This document shows positions 1 to 39,832 of a stretch of 39,832 bases of DNA, piece after piece. The position numbers and the translations under genes were made by a program. The DNA is from an uncultured Clostridium sp. (lineage in GTDB: Bacteria > Bacillota > Clostridia > Lachnospirales > Lachnospiraceae), in the NCBI GenBank assembly GCA_945917985.1, contig CAMEIH010000023.1:1-39832 (forward strand), read 5' to 3'. The notes under the pieces were generated by a model. The model saw nothing but the letters and a program-made list of their open reading frames with translations. It did not search any database and was not told the DNA's origin. Each line of letters starts with the position of its first letter. Positions within the stretch are counted from its first letter, which is position 1.

Positions 1-48
1 CCTGGAGCATGTTTCAGATATTATGAAAGAATTTGAGGAGGAATTTTC

Positions 49-1011
49 ATGTCTGCAAGGATAATAGGAACAGGAAGCGCACTCCCTGCGCTCCTTGTGA
101 GTAACCGGGAATTGGAAAAAACAGTAGATACCACAGATGAGTGGATCAGAAGCCGGACCGGTATAGAGAGCCGTCATATTGCGGTGGAGGAGACAACTAC
201 CTCCATGGCGATCGAAGCAGCAAAAAAAGCCTTGCAGGATGCGAAGGTTTCTCCGGAGGAACTTGATCTGATCATTGTGGGAACCATTTCTCCCGATCAT
301 TATTTTCCCTCCACAGCCTGTGAGATCCAGAACGCTCTCGGCGCAGTAAATGCCACCGCTTTTGATATCAGCGCGGCCTGTGCAGGTTTTTTGTTCGGCC
401 TTGGCATCGTGGATGCTTACATGAAAGCAGGAACGGTCAGAACCGCTCTGGTGGTAGGCGCCGAGACTTTGTCCAAGATGATGGACTGGAATGACAGAAG
501 CACCTGCGTGCTGTTTGGAGACGGCGCCGGGGCAGCAGTAGTCAGAAGCGATGCGAGCGGAATCATAAGCATGGTACAGGGCTCGGACGGCGCAAGAGGA
601 GGCGCCCTTACCTGTGAGGGCAGAAGAGTGAACAATCCTTATAAAGAGAATGACACTTCCCTCGATTACACAAAAATGAACGGGCAGGAGGTTTACAAAT
701 TTGCGGTAAAGACAGTACCGAAGTCTATAGAGGAAGCGCTCCTGAAAGCAAATGTGAAGACAGATGAAGTAAAATATTTTCTTCTGCATCAGGCAAACCT
801 GCGCATTATCGAGGCAGTTGCAAAAAGACTTGGACAATCCATCGAAAAATTTCCCACAAACCTTCAAGAATGTGGTAATATTTCAGCAGGGAGTGTTCCC
901 GTTCTCCTTGACTTCGTAAACAGGGAGGGAATGCTTCAAAAAGGAGATACGATTGTACTGGCAGGATTTGGCGCCGGACTTACCTGGGGAGCCACAGTCC
1001 TTACCTGGTAG
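49..1011 (+). CDS. fabH: Beta-ketoacyl-ACP synthase III (KAS III)
   Basis: Cytoplasmic condensing enzyme that starts type II fatty-acid synthesis by joining acetyl-CoA (or a branched acyl-CoA) to malonyl-ACP. At 320 residues it is full length for the family. The thiolase-fold catalytic triad is visible: Cys111 in ISAACAGF, His247 in LLHQANLR and Asn277 in GNISAG. The substrate-loop Arg in DEWIRSRTGI near residue 34 is also present. The start is supported by GAGGAGGA about 7 bases upstream of the ATG. A MarR-family regulator follows 37 bases downstream; in Firmicutes, FabT-type MarR proteins are commonly encoded beside fabH and control fab operons. The rest of the fatty-acid cluster would lie outside the window. 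Confidence 0.97.
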   Translation: MSARIIGTGSALPALLVSNRELEKTVDTTDEWIRSRTGIESRHIAVEETTTSMAIEAAKKALQDAKVSPEELDLIIVGTISPDHYFPSTACEIQNALGAVNATAFDISAACAGFLFGLGIVDAYMKAGTVRTALVVGAETLSKMMDWNDRSTCVLFGDGAGAAVVRSDASGIISMVQGSDGARGGALTCEGRRVNNPYKENDTSLDYTKMNGQEVYKFAVKTVPKSIEEALLKANVKTDEVKYFLLHQANLRIIEAVAKRLGQSIEKFPTNLQECGNISAGSVPVLLDFVNREGMLQKGDTIVLAGFGAGLTWGATVLTW

Positions 1012-1048
1012 ATACCGGAAGTTGTAGTACTTCGGAATTGAGGGAAAA

Positions 1049-1537
1049 ATGGATGTAAAAAAGACATTGAACAGTCTGCTTGTCACTGCGTTTCAGGATG
1101 TGCTTGACATAGAGGAAAAGACACTGATCACAGGTGAATTTACAGACATTACCATGAATGATATGCATGTGATCGAAGCAATTGGGGATGGCGAGCCGAA
1201 AACCAGCTCGACCGTTGCAAAGCAGCTTTCCGTCACTATGGGCACGCTGACAAAGGCCATCGACAGACTGACCAAAAACGATTATGTGCTTCGTGAGCGG
1301 AGCGAGATGGACAAGCGTCTAGTACTGCTTTCCTTGAAGGAAAAGGGCAAGAGAGCCTTTGAACGCCATCAGAAATTTCACGAGGGACTGATCCAGTCGG
1401 TGGTTTCTCAGTTTGATCCGGAAGAGGTAGATTTCCTTGCCCGCACGCTGCATGGTGTGATCGGTTATCTGAAGGATAATGAAGAGGGCATCAAGCAGGA
1501 AATTACTTCCAAGGAATCGGAGAAGACGGTGGAATAG
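1049..1537 (+). CDS. MarR-family transcriptional regulator, FabT-like
   Basis: A 162-residue winged-helix protein of normal MarR length. The DNA-binding part is recognisable: a helix-turn-helix around SSTVAKQLSVTMGTLTKAIDRL (residues ~53-74), followed by a wing with the MarR hallmark RSEMDKRLVLLSL (residues ~84-96), where D-x-R contacts the minor groove. Helical dimerisation segments flank it. Its position directly after fabH suggests a FabT-type regulator of fatty-acid synthesis that would sense acyl-ACP; that role is inferred from the neighbour, not from specific residues. No clear FabT-type palindrome was found in the short gap before the gene, only an imperfect hairpin at 1015-1035. The C-terminal ~20 residues are charged and probably disordered. 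Confidence 0.85.
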   Translation: MDVKKTLNSLLVTAFQDVLDIEEKTLITGEFTDITMNDMHVIEAIGDGEPKTSSTVAKQLSVTMGTLTKAIDRLTKNDYVLRERSEMDKRLVLLSLKEKGKRAFERHQKFHEGLIQSVVSQFDPEEVDFLARTLHGVIGYLKDNEEGIKQEITSKESEKTVE

Positions 1538-1541
1538 GCAC

Positions 1542-1829
1542 ATGATTGACAAAGAAAAATTTCATGTATTTAACTATGTAAAAAAGGATCAGTATACCGC
1601 CAGCATGGATGGCATGCGGTATATGTTGAAAAAGACGGAAAAAGAGGAGGGTTCTGTGCTGGAAGTCATTATCTGGCCGGAGCCTTATTGTTATGCGAAA
1701 ACACCGGAAGAAAACAAGCAGCGCACAGAATTTCCGTTTACTGCAGAAGGGGTGGAACAGGCGGCCGACTGGCTGAATGAACAATATGTGCAGCAGAAGG
1801 CACTCTGGGAGTTGTCAAAAAAGTTGTAA
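1542..1829 (+). CDS. Small conserved hypothetical protein
   Basis: Predicted 95-residue soluble protein beginning MIDKEKFHVF. The ATG four bases after the MarR stop was chosen because the longer frame starts inside the regulator and would add an arginine-rich tail (RKLLPRNRRRRW) that looks like read-through of another frame. Aromatic residues are frequent (FHVFNYVKK, WPEPYCY, ADWLNEQY, LWELSKKL). No signal peptide, membrane segment or metal motif is visible. I do not recognise a named family, though proteins of this look occur near housekeeping genes in Lachnospiraceae. Tight spacing suggests co-transcription with fabH and the regulator. Function unknown. Confidence 0.7.
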   Translation: MIDKEKFHVFNYVKKDQYTASMDGMRYMLKKTEKEEGSVLEVIIWPEPYCYAKTPEENKQRTEFPFTAEGVEQAADWLNEQYVQQKALWELSKKL

Positions 1830-1855
1830 AAATTTCATATTTTTTCGGATTTTTC

Positions 1856-1885
1856 TTGAAAATGAAGTACAAATTGAATTATAAT
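1856..1885 (+). promoter_or_regulatory. Promoter for the 1942 gene
   Basis: TTGAAA (1856-1861), an 18-base spacer and a perfect TATAAT (1880-1885) precede the small gene at 1942. A second TTGACA (1896-1901) with a CATTAT 16 bases further on is also present, but its start point would fall on the ribosome binding site, so the first pair is preferred. Confidence 0.7.
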
Positions 1886-1941
1886 AAATAAGTGGTTGAC
1901 ATAATAGCCAATGAGAGCATTATGAGACGGGAGATGAAGCT

Positions 1942-2235
1942 ATGTCAGCAAGTTATTTAAGTGACGGCATATATCACAGAGAGGTTGCCTTTTGTAAGGT
2001 ATACAGTCAGGACAGCAAGGAAAAGCTGGAGAAGCTTTTTTTACAGAACAGAATTTCTTACTTTATCGAATGGCAAGATAAATCGTTTCTGCAAAGAATC
2101 ATGAGCCGGGACAATTCAAAGGAAAAAAATGTATTTACGATCCGGATTAATGAGGCGGATGTAGAGCGTGCCAAGGAACTGGTATCGGGTCTTGACTCCG
2201 TGAAGCTGCGCAAGACGGATCAGAATGATAAATGA
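1942..2235 (+). CDS. Small protein, possible DUF2007-like domain
   Basis: Predicted 97-residue soluble protein. The core reads like a DUF2007-type ferredoxin-like fold: a first strand AFCKVYSQDS, a helix KEKLEKLFLQNRISYFIEW, then a strand VFTIRINEADVERAKELV in which a short strand is followed by a helix. DUF2007 proteins are described as putative signal transducers of unknown ligand, so the assignment says little about function. It has its own promoter upstream and a strong intrinsic terminator immediately after the stop, so it is probably a single-gene transcript. The start ATG is preceded by GGGAGATG. The family call is from memory of the fold pattern and is tentative. Confidence 0.6.
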   Translation: MSASYLSDGIYHREVAFCKVYSQDSKEKLEKLFLQNRISYFIEWQDKSFLQRIMSRDNSKEKNVFTIRINEADVERAKELVSGLDSVKLRKTDQNDK

Positions 2236-2239
2236 TGAT

Positions 2240-2266
2240 AACCCCGGCTTATACCGGGGTTTCTTT
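2240..2266 (+). terminator. Intrinsic terminator
   Basis: Perfect 7-bp stem ACCCCGG / CCGGGGT (2241-2247 and 2254-2260) with a six-base loop, followed by TTCTTTAT. It begins five bases after the stop of the 1942 gene and separates it from the methyltransferase gene. Confidence 0.88.
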
Positions 2267-2321
2267 ATGCTTAAAGAAAGTGATCTTTTTAGAGAAGCGA
2301 AAGCTTTAGAAGGGAAAAAGT

Positions 2322-3545
2322 GTGATGCAGGAGAATAGAAAGCAGAATTTGGAACAAAGAGATCAGAAAAGGCAGGATACGAAGAAGCAGGAGCAAAAAA
2401 GGCAAGAGCAGGCATGCCCTGTTTTCAAAAAATGCGGCGGTTGCCGGTATCTTGATCTTTCTTATGAAAAGCAGCTGAAGAAAAAGGAGGAACAGCTCCG
2501 TGCGCTGTTAAAGCCTTTTTGCAGGACAGAGAGCTTTATCGGTATGGAGCAGCCTCTTCATTACAGGCACAAGGTGAATGCCACCTTTGGAAGAGACAGG
2601 AAGGGCAATGTCATTTCCGGTACCTATAAGGAGGGTACTCACTTTCTGGTTTCTGTAGATACCTGTCTTTTGGAAAACGAAAAGGCTGACGATATTATCC
2701 GGACCATCAGGAGACTCCTTCCCTCCTTTAAGATCAAAACCTATGATGAGGACACCGGGTACGGGCTTCTCCGCCATGTGCTGATCAGAGTGTCTCATGC
2801 CACGGGGCAGATCATGGTGGTGCTGGTGCTTTCTTCCCCGATTCTTCCCTCCAAAAACAATTTTGTGAAGGCGCTTCGGAAAGAGCATCCGGAGATCTCT
2901 ACCGTGGTGGTCAATGTGAATGACAAAAAGACAAGTATGGTTCTCGGAGAAAAGGAGCAGGTGGTCTACGGCCCCGGCTATATTGAGGATACGCTCTGTG
3001 GGAAAACCTTTAAGATCTCTCCGAAATCCTTTTATCAGGTGAATCCGGTGCAGACGGAGAAGCTGTACGGAAAAGCGCTGGAATATGCAGATCTTACCGG
3101 AAAGGAGACGGTGCTGGATGCCTACTGCGGTACGGGAACCATCGGACTGATTGCTTCGGACCGGGCAAAAAAGGTCATTGGCGTGGAGCTTAATAAGGAT
3201 GCCGTCAAAGATGCCATTGTCAACGCAAAGAGAAACGGTGTCAAAAACGCACAGTTTTATCAGAAGGATGCGGGAGAATTTATGGTACAGCTTGCAGAAA
3301 GCGGGGACAGGGTGGATGTGGTTTTCATGGATCCCCCAAGAAGCGGCAGTAGCGAGCAGTTCCTTGCAAGTCTTGTGAGGCTGTCCCCGGAAAAGGTAGT
3401 TTACGTGTCCTGCAATCCGGAGACCATGGTAAGAGACCTTAAGTATCTGACAGCAAGGGGATACTTTGTGAAAAAGGCTGTGGGTATAGATATGTTCCCC
3501 AATACCGTGGAGATAGAAGCTGTGGCTTTACTGGTAAGAAAATAA
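2322..3545 (+). CDS. rlmD: 23S rRNA (uracil-5)-methyltransferase, RlmD/TrmA family
   Basis: SAM-dependent RNA m5U methyltransferase of about 407 residues. The first ~30 residues are K/Q/E-rich with no obvious TRAM domain. An iron-sulfur motif follows: Cys32, Cys38 and Cys41 (C-x5-C-x2-C in CPVFKKCGGC) plus Cys115 in SVDTCLLEN, the 4Fe-4S ligand pattern of RlmD-type enzymes. The SAM site is LDAYCGTGTIGL and MDPPRSG, and the catalytic nucleophile is Cys364 in YVSCNPET. The start is either GTG at 2322 or ATG at 2325; AGAAGGGA lies just upstream. Firmicutes have several paralogues (RlmCD, TrmFO is unrelated), so the exact target uridine (for example U1939 or U747) cannot be read from sequence alone. 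Convergent with pyrI. Confidence 0.9.
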   Translation: MMQENRKQNLEQRDQKRQDTKKQEQKRQEQACPVFKKCGGCRYLDLSYEKQLKKKEEQLRALLKPFCRTESFIGMEQPLHYRHKVNATFGRDRKGNVISGTYKEGTHFLVSVDTCLLENEKADDIIRTIRRLLPSFKIKTYDEDTGYGLLRHVLIRVSHATGQIMVVLVLSSPILPSKNNFVKALRKEHPEISTVVVNVNDKKTSMVLGEKEQVVYGPGYIEDTLCGKTFKISPKSFYQVNPVQTEKLYGKALEYADLTGKETVLDAYCGTGTIGLIASDRAKKVIGVELNKDAVKDAIVNAKRNGVKNAQFYQKDAGEFMVQLAESGDRVDVVFMDPPRSGSSEQFLASLVRLSPEKVVYVSCNPETMVRDLKYLTARGYFVKKAVGIDMFPNTVEIEAVALLVRK

Positions 3546-3560
3546 CCCTGTCTGCATAAG

Positions 3561-3588
3561 AAAGGCCCGGATCATTTCCGGACCTTTC
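3561..3588. terminator. Bidirectional terminator between rlmD and pyrI
   Basis: 11-bp stem with one C-A mismatch (AAAGGCCCGGA at 3561-3571, TCCGGACCTTT at 3577-3587). A-runs on one side and T-runs on the other let it serve both convergent transcripts. The minus-strand side is followed by TTTCTTATG; the plus side has only a weak T tract. Confidence 0.75.
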
Positions 3589-3624
3589 CATAGATGTGAT
3601 TCACAAAACGGTTTGAAATTTATT

Positions 3625-4056
3625 TTACAGATGCTCTCTGTACTTTTCTTCACAGTATTTGCAGCGGTAGATTTCCTTTTCCTCATCCGCAAGGACGAAG
3701 ATATGAGGAAGCTCCTGCTCGATGGAAGTGATGCATCTGGGATTTTTGCACCTGATCACGTTTTTGATCTCCTTCGGAAGCACCAGCTCCTTCTTGGAGA
3801 CGATCTCACCGTCCTTGATCACGTTGACGGTAATGTTGTGGTCGATAAAGGCCAGCACGTCCAGGTCAAGCATATTGATGTCACATTCTACCTTTAAGAT
3901 ATCCTTTTTTCCCATCTTGTTGCTTCTGGCATTCTTGATGATGGCTACGGTGCAGTCCAGCTTATCAAGCTGCAGGTGATGATAGATGGAAAGACTTTTG
4001 CCGGCTTTGATGTGGTCCAGCACAAAGCCTTCTTCAATTTTTCCTACATTTAACAT
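3625..4056 (-). CDS. pyrI: Aspartate carbamoyltransferase regulatory chain
   Basis: 143-residue regulatory subunit that binds nucleotides and joins PyrB trimers in the ATCase holoenzyme of pyrimidine synthesis. The N-terminal allosteric domain starts MLNVGKIEEGFVLDHIKAGKS. The C-terminal zinc domain has the four-cysteine pattern CKNPRC and CKYC (residues ~109-141), expected for PyrI. It is slightly shorter than the E. coli chain (153). The start has GGGAGG upstream and lies 16 bases after the pyrB stop, so the two are one transcript. Bacilli use a free PyrB trimer; having pyrI is typical of Clostridia and enterobacteria. Allosteric control by UTP, CTP or ATP is family knowledge. Confidence 0.96.
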   Translation of the reverse strand: MLNVGKIEEGFVLDHIKAGKSLSIYHHLQLDKLDCTVAIIKNARSNKMGKKDILKVECDINMLDLDVLAFIDHNITVNVIKDGEIVSKKELVLPKEIKNVIRCKNPRCITSIEQELPHIFVLADEEKEIYRCKYCEEKYREHL

Positions 4057-4072
4057 TTCAAATACCTCCCAT

Positions 4073-4999
4073 TCAATTAAGGCTGTCTAAGTCGATCTCA
4101 AGCAAGGTCAGGATCAGAGCCATCCTCACATAGACACCGTACTGTACCTGTTTAAAGTATGCGGCTCTCGGATCGTCATCCACTTCCACAGAGATCTCAT
4201 TGACTCTCGGAAGAGGGTGGAGCACCATCATATCCGGTTTTGCCTGTTCCATTTTGGCTTTGTCGAGAATGTAAAAATCCTTTAAGCGTACATAGTCTTC
4301 TTCGTTAAAGAAACGCTCCTTCTGTACTCTTGTCATATAGAGCAGATCAAGCTTCGGCATGGTGTCCTCCAGACGGATCACTTCTTCGTAGGGAATGTTC
4401 TTTTCCTTCAGCATATCCGTGATATAGTCGGGAACTTTCAGCTCCTCCGGGGAGATAAAGATAAACCGGATTCCTTCATAACGGACCAGAGCGTTGATCA
4501 GGGAGTGTACGGTGCGCCCGAATTTCAAATCTCCGCAAAGCCCGATGGTAAAGTTATTAAGACGCCCTTTTAAGGAGCGGATGGTTAAAAGATCGGTCAG
4601 TGTCTGGGTGGGGTGCTGGTGACCGCCGTCCCCTGCGTTGATCACGGGAATGGAAGAGCGGCTTGCAGCAACCATGGGAGCGCCTTCCTTGGGATGTCGC
4701 ATGGCGCAGATATCTGCGAAGCAGGAGATCACCCGGATGGTATCGGAAACGCTTTCTCCCTTGGAGGCGGAAGAGGAGTTTGCATCGGAAAAGCCGATCA
4801 CACTGCCTCCTAAATTCAGCATGGCCGATTCGAAACTTAAGCGTGTTCTGGTACTTGGTTCATAGAAACAGGTGGCCAGCTTTTTGCCTTCGCAGGCGTG
4901 GGCGTATTTTCCCATATTTTTTTCAATATCGTTTGCCAGGTCAAAGAGCCTGTCCAGCTCCTCCACGGAAAAATCAAGAGGATTCATTAGATGTCGCAT
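4073..4999 (-). CDS. pyrB: Aspartate carbamoyltransferase catalytic chain
   Basis: 308-residue catalytic subunit that condenses carbamoyl phosphate with aspartate in de novo pyrimidine synthesis. The carbamoyl-phosphate loop [12 protein letters not shown] (STRTR at residues 49-53) is intact, as are the HPTQTLTDL helix and the aspartate-domain loop HPLPRVNEI. The length is normal. The first ATG is preferred because AGGAGT sits eight bases upstream; a second Met at residue 5 is too far from it. A hairpin at 5034-5067 lies 35 bases upstream of the start, so pyrB expression either begins beyond that hairpin or depends on passing it. No PyrR-binding element was recognised. Confidence 0.97.
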
Positions 5000-5033
5000 A
5001 CTGTTTACTCCTTTTCTTACTTATTTTTCCCAA

Positions 5034-5067
5034 AAAAATCGAAGAGCTTTTCTTCTCTTCGATTTTT
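5034..5067 (-). terminator. Terminator after the nitroreductase gene / possible pyrB attenuator
   Basis: Perfect 13-bp stem AAAAATCGAAGAG / CTCTTCGATTTTT (5034-5046 and 5055-5067) with an eight-base loop. Read on the minus strand it ends in a run of seven T. It is 12 bases past the nitroreductase stop and 35 bases before the pyrB ATG. Confidence 0.8.
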
Positions 5068-5078
5068 GAAAATAACAA

Positions 5079-5618
5079 TTACTTATAGATCAATAAATCT
5101 TCCACGGCTTTTCTTCTGGGAGCGGCGGGCTCTTCATCGGGAAAACCGACGGGAATCAGAGCGGCAAGCTCCTGATTTTCGGGAAGCTCTAAAAGAGAAG
5201 CAGCCTTTGCTTCGTCAAAGATACCCATGATCACCGAACCAAGTCCCTTTTCATAAGCAGCAAGGCAAAAAGCCTCGGCAGCGACACCTGCATCAAACAT
5301 CTGCCATCTGTCACCTTTGGCGGTGGTGAAAGAGCCGTCACGCTCATAACCACTGCGTCCCTTGACAAAAGAAAGAGCGATCAGCATGGGCGCATTTTTG
5401 ATAATGACGCCGTTATTTGGGAACATTTCCGTGCATTCCCCGGCAATCTTATCTTTTAATTCGCCTTCCACTGCAGTGTAGCGGGCAATCTGGGAATGCT
5501 TCCAGCTGGGAGCATAAGAAGCTGTTTCAATAATCTCATTCATTAAGTCATGGTCAACGGGAGTACTCTTAAATTTGCGGATACTTCTGCGGCCTTTAAT
5601 GCATTCTTTTGCAGTCAT
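5079..5618 (-). CDS. Nitroreductase-family protein
   Basis: 179-residue FMN-dependent oxidoreductase of the nitroreductase superfamily. The N-terminal MTAKECIKGRRSIRKFKSTPV carries the flavin-binding RRSIR-F signature. The fold continues through ETASYAPSWKHSQIARYTAVE, which contains the substrate and FMN segment, and GLGSVIMGIFDEAKAASLLELPENQELAALIPVGFPDE, the usual C-terminal 'xPVGxP' element. The start was placed at the ATG preceded by GGAGGT; the open frame extends upstream without family similarity. It has its own strong minus-strand promoter (5659-5687) and a terminator after it. The physiological substrate cannot be inferred; members reduce nitroaromatics, quinones or thioamide-like compounds. 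Confidence 0.9.
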   Translation of the reverse strand: MTAKECIKGRRSIRKFKSTPVDHDLMNEIIETASYAPSWKHSQIARYTAVEGELKDKIAGECTEMFPNNGVIIKNAPMLIALSFVKGRSGYERDGSFTTAKGDRWQMFDAGVAAEAFCLAAYEKGLGSVIMGIFDEAKAASLLELPENQELAALIPVGFPDEEPAAPRRKAVEDLLIYK

Positions 5619-5658
5619 AGGTAACCTCCTTTTTGCCTTTGCGATAAACATTTTTATT

Positions 5659-5687
5659 ATCATAGCATACGGACAATTTTCTTTCAA
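5659..5687 (-). promoter_or_regulatory. Promoter of the nitroreductase gene
   Basis: On the minus strand, TTGAAA (5687-5682), a 17-base spacer and TATGAT (5664-5659) stand about 40 bases before the start codon. It is back-to-back with the plus-strand promoter at 5695-5723, with only seven bases between the two -35 boxes. Confidence 0.78.
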
Positions 5688-5694
5688 GAATACT

Positions 5695-5723
5695 TTGCAA
5701 TCCGATATAAAGTTTTGTATAAT
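5695..5723 (+). promoter_or_regulatory. Promoter of the PH-domain gene
   Basis: TTGCAA (5695-5700), a 17-base spacer and a perfect TATAAT (5718-5723), 45 bases before the ATG at 5769. Confidence 0.8.
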
Positions 5724-5768
5724 TGTATCCATAGAGCTTTGTAAAATGGATTTTAAGGAGGATGGTTT

Positions 5769-6155
5769 ATGGCAACAGAATTTGTGGAGAGAAAAAGATG
5801 GCTGTTCTTGGGACTTCCGTTTACCTTTACCAAATATATTATCAAAGAGAATGTACTCACTATTGACAGCGGTTTTTTCAAGAAGGTGGAGAATGACTGC
5901 TATATGTACAAGATTCAGGATGTGGAGCTCAACGCTTCCCTGATGGAGAGAGTTTTCGGTCTCGGAACCGTGATCTGCTATACAGGTGACACCACCCACC
6001 CGAAGCTTCCCCTTGTTCATATTAAGAATGCCAGAGCGGTGAAAGACTTTATTCTGGAAGCTTCAGAGACGGCAAGATTGAAGAGACGTACCATCAATAC
6101 GGTAGATATCGGCGTCGGAGATATGGATCTGGACGGAGACGGGCTCCCCGACTGA
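5769..6155 (+). CDS. Bacterial PH-domain protein with acidic D-x-D-x-DG tail
   Basis: 128-residue protein with a bacterial pleckstrin-homology (bPH2/YdbT-like) core: RKRWLFLGLPFTFTKYIIKENVLTID, then SGFFKKVENDCYMYKIQDVELNASLMERVFGLGTVICYT and LPLVHIKNARAVKDFILEA. The IQDVELxxSLMERxFGxGTV pattern matches domains annotated as PH in Firmicutes. No membrane helix is visible, unlike many YdbS/YdbT proteins. The last residues (VGDMDLDGDGLPD) form a run of acidic residues spaced like a calcium-binding loop, an unusual addition to a PH domain. It has a strong own promoter, AAGGAGGATGG before the ATG, and a terminator after it. Binding partner unknown. Confidence 0.78.
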   Translation: MATEFVERKRWLFLGLPFTFTKYIIKENVLTIDSGFFKKVENDCYMYKIQDVELNASLMERVFGLGTVICYTGDTTHPKLPLVHIKNARAVKDFILEASETARLKRRTINTVDIGVGDMDLDGDGLPD

Positions 6156-6168
6156 CAGAAAGTAAGAG

Positions 6169-6197
6169 AAGCGGTATGAGTTTATCATACCGCTTTC
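6169..6197. terminator. Bidirectional terminator
   Basis: Perfect 11-bp stem AAGCGGTATGA / TCATACCGCTT (6169-6179 and 6185-6195) with a five-base loop, placed between the PH-domain gene and the convergent membrane-protein gene. Confidence 0.85.
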
Positions 6198-6204
6198 CAT
6201 ATGC

Positions 6205-6612
6205 TTACAGGTCTTTTCTTTTCGGACTTAAGAGTTTTTCAAATAAAAGACCGGTAAAGAACCAGTTTGGAAAGAAGTCAAGCCGGATTACGTCCCGGAT
6301 ACGCCATCTGCAGTTTTCGTAGCTCCAGGGACAAAGATCCCTTTTTGTGAGAAATCTTCCGGAAAGATATTCCACGGTAAAGATGCAGACGGCGTAAACG
6401 CTGCCTCTCACATAGGCGGGGAATTTTTTCAGGAGCCTGAAAAGAGGCGTCAGCAAACAGGCACTTCCGTAGATGGGGAACATCCACAGGGAAGTGGTCC
6501 CTTTTAAGGAAAAACGGCGCCTTCTTAAGGAACCGAGGGCTGTGTATATAATTTCCAGGCACCATCCGGTGATGCCGCACTTTAAAAAGCTTTTCACAAA
6601 ATTTTTCATCAT
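6205..6612 (-). CDS. Small membrane protein, CmpB/'putative ABC-transporter type IV' family (PF06541-like)
   Basis: Predicted ~135-residue integral membrane protein. The pattern GITGWCLEIIYTALGSL, SLWMFPIYGSACLLTPLF, VYAVCIFTVEYLSGRFL and CPWSYENCRWRIRDVIRLDFFPNWFFTGLLFEKL matches a family of small Clostridia membrane proteins listed as putative ABC-transporter type IV; the transporter label is weak. About four hydrophobic segments are seen. The start is uncertain: two adjacent Met codons (6612, 6609) fit the family N-terminus but lack a clear ribosome binding site, and the open frame continues upstream to 6699, overlapping folC. It is divergent from folC with almost no space between. Function unknown. 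Confidence 0.65.
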   Translation of the reverse strand: MMKNFVKSFLKCGITGWCLEIIYTALGSLRRRRFSLKGTTSLWMFPIYGSACLLTPLFRLLKKFPAYVRGSVYAVCIFTVEYLSGRFLTKRDLCPWSYENCRWRIRDVIRLDFFPNWFFTGLLFEKLLSPKRKDL

Positions 6613-6659
6613 GAAAACAGTATGTGCAGGAGAAAGAAAACTATACGGGTGAAAGAAAA

Positions 6660-8003
6660 ATGATCGAAGAAAAAGAAGATAAAAAAGAAAGTAAAGCAAT
6701 GTCCTATCAGGAAACCATGGAGTATGTGGACAGCCTGCAGGTTTACGGCAGTGTTCCGGGGCTGACCAATATCCGCAATCTCTGTGAGAAGCTTGACAAT
6801 CCCCAGAAGGATCTGAAATTTGTCCACATTGCGGGAACCAACGGAAAGGGGTCTGTTCTCTGTCTCGTCTCTGAGGTTCTCAAGGAAGCAGGGTATGTGA
6901 CCGGCCGTTATGTGTCTCCCACGATTTTTGATTACCGTGAGCGGATACAGATAAATGGGCGGATGATCACCAAAAAAGATTTGTGCATTTATATGACAAG
7001 GCTGAAGGAGGTCTGCTTACAGCTCACGGAGGAAGGAAAACCCCATCCTACGCCCTTTGAAATTGAGACAGCCCTTGCCTTTTTATATTTTAAGGAAAAA
7101 AACTGTGACATTGTGGTTTTGGAAACAGGGATGGGAGGCGAGCTGGATGCCACCAATATCATTGAAAATACGCTGGTGTCCGTGTTTGTGTCCATCAGTC
7201 TTGATCACATGAAGTTTCTGGGAAATACCCTTAAGGAGATTGCAGAAGTGAAATCCGGCATCATTAAGAAGGGGTGCGTTGCGGTGACGGTGCGGCAGGT
7301 ATCGGAGGTCATGGAGGTGCTGGAGGATAAATGCAGGAAAATGGGAGTACAGCTTACCGTGGCTGACCCGGAGAAGGCCACCGGTGTCAGGAGCGGGGCA
7401 GGAAAGCAGAAGTTTACCTATGGAAGCAGGAAGGATATTACCATCAGTCTGATGGGGAGATACCAGATCGATAATGCGGTGACGGCTCTTGAAGCTTTGG
7501 ATGCCCTTTCGGAAAAAGGCTATGCGGTTTCCGAGAGAGCTTTGTACCGTGGATTTTTGAAGGCAGTGTGGCCGGGAAGATTTGAGCTTCTTTCCGGGAA
7601 GCCTGTTTTTATCGCAGACGGAGCGCATAACAGGGACGGTGCAAAAAGGCTTGCGGATTCTGTCCGTTTTTATTTTACAAACAGACGGATTATATATATA
7701 ATGGGAATATTGAGAGATAAGGAGCAGGAGGAGATCATCAGGCAGACCTGTCCATTGGCTGAACAGATTCTGACGGTTCCCACAGGCGGAAGCAGGGGCT
7801 TATCCTCCTATGAGCTGGCCTGTGAGGTAAAAAGGTTTCATCCTTCCGTGACTGCCCTTGACAGTGTGGAGGAAGCGGTGGAACTCAGCTTTCTGATGGC
7901 TGACAAGGATACCGTCATCATTGCTTTCGGATCCCTGTCTTATCTGGGAAAGCTGATCACGGCAGTCAGAAACAGAGACAAGAAAAAAGAAGTGAAAATT
8001 TGA
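6660..8003 (+). CDS. folC: Folylpolyglutamate synthase / dihydrofolate synthase
   Basis: Mur-ligase-type ATP-dependent enzyme that adds glutamate to dihydropteroate and folates. Hallmarks are the P-loop in HIAGTNGKGSVL, the switch region around YVSPTIFDYRERIQING, the acid/metal segment ETGMGGELDATN, SLDHMKFLGNTLKEIAEVKSGIIK and the C-terminal-domain motif PVFIADGAHNRDGAKRL. About 447 residues from the ATG at 6660. The family homology begins at MSYQETMEYVDSL (ATG 6699); the charged 13 residues before it are probably dispensable, and a GTG at 6624 is also possible. None of these starts has a strong ribosome binding site. It is the first gene of a folate operon; folE follows after about 30 bases. 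Confidence 0.94.
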   Translation: MIEEKEDKKESKAMSYQETMEYVDSLQVYGSVPGLTNIRNLCEKLDNPQKDLKFVHIAGTNGKGSVLCLVSEVLKEAGYVTGRYVSPTIFDYRERIQINGRMITKKDLCIYMTRLKEVCLQLTEEGKPHPTPFEIETALAFLYFKEKNCDIVVLETGMGGELDATNIIENTLVSVFVSISLDHMKFLGNTLKEIAEVKSGIIKKGCVAVTVRQVSEVMEVLEDKCRKMGVQLTVADPEKATGVRSGAGKQKFTYGSRKDITISLMGRYQIDNAVTALEALDALSEKGYAVSERALYRGFLKAVWPGRFELLSGKPVFIADGAHNRDGAKRLADSVRFYFTNRRIIYIMGILRDKEQEEIIRQTCPLAEQILTVPTGGSRGLSSYELACEVKRFHPSVTALDSVEEAVELSFLMADKDTVIIAFGSLSYLGKLITAVRNRDKKKEVKI

Positions 8004-8033
8004 CGAATGCGTTAGCATATGAGGATGAACATC

Positions 8034-8591
8034 ATGGTAGATAAAGAGAAAATAAGAGAGGCAGTGAGACTCCTTCTTGAAGGAATCGGTGAGGATGCGG
8101 ACAGGGAAGGACTGAAGGATACCCCGGACCGGGTTGCCAGAATGTATGAGGAGATTTTCGGCGGCATGGATGAGGATCCGAAGGAGCATCTTTTAAAGAC
8201 CTTTACTGCAGACAGCAGCGATATGGTGGTGGAAAAGGATATCACCTTTTATTCCACCTGTGAGCATCATCTGATGCCCTTTTACGGGAAGGCTCATATT
8301 GCCTATATTCCGGATGGAAAAGTGGTAGGCCTTAGCAAGCTGGCAAGAACGGTGGAGGTTTACGCAAGGCGTCCTCAGATCCAGGAGCAGATGACAGCCC
8401 AGATCGCAGATGCCGTTATGGAGCATTTAAAGCCAAAGGGCGTGATGGTGGTGCTCTCCGCAGAGCATATGTGTATGACCATGAGAGGGGTAAAAAAGCC
8501 CGGGAGCAGTACCGTTACCATGGCTTCCAGAGGAGTCTTTTTACAGGAAGAGAGATTGCAGAATCAGTTTCTTTCCATGATCAGGTTTTGA
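8034..8591 (+). CDS. folE: GTP cyclohydrolase I
   Basis: Catalyses GTP to dihydroneopterin triphosphate, the first committed step of folate synthesis. The zinc ligands are present as Cys76 and His79 in [10 protein letters not shown] and Cys147 in [11 protein letters not shown], so this is the canonical zinc-dependent type IA enzyme. At 185 residues it is of normal length. ATG 8034 was chosen over 8019 because GAGGATG lies at the right distance upstream of it, and the family starts near [18 protein letters not shown]. It lies between folC and an HD-domain protein in the folate operon. Confidence 0.96.
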
Positions 8592-8655
8592 ACCTGCGGG
8601 GAATAAAACGGATGATGGAGAGACGGTCTGCAGTACCGGAAGGAGAGAAGCGGGT

Positions 8656-9144
8656 TTGGAGATGGAGCGTGTCAACCGGATATTAAAACAGGATTTGTAT
8701 CAGGATTATCTGAAGAAAAATAATCTGGCAGAGAAGGAACGTCAATTCTGTCGTCACAATATGGTTCATTTCCTTGATGTGGCAAGGATTGCCATGATCT
8801 TAAATCAGAAGGAGAACTATGGAATCGAACCGGAGATGATCTATGCGGCAGCACTTCTTCACGATATCGGAAGATGGAAACAGTATCTGGACGGAACCCC
8901 TCATGAGATGGCTAGTGCAGAGCTTGCATCGGAAATCCTTTTTCAATCAGGATTTGACAGTGAGGAAACAAATGTTATCATTGCGGCAATTAAAAGCCAC
9001 AGAGACTTAGGAATCAGGGAAGAGAAGAGCCTTCGGGGTCTGCTGTACCGGGCTGACAAGGCAAGTCGACCCTGTTTTGCCTGTGAGATGGAAAAAGAGT
9101 GTAACTGGAAAAATGAAAGAAAGAACCTGTTATTAAAGGTATAA
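8656..9144 (+). CDS. HD-domain phosphohydrolase in folate operon
   Basis: 162-residue HD-superfamily protein. Metal-binding residues are visible: His34 and His38 in RHNMVHFLDVARI, the His69-Asp70 pair in ALLHDIGRWKQY, His83, His115 in IKSHRD and Asp134 in LYRADKASR. The C-terminus carries a cysteine cluster CFACEMEKEC (Cys140, Cys143, Cys149) that could bind a metal or cluster. The TTG at 8656 sits about ten bases after AGGAG; ATG at 8662 is the alternative. It lies between folE and folP, and no Nudix-type dihydroneopterin-triphosphate pyrophosphatase gene is visible in the operon. A role in removing phosphates from that intermediate is therefore a reasonable inference, not proven. Confidence 0.85.
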   Translation: MEMERVNRILKQDLYQDYLKKNNLAEKERQFCRHNMVHFLDVARIAMILNQKENYGIEPEMIYAAALLHDIGRWKQYLDGTPHEMASAELASEILFQSGFDSEETNVIIAAIKSHRDLGIREEKSLRGLLYRADKASRPCFACEMEKECNWKNERKNLLLKV

Positions 9145-9158
9145 TAGAGGAAAAAGAA

Positions 9159-9965
9159 ATGAAGATCGGCAATCGTGAATTTGATGTGAAAAATCATACT
9201 TATGTCATGGGAATCCTGAATGTAACGCCGGATTCCTTTTCTGACGGCGGAAAATTTAATGAGATGGACAAAGCGTTATTCCATGTGGAGGAAATGCTGA
9301 AGGAGGGAATGGATATTCTGGATATCGGCGGGGAATCCACAAGACCGGGGTATACACTTCTTCCGGCTGAGGAAGAAATTGAGAGAGTAGTGCCGGTGAT
9401 TGAAGCAGTTAAATCAAGATTTGATGTGCCCATATCGCTTGACACCTACAAAAGCAGGGTAGCTCTTGCAGGGATAAAAGCAGGCGTGGATCTGATCAAT
9501 GATATCTGGGGACTAAAATACGATAAGGATATGGCAGGAGTCATCGCTAAGGCGGAGCTTCCCTGCTGCCTTATGCACAACAGAGACAATACCGATTACG
9601 GATGCTTTATGGAGGATGTGGCGGCAGATCTTGCACAGACTATACATCTGGCGAATGAGGCCGGAATCCGTGATGAAAGGATCATTCTGGATCCTGGTGT
9701 GGGCTTTGGCAAGACCTACGAAAATAATCTGGAGATTATCAATCACCTGGAGGAGCTTAAGGTGTTTGGTTATCCTCTTTTGCTTGGCACCAGCAGAAAG
9801 TCGGTGATCGGACTGACGCTTGATCTTCCTGCGACGGACAGAGTGGAGGGAACACTGGTGACCACCGTGTTTGGTGTGTTGAAAGGATGTGCTTTTGTGC
9901 GGGTACATGACATTAAGGAAAATGTGCGGGCCATTAAGATGGCAGAGGCAATTATGAGGGCGTAA
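9159..9965 (+). CDS. folP: Dihydropteroate synthase
   Basis: 268-residue TIM-barrel enzyme joining the pterin pyrophosphate to p-aminobenzoate, the sulfonamide target. Motifs are ILNVTPDSFSDGGKF (pyrophosphate and pABA loop 1), DIGGESTRPGY (loop 2), SLDTYKSRVA, DPGVGFGKT and LLGTSRKSVIG. The length is ordinary and the residues around the sulfonamide site look wild type by eye. GAGGA precedes the ATG, and the gene begins 14 bases after the HD-protein stop; folBK follows after two bases. All catalytic segments are intact. Confidence 0.97.
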   Translation: MKIGNREFDVKNHTYVMGILNVTPDSFSDGGKFNEMDKALFHVEEMLKEGMDILDIGGESTRPGYTLLPAEEEIERVVPVIEAVKSRFDVPISLDTYKSRVALAGIKAGVDLINDIWGLKYDKDMAGVIAKAELPCCLMHNRDNTDYGCFMEDVAADLAQTIHLANEAGIRDERIILDPGVGFGKTYENNLEIINHLEELKVFGYPLLLGTSRKSVIGLTLDLPATDRVEGTLVTTVFGVLKGCAFVRVHDIKENVRAIKMAEAIMRA

Positions 9966-9967
9966 CG

Positions 9968-10801
9968 ATGGACGAGATCAGAATTGAGAATCTGGAAATT
10001 TATGCCGGACATGGCGTGTTTGAGGATGAAAACAGGCTGGGACAGCCCTTTTTTGTTGACATTATCCTATATACAGATACGAGAGCTGCGGGAGAGAGAG
10101 ATGATCTGAGTTTATCTACTCACTATGGAGAGGTGTCTCATCTGGTAAACCGTTTTTTGAAGGAGCATACCTATAAGCTGATTGAAACTGCTGCCGAGAA
10201 AGCGGTGGAGCAGATTCTGCTCCATTTTCCTCTGGTGCAAAGCCTTGATCTGGAGATCAGAAAGCCCAAAGCACCCATAGGGCTTCCCTTCGGTTCCGTT
10301 TCCGTAAAGATTCATCGGGGATGGAAAAAGGCATATCTTGGCATCGGCTCCAATCTGGGAGATAAGGAAGCGTATATGGAGAATGCCGTTTCCAAATTAA
10401 AAGCAGATAAGAAAATAAGAGCGGTAAGGACATCTGACTGGATCGTGACGAAGCCCTACGGCGGTGTTGAGCAGGATGATTTCTTAAACGGCGCCATTTC
10501 TCTGGAAACCCTGTATTCTCCTTCGGAGCTTTTACATTTGCTGCAATCTGTCGAAAAAGAAGCGGGAAGAGAGCGGAAAATCCATTGGGGACCGAGAACC
10601 CTTGATCTTGACATTTTATTTTATGAGGATTTCATTTCTGATGAGGCAGAACTCATGGTGCCCCATCCCGATATGCAAAACCGGGAGTTTGTGCTAAGAC
10701 CTCTTGATCAGCTATGTCCCTATTATGAGCATCCCCTTTTACACAAAACCGTGAGACAGATGCTTAAGGAATTGGAAGAGAAGCCGGAACGAGAGCTTTA
10801 G
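9968..10801 (+). CDS. folK: FolB-FolK fusion: dihydroneopterin aldolase / HPPK
   Basis: Bifunctional 277-residue enzyme. Residues 1 to ~115 are a FolB dihydroneopterin aldolase (IENLEIYAGHGVFEDENRLGQPF, then ETAAEKAVEQILLHFP and the C-terminal KAPIGLPFGSVSVKI strand). From about residue 118 a HPPK domain starts with AYLGIGSNLGDKEAYM and carries the ATP and magnesium motif GPRTLDLDILFYED and the PHPDMQNREFVLRPL tail. It converts dihydroneopterin to the hydroxymethyl-dihydropterin and pyrophosphorylates it to supply FolP. FolB-FolK fusions are common in Firmicutes and other bacteria. GAGGG precedes the ATG, which is two bases after the folP stop, so translation is probably coupled. Confidence 0.95.
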   Translation: MDEIRIENLEIYAGHGVFEDENRLGQPFFVDIILYTDTRAAGERDDLSLSTHYGEVSHLVNRFLKEHTYKLIETAAEKAVEQILLHFPLVQSLDLEIRKPKAPIGLPFGSVSVKIHRGWKKAYLGIGSNLGDKEAYMENAVSKLKADKKIRAVRTSDWIVTKPYGGVEQDDFLNGAISLETLYSPSELLHLLQSVEKEAGRERKIHWGPRTLDLDILFYEDFISDEAELMVPHPDMQNREFVLRPLDQLCPYYEHPLLHKTVRQMLKELEEKPEREL

Positions 10802-10817
10802 AACGGAGACAGAAAAG

Positions 10818-11018
10818 ATGACGAAACAAAAGAAAAACAAACCGGCAGGTACCTGTGAACAGTGCAACAATTATGTCTATGACGAGGATTATGACTGTTA
10901 TACCTGTGAGATGGATCTGGATGAAGATGAGATGGCGAAATTTCTTGCTGATGAATGGAAGGACTGTCCTTACTACCAGCCCGGTGACGAGTATCTGGTA
11001 GTAAGAAAGCAGATGTAA
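10818..11018 (+). CDS. Small Cys-rich protein, DUF6472-like
   Basis: 66-residue acidic protein with five cysteines: CEQC (residues 13-16), CYTC (27-30) and a later CPYY. Two C-x2-C knuckles followed by DLDEDEM suggest a metal-binding microprotein, probably zinc, or a redox-cluster ligand set. The pattern resembles DUF6472 in Lachnospiraceae, which has no known function. The last folate gene ends 16 bases upstream, so it is likely co-transcribed with the folate operon. It is convergent with the DUF5050-like gene, with only 18 bases between stops and no clear terminator. Confidence 0.75.
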   Translation: MTKQKKNKPAGTCEQCNNYVYDEDYDCYTCEMDLDEDEMAKFLADEWKDCPYYQPGDEYLVVRKQM

Positions 11019-11036
11019 CAGCATTGATAAACCAAA

Positions 11037-12065
11037 TTATTCCCCAAGGGCAGCGTCCCTGGCGGCAGTGAAGGCTGTCACGTTTACAGCGCCCTCTGAG
11101 GGGGTGTGATAAACAGGCACGTCACTGTTAAATTCGTTGAAATATACATAATTCGAGGTGATATTAATATTTTCATAGATACCCTCGGCTACCACTTCAG
11201 GCTCACTGCCATCCAGTCTCATCCGCATAAGGGCAGGAGCGTCCGTGTCGTTCTTTTGATAATAGATATAAGAATTTCCCACATTAAAACTGTCGGCTCT
11301 GTCGTGGGTTAAGACCTCTACAGTCTGTTCAGAGAGAGAGTAGCGGCAGATTCTGTAATTTTCTCCCACGTCCATATAGTAGATATAGCCGTTCTGATAG
11401 ACCGGATACCATAGGTTTCCTTCATAGACAGTGGAGGAAGTGTCTGTTCTTGTGTCAAGGGCATACAGATAATGATCCTTATTCTGACCGTTGTAATAAA
11501 TGATTCCGTTGTTGCAGGCAGCAGGATTGATGATTTCGTCGGAGACCAGTATATTTTCGGATTTGTCTGTTTTTAATTTATAAAATTTGGTGAAATCCTG
11601 ATTATTGTATCTCTGATAGTAAAGATAATCTCCTACAAGCTGCATGGTCACACAGCCGTCACGGACAAGACAGACGGAAGTTTTGCCGTTTGTTTTTGTA
11701 CGGTACACACCGTAGGTGCGGAGCATGTAGCCGAATCCGGTTCCGCTGTCTGCGGTATCCATAAAATAGTAAAGATAATCACCGGCGGCATTGATGGAGG
11801 AGATGTTTCCCGTAACCAGCTTTTTTAATTCGGTCTCATCCGTATTCATGGAATAAAGGCAGCCGTTGTCGTAGGCGTTGGAGAAATATACCTTTCCGTC
11901 AAGCTCGCAGAAAAGACCGTGATTATTTAAATTACCGGCAGTGTTTCCCGTTACGGAAATATCATTCGAAGGGATCCTGTCTCTCAGGGAAGAGATGATA
12001 AGCGTAACGGTCAAAAAAAGGATCAGGAGTGCCGGAAAGAGGATGTATTTCCAATTTTTTTTCAT
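11037..12065 (-). CDS. Anchored beta-propeller-like protein, DUF5050-like
   Basis: 342-residue protein with a short charged N-terminus (MKKNWKY) and one long hydrophobic segment (ILFPALLILFLTVTLIISSL), so it is probably a membrane-anchored extracytoplasmic protein. The remainder is a series of similar blades with Y-Y or Y-F strands: GDYLYYFMDT, GDYLYYQRY, NNGIIYYNGQ, QNGYIYYMDVG, GNSYIYYQKND and SNYVYFNEF, typical of DUF5050-type propellers. The start was placed at the ATG with AAGGAG about eight bases upstream; the longer frame lacks a signal sequence. It has a clear promoter at 12108-12136. Ligand unknown. The opening open frame upstream overlaps the pheA promoter region and is rejected. 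Confidence 0.85.
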   Translation of the reverse strand: MKKNWKYILFPALLILFLTVTLIISSLRDRIPSNDISVTGNTAGNLNNHGLFCELDGKVYFSNAYDNGCLYSMNTDETELKKLVTGNISSINAAGDYLYYFMDTADSGTGFGYMLRTYGVYRTKTNGKTSVCLVRDGCVTMQLVGDYLYYQRYNNQDFTKFYKLKTDKSENILVSDEIINPAACNNGIIYYNGQNKDHYLYALDTRTDTSSTVYEGNLWYPVYQNGYIYYMDVGENYRICRYSLSEQTVEVLTHDRADSFNVGNSYIYYQKNDTDAPALMRMRLDGSEPEVVAEGIYENINITSNYVYFNEFNSDVPVYHTPSEGAVNVTAFTAARDAALGE

Positions 12066-12107
12066 AAGCTTCGCTCCTTTATGCAAAACCAGATTGTTGT
12101 TGCTTTT

Positions 12108-12136
12108 ATTATAGTGAACACGGCGGACAGATGCAA
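12108..12136 (-). promoter_or_regulatory. Promoter of the DUF5050-like gene
   Basis: On the minus strand, TTGCAT (12136-12131), a 17-base spacer and a perfect TATAAT (12113-12108), about 40 bases before the start codon. Confidence 0.8.
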
Positions 12137-12190
12137 GGGTAAAAGACGGTTCATGCACCGGCTTTATGCGGTAAAAAGTGAGTAAACTGC

Positions 12191-12219
12191 TTGCATACAC
12201 ATACTGTTTGGTATAAAAT
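12191..12219 (+). promoter_or_regulatory. Probable promoter of the pheA operon
   Basis: TTGCAT (12191-12196) and TAAAAT (12214-12219) with a 17-base spacer, 50 bases before the pheA start. The overlapping TATAAA (12212-12217) would give a 15-base spacer. It is divergent from the DUF5050-like promoter. No T-box or aromatic-amino-acid leader structure was recognised. Confidence 0.55.
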
Positions 12220-12268
12220 TATCGTAATATTTTGTGATAAAAAACGAACAGAGGAAAGGATTGTAGTC

Positions 12269-13396
12269 ATGGATTTACTTGAGCTTCGCGGCCAGATTGA
12301 TGAGATTGATCAGCAGATCGTTGCGCTTTATGAAAAAAGAATGGAGGTTTCAAAGCAGGTAGCAGAATATAAAATTGAAACCGGAAAGAGAGTCTTTGAC
12401 AAAGCAAGAGAGGAAGAGAAAATACAGAAGGTAAAATCTCTGACCCACAATGATTTTAACAGTCATGGGATCGAGGAGCTTTTTGAGCAGATCATGTGTA
12501 TGAGCAGGAAACTGCAGTATCAGCTTATTTCAGAACACGGGGGGTTAAATAAGCTTCCTTTTATTAAAGTGGATTGTCTGGAAACCCAGAAGGCGAGAGT
12601 GGTATTTCAGGGAGCGGAAGGAGCCTATTCCCAGGCTGCCATGCATCAGTATTTCGGCGATCAGATCGACAGCTTTCATGTGGATACCTTCCGGGATGCG
12701 ATGATGGCGATCGATGAGGGAAGCGCTGATTTTGCCGTGCTCCCCATAGAAAATTCCACAGCGGGCATGGTCAGTGAGATCTATGATCTTTTGGTGGAGT
12801 TTGAAAACTATATTGTGGGAGAACAGATCATCAAGATAGAGCATTGTCTGATGGCTGTTCCGGGAACGGAGCTTTCCGATATCAAAACAGTTTATTCCCA
12901 TCCCCAGTCTCTGATGCAGTCGGCAAGATTCTTAAATACCCATCCGGACTGGCGCCAGATCAGTATGCAGAACAACGCTTTTGCGGCAAGAAAGGTTGCG
13001 GATGAGAAGGATAAGACCCAGGCTGCCATCGCCAGTGAATATGCGGCAAAGCTTTACGGTCTTGAAATTTTGAAAAAGGGCGTAAATCAGTCGGATACCA
13101 ATTCCACCCGTTTTATTATTGTGACCAATCAGAAGATCTTTTTAAAAGATGCAAAGAAGGTCAGCATATGTTTTGAGGTTGCCCATGAGAGCGGTTCCCT
13201 TTACCATATGCTTTCCCATTTTATTTATAACAATCTGAATATGAACAGGATTGAGAGCCGTCCCATTGAAAACAGAAACTGGGAATACCGTTTCTTTATC
13301 GATTTTGACGGGAATCTTTCCGACAGTGCCGTGAAGAATGCACTGCGGGGACTTCGGGAAGAAGCCAGAAATATGAAAATACTTGGAAACTATTAA
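12269..13396 (+). CDS. pheA: Chorismate mutase / prephenate dehydratase (P-protein)
   Basis: 375-residue bifunctional enzyme of phenylalanine synthesis. Residues 1 to ~90 are an AroQ-type chorismate mutase (LRGQIDEIDQQIVALYEKRMEVSKQVAEYK). A prephenate dehydratase domain starts near VVFQGAEGAYSQAA and includes LPIENSTAGMVSEIYDLL and NSTRFIIV, the catalytic T-R-F element. A C-terminal ACT domain follows (SICFEVAHESGSLYHMLSHF, ending with the phenylalanine-site ESRP). The start was set at the ATG with GAGGAAAGGA upstream; the longer frame would add residues unlike the family. It is the first gene of a run that continues into the DUF815-polyphosphate genes. Feedback inhibition by phenylalanine is family knowledge. 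Confidence 0.96.
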   Translation: MDLLELRGQIDEIDQQIVALYEKRMEVSKQVAEYKIETGKRVFDKAREEEKIQKVKSLTHNDFNSHGIEELFEQIMCMSRKLQYQLISEHGGLNKLPFIKVDCLETQKARVVFQGAEGAYSQAAMHQYFGDQIDSFHVDTFRDAMMAIDEGSADFAVLPIENSTAGMVSEIYDLLVEFENYIVGEQIIKIEHCLMAVPGTELSDIKTVYSHPQSLMQSARFLNTHPDWRQISMQNNAFAARKVADEKDKTQAAIASEYAAKLYGLEILKKGVNQSDTNSTRFIIVTNQKIFLKDAKKVSICFEVAHESGSLYHMLSHFIYNNLNMNRIESRPIENRNWEYRFFIDFDGNLSDSAVKNALRGLREEARNMKILGNY

Positions 13397-13414
13397 GCAG
13401 CAGGGGATAAGAAT

Positions 13415-14716
13415 ATGAGAGAACAGGAACTGATCGTATACAAGGATTTTACGGAGGAGGAAGGCCGGATTTTATATGATATGGTCTTTCTGATGGAGCA
13501 CTACAAGGATGAATATTACAATAAGGAAGACCTTTGTGCACTTCTCTACGAGTGCATTCACAGCCTTCTGGAGATGGCAGGCAACCACGGCTTTTACGGG
13601 AATCTGTGGCACTGTTATCTGACAAATCTTCTTGTGAACAATGAGAACAGCTACAGCAAGGCTTGCGAGATCAGAGGGGAAGTGGAGGGCACCATCAACC
13701 GGGCGGTGCTTCATGATATCGTTATTTTCAAAGAATTTTATGATTATGATTTTTCAGATATGACAGAGACACTTTCAGTGGACAGTTTTGATCTGATTAC
13801 GGATTATCAAAGCAGCGACAGTGAGAGTAAGGTTTACAACAGCCGTATCCGCGAGAGAATCTGCTCTCTTGCGGTGAAATTTACAAAGGATCACACACCC
13901 GAGGAGATGAAAGCCACACTGACAGAATTTTATAAGGATTACGGCGTGGGAAAATTCGGACTGCACAAGGCGTTCCGTGTTGTCCATGACGAGAACGGTG
14001 TGCAGATTGTGCCGATCCAGAATATTGCCCATGTCTATCTGGATGATCTTGTGGGCTATGAGATTCCCAAACGGAAGCTGATCGAGAACACGGAAGCCTT
14101 TGTGGAGGGAAGAAAAGCAAACAACTGTCTGCTTTTTGGCGATGCGGGAACCGGTAAGTCTTCCAGCATCAAGGCCATTGCTAATGAGTATTATGAAAAG
14201 GGCCTTCGCATCATAGAGGTTTACAAGCATCAGTTTCAGGACCTGAATGATGTGATCACCCAGGTGAAGAATCGAAATTACAAGTTTATCATTTATATGG
14301 ATGATTTGAGCTTTGAGGATTTTGAGATTGAGTATAAATATCTGAAGGCGGTGATCGAGGGAGGACTTGAGAAGAAACCGAAGAATGTGTTGATCTACGC
14401 AACCTCCAACCGTCGCCATCTGGTGAGAGAGAAGTTCAGTGACAAGGAGGAGAGAAGGGATGACCTTCATGCCTCCGACACCGTACAGGAAAAGCTTTCC
14501 CTGGTGTCCAGATTTGGTGTCACTATTTTCTTTGCGGCACCTGATAAGAAGGAGTTTCAGAACATTGTGAAGGTTCTGGCAGAGCGCTACGGCGTAACGA
14601 TGCAGGAGGACGAGCTTCTGCTGGAGGCCAATAAATGGGAGCTTGCCCACGGCGGCCTGTCCGGCAGAACGGCACAGCAGTTTATCGACTATCTTTTAGG
14701 GAAAAAGGAAGTGTAG
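13415..14716 (+). CDS. DUF815-family AAA-type ATPase
   Basis: 433-residue cytoplasmic ATPase. The N-terminal ~210 residues are helical and of unknown fold. The C-terminal AAA domain has LLFGDAGTGKSSS (Walker A, residues ~241-249), IIYMDDLSFEDF (Walker B-like), NVLIYATSNRRHL (sensor 1) and a C-terminal helical part ending LSGRTAQQFIDYLL. The RDDLHASDTVQEKLSLVSRFGVTIFF stretch is the usual DUF815 signature. It is 18 bases after pheA and three bases before the Ppx gene. DUF815 has no established role; proximity to ppx and ppk suggests a link with polyphosphate or stress metabolism, which is inference. Confidence 0.9.
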   Translation: MREQELIVYKDFTEEEGRILYDMVFLMEHYKDEYYNKEDLCALLYECIHSLLEMAGNHGFYGNLWHCYLTNLLVNNENSYSKACEIRGEVEGTINRAVLHDIVIFKEFYDYDFSDMTETLSVDSFDLITDYQSSDSESKVYNSRIRERICSLAVKFTKDHTPEEMKATLTEFYKDYGVGKFGLHKAFRVVHDENGVQIVPIQNIAHVYLDDLVGYEIPKRKLIENTEAFVEGRKANNCLLFGDAGTGKSSSIKAIANEYYEKGLRIIEVYKHQFQDLNDVITQVKNRNYKFIIYMDDLSFEDFEIEYKYLKAVIEGGLEKKPKNVLIYATSNRRHLVREKFSDKEERRDDLHASDTVQEKLSLVSRFGVTIFFAAPDKKEFQNIVKVLAERYGVTMQEDELLLEANKWELAHGGLSGRTAQQFIDYLLGKKEV

Positions 14717-14719
14717 ACT

Positions 14720-16267
14720 ATGGCAGTGAAAACATTTGCGGCGATCGATGTGGGATCCTTTGAGATTTCCATGAAAATATTTCAGGTATCCAGAAAGGGC
14801 ATGAAGGAGATCGACCACATCAGACATGAGATCGACATGGGGACAGAGACTTACACTACGGGAAAGCTTTCCTATGAGCGTGTGGAGGAGCTTTGCCGGG
14901 TGCTTTGCGAGTTTTCAAATATCATGAAAACCTATCAGGTATGCGACTACAAGGCTTATGGAACCAGTGCTATCAGAGAAGCTGAGAATACTGCTATTCT
15001 GTTAAACCAGATCGAAGTGAGGACAGGTATTCATATTGATGTACTCAGTAACTCGGAGCAGAGATTTCTGGATTATAAATCCATCGCTTTTCAGGGAGAG
15101 GGATTTCTTAAGATTATTGAAAACGGAACAGCCATTGTGGATATTGGTGGCGGTAGCATTCAGATTTCTCTTTTTGATAAGGATACTCTTGTTTCCACCC
15201 AGAATATGCGGCTTGGCGTACTGCGCCTCCAGGAGAGACTGAATCATTTGAATGCAAGCTTGAATCAGTATGATAATCTCATTGAAGAGCTGGTGGATTC
15301 CCAACTTCAGGTATACAAAAAGCTATATTTGAGGGAGCGGGAAATCAAAAATATTATTGTTGTGGATGACTATATCTCTGTTATGTTGAGAAAAAAGAGC
15401 GATAATCATGAGATGACCGGTTATGCCGGCAAGGAACTTTTTGACCACTTTGAGAAGGCATATCATACAAAGAGCGTTTCCCAGCTGGCCAAAAGCTGGG
15501 ATATGCCGGAGGAAAATATGCCGATGGCCCACATTTCCGTGATGATGCTGAAGAGAATCATGGAGACCATGGGAGCAGAGCTGATCTGGGCGCCGGGTGT
15601 TACTTTGTGCGATGGCATCGCATATGAGTATGCGGAAAAGAATAAGATGATAACAGCCTCCCATGATTTTGAACAGGATATCATTGCCTGTGCAAAGAAT
15701 ATCAGCAAGCGGTATCGGGGAAGCAGAAAGAGAAGCGAGACTCTTGAGCAGATCGCACTTACCATTTTTGACAGTACCAAGAAGATCCATGGTCTCGGAA
15801 AGAGGGAAAGGCTGCTTTTACAGCTCTCCACAATCCTCCATGACTGCGGAAAGTATATCAGCATGGCGAATCTGGGAGAGTGCTCCTACAGCATTATCAT
15901 GTCTACGGAGGTGATTGGTCTGTCCCACAGGGAAAGAGAGATCGTAGCCAATGTGGTGAAGTATAATCATCTGGAGTTTGACTATTATGAGGAGATGGGA
16001 CTTCACAGCTCTTTAGACAAGAGCGCCTATCTGGTAGTGGCAAAGCTGACCGCGATTCTGCGTCTTGCCAACGGACTGGACAGAAGCCATAAACAGAAAT
16101 TTAAAAATGTAAGAACATCCTTAAAGGATAATGAGCTTGTCATCACGGTGGACACCAATGAGGATATTACTTTGGAAAAGGGACTTTTTGACGGAAGAGC
16201 AGCCTTTTTCCAGGAAGTATTTAATGTGCGTCCTGTCATCAGACAAAAGCGTGTGATTGGAGGTTGA
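14720..16267 (+). CDS. ppx: Ppx/GppA phosphatase with C-terminal HD domain
   Basis: 515-residue exopolyphosphatase or guanosine pentaphosphate phosphatase. The ASKHA N-terminus is AAIDVGSFEISMKI (Asp10), followed by YGTSAIREAEN and the phosphate-binding VDIGGGSIQISL near residue 139. A second half carries an HD domain, with HDCGK near residue 373 (ILHDCGKYISMANLGECSY) and HREREIVANVVKYNH. The long form (Ppx plus HD) is usual in Firmicutes and some Proteobacteria. Start ATG lies three bases after the DUF815 stop, indicating translational coupling, and the ppk gene overlaps or follows within five bases. Whether it acts on polyphosphate or pppGpp cannot be read from the sequence. Confidence 0.92.
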   Translation: MAVKTFAAIDVGSFEISMKIFQVSRKGMKEIDHIRHEIDMGTETYTTGKLSYERVEELCRVLCEFSNIMKTYQVCDYKAYGTSAIREAENTAILLNQIEVRTGIHIDVLSNSEQRFLDYKSIAFQGEGFLKIIENGTAIVDIGGGSIQISLFDKDTLVSTQNMRLGVLRLQERLNHLNASLNQYDNLIEELVDSQLQVYKKLYLREREIKNIIVVDDYISVMLRKKSDNHEMTGYAGKELFDHFEKAYHTKSVSQLAKSWDMPEENMPMAHISVMMLKRIMETMGAELIWAPGVTLCDGIAYEYAEKNKMITASHDFEQDIIACAKNISKRYRGSRKRSETLEQIALTIFDSTKKIHGLGKRERLLLQLSTILHDCGKYISMANLGECSYSIIMSTEVIGLSHREREIVANVVKYNHLEFDYYEEMGLHSSLDKSAYLVVAKLTAILRLANGLDRSHKQKFKNVRTSLKDNELVITVDTNEDITLEKGLFDGRAAFFQEVFNVRPVIRQKRVIGG

Positions 16268-16271
16268 AAGC

Positions 16272-18401
16272 ATGAGTGAAATAGATTATAAAGATCCCGG
16301 ATATTATACCAACCGGGAACTCAGCTGGGTCCTTTTTGATAAGAGAGTGCTCAGTGAGGCGAAGGATAAACAGAATCCTCTGTTTGAGAGACTGAAGTTT
16401 TTAAGTATTACGGCATCCAATCTGGATGAGTTCTTTATGGTGCGTGTGGCATCCTTAAAGGATATGGTGAATGCGGGGTATGAAAAGCCGGATATTGCCG
16501 GAATGACACCCGTGCAGCAACTTTCAGCGCTGAATGAGGCAACGCATGAGCTGGTAAAAGAGCAGTATGCCGTATATAATAAAACCCTGCTCCCGCTTCT
16601 TTTGCAAAACGGGCTCAGGGTCATTGGCAAACATGAGGATCTGACAGAAAGGGAAGCTGAGTATGTGGATCAGTATTATGAAGAAAATATTTATCCGGTA
16701 TTGACGCCCATGGCAGTGGATTCTTCAAGACCCTTTCCGCTGATCAGAAACAAATCTCTGAACATCGGTGCGTTGGTAAAGAAGAAAGGCGGAGACGGGG
16801 AACTGGAATTTGCAACCGTACAGGTGCCCAGTGTACTTCCGAGAATCGTGCAGATTCCCTCTGAAGATGAAGGGGAAACCGCAGTGATTCTTCTGGAAGA
16901 GGTTATTGAGAGAAATATCGAGAAGCTTTTCTTAAATTATGATATTGTCTGCTCTTATCCTTTCCGGATCATGAGAAATGCAGATTTTTCTCTGGAGGAG
17001 GACGAGGCGGAGGATCTTCTCAAGGAGATTGAAAAACAGCTGAAAATGAGACAGTGGGGTCAGGCCATCAGACTGGAGGTAGAAGAGGGCATTGACAAAA
17101 GGCTGATCGGTATCATCAAGAAGGAACTGTCCATCGGAGATGAGGATATTTATCGCATTGACGGTCCCTTAGATCTTACTTTCCTGATGAAGATGTATGG
17201 TCTTCCCGGGTTTGATCACCTGAAGGAGAAGGGGTATGCTTCCCCGCAGCCGGTGCCTGAGCTGCCGGAGGGCTGTGATATCTTTGAACAGATCAGGAAG
17301 GGGGATGTGCTTCTTCATCATCCTTATGAAACCTTTTCTCCTGTGGTGGAATTTATCAGGCAGGCGGCGCGGGATAAGGATGTGCTTGCCATCAAGCAGA
17401 CCCTGTACCGTGTCAGCGGAAATTCTCCCATTATTGCAGCTCTTGCCCAGGCAGCGGAGAATGGCAAACAGGTTTCTGTTCTTGTGGAGTTGAAGGCGAG
17501 ATTTGATGAGGAGAACAATATCGTCTGGGCAAAGATGCTGGAAAAAGCAGGCTGCCATGTTATCTATGGACTTGTGGGCCTTAAGACCCACAGCAAGATT
17601 ACCCTGGTAGTCAGAAGAGAGGAGGATGGCATCAGAAGATATGTCCATCTGGGCACGGGAAACTATAATGATGCCACGGCAAAGCTTTACACGGATATCG
17701 GGCTTTTGACCTGTTCTGAGGCTATCGGTGAGGATGCCACAGCAGTGTTTAACATGCTTTCCGGTTATTCCGAGCCTCTTGGATGGAATAAACTCTCCCT
17801 TGCACCCCTGTGGTTGAAAGACAGATTTTTATACCTCATTGACAGGGAAAAGAAAAATGCTGCCGCAGGAAGAGAAGGCCATATCATCGCAAAGGTGAAC
17901 AGTCTTTGTGACAAGGATATCATACAGGCTCTGTATGAGGCCGGGGCAGCGGGAGTTAAGATCGAACTGATCGTGCGCGGTATCTGCTGTCTGAAAACGG
18001 GACTTCCCGGCATCGGAAAGAATATAACAGTGCGTTCCATCGTGGGTAATTTTTTGGAACACTGCAGAATCTTTTATTTTGCCAATGATGGGAAACCGGA
18101 GTATTACTGTGCCAGTGCGGACTGGATGCCAAGAAACCTGGAACGCCGCGTGGAGATCATGTTCCCTGTGGAAAAGCCTGCACTCCGCGAAAAACTGATA
18201 CATATCCTTTCCATGCAGCTGAAGGATACAGTGAAAGCCCATGTCCTTTTGCCGAACGGAAGATATCAGAAGGTAGATAAGAGGGGCAAGGAAATCATCA
18301 ATGCTCAGCAGGAATTCTGCAAAGAAGCAGTGAGAGCGGCAAAGCAGAAGGACGAAGTGGTAAGCAACAGAGTGTTTATCCCTGAGACACATCATGAATA
18401 G
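16272..18401 (+). CDS. ppk: Polyphosphate kinase 1
   Basis: 709-residue PPK1 that makes inorganic polyphosphate from ATP through a phosphohistidine. The N-terminal domain begins YYTNRELSWVLFDKRVLSEA and FLSITASNLDEFFMVRVASLKDMV. The PLD-like catalytic domains contain DVLAIKQTLYRVSGNSP, ELKARFDEENNIVWAKMLEKAGCHVIYG, LKTHSKITLVVRRE (His ~440 is the expected phosphoacceptor), VHLGTGNYNDATAKLYTDIGLLT and NLERRVEIMFPVE. The ATG at 16272 has GGAGG eight bases upstream; the frame opens 15 bases earlier inside ppx. Neighbouring ppx makes a synthesis and degradation pair. Confidence 0.97.
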   Translation: MSEIDYKDPGYYTNRELSWVLFDKRVLSEAKDKQNPLFERLKFLSITASNLDEFFMVRVASLKDMVNAGYEKPDIAGMTPVQQLSALNEATHELVKEQYAVYNKTLLPLLLQNGLRVIGKHEDLTEREAEYVDQYYEENIYPVLTPMAVDSSRPFPLIRNKSLNIGALVKKKGGDGELEFATVQVPSVLPRIVQIPSEDEGETAVILLEEVIERNIEKLFLNYDIVCSYPFRIMRNADFSLEEDEAEDLLKEIEKQLKMRQWGQAIRLEVEEGIDKRLIGIIKKELSIGDEDIYRIDGPLDLTFLMKMYGLPGFDHLKEKGYASPQPVPELPEGCDIFEQIRKGDVLLHHPYETFSPVVEFIRQAARDKDVLAIKQTLYRVSGNSPIIAALAQAAENGKQVSVLVELKARFDEENNIVWAKMLEKAGCHVIYGLVGLKTHSKITLVVRREEDGIRRYVHLGTGNYNDATAKLYTDIGLLTCSEAIGEDATAVFNMLSGYSEPLGWNKLSLAPLWLKDRFLYLIDREKKNAAAGREGHIIAKVNSLCDKDIIQALYEAGAAGVKIELIVRGICCLKTGLPGIGKNITVRSIVGNFLEHCRIFYFANDGKPEYYCASADWMPRNLERRVEIMFPVEKPALREKLIHILSMQLKDTVKAHVLLPNGRYQKVDKRGKEIINAQQEFCKEAVRAAKQKDEVVSNRVFIPETHHE

Positions 18402-18411
18402 GGTGGAAAAA

Positions 18412-19020
18412 ATGGATAAAAAAATAATTCTGGCAAGTGCTTCTCCCAGAAGAAGAGAGCTGCTTGCCCAGATTGGTATGGATTTTGAGGTGCGGGCAAG
18501 CTGCGCCGAGGAAAAGACAGAGGCAAAGGAACCGGAAGAACTTGTAAAAGAATTATCTGCCCTGAAAGCCCTGGATATCTGGGAGAAGCTTTCCGGAGAG
18601 GAGAAGAAAAACAGTCTTGTGATCGGCGCTGACACTGTGGTAAGCGTCTGTGGCACTGTTACGGGAAAGCCGAAAGACAGGGAGGATGCAGCAGGGATGC
18701 TCTCCCTTTTACAGGGCAGAACCCATCAGGTATATACCGGAGTTACCTTTGTTTATCTCGATGAAAAGAGTGATATGGATATCGGCAGAAAGGCAGAACG
18801 CCGGGTAAACAGCTTTTTTGAGAAGACGGATGTACTTGTCTTTCCTATGTCGGAAGAGGAGATTGCACGCTATGTGGCTACGGGCGATCCCATGGATAAG
18901 GCAGGAGCTTACGGAATACAGGGAATATTTGCTGCTTATATCAAAGGGATAGCAGGAGACTACAACAATGTGGTAGGTCTGCCTGTAGGAAGATTGTATC
19001 AGGAATTAAAGAAGATTTAA
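18412..19020 (+). CDS. maf: Maf-family nucleoside triphosphate pyrophosphatase
   Basis: 202-residue house-cleaning dNTP/UTP pyrophosphatase of the Maf family. Signature segments are ILASASPRRRELL, EELVKELSALKA, LVIGADTVVSV, TGKPKDREDAAGML and the acidic YVATGDPMDKAGAYGIQG loop; the D-x-A-G-A-Y-G-I-Q-G motif identifies Maf (YhdE/YceF type). ATG at 18412 is preceded by GGGTGGA; a Met at 18394 overlapping ppk is the alternative. It ends the pheA-ppk run, just before a clear terminator. Maf genes often sit near mreB or radC in Firmicutes, so this placement with ppk is less usual. Role: removing modified nucleotides and cell-division control. Confidence 0.93.
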   Translation: MDKKIILASASPRRRELLAQIGMDFEVRASCAEEKTEAKEPEELVKELSALKALDIWEKLSGEEKKNSLVIGADTVVSVCGTVTGKPKDREDAAGMLSLLQGRTHQVYTGVTFVYLDEKSDMDIGRKAERRVNSFFEKTDVLVFPMSEEEIARYVATGDPMDKAGAYGIQGIFAAYIKGIAGDYNNVVGLPVGRLYQELKKI

Positions 19021-19051
19021 AAAAAGAATCCGTTTAGGCGGATTCTTTTTT
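19021..19051 (+). terminator. Intrinsic terminator after maf
   Basis: 12-bp stem AAAAAGAATCCG / CGGATTCTTTTT (19021-19032 and 19039-19050) with a six-base loop and a T run. It closes the pheA-DUF815-ppx-ppk-maf transcript. Confidence 0.9.
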
Positions 19052-19063
19052 AAAAACAATAAA

Positions 19064-19075
19064 GAAAACGTTTTC
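19064..19075. promoter_or_regulatory. cre-like / LacI-type palindrome 1
   Basis: Perfect 12-bp palindrome GAAAACGTTTTC centred on CG, in the form of CcpA or LacI operators. It lies about 200 bases upstream of the promoter. A second, shorter perfect palindrome TAAACGTTTA (19093-19102) follows 17 bases later. Confidence 0.55.
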
Positions 19076-19158
19076 AAATTTTACTTTTTACGTAAACGTT
19101 TAAGAAAAGTGGAAAATTTACGAAAAAAATGTGAAAAAACATTTAAAAATCAAGGAGT

Positions 19159-19170
19159 GCAACCGTTTGC
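19159..19170. promoter_or_regulatory. LacI-type operator, upstream copy
   Basis: GCAACCGTTTGC (19159-19170), followed by GC. Its exact reverse complement GCAAACGGTTGC occurs at 19319-19330, at the promoter start point. Paired distal and proximal operators 160 bases apart suggest repressor looping by the LacI-family protein encoded at 23221. Confidence 0.68.
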
Positions 19171-19230
19171 GCTTTACGAAAAAATCAAAGGGATCAATGG
19201 AGGTATAAATACAAGCAAAGAAAAAAAGGG

Positions 19231-19247
19231 TTGTGCATAATGCACAA
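19231..19247. promoter_or_regulatory. 17-bp perfect palindrome
   Basis: TTGTGCATAATGCACAA is a perfect inverted repeat with a three-base centre (TTGTGCA TAA TGCACAA). A close copy, TTGCGCATAAAGCACAA, occurs at 19327-19343, differing at two of 17 positions. The pair may be a second operator class. Confidence 0.6.
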
Positions 19248-19279
19248 AACGAACATACAAAAATATACACATATGTTAA

Positions 19280-19308
19280 TTGACAACAACAAAATACAAT
19301 GATATTCT
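19280..19308 (+). promoter_or_regulatory. Promoter of the sugar ABC operon
   Basis: Perfect TTGACA (19280-19285), a 17-base spacer and TATTCT (19303-19308). Transcription would start near 19315, directly before the GCAAACGGTTGC operator, so a bound repressor would block initiation. Confidence 0.65.
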
Positions 19309-19318
19309 TAGTCCAAGA

Positions 19319-19353
19319 GCAAACGGTTGCGCATAAAGCACAACATGTTGCGC
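19319..19353. promoter_or_regulatory. Overlapping start-site operators
   Basis: Three interlocked palindromes lie just after the predicted start point: GCAAACGGTTGC (19319-19330), TTGCGCATAAAGCACAA (19327-19343) and GCACAACATGTTGCGC (19338-19353, one mismatch in 16). The arrangement suggests binding of one regulator in more than one register or of two regulators. Confidence 0.62.
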
Positions 19354-19411
19354 AAAGATAGAGCGTGCCACCCGGCAGCTCAAGCTTCAATAGAAATAGG
19401 AGGATAAATAA

Positions 19412-20752
19412 ATGAAAAAGAAATTGTTGGCATCATTGCTCACCCTTTCCATGGTAGCAGCTATGCTCACAGGCTGCGGTGGAGCAGCAAAAGAGGAAGC
19501 TCCCGCAGACACAACAGAAGCAGCAACAGAAGAAGCTGCACCTGCCGAAGAGGCAGAGACAACTGAAGCAGCAGAAAGCACAGTCGCTGCAGACCCCGTA
19601 GCTAACCTGATCGCAGCTACAACAGATACGGTATCCCTTACTGTATGGGCTTCTGAAGAAGACCAGACATTAACAACAGAACTGCTTGAGAAATTCAAAG
19701 CACAGTATCCCGATGTTACATTTGACATCAAGCTTGGTTCCGAATCTGAATCAACAGCTAAGGACACTGTCCTTACAGACGTAGAAGCAGCAGCAGATGT
19801 ATTCGCATTCGCTGATGACCAGATCAATGAACTGGTTGCAGCAGGAGCACTTCAGCCTGTATCCGCTACATACACCTATGATGTAGCCGGTGAGAACGTA
19901 GCAGGTGCTGTAGAAGCAGCTACCGTAAACGGAACCTTATATGCATATCCCATGACAGCTGATAACGGCTATTTCATGTTCTATGATGCATCCGTATTTA
20001 CAGAAGAAGATGTACAGTCTCTTGAGAAGATGATCGAAGTTGCAGGCGCAGCAGGCAAGAAGATCGGCATGGATGTTTCCAACGGCTGGTATATCTACTC
20101 CTTCTTCCAGGGCGCAGGCTATGACCTGACACTGAATGATGACGGTGTTACAAACTCCTGTACATGGAATGCTGACGGCGCTGTAGATGTTGCTCAGGCT
20201 ATCATGGATCTGTGCGCAACAGGCGTATTGGTAGATATGGGTGATGAAGAAATGGCTACAGCAATCGCTGAAGGTACTGTAGTTGCAGCTGTTAACGGTA
20301 CGAGGAGAGCAGAGACAGCATCAGATGCATGGCGCGAGAACTAGGCAGCAACCAAGCTTCCTACTTTCGAAGTTGCAGGCGAAGCTAAGCAGATGTCTTC
20401 TTACTCAGGTTATAAGTTAATCGGTGTTAACCCTTATTCCAAGAACGTTGGTTGGTCTATGCTGCTTGCTGAGTTCTTAACAAACGCTGAAGCTCAGGCA
20501 GCAAGATTTGAAGCAAGAGGCCTTGGCCCCGCTAACATCGAGGCAGCTTCAAGCCAGGCTGTTCAGGAAAATCCTGCAATTGCAGCACTTGCAGCTCAGG
20601 CAGCTTATGCAACACCTCAGCGTGTAGGCGGAAACTTCTGGACACCCGCTGAAACATTAGGTCAGATCCTTGCATCAGGCAATCCTGACGGAACAGATCT
20701 TCAGACACTGCTTGACACAACTGTAGAAGGAATCACAGCTCCTGTACAGTAG
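19412..20752 (+). pseudogene. Sugar ABC transporter substrate-binding lipoprotein, interrupted by an in-frame TAG
   Basis: Maltose-type extracellular binding protein whose frame is closed by TAG at 20342-20344 after 310 codons, and then continues in the same frame for 135 codons to the natural stop (446 codons in all). The N-terminus is a lipoprotein signal with lipobox LTGC (Cys22), followed by a Thr/Glu/Ala-rich linker. Family segments are TVSLTVWASEEDQTLTTE, AADVFAFADDQINELV, LYAYPMTADNGYFMFYD before the stop, and YKLIGVNPYSKNVGWSMLLAEFLTNAEAQAARF after it. Four odd codons sit close together just before and at the stop (20299-20344). Either a nonsense mutation, an assembly error, or regulated read-through; a fragment starting near 20393 is unlikely to be exported. 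Confidence 0.85.
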
Positions 20753-20832
20753 GAAGCATCAGCAGATGATCAAGCGACGCGAAGCGGCATTTGATCAGGT
20801 CTGATGATTCCACGATGAATGCGAAGCATTCA
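20752..20832 (+). other. Intercistronic stem-loops after the binding-protein gene
   Basis: A long imperfect stem-loop spans 20752-20811: outer arms GGAAGCATCAG and CTGATGATTCC (10 of 11 paired), inner arms TGATCAA and TTGATCA, apex CGC-GAA-GCG. A second perfect hairpin TGAATGC-GAA-GCATTCA follows at 20816-20832. Such structures between a binding-protein gene and its permeases can protect the upstream mRNA 3' end. Confidence 0.7.
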
Positions 20833-20851
20833 AAGTTATATGAAACTTCTG

Positions 20852-20888
20852 ATACCCCACATGCCTCCGGGTATGTGGGGTATATTTT
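20852..20888 (+). terminator. Terminator-like hairpin between binding protein and permease
   Basis: Perfect 11-bp stem ATACCCCACAT / ATGTGGGGTAT (20852-20862 and 20873-20883), ten-base loop, followed by ATTTTCCC. The T tract is short, so partial termination that keeps permease levels below binding-protein levels is likely. Confidence 0.72.
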
Positions 20889-20949
20889 CCCAAAAATGTA
20901 ATGTAAAACGGTACAATTAATCAAAAAATGACTCTCAGAGGGGTTTAAG

Positions 20950-22377
20950 ATGAAGAAGATATTAAATTCAATTGGAAATTATTTCAAAGAGTTTGGTACC
21001 GCTGTTGCCAAAGGTGATATCTGGGTGAAACTGTCCCTGATCTGGATGGGAGCAGGATATATTGCCAGAAAGCAGATCATCAACGGTATCATTATGACTT
21101 TGCTGGAAGCAGTTTTTGCGATTATGTGCGTAGGATATGCAGCACCCAATCTGGCAAAGTTTGGTACGCTTGGTACAGTTCAGTTTGAACAGGTATTCGA
21201 CCCGTTAACATTGACAAGTACAGTGAATGATTATGACAATTCATTCCTTATCTTATTAAATTCCATTATTTCATTATTCCTGATTGTGGTATTTGTCATT
21301 GTATATATTGCGAATGTCAAGACTGTTTATCGTCTTCAGCAGTCGAAGGAAAACGGAAGACACATTAATAACTTCCGGGAAGACATCCGTGCATTGTTTA
21401 ATGAGAAGTTTCACATTACTCTGCTTACACTTCCCTGTATCGGTGTTGTTCTGATGAACATTCTTCCGATTCTGGTGCTGATCGCGGTGGCATTTACCAA
21501 TTATGATCAGCAGCATATGCCGCCAAGTGCGCTGTTTACCTGGGTGGGCTTTAAGAACTTTAAATCACTGTTTACCAATTCCACCACCATAACGTTTGGA
21601 TATTCCTTTGGCAAGATTCTGATATGGACACTGGAATGGGCTGTGCTTGCAACCTTTACAACCTATATCGGCGGTATTTTGCTTGCCAAGTTCATTAACA
21701 ATAAAGCGACCAAATGGCCTAAATTCTGGAGAACTCTGTTTATCATTGCAATTGCAGTTCCTCAGTTTGTCACACTGCTTTTGGTCCGCAACTTCTTTGC
21801 AGATTCCGGTATTGTCAACACGATCTGCGCCAATATCGGTTTGACGGATTTCCTTAAGAAAATAGGTCTGGTGGCATCTCATCTTACCTACATTCCGTTT
21901 TTGACTGATCCTAACTGGGCAAAATTTATGATCGTGATCATCAACATCTGGGTTGGTGTTCCCTATCAGATGCTGATTGCAACAGGCGTTCTTATGAATA
22001 TTCCGGAGGATCAGATTGAAAGTGCCAGAATTGACGGTGCGAACAGTTTTCAGATCTTCGCAAAAATCACAATGCCGTATATGCTGTTTGTGACAGGACC
22101 GGCACTAATCACTGACTTTGTAAAGAATATCAATAACTTTAATGTCATCTATCTGTTGACTCAGGATGTGTTTGTAACCTCGGACCAGATGCTTGCGAAC
22201 TCCAATGCCAAGGAGGTAGACCTTTTGGTAACCTGGCTGTTCAGACTGACCAATGAATATTATAACTATAAGATGGCTTCGGTAATCGGTATTTTTGTAT
22301 TTGTTATCTGTGCAGCATTTACACTCATTACCTTTACCAGAACGATTAAAGGAGATAAGGAGGATCAGTTTAGATAA
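20950..22377 (+). CDS. Sugar ABC transporter permease, MalF/GanP type
   Basis: 475-residue inner-membrane permease of the carbohydrate uptake-1 family. After a soluble N-terminus it has an early hydrophobic segment (IIMTLLEAVFAIMCVGYAA), a second one (FLILLNSIISLFLIVVFVIVYIA), a cytoplasmic stretch, and the conserved binding-protein-dependent transport core. The EAA loop, contacting the ATPase, is IPEDQIESARIDGANSFQIFAKITMPYM. The long N-terminal part is like MalF and GanP. The gene overlaps the next permease by one base (TAATGA). No ATPase gene lies nearby, so the pair probably relies on a shared MsmX/UgpC-type ATPase encoded elsewhere (known for Bacillus sugar importers). Confidence 0.94.
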   Translation: MKKILNSIGNYFKEFGTAVAKGDIWVKLSLIWMGAGYIARKQIINGIIMTLLEAVFAIMCVGYAAPNLAKFGTLGTVQFEQVFDPLTLTSTVNDYDNSFLILLNSIISLFLIVVFVIVYIANVKTVYRLQQSKENGRHINNFREDIRALFNEKFHITLLTLPCIGVVLMNILPILVLIAVAFTNYDQQHMPPSALFTWVGFKNFKSLFTNSTTITFGYSFGKILIWTLEWAVLATFTTYIGGILLAKFINNKATKWPKFWRTLFIIAIAVPQFVTLLLVRNFFADSGIVNTICANIGLTDFLKKIGLVASHLTYIPFLTDPNWAKFMIVIINIWVGVPYQMLIATGVLMNIPEDQIESARIDGANSFQIFAKITMPYMLFVTGPALITDFVKNINNFNVIYLLTQDVFVTSDQMLANSNAKEVDLLVTWLFRLTNEYYNYKMASVIGIFVFVICAAFTLITFTRTIKGDKEDQFR

Positions 22378-23219
22378 TGAAAAAACAAGTGAGATTTGTG
22401 TTAAGACATGTAGTTTTATTATTACTCGCCGTAATATGGCTGGTTCCCATTGTCTGGCTGGTTGTGACTTCATTTAGTGGATATAAGGGAATCAACACGG
22501 CACACTTTTTCCCTCAGACATGGTCTCTTGACAATTATATCACCTTATTCTTAAAACCTGACTCCGTAGTACAGTACAAGGCGTGGTTTACCAATACTCT
22601 TGTGATTGCAATCTTTACCTGCATTATTTCTACGATTCTGGTATTGATGGTAGCTTATACCATGAGCTGCCTGCGGTTTAAAGGAAGAAAGGGACTGATG
22701 AGCTTCAGCATCATTCTGAATATGTTCCCCGGCGTTTTATCCATGATCGCAGTGTACTTTATTTTAAAGTCTCTGGGACTGACCAACAGCCATGTGGGTA
22801 TGATTATTGTATATTCTGCAGGTGCGGGCCTTGGATTTTTAATTGCAAAAGGATTCATGGACACGATTTCTGTTTCCTTGAGGGAGGCAGCAAGGCTGGA
22901 GGGGGCTTCTGAAGCCCAGATATTCTGGAAAATTGTGATCCCGCTTTCCAAACCGATTATCGTTTATACGGTTATCAGTTCTTTCCTGGTACCCTGGGGA
23001 GACTTCGTGTTTGCAAAGCTGATTCTGAATTCAGGCATCTCACAGGATTGGACAGTTGCGATCGGCCTTTACAATATGTTGAATAAATCCCTGATCAATA
23101 AATACTTCTCTATCTTCTGCGCAGGTGGTGTTGTGGTGTCCATCCCCATTTCCATTCTGTTTGTGATCATGCAGAAATTCTATGTAGAGGGTATTACAGG
23201 AGGATCTGTGAAGGGTTAA
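22377..23219 (+). CDS. Sugar ABC transporter permease, MalG/GanQ type
   Basis: 280-residue partner permease. The N-terminal helix is HVVLLLLAVIWLVPIVWLVVTSF, and further segments are FTNTLVIAIFTCIISTILVLMVAYTMS, ISFSIILNMFPGVLSMIAVYFIL-like and the end helices. The EAA loop SLREAARLEGASEAQIFWKIVIPLSKPI is canonical. It ends with YVEGITGGSVKG, the C-terminal tail typical of MalG and GanQ proteins that reaches the transporter interface. Translation is coupled to the upstream permease through the one-base stop-start overlap, so a one-to-one heterodimer is expected. The LacI gene starts two bases after the stop. Confidence 0.94.
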   Translation: MKKQVRFVLRHVVLLLLAVIWLVPIVWLVVTSFSGYKGINTAHFFPQTWSLDNYITLFLKPDSVVQYKAWFTNTLVIAIFTCIISTILVLMVAYTMSCLRFKGRKGLMSFSIILNMFPGVLSMIAVYFILKSLGLTNSHVGMIIVYSAGAGLGFLIAKGFMDTISVSLREAARLEGASEAQIFWKIVIPLSKPIIVYTVISSFLVPWGDFVFAKLILNSGISQDWTVAIGLYNMLNKSLINKYFSIFCAGGVVVSIPISILFVIMQKFYVEGITGGSVKG

Positions 23220-23220
23220 A

Positions 23221-24222
23221 ATGGAAGTAAAAAAAATGACAATTGATGATATAGCAAGAGACCTTGGAATCTCAAAGACTACAGTTTCAAGAGCTATTTC
23301 AGGAAAAGGAAGGATCGGGCAGGAAACCAGAGACAGAGTACTCCGGTACATCGAGGAAAATAATTACAGACCAAGTGCGATTGCCAAAGGTCTTGCCCAG
23401 TCCAAAACCTTTAATATTGCCTTTGTCATGCCGGGAGATTACAGTAATGCCGATCTGCCGTTCTTTCAGAAATGTATGTGGGGGATCAGCATTATGGCTT
23501 CGCGAAGGGATTATGATGTTATCATTTCCATGGTGGATGAGGGAAACCTCTCCCAGCTTGTGAGAATGATAGATCATCATAAGATTGATGGTGTGATTCT
23601 GTCAAGAACCCTTGAAAAGGATGAAGTGGCATCGTATCTGATGACTGGAAATGTGCCCTTCGTCACGGTAGGATCTGCAGAGGAAGATTCCATTATTCAA
23701 GTAGATAATGATCATTTCGGCGCCTGCAGAGAATTGACCAGTATTCTTCTGCACAAGGGAATCAGGAAAATAGCGCTGATTGGCGGCGGTACCAACGTGA
23801 TCGTAAATCAGAAAAGACTTCTCGGTTTCAGAGAGGCCTATATGCAGGCTGGTATTCCTGTTGATAACAGCCTTTTATATCTTGATATTGAAAATACAGG
23901 AAGAATAGAAGGTATTGTAGAGGAGATACTTGCCAAAAATGCAGACTGTATTGTCTGTATGGATGATTTTATCTGTAGCTATGTATTAAACAAGCTGGAT
24001 AAGGATCATATTAAGATACCGGAAGAAATTAAAGTGGCATCCTTTTATAACAGCAGTTTTTTGGAGCAGCATCAGCCTGCCATAACGGAACTGAAGTTTG
24101 ATGTATCCGAGCTTGGCATGGTATGCTGCAACACTTTACTGGATCATATCGACAAAAAAGAGGTAAAGCAGAAGACACTGCTGGGTTATGAGGTATTGAT
24201 AAAGGAATCCACCAAAAATTAA
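23221..24222 (+). CDS. LacI-family transcriptional regulator
   Basis: 333-residue sugar-responsive repressor. The N-terminal helix-turn-helix is MTIDDIARDLGISKTTVSRAISGKGRI and the hinge helix is YRPSAIAKGLAQSKT. The periplasmic-binding-protein-like effector domain follows, with IAFVMPGDY, IDGVILSR, PFVTVGSAEEDSIIQVDNDHFGACRELTSILLHKGIRKIALIGGGTN and CIVCMDDFICSYVLNKL. Its sites are probably the GCAAACGGTTGC-type palindromes in the leader at 19159 and 19319, as LacI members bind near-palindromes centred on CG; this is inference. Being inside its own operon suggests autoregulation. GanR of Bacillus (galactan) is a LacI-family analogue. Confidence 0.93.
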   Translation: MEVKKMTIDDIARDLGISKTTVSRAISGKGRIGQETRDRVLRYIEENNYRPSAIAKGLAQSKTFNIAFVMPGDYSNADLPFFQKCMWGISIMASRRDYDVIISMVDEGNLSQLVRMIDHHKIDGVILSRTLEKDEVASYLMTGNVPFVTVGSAEEDSIIQVDNDHFGACRELTSILLHKGIRKIALIGGGTNVIVNQKRLLGFREAYMQAGIPVDNSLLYLDIENTGRIEGIVEEILAKNADCIVCMDDFICSYVLNKLDKDHIKIPEEIKVASFYNSSFLEQHQPAITELKFDVSELGMVCCNTLLDHIDKKEVKQKTLLGYEVLIKESTKN

Positions 24223-24243
24223 ATGGATATGAGGAGAAAGATA

Positions 24244-26097
24244 ATGGATAAGTTTATTGTCAACATCATTCATCGCCCGGAGATGGTTCCCGAGTACGCG
24301 GAAAAAGTAACCGGACATGGAAAAGAAGAGAATATCGGCAGAAAGTCACTGCTTACTGAGTCTCTTGATATTTTCAGGTTTCAGCAGGAGACAGCGCATA
24401 AGAATGGTCTGAAAACAACCATTCAAATGACCTACGCCAGCCTCTTTAATGAAGAAGCAATCGCTATTGCAAAGGAAGATCATGAGAAGTACGGTGATGA
24501 GATTGCTCTTTCCCTTTTGGGATTGCCCTGTGAGGAGTTTAGAGAGAAATATAAGACAAAAGACTTCTGTATCTGGATGTTCTCTATGGAGGACAAGAAG
24601 TCGATCGTGGACGACGTGTTTGGAAAGTTCCATGATATTTTCGGCTTTTATCCTGAATCGACAGGTTCCTATTACATGGATGCAGAGCTGGTCAACTACA
24701 TCAAGGAAAAATATCCCATGGTAAAGTGTGCGGTAGCTACCTGTTGGGAGGAAGGCCCTAAGGCTTATCACACCTGTAACAATTCCTGGTATACACTGAT
24801 GGATGGCGGTCCATGGAATCCATGGATCCCGAGCAAACAGAATATCCACGCACCTGCAGCAAATGAAGCTGAGGACAGTGGTATCGTAGCCATTCCTCAT
24901 CTTTCCAGAGATCTGCTGGCTTGCTATGACGGAAACGGCTCCAACTTCGGAACCCATCCCCAAAATGTGCTTCGCGGTATGATTTATGATACAAAGACAT
25001 GGGAGTACCCTTATCTATACAACCTTATTGATCAGTATCGCGATCTTGAAAAGTATAATAACGGATATGCTTACAACATGATGTTTGTAGGACCCGGCTG
25101 GCTGAATAAGATGGGACGCTGGGAAGCACCCTATGAACTTCTTAAGAAATCTTATGAGGACGGTATGGCTTACTATGGACAGTTGAAGAAGGAAGGCAAG
25201 CTTACCGATATGACTATGGCTGAGTTTGCAGATTACTTCCGCCAGAAAAAGACATATACGGAGCCGGAATGTGCACTCTGGAGAGATATCCTTTACGGTT
25301 CCGACAAGCAGCTGTTCTGGTACTGTGACCCTTATATGAGAGCCTGTATCAACATGAATCAGGGCGGTGCTATCGTGGATCTTCGACCTTATGCTGCAAA
25401 GCTGAAATGGGAGGTTGGTATCGGAACACCGCATGTACAGGATGCTTCTTATCCTTTCCTGATCCAGGAGAAGTACAGAGCCGGATACTTCACTCACTAT
25501 GCTGGTGAAGGTACCGTGAGAAGTGCAAAACTGACCTATAACGGAGAGGAAGTAGATCTTTGCCTTTGCCGTACCCATGCAAAGTTCAGCGAAGAAGTAA
25601 TCGAGGATGGAAAGAAAAAGAGGATCCTCACGCTGGAGCCTGTAGATATTGAATTCTATGATCTGACCGTTAAGCTTCAGACAAGAGTGATCTTTACGGA
25701 AGGCAGCTCAGACATTGAGATGGAAAGAACAGTTCTTTCCATGAGCAATCCCGATGCAGTGGTAGATCTGAATGAGTATATCGTGGCATGCTACGGTACA
25801 ACAGAATATCCTGAGGATATGACAAGCCTTACATTGACCTGCAAGGGCAAGAGCGAAGAGAAAAAGATTGATTATGCATATAAGTGCAGGGAAGCAGAAA
25901 TAGAAGGAGCCGATTCTGTAGAGGCAGTGATCCCTCCTATCGAGACAAAGGTTTCCATGAGGACAAGCGATGAGAAGGCTACAGGCTACATCAGAGAAGG
26001 CTATGCATTCTCACCTATGTTTACATTGGGATATAAAACGACACTGAAGGATAAGGAGGTTGTTTCCACATGGCTCAAGCTGGAAAAGGCAAATTAA
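24244..26097 (+). CDS. Uncharacterised 617-residue protein, possible NodB/GH-like barrel (DUF3863/3864-like)
   Basis: Large soluble protein with no signal peptide. The N-terminal half looks like a (beta/alpha) barrel of the polysaccharide-deacetylase or alpha-mannosidase-like type: VNIIHRPEMVPEYAEKV, FQQETAHKNGLKTTIQMTYA, DIFGFYPESTGSYYMDAE, VKCAVATCWEEGPKAYHTC, DGGPWNPWIPSKQN and IPHLSRDLLACYD. The C-terminal third is beta-rich with VDLCLCRTHAKFSEEV and IEFYDLTVKLQTRVIF. From memory this resembles DUF3863/DUF3864, which have no known activity. ATG 24244 is preferred over 24223 because GAGGAG precedes it. It is part of the sugar operon and ends inside the start of the next gene. I cannot assign an activity. 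Confidence 0.72.
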   Translation: MDKFIVNIIHRPEMVPEYAEKVTGHGKEENIGRKSLLTESLDIFRFQQETAHKNGLKTTIQMTYASLFNEEAIAIAKEDHEKYGDEIALSLLGLPCEEFREKYKTKDFCIWMFSMEDKKSIVDDVFGKFHDIFGFYPESTGSYYMDAELVNYIKEKYPMVKCAVATCWEEGPKAYHTCNNSWYTLMDGGPWNPWIPSKQNIHAPAANEAEDSGIVAIPHLSRDLLACYDGNGSNFGTHPQNVLRGMIYDTKTWEYPYLYNLIDQYRDLEKYNNGYAYNMMFVGPGWLNKMGRWEAPYELLKKSYEDGMAYYGQLKKEGKLTDMTMAEFADYFRQKKTYTEPECALWRDILYGSDKQLFWYCDPYMRACINMNQGGAIVDLRPYAAKLKWEVGIGTPHVQDASYPFLIQEKYRAGYFTHYAGEGTVRSAKLTYNGEEVDLCLCRTHAKFSEEVIEDGKKKRILTLEPVDIEFYDLTVKLQTRVIFTEGSSDIEMERTVLSMSNPDAVVDLNEYIVACYGTTEYPEDMTSLTLTCKGKSEEKKIDYAYKCREAEIEGADSVEAVIPPIETKVSMRTSDEKATGYIREGYAFSPMFTLGYKTTLKDKEVVSTWLKLEKAN

Positions 26098-26288
26098 ATT
26101 TCAGATGTCCCTCCTGTTTTATGAGGGATCTGGACATTGATATGTTCTACGATAAAGACAAGAAGGAATATTACTGTATGCGTTGTCAGTATGTCGGAAC
26201 CGAGGAGGATGTACTGGAAAAGAATGAGATGGTAAGGTTCCGCTATAAGGATATGTACAAGCGTTTTACAAAATTTGATTTTGATTAA
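26070..26288 (+). CDS. Zinc-ribbon microprotein
   Basis: 72-residue protein beginning MAQAGKGKLNFRCPSC. It has two C-x2-C knuckles, CPSC (residues 13-16) and CMRC (36-39), about 20 residues apart, the layout of a zinc ribbon, followed by a charged helix and FRYKDMYKRFTKFDFD. It overlaps the upstream gene's last 28 bases in another frame and has a strong AAGGAGG about ten bases before the ATG, so the start is well supported despite the overlap. Such small ribbons may bind RNA, DNA or a partner enzyme. The family is not known to me. Its placement between an unknown protein and a GH53 enzyme makes a role within the sugar locus likely but unproven. Confidence 0.78.
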   Translation: MAQAGKGKLNFRCPSCFMRDLDIDMFYDKDKKEYYCMRCQYVGTEEDVLEKNEMVRFRYKDMYKRFTKFDFD

Positions 26289-26296
26289 TGTACCGG

Positions 26297-26332
26297 CAAT
26301 GTTCGTGGCTGCAATAGCGGTCACGGACATTG
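26297..26332 (+). other. Intercistronic hairpin before the GH53 gene
   Basis: A 12-bp stem with two wobble pairs (CAATGTTCGTGG at 26297-26308, TCACGGACATTG at 26321-26332) and a 12-base loop, starting nine bases after the zinc-ribbon stop. No T tract follows, so an mRNA-processing or translation-control element is likelier than a terminator. Confidence 0.55.
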
Positions 26333-26379
26333 TGCTATACGGACAGATGTGCAGTGGAAGGAAAGGCAAGGATACTGAT

Positions 26380-27519
26380 ATGAAATATTATAAAGGAATG
26401 GATATCTCTACCCTGCTTGAGGTAGAAAAATGCGGCGGTAAATTTTATGACGGAAAGGGTGCTGAGGATGCACTTGACATTTTAAAGCGCTATGATGTGA
26501 ATGCTGTGCGTATCCGTCTTTGGAATGATCCCTATTCTGAGGATGGGGAGCCTTACGGTGCTGGGACAAACGATTTTGCATCGGTTATTGCACTTTCAAG
26601 AAGAGCAAGAGAAAAGGGCTTTGATATTCTGCTTGATTATCATTACAGCGATTTCTGGGCGGATCCCGGCAAACAGTTTATCCCAAAGGCGTGGAGAGGG
26701 TATTCGGTGGAGGAACTGGAGCAGGCGGTCTATAATTACACGAAGGATACACTGCTGGATTTAAAGGAGCAGGGACTTCTTCCCAATATGGTTCAGGTGG
26801 GGAATGAGTTGACAAACGGACTGCTCTGGCCTTACGGAAAGGTACCTGATTATGACAATATCGCCCGCTTTGTCAATGCAGGGATCAGAGCAGTCAAAGA
26901 AGTGTCGGAAACAGCCCTTGCAGACGGAAGCGTATCGGAACGGATCCTGATTATGATTCACCTTGATAATGGTGGAAACAATGCGCTTTACAGAGAATGG
27001 TTCGATCACTTTGTAAAGAGAGGGGAGGATTTTGATATCATAGGTCTTTCCTACTATCCTTTCTGGCATGGTACCTTTGATATGCTGCAGAACAATATGA
27101 AGGATATTGCAAAGCGCTTTGGCAAGGAACTGATCATTGCGGAAGTATCTATGGGATATACCATGGAAGATTATGCTTCCTATGAAAAACTCACGCCTTC
27201 CCAGAGAAAAGGGATGGCTACCAGACAGGAGCTTGTCGACAAGATAGAGTATCCCATGACCAAGGAAGGCCAGAAGGCGTTCCTGGAAGAGCTTTTTAAA
27301 AGACTTGAGGAAATCCCGGATAGGAAAGCGAGAGGATATTTTTACTGGGAGCCTGCCTGGATTCCGGTGCCCGGAAGCGGCTGGGCTACGGAAAGCGCGT
27401 TAAAATATATTGAGGATAAAGGACCTTGTGGAAACGAATGGGCGAATCAGGCATTGTTCGATTACGATGGAAATGCCCTTCCTGCCCTTACAGCAGTAAG
27501 GGATTACAGACCGGAATAA
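26380..27519 (+). CDS. GH53 arabinogalactan endo-beta-1,4-galactanase, apparently intracellular
   Basis: 379-residue glycoside hydrolase family 53 enzyme, a clan GH-A TIM barrel that cleaves beta-1,4-galactan. It starts YYKGMDISTLLEVEKCGGKFYDG, typical of the family, and continues with VRIRLWNDPYS, LLDYHYSDFWADPGKQFIPKAW, the acid/base Glu143 in VQVGNELTNGLLWP, IGLSYYPFWHGT and the nucleophile Glu255 in IIAEVSMGYT. No signal peptide precedes the family start. The 35 extra codons upstream begin with TTG inside the previous gene and lack a ribosome binding site, so they were left out. It therefore probably acts on oligosaccharides brought in by the neighbouring transporter. It is the last gene of the operon. 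Confidence 0.93.
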   Translation: MKYYKGMDISTLLEVEKCGGKFYDGKGAEDALDILKRYDVNAVRIRLWNDPYSEDGEPYGAGTNDFASVIALSRRAREKGFDILLDYHYSDFWADPGKQFIPKAWRGYSVEELEQAVYNYTKDTLLDLKEQGLLPNMVQVGNELTNGLLWPYGKVPDYDNIARFVNAGIRAVKEVSETALADGSVSERILIMIHLDNGGNNALYREWFDHFVKRGEDFDIIGLSYYPFWHGTFDMLQNNMKDIAKRFGKELIIAEVSMGYTMEDYASYEKLTPSQRKGMATRQELVDKIEYPMTKEGQKAFLEELFKRLEEIPDRKARGYFYWEPAWIPVPGSGWATESALKYIEDKGPCGNEWANQALFDYDGNALPALTAVRDYRPE

Positions 27520-27592
27520 GGCGTTTTGCAATCATTTTCAATAAGCTATCGTTGGACTGAAGCAGAAAATTGATTTTTTTTGTTTCAAGGTA

Positions 27593-27621
27593 TTGACTGT
27601 ATGATATGTTTAGGGCATTAT
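27593..27621 (+). promoter_or_regulatory. Promoter of the 27684 gene
   Basis: TTGACT (27593-27598), a 17-base spacer and CATTAT (27616-27621), 62 bases before the ATG. An AAGGAGG ribosome binding site follows. Confidence 0.6.
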
Positions 27622-27683
27622 GATAATGAAAATGAGGAAAGGCATATGCCTTATGATCAATAGCACCTAAGGAGGAACATAAT

Positions 27684-27950
27684 ATGCATGAATTCGATGA
27701 TGCTGTACTTAAGTGTTTTCTTGACAATCAGAGTCAGTTATTCCCTGAGGAAGATGTAGCTTCCACCATGGAGGAAGCTGAGGACTTTTTGGAAGAATGC
27801 TTTGCAGTCGTTGTTAATTCTGTGGACGAGGTTTGGGATTATTTTGAAGAAGAAGGAATTGATATGGAAGGCATGGAAGGCGATGAGATCCTGGATGCCG
27901 ATGAAGTATTTGATGTGGGCGACGGCAGATATCTGATCGTAGAAGGCTAA
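27684..27950 (+). CDS. Small acidic protein of unknown function
   Basis: 88-residue, strongly acidic protein (about one third Asp plus Glu) beginning MHEFDDAVLKCFLDN. No signal peptide, membrane segment or metal motif is seen. Helical N-terminal part with two cysteines (Cys11 and Cys39), then WDYFEEEGIDMEGMEGDEILDADEVFDVGDGRYLIVEG, a strand-like end. Similar acidic small proteins occur in Lachnospiraceae, but I cannot name a family. It has its own promoter, a strong AAGGAGG before the ATG and a strong terminator 36 bases after the stop, so it is an independent gene. A DNA-mimic or chaperone-type role could be imagined but nothing shows it. Confidence 0.68.
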   Translation: MHEFDDAVLKCFLDNQSQLFPEEDVASTMEEAEDFLEECFAVVVNSVDEVWDYFEEEGIDMEGMEGDEILDADEVFDVGDGRYLIVEG

Positions 27951-27985
27951 AGCTTTATTTGAGAGAATAAGAAGAAAGAATAAAG

Positions 27986-28031
27986 TCCGGGCAGTTAATG
28001 TTTTGTATGTCGCATTTACTGCCCGGATTTT
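27986..28031 (+). terminator. Intrinsic terminator
   Basis: 15-bp stem with one mismatch (TCCGGGCAGTTAATG at 27986-28000, CATTTACTGCCCGGA at 28013-28027) followed by TTTT. Confidence 0.88.
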
Positions 28032-28182
28032 GGGTTCCATAGGAAATATGTAGAAAATAGGTCCCGGTTGTCCATGCTGAAATCTATTTTTTGCAATATA
28101 TAATACCATATTGAGGATGATCATAAAAGATAGCTACAAGATATTGTATTGTGCAATTTTTCGTGCGGATTTTGTTTACATA

Positions 28183-28211
28183 TTGACATACGAATAGCCA
28201 TGGGATAGCAT
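28183..28211 (+). promoter_or_regulatory. Promoter of the coiled-coil gene
   Basis: Perfect TTGACA (28183-28188), a 17-base spacer and TAGCAT (28206-28211), 80 bases before the ATG at 28292. Confidence 0.62.
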
Positions 28212-28291
28212 TGCATTACGGAGTCGTTTTATGCGGGGGAGAGTCATACTGACTTATGCAATGTGACGATTCATGTGAAAGAGGGTTATAA

Positions 28292-28909
28292 ATGAGTGAC
28301 AAAATCATTGTTCAATATTTAGAAAGTATATCCGGGCGAATAGACACAATGTCTACAGAGATCAGCGATATCAAGCATGATGTTCAAATCATTGATGAGA
28401 AAGTGGAGAAACTGTCAGCGCGGATTGATGATGTAGAAGAGAAACTGTCGGCGCGGATTGATGATGTAGAAGAGAGATTATCGGCGCGGATTGACAAATT
28501 GGAAATACGGGTCGATGAACTGGAAGAGAAACTGTCGGCGCGGATTGATGATGTAGAAGAGAGACTATCAGTGCGGATCAATGAAGTGGAAGAGAGATTA
28601 TCAGCGCGGATTGATGATGTAGAAGAGAGATTATCAGCAAGAATCAATGAAGTGGAAGACACACTGAATGAAAAGATTGATCTTGTGGAGAAGGCTTTGG
28701 ATACAGAAATTGATAATGTTTACAAGATTGCCTGTGAAAATAAGCAGAATATTGAACTTCTGTTGATTCCTTTTAACGACAGAAATTTGTATGTGAGTGC
28801 CGAGGTATCCAAAATTCCACAATTGGATGAACGTCTTGATGAGGTGGAAGATAAGATTGGTCAACATAGTGAGGAAATTCGAAAACTGAAAACTGCTTTA
28901 GCAGTGTAG
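28292..28909 (+). CDS. Hendecad-repeat coiled-coil protein
   Basis: 205-residue, almost wholly helical protein. Between residues ~39 and 133 it is a run of near-identical 11-residue units of the form E-K/R-L-S-A-R-I-D/N-D/E-V-E, seven good copies and one divergent, interrupted once by a heptad IRVDELE after the third copy. Eleven-residue periodicity gives a coiled coil with little supercoil, often forming long tetramers or fibres. The flanks (ESISGRIDTMSTEISDIKHDV and AEVSKIPQLDERLDEVEDKIGQHSEEIRKLK) also predict coiled coil. No membrane segment or enzyme motif. It sits alone between its own promoter and terminator. The function is unknown; such proteins act as scaffolds or tail-fibre-like spacers. 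Confidence 0.75.
   Translation: MSDKIIVQYLESISGRIDTMSTEISDIKHDVQIIDEKVEKLSARIDDVEEKLSARIDDVEERLSARIDKLEIRVDELEEKLSARIDDVEERLSVRINEVEERLSARIDDVEERLSARINEVEDTLNEKIDLVEKALDTEIDNVYKIACENKQNIELLLIPFNDRNLYVSAEVSKIPQLDERLDEVEDKIGQHSEEIRKLKTALAV
28406..28690 (+). repeat. 33-bp tandem repeats inside the coiled-coil gene
   Basis: Eight 33-bp units begin at 28406, 28439, 28472, 28526, 28559, 28592, 28625 and 28658, with one 21-bp (heptad) insertion at 28505-28525. Units 1, 2 and 4 are nearly identical at DNA level; the last is diverged. Copy number could change by slippage. Confidence 0.85.
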
Positions 28910-28947
28910 CGAAAAGATGAAAATCTATATCGAAAAATAATCAACTC

Positions 28948-28994
28948 AATGAAGCGGTGCAATGGAAACAACATTGCTTACCGCTTCATTTTCT
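28948..28994 (+). terminator. Intrinsic terminator after the coiled-coil gene
   Basis: Stem AATGAAGCGG-GCAATG with CATTGC-CCGCTTCATT (28948-28964 paired with 28972-28990) and an internal loop, followed by TTTC. It overlaps the predicted promoter of the next gene. Confidence 0.82.
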
Positions 28995-29018
28995 GCTATA
29001 CTCTATCTATCATGATAG
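28974..29018 (+). promoter_or_regulatory. Promoter and palindrome upstream of the dGTPase gene
   Basis: TTGCTT (28974-28979), a 17-base spacer and TATACT (28997-29002). The -35 box lies in the 3' arm of the preceding terminator. A perfect 12-bp palindrome CTATCATGATAG (29007-29018) covers the likely start point and may be an operator. Confidence 0.5.
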
Positions 29019-29062
29019 GAAGCTGATATATGCGTTAAAACAGATGAAACAGGAGAGTGCAG

Positions 29063-30271
29063 ATGCCAAAGTATGACAATCTTTCAGAGGAATTGCAGGA
29101 GAGAATTCGCTGCGACAGAGAGAATCACTGGGTGAATCCCTATGCCTTTTTGGATGAAAACGTGGTCAGGAGGCGTATGGATCACGACAGGGCCAATCTC
29201 TGGAGACCGGCTTTTGTGCGGGATTCGGAAAAAATCATGCACATCCCCTACTACAACAGGTATGCGGACAAGACGCAGGTTTTTTCTTTGTATAAAAACG
29301 ATGATATATCAAGGCGTTCCCAGCATGTACAGTTGGTGTCAAGAATTGCCAGAAATATCGGAAATGTCCTTGGGCTTAATACCGATCTGATCGAGGCAAT
29401 TGCCTTAGGACATGACATTGGGCATACACCTTTCGGTCATGCAGGTGAGAGAATACTAAATGAGCTGTATCATGGGCAGACAGGCCGATTTTTTAATCAC
29501 AATATTCAGAGCGCAAGGGTTCTTGATAAGATTTTTCCTTTAAATTTAAGCTTGCAGTCTCTGGATGGGATTATCTGTCATAACGGGGAACTGGAGCTGA
29601 AGGAATACAGACCGAAGATCTACTCTGATTTTGAGCAGTTTGATGATAAAATGAATGACTGTTACCTTCGTAAGGGAGCGGTAAAAGAATTGATTCCGTC
29701 AACGCTTGAGGGATGTGTGGTCAGGGTGTCCGATATCATAGCCTATCTTGGCAAGGACAGACAGGATGCGCTGAAGCTTGGCATCTATGAGGACAGCCCG
29801 GAATATCATAGCGGCAGTATCGGTGCCACCAATGCTGAAATCATCAATAATATGACAGTCAATATTATCGAGAACAGTTACGGGAAAGACTATCTCAAAA
29901 TGGATGATGACTATTTTGAAGCCTTTAAATGCGGAAAAAAAGAAAACTATCAGAAGATTTACGGCAATGAGAAGCTTGAGCAGGTGTATAAGGAACAGAT
30001 TAATCCCATGTTCGAGGAGATTTATGAAAAGCTTCTTTCAGATATGAAGAACCATGACAGGGATTCTGTCATTTATACACATCACATTAACTATCTGAAG
30101 GGACTCACACATTATTATACCGATGCCGGAAAATATGAGGAGTCAGATCCTGATGATATTGTGGTGGATTATATGGCGAGTATGACGGACGATTATTTTA
30201 TCGATCTTTATCATTATCTGTTCCCCAAGGGAAAATATCAGGTGGAATATATCGGATACTTTGACAGATAA
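29063..30271 (+). CDS. dGTPase-like HD-domain deoxynucleotide triphosphohydrolase
   Basis: 402-residue cytosolic hydrolase of the dNTPase (Dgt/SAMHD1-like) family, expected to split dNTPs to nucleoside and triphosphate. The metal site is visible as RRSQHVQLVSRIAR (His), ALGHDIGHTPFGHAGERIL (His-Asp pair) and a later Asp in GCVVRVSDIIAYLGKD. N-terminal YNRYADKTQVF is also typical. ATG 29063 was chosen with AGGAGA six bases upstream; the GTG at 29057 overlaps that site. The manC-like gene begins about 27 bases after it, so the two may be co-transcribed. The subgroup (dGTP-specific or broad) cannot be told from the sequence. Confidence 0.9.
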   Translation: MPKYDNLSEELQERIRCDRENHWVNPYAFLDENVVRRRMDHDRANLWRPAFVRDSEKIMHIPYYNRYADKTQVFSLYKNDDISRRSQHVQLVSRIARNIGNVLGLNTDLIEAIALGHDIGHTPFGHAGERILNELYHGQTGRFFNHNIQSARVLDKIFPLNLSLQSLDGIICHNGELELKEYRPKIYSDFEQFDDKMNDCYLRKGAVKELIPSTLEGCVVRVSDIIAYLGKDRQDALKLGIYEDSPEYHSGSIGATNAEIINNMTVNIIENSYGKDYLKMDDDYFEAFKCGKKENYQKIYGNEKLEQVYKEQINPMFEEIYEKLLSDMKNHDRDSVIYTHHINYLKGLTHYYTDAGKYEESDPDDIVVDYMASMTDDYFIDLYHYLFPKGKYQVEYIGYFDR

Positions 30272-30298
30272 AGGAATATAAATAGAAGGAGCATGGAA

Positions 30299-31615
30299 AT
30301 GAACATTATCTTACTTTCCGGCGGGAGTGGAAAGCGGTTATGGCCTCTTTCCAATGATATCAGGTCAAAACAGTTTATAAAAATATTCAAAACAGAAGAT
30401 GGGGAATATGAGTCCATGGTGCAGAGGGTGTACCACCAGATCCGTGCTGTGGACAGGGAAGCAACGGTGACTATTGCCACCTCCAAAACTCAGGTTTCTT
30501 CCATTCACAATCAGCTTGGAAGCGAGGTGTCTGTCTGCGTGGAACCTTGCAGACGTGATACATTTCCGGCCATCGCCCTTGCTACGGCGTATCTTCACGA
30601 TGTATTGCATATTTCGGAGGAGGATTCTGTGGTAGTATGTCCTGTGGATCCTTACGTGAATGAAGACTATTTTACTGCCTTAAAAGACCTTTCAGACATT
30701 GCACAAAAGGGAGAAGCCAATCTGGTGCTCATGGGTATTGAACCCACATATCCAAGTGAAAAATACGGATACATTATTCCCGCAGACAAAGAGGAGATCA
30801 GCAGGGTTTCCACCTTCCGGGAAAAACCGGATGCAGAGACGGCAGCAAAGTATATTGAGCAGGGAGCTCTTTGGAACGGCGGTGTGTTTGCCTATCAGCT
30901 GAAGTATGTGCTTGAGAAGGCCCATGAACTCATCGATTTTGCGGATTATCAAGATCTGTTTGACAAATACGATACGCTTACAAAAATCAGTTTTGACTAT
31001 GCAGTGGTCGAGAAGGAAGAGAACATTCAGGTACTTAGATTCGGCGGTCAGTGGAAGGATATGGGAACCTGGAACACTTTGACGGAAGCCATGGTGGATC
31101 CCAGTATCGGCGAAGCTATTTTAAATGATAAGTGCGAAAATGTTCATGTGATCAATGAACTGGATGTACCTGTACTCTGCATGGGACTTAAGGATGTGGT
31201 GGTATCTGCCAGTGCGGAGGGAATTCTGGTATCCGATAAGGAGCAGTCAAGTTATATCAAGCCTTATGTGGACAAAATCAGCCAACAGATTATGTTTGCC
31301 GAGAAATCCTGGGGAAGCTTCCGTGTTCTCGATGTGGAAGAGGAGAGCATGACCATTAAGGTGACCTTAAATCCGGGGCATAAGATGAATTATCACAGCC
31401 ATGAGAGAAGAGATGAGGTTTGGAATGTGATCGCTGGGAAAGGGAAGACGATCATTGATGGAAAGGAACAGGTGATCAAGGCCGGAGATGTGATCAGGAT
31501 GCCGGCGGGCTGCAGGCACACGATCATTGCGGATACGGAGCTAAAGGTAATCGAGGTGCAGCTTGGAAGAGAAATCAGCGTACAGGATAAGCATAAATGG
31601 GAATGGCCCATGTGA
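30299..31615 (+). CDS. manC: Mannose-1-phosphate guanylyltransferase with C-terminal cupin
   Basis: 438-residue nucleotidyltransferase that makes GDP-mannose from mannose-1-phosphate and GTP. The N-terminal Rossmann-like domain starts MNIILLSGGSGKRLWPLSND, the pyrophosphorylase signature, and includes KQFIKIF, CRRDTFPAIALATAYL, FREKPDAETAAKYIEQG and ALWNGGVFAYQ. Residues ~345-436 form a cupin like the mannose-6-phosphate isomerase half of bifunctional ManC/AlgA: MNYHSHERRDEVWNVIAGKGK and AGDVIRMPAGCRHTI. The cupin is complete by eye, so isomerase activity is possible. ATG 30299 was taken because AAGGAG stands eight bases before it. Likely supplies cell-surface polysaccharide synthesis. Confidence 0.9.
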   Translation: MNIILLSGGSGKRLWPLSNDIRSKQFIKIFKTEDGEYESMVQRVYHQIRAVDREATVTIATSKTQVSSIHNQLGSEVSVCVEPCRRDTFPAIALATAYLHDVLHISEEDSVVVCPVDPYVNEDYFTALKDLSDIAQKGEANLVLMGIEPTYPSEKYGYIIPADKEEISRVSTFREKPDAETAAKYIEQGALWNGGVFAYQLKYVLEKAHELIDFADYQDLFDKYDTLTKISFDYAVVEKEENIQVLRFGGQWKDMGTWNTLTEAMVDPSIGEAILNDKCENVHVINELDVPVLCMGLKDVVVSASAEGILVSDKEQSSYIKPYVDKISQQIMFAEKSWGSFRVLDVEEESMTIKVTLNPGHKMNYHSHERRDEVWNVIAGKGKTIIDGKEQVIKAGDVIRMPAGCRHTIIADTELKVIEVQLGREISVQDKHKWEWPM

Positions 31616-31624
31616 CGGACGTGA

Positions 31625-31653
31625 TTGATTATTTTATAAGTGTATAGTAAAAT
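31625..31653 (+). promoter_or_regulatory. Possible promoter upstream of ugd
   Basis: TTGATT (31625-31630), a 17-base spacer and TAAAAT (31648-31653), 36 bases before the ugd ATG. Because the -35 box is weak, ugd may also be read from the upstream transcript. Confidence 0.55.
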
Positions 31654-31688
31654 AGGAAAAGATTAACAATAAAGAGAGGTAGAAACCA

Positions 31689-32999
31689 ATGAAAATAGCA
31701 GTGGCCGGAACCGGTTATGTGGGACTGGTGGCAGGTGTATGTTTTGCAGAAAAGGGTTATGATGTAACCTGTGTGGATGTAGATGAGAATAAGATTGAGA
31801 TGATGCGTCAAGGTATTTCTCCCATTTATGAGGATGGTCTGGAAGAATTGATGCAGAAAAATAATGCAAGAGGTACACTTCACTTTACCACAGATCATGT
31901 GGCAGCTTACAAAGATGCGGATGCCATCTTTATCGGGGTAGGTACGCCTGAGATGCCGGACGGAAGTGCCAACTTAAGCTATATTGCCACCGTCTCAAGA
32001 CAGATTGCGGAGTCTGTGGAGAAGGATTGTCTGGTGGTTGTGAAATCCACTGTTCCTGTAGGAACCAACGATAAAGTAGAGCAGTTTATCAAGGATTTCC
32101 TGGTACACGATGTGAAGGTGGAGGTGGCCTCCAATCCGGAGTTCCTGGCACAGGGTACGGCAGTCCATGATACATTACATGCAGCCAGAATTATTATCGG
32201 TACAGAGAGCAAAGAGGCAGAGGCGCTTCTTAAGAAAATTTACGAGCCTTTTGGGCTTCCCATTGTATCGGTAAAGCGTCGCTCGGCAGAAATGATCAAA
32301 TATGCCTGCAACGATTTTCTGGCACTGAAAATTTCCTATATGAATGATATTGCCAATCTCTGTGAGCTTGTGGGTGCTGATATCACGGATGTGGCAAAGG
32401 GAATGTGCTACGATGAGAGAATCGGCTCCCGGTTTTTAAATGCGGGAATCGGATTTGGAGGAAGCTGTTTCCCGAAAGATACCAAGGCATTAAAATTCCT
32501 TGCAAGAGAACACGGCTACAATTTAAGAACGGTGGAGGCCTGTGTGGCAGTGAACAGCGACCAGAAGACCAGGCTGTTCGAGAAGGCAAAGGACAGAATG
32601 ATCTCCTTCAGCGGTTTAAAGGTGGCAGTGCTTGGTCTAACCTTTAAAGCCGGAACGGATGACCTGCGGGAGGCTCCTTCCATTGACAATATAAAACTCC
32701 TGCTTCAGGCAGGCGCTGATATCTATGCATTTGATCCAAAAGGGGAGACAAGGGCAAAACAGATCTTTCCGGAGGGAAAGTTGGAAAAAGGAACCATGAA
32801 TTATGTTTCTTCTCCCCTGGAAGCGCTTGATCAGGCAAACATCTGCTTTGTCTTTACCGAGTGGAAAGAGATGAAAGAGCTGACACCTGCAGACTTTAAG
32901 AACAATATGCACACACCGCTTGTCTATGACGGCAGAAATCTCTACTCTCCGGAAGCAATGAAACAAAATGGTGTTGAGTATTATAGTATCGGCAGATAG
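31689..32999 (+). CDS. ugd: UDP-glucose 6-dehydrogenase
   Basis: 436-residue NAD-dependent enzyme converting UDP-glucose to UDP-glucuronate for polysaccharide synthesis. It has the N-terminal Rossmann motif VAGTGYVGLVAGVCFAEKGYDV, STVPVGT, NPEFLAQGTAVHD, the central-helix NDFLALKISYMNDIANLCE and the catalytic Cys260 in IGFGGSCFPKD. The C-terminal domain carries LGLTFKAGTDDLREAPS. Length and motifs match TuaD/Ugd. GAGAGG precedes the ATG. A CPBP-family protease gene starts ten bases after the stop. Together with the GDP-mannose enzyme upstream it indicates capsule or exopolysaccharide precursor supply. Confidence 0.96.
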   Translation: MKIAVAGTGYVGLVAGVCFAEKGYDVTCVDVDENKIEMMRQGISPIYEDGLEELMQKNNARGTLHFTTDHVAAYKDADAIFIGVGTPEMPDGSANLSYIATVSRQIAESVEKDCLVVVKSTVPVGTNDKVEQFIKDFLVHDVKVEVASNPEFLAQGTAVHDTLHAARIIIGTESKEAEALLKKIYEPFGLPIVSVKRRSAEMIKYACNDFLALKISYMNDIANLCELVGADITDVAKGMCYDERIGSRFLNAGIGFGGSCFPKDTKALKFLAREHGYNLRTVEACVAVNSDQKTRLFEKAKDRMISFSGLKVAVLGLTFKAGTDDLREAPSIDNIKLLLQAGADIYAFDPKGETRAKQIFPEGKLEKGTMNYVSSPLEALDQANICFVFTEWKEMKELTPADFKNNMHTPLVYDGRNLYSPEAMKQNGVEYYSIGR

Positions 33000-33009
33000 G
33001 AATAAAGAT

Positions 33010-33975
33010 ATGGATGAAAAAAAACAGGCGGGAAGACAGATTCTGATCTTCCTTGCAATCACATTTGTGATTACTTACGGAATTGAATTTTTATTGATTG
33101 CACCTTTGATAGGCAGCACAGATATCAATGCTGCCATGGCGGCACAGTCTATGATTGCCGGTGTCATGTTTGCTCCCACATTCGGAGTGATTTTGACAAG
33201 GCTGATTACAAAAGAAGGATTTTTGGGAACGAATCTGTATTTTTCCATTAATGTTAAGAAGAATCTGAAATATTACGGGATTGTCTGGCCGGGCTTCGCA
33301 GCGTTGATCATGCTTGGAGCAGTGCTGTATTTCCTGATTTTCCCTTCCACCTTTGATGGTAATATGGGATATGCCTCTGCCGTTTTAAATGCGCAATCTG
33401 CTACAGAACTGACTACGGAAGCAGTGAAACAGACAATGCTTGTGCAGATTGTGATAGGAGTACTCCTTTCTCCCTTTGCCAATATAATCAATTGTTTTGG
33501 GGAAGAGTGGGGCTGGAGAGGCTACCTTTTACCAAAACTTCTGACTTGTTTTAAAGTGGTTCCCGCTGTTCTGATCGACGGACTGATCTGGGGACTCTGG
33601 CATGCACCGCTTGTCGCCGTTGCAGGTCTCAATTACGGAATGGGTTATGTGGGCTATCCGGTTACGGGAATTCTAGCCATGTGTGTATTCTGCGTGGTGA
33701 TAGGAATCATTTTGTCTTATGTGACGATCAAAACCCGCAGCTGTGTACCTGCCATTTTAGGCCATGGCATGATCAACGGATTTGCCACGATCGGAATATA
33801 TTTTACATCTCTGGAAACCCCGTACAACGTATTCCTTGGACCGGCGCCCACGGGACTGATCGGTGGTACCGGATTTATTGTACTTGCCGGCTATTTGCTT
33901 TTCAAACTTTATAAGGAAGAAAAAAATACCTTGCAATTTGAAAAACAGGGTGATACAATACAAAAAGAATCATAA
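33010..33975 (+). CDS. CPBP-family intramembrane glutamic protease
   Basis: 321-residue integral membrane protein of the Abi/CPBP (Rce1-like) family. Several hydrophobic segments are seen, beginning with QILIFLAITFVITYGIEFLLIAPL. The catalytic signature is GEEWGWRGYLLPKL (Glu165-Glu166 and the following Arg), with the second motif GLIWGLWHAPLV and the third in PAILGHGMING. The C-terminal cytoplasmic tail is charged. ATG 33010 with AGGAATAAAG upstream was preferred to the longer frame overlapping ugd. Homologues cleave prenylated or other membrane substrates, mature peptides or give bacteriocin immunity; the substrate here is unknown. Its 3' end contains a strong promoter for the next operon. 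Confidence 0.9.
   Translation: MDEKKQAGRQILIFLAITFVITYGIEFLLIAPLIGSTDINAAMAAQSMIAGVMFAPTFGVILTRLITKEGFLGTNLYFSINVKKNLKYYGIVWPGFAALIMLGAVLYFLIFPSTFDGNMGYASAVLNAQSATELTTEAVKQTMLVQIVIGVLLSPFANIINCFGEEWGWRGYLLPKLLTCFKVVPAVLIDGLIWGLWHAPLVAVAGLNYGMGYVGYPVTGILAMCVFCVVIGIILSYVTIKTRSCVPAILGHGMINGFATIGIYFTSLETPYNVFLGPAPTGLIGGTGFIVLAGYLLFKLYKEEKNTLQFEKQGDTIQKES
33931..33959 (+). promoter_or_regulatory. Promoter of the rimP-nusA operon, inside the CPBP gene
   Basis: TTGCAA (33931-33936), a 17-base spacer and TACAAT (33954-33959). It lies in the last codons of the CPBP gene; start near 33966. The resulting leader crosses the hairpin at 33988-34018 before rimP. Confidence 0.7.
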
Positions 33976-33987
33976 AAGATGATTAGG

Positions 33988-34018
33988 AAGTGGACTTGCA
34001 AAAGTCCACTTTTCTATT
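33988..34018 (+). terminator. Terminator after CPBP / leader attenuator of rimP-nusA
   Basis: Perfect 10-bp stem AAGTGGACTT / AAGTCCACTT (33988-33997 and 34002-34011) with a GCAA loop, followed by TTCTATTTT. It serves as a terminator for the upstream transcript; because the rimP promoter is upstream of it, it may also attenuate that operon. Confidence 0.85.
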
Positions 34019-34048
34019 TTCCAAACCTAAGGTAAAGAGGAGGGAAAA

Positions 34049-34513
34049 ATGTCAAAGAGAGAAACATATGAAGCAAAAACAGAAGAATTGCTGATGCCCA
34101 TTGCGGAGGCAAACCACGTGGAGATCTATGATATTGAATATGTCAAGGAGGGAAGCGACTGGTACCTTAGAGCGTATATCGATAAGGAAGGCGGAGTCAC
34201 AATCAATGACTGTGAGTCGGTGAGCAGAGCCCTTTCCGATGAACTTGACAAAGCAGACTTTATTGAGGATGCATATATTTTGGAGGTTTCAAGTCCCGGA
34301 CTTGGAAGAACCTTAAAAAAGGATAAACATCTTCAGAAGAGCCTCTTGCAGGAAGTGGAGCTAAAGACTTATAAGCCGGTATTGGGTAGCAAGGAATTTG
34401 CCGGAATTTTAAAGGCTTTTGATGAAAAGACAGTGACCATTCTTTCAGAGGATGAGGAAATGGTATTTGAAAGAGCAGATATTGCCACAATCAAATTGGC
34501 ACTTGATTTTTAA
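34049..34513 (+). CDS. rimP: Ribosome maturation factor RimP
   Basis: 154-residue RimP (YlxS) that helps 30S subunit assembly. The N-terminal alpha/beta domain includes HVEIYDIEYVKEGSDWYLRAYIDKEGGVTINDCE and the VSRALSDELDKAD helix; VSSPGLGRTLKKDKHL is the canonical 'EVSSPGLdRpL' element. The C-terminal SH3-like half ends FERADIATIKLALDF. Length matches the family. GAGGAGGG precedes the ATG. It is the first gene of the rimP-nusA-ylxR-ylxQ-infB-rbfA operon, the same order as in Bacillus. Confidence 0.95.
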   Translation: MSKRETYEAKTEELLMPIAEANHVEIYDIEYVKEGSDWYLRAYIDKEGGVTINDCESVSRALSDELDKADFIEDAYILEVSSPGLGRTLKKDKHLQKSLLQEVELKTYKPVLGSKEFAGILKAFDEKTVTILSEDEEMVFERADIATIKLALDF

Positions 34514-34542
34514 TTAAATTAGGAAGGAAAGGATAAGGAAAA

Positions 34543-35682
34543 ATGAACAAGGAATTAATGGAAGCATTGGATATTCTGGAAAAGGAGAAAGAGATCAGCA
34601 AGGAAACACTTTTTGAAGCAATTGAGAATTCATTGCTTACCGCCTGCAAGAATCATTTCGGTAAGGCTGACAATGTGAAAGTGGAGATTGACAGAAATAC
34701 CTGTGATTTTCTTTGCTATGCAGAGAAGGAAGTAGTGGAGGAAGTGGAGGATGACTGCCTTCAGATTTCTCTGGAGGATGCACAGAAGATCAAGTTCGAT
34801 GCCCAAATCGGAGATATGCTTCATGTGGAAATCAAATCAAAGGAGTTCGGACGTATTGCTACTCAGAATGCCAAGAATGTAATTCTGCAGAAGATCAGAG
34901 AAGAAGAAAGAAGTGTCATTTACAATCAGTATTTTGAGAAGGAAAAAGATGTGGTAACCGGTATCGTTCAGCGGTATGTGGGCAGAAACATCAGCATCAA
35001 TCTGGGCAAGGCAGATGGTATATTAAATGAAAGCGAACAGGTAAAGGGTGAAGTATTTAAGCCTACAGAGAGAATTAAAGTATATATCCTGGAAGTTAAG
35101 AATACACCTAAAGGACCCAGAATTCTGGTGAGCCGCACCCATCCTGAGCTGGTAAAAAGATTATTTGAAGCAGAAGTTACGGAAATCAAGGATGGAACTG
35201 TTGAGATTATGAGCATTGCAAGAGAGGCGGGAAGCAGAACCAAGATGGCTGTCCGCTCCAACAATCCGAACGTGGATGCAGTGGGGGCATGTGTCGGTAT
35301 GAACGGTGCCAGAGTGAATTCCATTGTGGAGGAGCTTCGAGGTGAAAAGATTGACATTATCAACTGGGATGACAATCCGGGTAACCTGATTCAGAATGCA
35401 TTGTCACCGGCCAAGATCGTTGCAGTGTTTGCAGATCCCGATGAAAAGACCGCCAAGGTAGTTGTACCCGATTATCAGCTCTCCCTTGCCATCGGTAAGG
35501 AGGGTCAGAATGCAAGACTTGCAGCAAGACTTACCGGATATAAGATCGATATCAAGAGCGAGACCCAGGCCAAAGATGCACCGGGCTTCCGTTACGAAGA
35601 TTATATGGATGAATATGATGAGTATGAAGACGGCGAATACGAAGAATATGAGGAAGATACAGAAAATGAGCCTGTAGAGTAG
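34543..35682 (+). CDS. nusA: Transcription elongation/termination factor NusA
   Basis: 379-residue NusA. An N-terminal RNA-polymerase-binding domain (MNKELMEALDILEKEKEISKETLFEAI) is followed by an S1 domain (VTGIVQRYVGRNISINLGKADGILNESEQV) and two KH domains (VGACVGMNGARVNSIVEELRGEKIDIINW and LAIGKEGQNARLAARLTGYKIDI). The end is an acidic, Tyr-rich tail (DEYDEYEDGEYEEYEEDTENEPVE) unlike the ARs of E. coli NusA, common in Firmicutes. The length is normal for Firmicutes, which lack the two C-terminal acidic repeats. NusA promotes pausing and intrinsic termination, so the leader hairpin may be a target of autoregulation. Confidence 0.97.
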   Translation: MNKELMEALDILEKEKEISKETLFEAIENSLLTACKNHFGKADNVKVEIDRNTCDFLCYAEKEVVEEVEDDCLQISLEDAQKIKFDAQIGDMLHVEIKSKEFGRIATQNAKNVILQKIREEERSVIYNQYFEKEKDVVTGIVQRYVGRNISINLGKADGILNESEQVKGEVFKPTERIKVYILEVKNTPKGPRILVSRTHPELVKRLFEAEVTEIKDGTVEIMSIAREAGSRTKMAVRSNNPNVDAVGACVGMNGARVNSIVEELRGEKIDIINWDDNPGNLIQNALSPAKIVAVFADPDEKTAKVVVPDYQLSLAIGKEGQNARLAARLTGYKIDIKSETQAKDAPGFRYEDYMDEYDEYEDGEYEEYEEDTENEPVE

Positions 35683-35696
35683 GAAGGAGTAACCGA

Positions 35697-35966
35697 ATGG
35701 CAAAAAAAATTCCTATGAGGCAGTGTGTCGGCTGCGGCGAGATGAAAAACAAAAAAGAAATGATGAGGGTTTTAAAGACGCCGGAGGAAACCATCGTGTT
35801 AGATAAGACAGGCAAGAAAAACGGCAGAGGTGCTTATCTTTGCGTATCAAAAGAATGCCTGATCAAGGCCAGAAAAAATAAGGGTCTGGAGCGTTCTTTT
35901 AAGATGAATATTCCAAATGATGTTTATGAGAGCCTGGAAAAGGAGTTTGATGAGGAGAATGGATAA
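35697..35966 (+). CDS. ylxR: YlxR/RnpM RNA-binding protein
   Basis: 89-residue YlxR-family protein, recently linked to RNase P control in Bacillus under the name RnpM (from memory). The fold is recognised by MRQCVGCGEMKNKKEMMRVL (Cys-x2-Cys) and the GRGAYLCVSKECLIKARK segment with further cysteines; the RGAYLC pattern is diagnostic. The start ATG lies 14 bases after nusA and follows AGGAAGGAG. The last 17 bases overlap the start of the next gene. It lies in the conserved nusA-infB operon, where it sits in most Firmicutes. Confidence 0.94.
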   Translation: MAKKIPMRQCVGCGEMKNKKEMMRVLKTPEETIVLDKTGKKNGRGAYLCVSKECLIKARKNKGLERSFKMNIPNDVYESLEKEFDEENG

Positions 35967-36261
35967 GGTGTTATCCCTTTTAGGGCTTGCCGCCAGAGGA
36001 AGAAATCTGGTGAGCGGTGAATTTTCAACCGAAAAGGCAGTAAAAGAAGGAAGAGCTTCCCTTGTTGTAGTTGGGACTGATGCTTCGGACAACACGAAGA
36101 AGATGTTTACCAATATGTGCAATTACCGGGATATTCCCATTTACTTTTACGGCTTGAAGGAAGAACTCGGAAAAGCAATCGGAAAAGAGATGCGTGCATC
36201 CATAGCGGTGACGGATGCCGGAATGGCGGCAAACATAGTCAAACATTTGGAAAACCAGTAA
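35950..36261 (+). CDS. ylxQ: Ribosomal protein L7Ae-like protein YlxQ
   Basis: 103-residue kink-turn RNA-binding protein of the L7Ae/L30e family. The core is KVLSLLGLAARGRNLVSGEFSTEKAVKEGRASLVVVGTDASDNTKKMFTNMC, then IPIYFYGLKEELGKAIGKEMRASIAVTDAGMAANI, with the AVTD strand and the GKAIGK loop typical of YlxQ. The start is uncertain: ATG 35950 has AGGAG only four bases upstream and ATG 35959 lies too close to another AGGAG; both overlap ylxR. The overlap suggests coupled translation. The protein's partner RNA in Bacillus is not settled. Confidence 0.9.
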   Translation: MRRMDKVLSLLGLAARGRNLVSGEFSTEKAVKEGRASLVVVGTDASDNTKKMFTNMCNYRDIPIYFYGLKEELGKAIGKEMRASIAVTDAGMAANIVKHLENQ

Positions 36262-36279
36262 TGAGACGGAGGTAGTAGA

Positions 36280-39138
36280 ATGGCCAAAATAAAAGTGCAT
36301 GAACTTGCAAAAGAATTAGATAGACAGAGTAAGGAAATTATTGCATTCCTGCAGGAAAAGGGAATAGAGGTAAAGGCAGCCCAGAGTTCTGTTGAGGAGG
36401 ATGCGGCAGCTTTGGTTCGCAGTGCTTTCGGACAAAAAAACAGTGCGAAGGCAGAGCCTGTGAAGGAGGAAATTCCTGAAAAAAAGGAGACTCCGGCAAA
36501 GGAAGAGGCAGCTCCCGTAAAAGATGCCGAATCCCCTTTAAAGGAAACTGTGACAGAGAAAAGCGGAGAGGAAGTACCAAAAAAGAAAAAGAAGATTATT
36601 TTTGTGAGCAATCCTCACAACAGTAATAACAATTTTGCCAAGGGACAGCGTCCGGGTAACGGCAGACCCATGCAGAACGGAAACAGACCGGCAGCCCAGG
36701 GAAATAACAATGTCGGAAGAACCCAGGGAAGAAGTCAGGATGCTCCTCATAAAATTATTAAGCCTCTCACAGCGCCTTCCATGCCCGATACCATGAAGCC
36801 TGATTTTAAACAGAATGCAAGAAGAATGGAGGAGGGAAGAAATGCAGCAAGAAATACGGTGAGAACAGAAGGAAGACCGGATGGAGGAATGAATAAGCCC
36901 CAGAGCGCACCTGCAGGAAATACTGTGAAACCGGTAAAAGAGGAGAGATATCAGAAAAATGAAAGAACTCCGGGAAGTGATTTTAGCAATCAGGAACAAA
37001 GGCCTTCGAGGAACGACTCCAGGGGATCTTCTTTTGGTAATCGTCCAAATAATCAGAATAACAGGGCTGATTTCCGCGGTAATGGCAATAATCAGGGTGG
37101 TAACAGACCTGGTAACAATAGTGGGCGCCCTGAAAGAGGAAATGGAGGGCAGGATAATAGATTCAGAAAGCCTGAAAGGCAGAATAAGAATTTCATTCCC
37201 GACGCGCCGATTCAGGATGCCGAAAAACATAGAGACGAAGAAAAGCGCAGAAACAATCAGGAGCGCGACAAGAAGTCAAGGAAAGACTTCATCTATGAGG
37301 AAGATGATGTAGCAGTAAAGGGAAGAAATAAAGCCGGTAAATTCATCAAACCTGAGAAGAAAGTGGAAGAGGCTAAAGAAGAACAGATCAAGGTGATCAC
37401 GCTTCCGGAATCTCTTACAATCAAGGAGCTTGCCGATAAGATGAAGATGCAGCCCTCGGCGATCATTAAAAAGCTGTTCCTGGAGGGCAAGATCGTTACG
37501 GTGAACTCGGAAATTTCTTATGAAGATGCTGAAAATATTGCAATTGATTATGATATCATCTGTGAAAAAGAAGTAAAGGTCGATGTTATCGAAGAACTGC
37601 TTAAGGAAGAGGAAGAAGCAGATGATAATCTGCTAAGCAGACCTCCTGTTATCTGTGTTATGGGTCATGTTGATCACGGTAAGACGTCTCTTCTTGATGC
37701 AATCCGTAAGACAAATGTGACGGATAAAGAAGCCGGAGGTATCACACAGCACATAGGTGCGTATACTGTAAATGTTAACGGTCAGAGCATTACTTTCCTG
37801 GATACACCGGGACACGAGGCGTTTACCGCTATGCGTATGCGTGGCGCTAATTCCACAGATATTGCGATTTTGGTTGTTGCTGCCGATGACGGCGTGATGC
37901 CTCAGACTGTGGAAGCTATCAATCATGCAAAGGCTGCAGGGATTGAAATTATTGTCGCAGTCAATAAGATTGATAAGCCCGGTGCCAATATTGATAAGGT
38001 AAAGCAGGAAATGACGGAGTATGAACTGATTCCCGTTGACTGGGGCGGAACGACGGAGTTCGTTCCCGTTTCGGCAAAATCAGGAGAAGGAATCGATACA
38101 CTTTTGGAAACAATTCTGCTGACTGCCGAAATTCTGGAATTGAAGGCAAATCCCAACAGACGTGCAAGAGGTCTTGTTATTGAGGCAGAGCTTGATAAAG
38201 GAAGAGGACCTGTAGCTACGGTTCTCGTACAGAAGGGTACCCTTCATGTAGGTGATTTTATTTCTGCGGGAGCAAGCCACGGCAAGGTAAGAGCCATGAT
38301 CGATGATAAGGGAAGAAGAGTGAAAGAGGCGCTTCCTTCCACCCCTGTTGAGATTCTCGGTCTTTCCGATGTTCCCAGTGCAGGCGAGGTATTTATTGCC
38401 CATGAAAGCGACAAGGTTGCCAAGTCCTATGCCGAGACCTATCTGGCACAGAATAAGGAAAAAATGCTGGAAGAGACAAAAGCAAAGATGTCTCTGGATG
38501 ATCTCTTTACCCAGATTCAGGCAGGTAATCTGAAGGAACTGAATATTATTGTTAAAGCAGATGTTCAGGGTAGTGTGGAAGCTGTTAAGCAGAGTCTCAT
38601 GAAGCTTTCCAACGAAGAAGTTGTGGTGAAATGTATTCACGGAGGTGTGGGTGCCATCAACGAATCCGATGTATCTCTGGCATCCGCATCCGCGGCTATT
38701 ATTATCGGTTTCAATGTCCGTCCCGATGCCATGGCTAAGACCATCGCGGAGAGAGAAGGCGTGGATATCAGACTGTACAGAGTCATCTATCAGGCAATTG
38801 AGGACATTGAAGCTGCTATGAAGGGAATGCTGGATCCTGTCTATGAGGAGAAGGTGATCGGTCATGCAGAAGTAAGACAGATATTCAAGGCATCTGCAGT
38901 GGGAAATATTGCAGGCTCCTATGTGCTTGACGGTGAATTCCAGAGAGACTGCAAGATTCGTATTACGAGAGAGGGCAACCAGATTTATGAGGGCCAGCTG
39001 AAATCACTGAAGAGATTTAAGGACGATGTGAAAGAAGTGAAAGCCGGATTTGAATGCGGTCTCGTATTTGAAGGTTTTGATCAGATGCAGGAGCTTGATA
39101 TTGTGGAAGCTTATATTATGGTGGAGGTTCCCAGGTGA
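36280..39138 (+). CDS. infB: Translation initiation factor IF-2
   Basis: 952-residue GTPase that brings fMet-tRNA to the 30S subunit. An N-terminal IF2_N domain ([32 protein letters not shown]) is followed by a long low-complexity N/G/R/Q-rich linker (residues ~105-340). A second IF2_N-like helix is [28 protein letters not shown]. The G domain has [18 protein letters not shown] and AVNKIDKPG, followed by domains II to IV ([55 protein letters not shown]). The long linker is common in Clostridia and varies in length between strains. ATG with GGAGGTAGTAG upstream. rbfA overlaps by four bases. Confidence 0.98.
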
Positions 39139-39509
39139 GAAAGAACAGTATGAAAAATACCCGTATCAACGGGGAGGTGCAGCGTGTACTGGCAGAAGTG
39201 ATCAGAGGAGAAATCAAAGATCCCAGGATCAGTCCTCTCACCTCAGTGATTGCCGTGGAAGTGGCGCCTGATTTAAAGACCTGTAAGGCATGGATCAGTG
39301 TGTATGGAGATGAGCAGGCAAAGAAAGATACCCTGGCAGGGTTAAAGAGTGCGGAAGGTTATATTAAGAACCAGCTTGCTAAGCAGATTAATCTTCGAAA
39401 TACTCCGGAAATCCATTTTATCGTGGATGAATCCATTGCCTACGGCGTCAGAATGTCTAAGCTCATTGATGATGTAATTAAAAATGATGAAGAAGGTAAC
39501 AAAGAGTAG
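39135..39509 (+). CDS. rbfA: 30S ribosome-binding factor RbfA
   Basis: 124-residue KH-like factor for 16S rRNA processing and cold adaptation. Hallmarks are [52 protein letters not shown] and [21 protein letters not shown]. The GTG start at 39135 overlaps the infB stop (TGA at 39136-39138) and has GGAGG seven bases upstream, so translation is coupled; a later ATG at 39150 lacks such a site, and the family N-terminus MRKNS-KNTRI matches the GTG start. Typical placement between infB and nrnA in Firmicutes. Confidence 0.95.
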
Positions 39510-39526
39510 TTTTAGGAAGTGATGAA

Positions 39527-39832
39527 ATGAATATTTATGAGGAAGTAAAAGATGCAAAAACCATCGGGATCAGCGGACATATCCGCCCCGATGGTGATTG
39601 CGTGGGCTCCTGTATGGGATTATATCTGTATTTAAAGAAGGTATGTCCTCAGGCAGCCATACAGGTGATGCTTGAAAAGCCGGCAGATGTCTTTTCATGC
39701 ATCAAAGGTGTAGAAGAGATTCATTCCGACTTTAAACCCATCACAGAAAAATTTGATGTCTATATTGCTCTTGATTCGGAAAAAACCAGGATCGGAGAAG
39801 CAGAGAAATACTTTGATCAGGCAGAAAAGAGA
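39527..39832 (+). CDS. nrnA: Bifunctional oligoribonuclease/pAp phosphatase NrnA, 5' part
   Basis: First 102 codons of a DHH-family phosphoesterase; the gene runs past the window end. The DHH signature motif is GISGHIRPDGDCVGSCMGLYLYLK, where His and the two Asp (RPDGD) bind manganese, and the second acidic motif is in DVYIALDSEKTRIGEAEKY. NrnA degrades short oligoribonucleotides and dephosphorylates 3'-phosphoadenosine 5'-phosphate. AGGAAGTG precedes the ATG. The rbfA-nrnA order is as in Bacillus and most Clostridia. The DHHA1 domain would lie outside the window. Confidence 0.92.
   Translation, partial: MNIYEEVKDAKTIGISGHIRPDGDCVGSCMGLYLYLKKVCPQAAIQVMLEKPADVFSCIKGVEEIHSDFKPITEKFDVYIALDSEKTRIGEAEKYFDQAEKR

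Follow-up and report, generated by a model that had tools for sequence, protein, structure and literature searches.

The receptor gene and its operon

The window, i.e. the whole stretch of 39,832 bp that was analysed, is the complete contig C23 of a draft genome (here G000; 2.92 Mb in 111 contigs, 88.5% complete and 3.3% contaminated). The feature examined is a sugar-binding lipoprotein gene of the usual CUT1 type, in a probable galactan operon of an uncultured Lachnospiraceae bacterium. The gene occupies positions 19412-20752 of the plus strand as one frame with a single internal stop, a TAG at 20342-20344. The 5' part (19412-20344) is open up to this stop and encodes 310 amino acids that match the Pfam families SBP_bac_8 and SBP_bac_1 above the cut-offs. 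The SBP_bac_8 score is 66.3 bits (cut-off 27); the intact sister protein reaches 113.5 bits. Directly before the internal TAG the translation reads ...GTRRAETASDAWREN and directly after it AATKLPT..., and the remainder of the frame (20345-20752, plus strand, 135 amino acids) is conserved and continues unshifted to its own terminal TAG at 20750-20752. That the lipoprotein frame runs on both sides of the stop, as the earlier note on this DNA had said, can be seen directly in the given sequence. The receptor is not complete in one reading frame, and all 93 rows of the alignment described below continue past the point of interruption. The 43 bp that end with the stop (20302-20344, plus strand), hereafter the patch, contain five bases found only in the window, and within them two near-invariant residues are replaced by Arg, followed by the stop.

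The gene lies downstream of ppk and maf (16257-19020) and upstream of two permease genes. The genes that follow it are all on the plus strand: open frames for a MalF-like ABC permease (20950-22377), a MalG-like ABC permease (22377-23219) and a LacI-family regulator (23221-24222), a gene for a conserved 624-residue protein belonging to no Pfam or NCBIfam family (24223-26097), and a gene for a GH53 endo-beta-1,4-galactanase (26275-27519; Pfam PF07745, E 2.6e-118). With modest confidence, the structural model of the 624-residue protein (mean pLDDT 66.5, 195 residues below 50) resembles a NodB/GH57-like barrel joined to a mutarotase-like beta-sandwich. Because of the GH53 gene and a sub-threshold match of the receptor to GanS, the operon is probably directed at galactan or arabinogalactan, and the substrate would be an oligosaccharide thereof.

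A perfect 17-bp palindrome, TTGTGCATAATGCACAA, is found upstream of the receptor gene at 19231-19247, and a copy with two mismatches lies at 19327-19343, also upstream of the gene. Palindromes with up to three mismatches occur upstream in 8 of 79 loci, as opposed to 0 of 79 in shuffled sequence. This candidate operator may possibly be that of the LacI regulator encoded at 23221-24222. Further downstream, short repeats are present at 28391-28666 within a coiled-coil-like open reading frame (28292-28909), where several overlapping matches fall on the same 175 bases of the close relative G003.

Conservation of the altered residues

The protein alignment consisted of 93 rows (80 loci and 13 sequences from another set, with at least three genomes counted twice). 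At the position of the first Arg the residue is W in 93 of 93 rows; at that of the second it is G in 92 and K in one. The position of the stop holds Y in 85 rows, F in 5, L in 2 and A in 1. Both Arg codons fall within the 14 codons before the internal TAG. The alignment bears out the earlier note, which had described a clustered replacement of Trp, Gly and Tyr by Arg, Arg and a stop. The same note had named relatives ending naturally at this place as evidence that would count against it; such relatives were looked for, and none of the 93 rows ends there. In E. coli MalE the altered W probably has its counterpart in a Trp that stacks against the ligand.

At columns of this gene conserved to at least 80%, the window has no residue that relatives lack, apart from the two Arg. 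A similar test with a threshold of 90% was applied to seven stretches having at least 55 homologs, i.e. both halves of the receptor and the five neighbouring genes. In the neighbouring genes no residue private to the window breaks a strongly conserved column; the two residues flagged outside the patch belong to the LacI and GH53 genes, one to each, and G003 has both of them too. The receptor gene of G003 has itself one private, never-seen residue among 137 conserved columns.

Clustering of the changes

The five bases found only in the window are at positions 20302, 20303, 20333, 20335 and 20344. They are part of 28 bases in the gene that are private to the window with respect to three relatives, and their density alone is unremarkable, since at least five of 28 private changes are expected in some 43-bp stretch with P about 0.18. 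This lack of significance is a point against an error in the sequence. Around the patch the number of mismatches between the window and G003 ranges from 0 to 6 per 45-bp bin, the two bins of the patch having 3 and 5, and a scan for dense mismatches in otherwise similar DNA returned ten stretches that do not include the patch. The picture is different if one considers what the changes do: for three gene-breaking codons to fall among 14 of the 445, P is about 0.0025 (0.25% of random draws). In other words, the patch is unusual by the kind of change and not by the number. By their effect the five changes divide into 2 silent, 2 missense and 1 stop, and all possible single changes in the patch codons would give 28 silent, 98 missense and 9 stop, so the types of change are in line with random substitution. 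The background codon differences are 1271 replacement versus 4422 silent.

Selection on the interrupted frame and reading of the stop codon

Relative to G003, the receptor gene has a dN/dS of 0.082 over codons 1-294 and of 0.034 over codons 312-446. The parts of the frame before and after the stop have thus both been under purifying selection, and the gene is therefore no old pseudogene. A long-standing pseudogene was rejected on these two values and on the lack of any lesion outside the patch. The statement of the earlier note that this is not old decay is upheld by the conservation of the gene and its neighbours as well as by dN/dS.

The intact and conserved frame downstream of the TAG would also be expected if the stop were read through and a full-length protein made, an option that the earlier note had named. 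We consider this highly improbable. TAG is an ordinary stop codon in this genome: it terminates 107 of 456 sampled open reading frames of at least 250 amino acids, i.e. it is not avoided as a terminal stop in the way that recoding would demand, and it is also the terminal stop of the receptor gene itself. The best match to PylS reaches 24.9 bits (cut-off 178). A CTA anticodon is absent from the 34 of 36 Rfam tRNA hits that were read, a set that is incomplete and lacks tRNAs for Ala, His, Ile and Tyr. Moreover, read-through leaves both Arg substitutions unexplained. In sum, the parts of the earlier interpretation that stand are the clustering, the damage to near-invariant residues and the exclusion of old decay, whereas its suggestion of read-through of the TAG finds no support.

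Search for a donor sequence

There is no second copy of the patch in the genome of the window. Apart from the patch itself, six matches to it are listed in this genome, with lengths of 14 to 30 bases and E values of 0.04 to 3.4; one of them, exact over 14 bases and located on contig C67, covers two of the changed bases, which is at chance level. When up to three mismatches were allowed, the patch was found in 37 genomes of the genus only in the window's own and in 0 of the 36 others. As regards template switching, no exact match of at least 10 bases spanning a changed base was seen within 1.5 kb, the best being one 9-base match. A donor or gene conversion was rejected, as no source was found in the genome itself or in the 36 other genomes of the genus.

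The short cluster of changes lies in a gene for a surface protein and could recall programmed diversification, either by a diversity-generating retroelement or by conversion from a donor cassette. This is the least probable of the explanations considered. Relatives hardly vary at the altered residues, so the region does not look like a variable one; at no site among the five do all three nearest relatives have an adenine on the coding strand; and the donor required for diversification is equally missing from the genomes searched.

Comparison with the genome of a close relative

Over the 310 residues the nearest relatives among the genomes compared are G003 (96% identity), G016 (92%) and G011 (83%). 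All three are metagenome-assembled genomes (MAGs) of Lachnospiraceae, and the genome of the window is presumably a metagenome assembly as well. A sample of 0.84 Mb of the window's genome was compared with 0.95 Mb of G003, which gave 40 blocks with 227,389 aligned bases and a mean identity of 94.7%. Of 156 genes of G003 projected onto the window's genome 135 were checked for stops, 21 with frame-shifting gaps being omitted (8 internal, 13 near the ends); in the reverse direction 158 genes were projected and 137 checked, with 10 internal and 11 near-end gaps of this kind omitted.

In the window's genome two convincing genes among the 135 have a mid-gene stop, i.e. the receptor gene and a gene for a GH36 alpha-galactosidase. 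The latter (locus L222 on contig C21, aligned to L183:4530-6719) has a single TGA inside the frame, at codon 436 of 730, and is otherwise nearly identical to G003. The remaining rows with stops were set aside: a 374-residue open reading frame whose extra 5' part precedes the start of the window's frame (nitroreductase), a frame antisense to a DUF815 gene (two stops), and stops at codon 402 of 406 and codon 3 of 222. In G003 no mid-gene stop was found among the 137 genes checked; the two stops seen, codon 275 of 278 in one gene and codon 4 of 179 in another, were set aside. Clusters comparable to the patch, defined as three or more radical changes within 15 codons, do not occur a second time in a convincing gene of the window's genome among the 135; the one other row that has such a cluster lies across the nitroreductase start codon.

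G003 is not free of lesions either. The stop at codon 275 of 278 is accompanied by two neighbouring radical changes at the gene end (reference: 9968-10801 of the window), and a 1-base frameshift makes another frame shorter in G003 (reference L165:6667-7524 on the side of the window's genome). Further net internal frameshifts are found at L222:7727-8620 (near the end) and at L169:3952-5694, which is L177:309-2039 as seen from G003. The frameshift at L165:6667-7524 weakens the contrast between the two assemblies and therefore lowers the confidence in an error. Finally, 14 near-identical genes comprising 5565 codons differ from G003 by 27 replacement and 43 silent codon differences.

Origin of the altered codons

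We favour the explanation that the internal stop and both Arg codons are a local consensus error in the draft assembly, to which we assign a probability of about 0.64. A short run of wrong consensus would give all three codons, for example where coverage is thin and an error-rich read end decides the sequence, and the gene in the actual cell would be intact. We infer, in other words, that the changes come from the sequence data and not from the cell. The reason for this preference is that an error explains the type of change and its clustering, and also why the neighbours are undisturbed and why a second gene has a lone stop. Three gene-breaking codons fall within 14; the rest of the gene has none, nor do the five neighbouring genes contain any that is private to the window, and the low dN/dS of 0.034 lies downstream of the stop. 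Among the 37 genomes of the genus that were searched the patch occurs in this assembly only, and the same assembly has the lone stop in the GH36 gene. Its fragmentation and the fact that its nearest relatives are MAGs point in the same direction. On the other side of the balance, this is not the only assembly with lesions, as the frameshift and the gene-end cluster of G003 show, its general error rate looks low from the 14 near-identical genes, and the 135 genes checked gave no further clustered patch in a convincing gene.

The main competitor is a true and very recent loss of function, in which one or a few mutational events made three damaging changes in 43 bp; we take it seriously as an alternative, although it is less probable than an error in the consensus. 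The remainder of the gene would have had no time to decay, and the importer would be without a receptor. GH36 would then be the second galactoside gene of this genome with a fresh internal stop, which is favourable to such a loss, and so are the lack of signs of a high general error rate and a precedent: in Roseburia faecis a nonsense mutation in an ABC importer for sugar was confirmed by Sanger sequencing (PMC5320581). Nevertheless, in a gene that no longer functions later changes are expected at any place and not three within 14 codons, and no template for conversion or template switching was found, with no exact match of at least 10 bases spanning a changed base within 1.5 kb and no second copy in the genome.

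The two explanations have different consequences. If the patch is an error, a single draft consensus can falsely suggest the loss of a gene, and never-seen residues next to a stop would serve as a cheap alarm. If it is true, we see the fresh loss of the receptor of a sugar importer, for which Roseburia (PMC5320581) offers a precedent.

A G tract in the receptor gene of two related genomes

In two sister species, G008 and G019, the receptor gene of the syntenic locus (ppk, maf, receptor, permease) contains a common run of eight G, which shifts it out of frame. The loci are G008:C1:396000-400500 (L191) and G019:C56:84787-88224 (L025), both on the minus strand, and the G008 assembly includes a contig of 1.47 Mb. 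The frameshift comes after codon 119 in G008 and after codon 113 in G019; seven G would keep the frame. Behind the shift dN/dS is 0.076 at a dS of 0.26, i.e. there is strong purifying selection. Related genes are present in 31 of 397 genomes of the family (E up to 1e-80), and the 31 matches listed have open frames of at least 409 residues with no internal stop. Among 25 related loci that were read the motif was recognised in 18, and none of the 18 has a G run at the site. Another sugar-binding protein gene, at G010:C19:19013-22615 (L024, minus strand), is in two frames that split near residue 102.

The tract fits a candidate site of phase variation, or of slippage during expression, in a sugar receptor; a homopolymer error common to both assemblies could also account for it. 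Taken together with a real recent stop in the window, the slippery tract of G008 and G019, with the frame behind it still under selection, might mean that the receptor gene next to ppk and maf is a recurrent off-switch in the genus, which we think improbable. Through the poly-G case it could become possible to test for phase variation of sugar receptors in gut Lachnospiraceae.

Comparison with known systems

The receptor shares the SBP_bac_8 match with CUT1-type carbohydrate solute-binding proteins in general, and the window copy differs from them in being interrupted after residue 310. A structure named as a CUT1-family binding protein (PDB 4ua8) aligns to residues 86-421 of the intact sister protein with an E value of 9.1e-48. 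The best NCBIfam match of the sister protein is the galactooligosaccharide-binding GanS (NF053763), and a GH53 gene likewise lies downstream in the same direction; however, the score of 89.1 bits is far from the cut-off of 700, i.e. by that test the sister protein is no member. As compared with the GanS system, the operon of the window additionally encodes the protein that belongs to no named family.

True nonsense mutations are known in ABC importers of related gut bacteria, which weighs against an error in our case. The example is the inulin locus of Roseburia faecis M72/1, where a nonsense mutation in a permease gene was confirmed by Sanger sequencing (PMC5320581). The likeness to the window is an internal stop in one component of an ABC importer within a carbohydrate locus. 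The difference is that the Roseburia case is one Sanger-confirmed SNP, whereas the window has three clustered damaging codons, unconfirmed and in a draft assembly.
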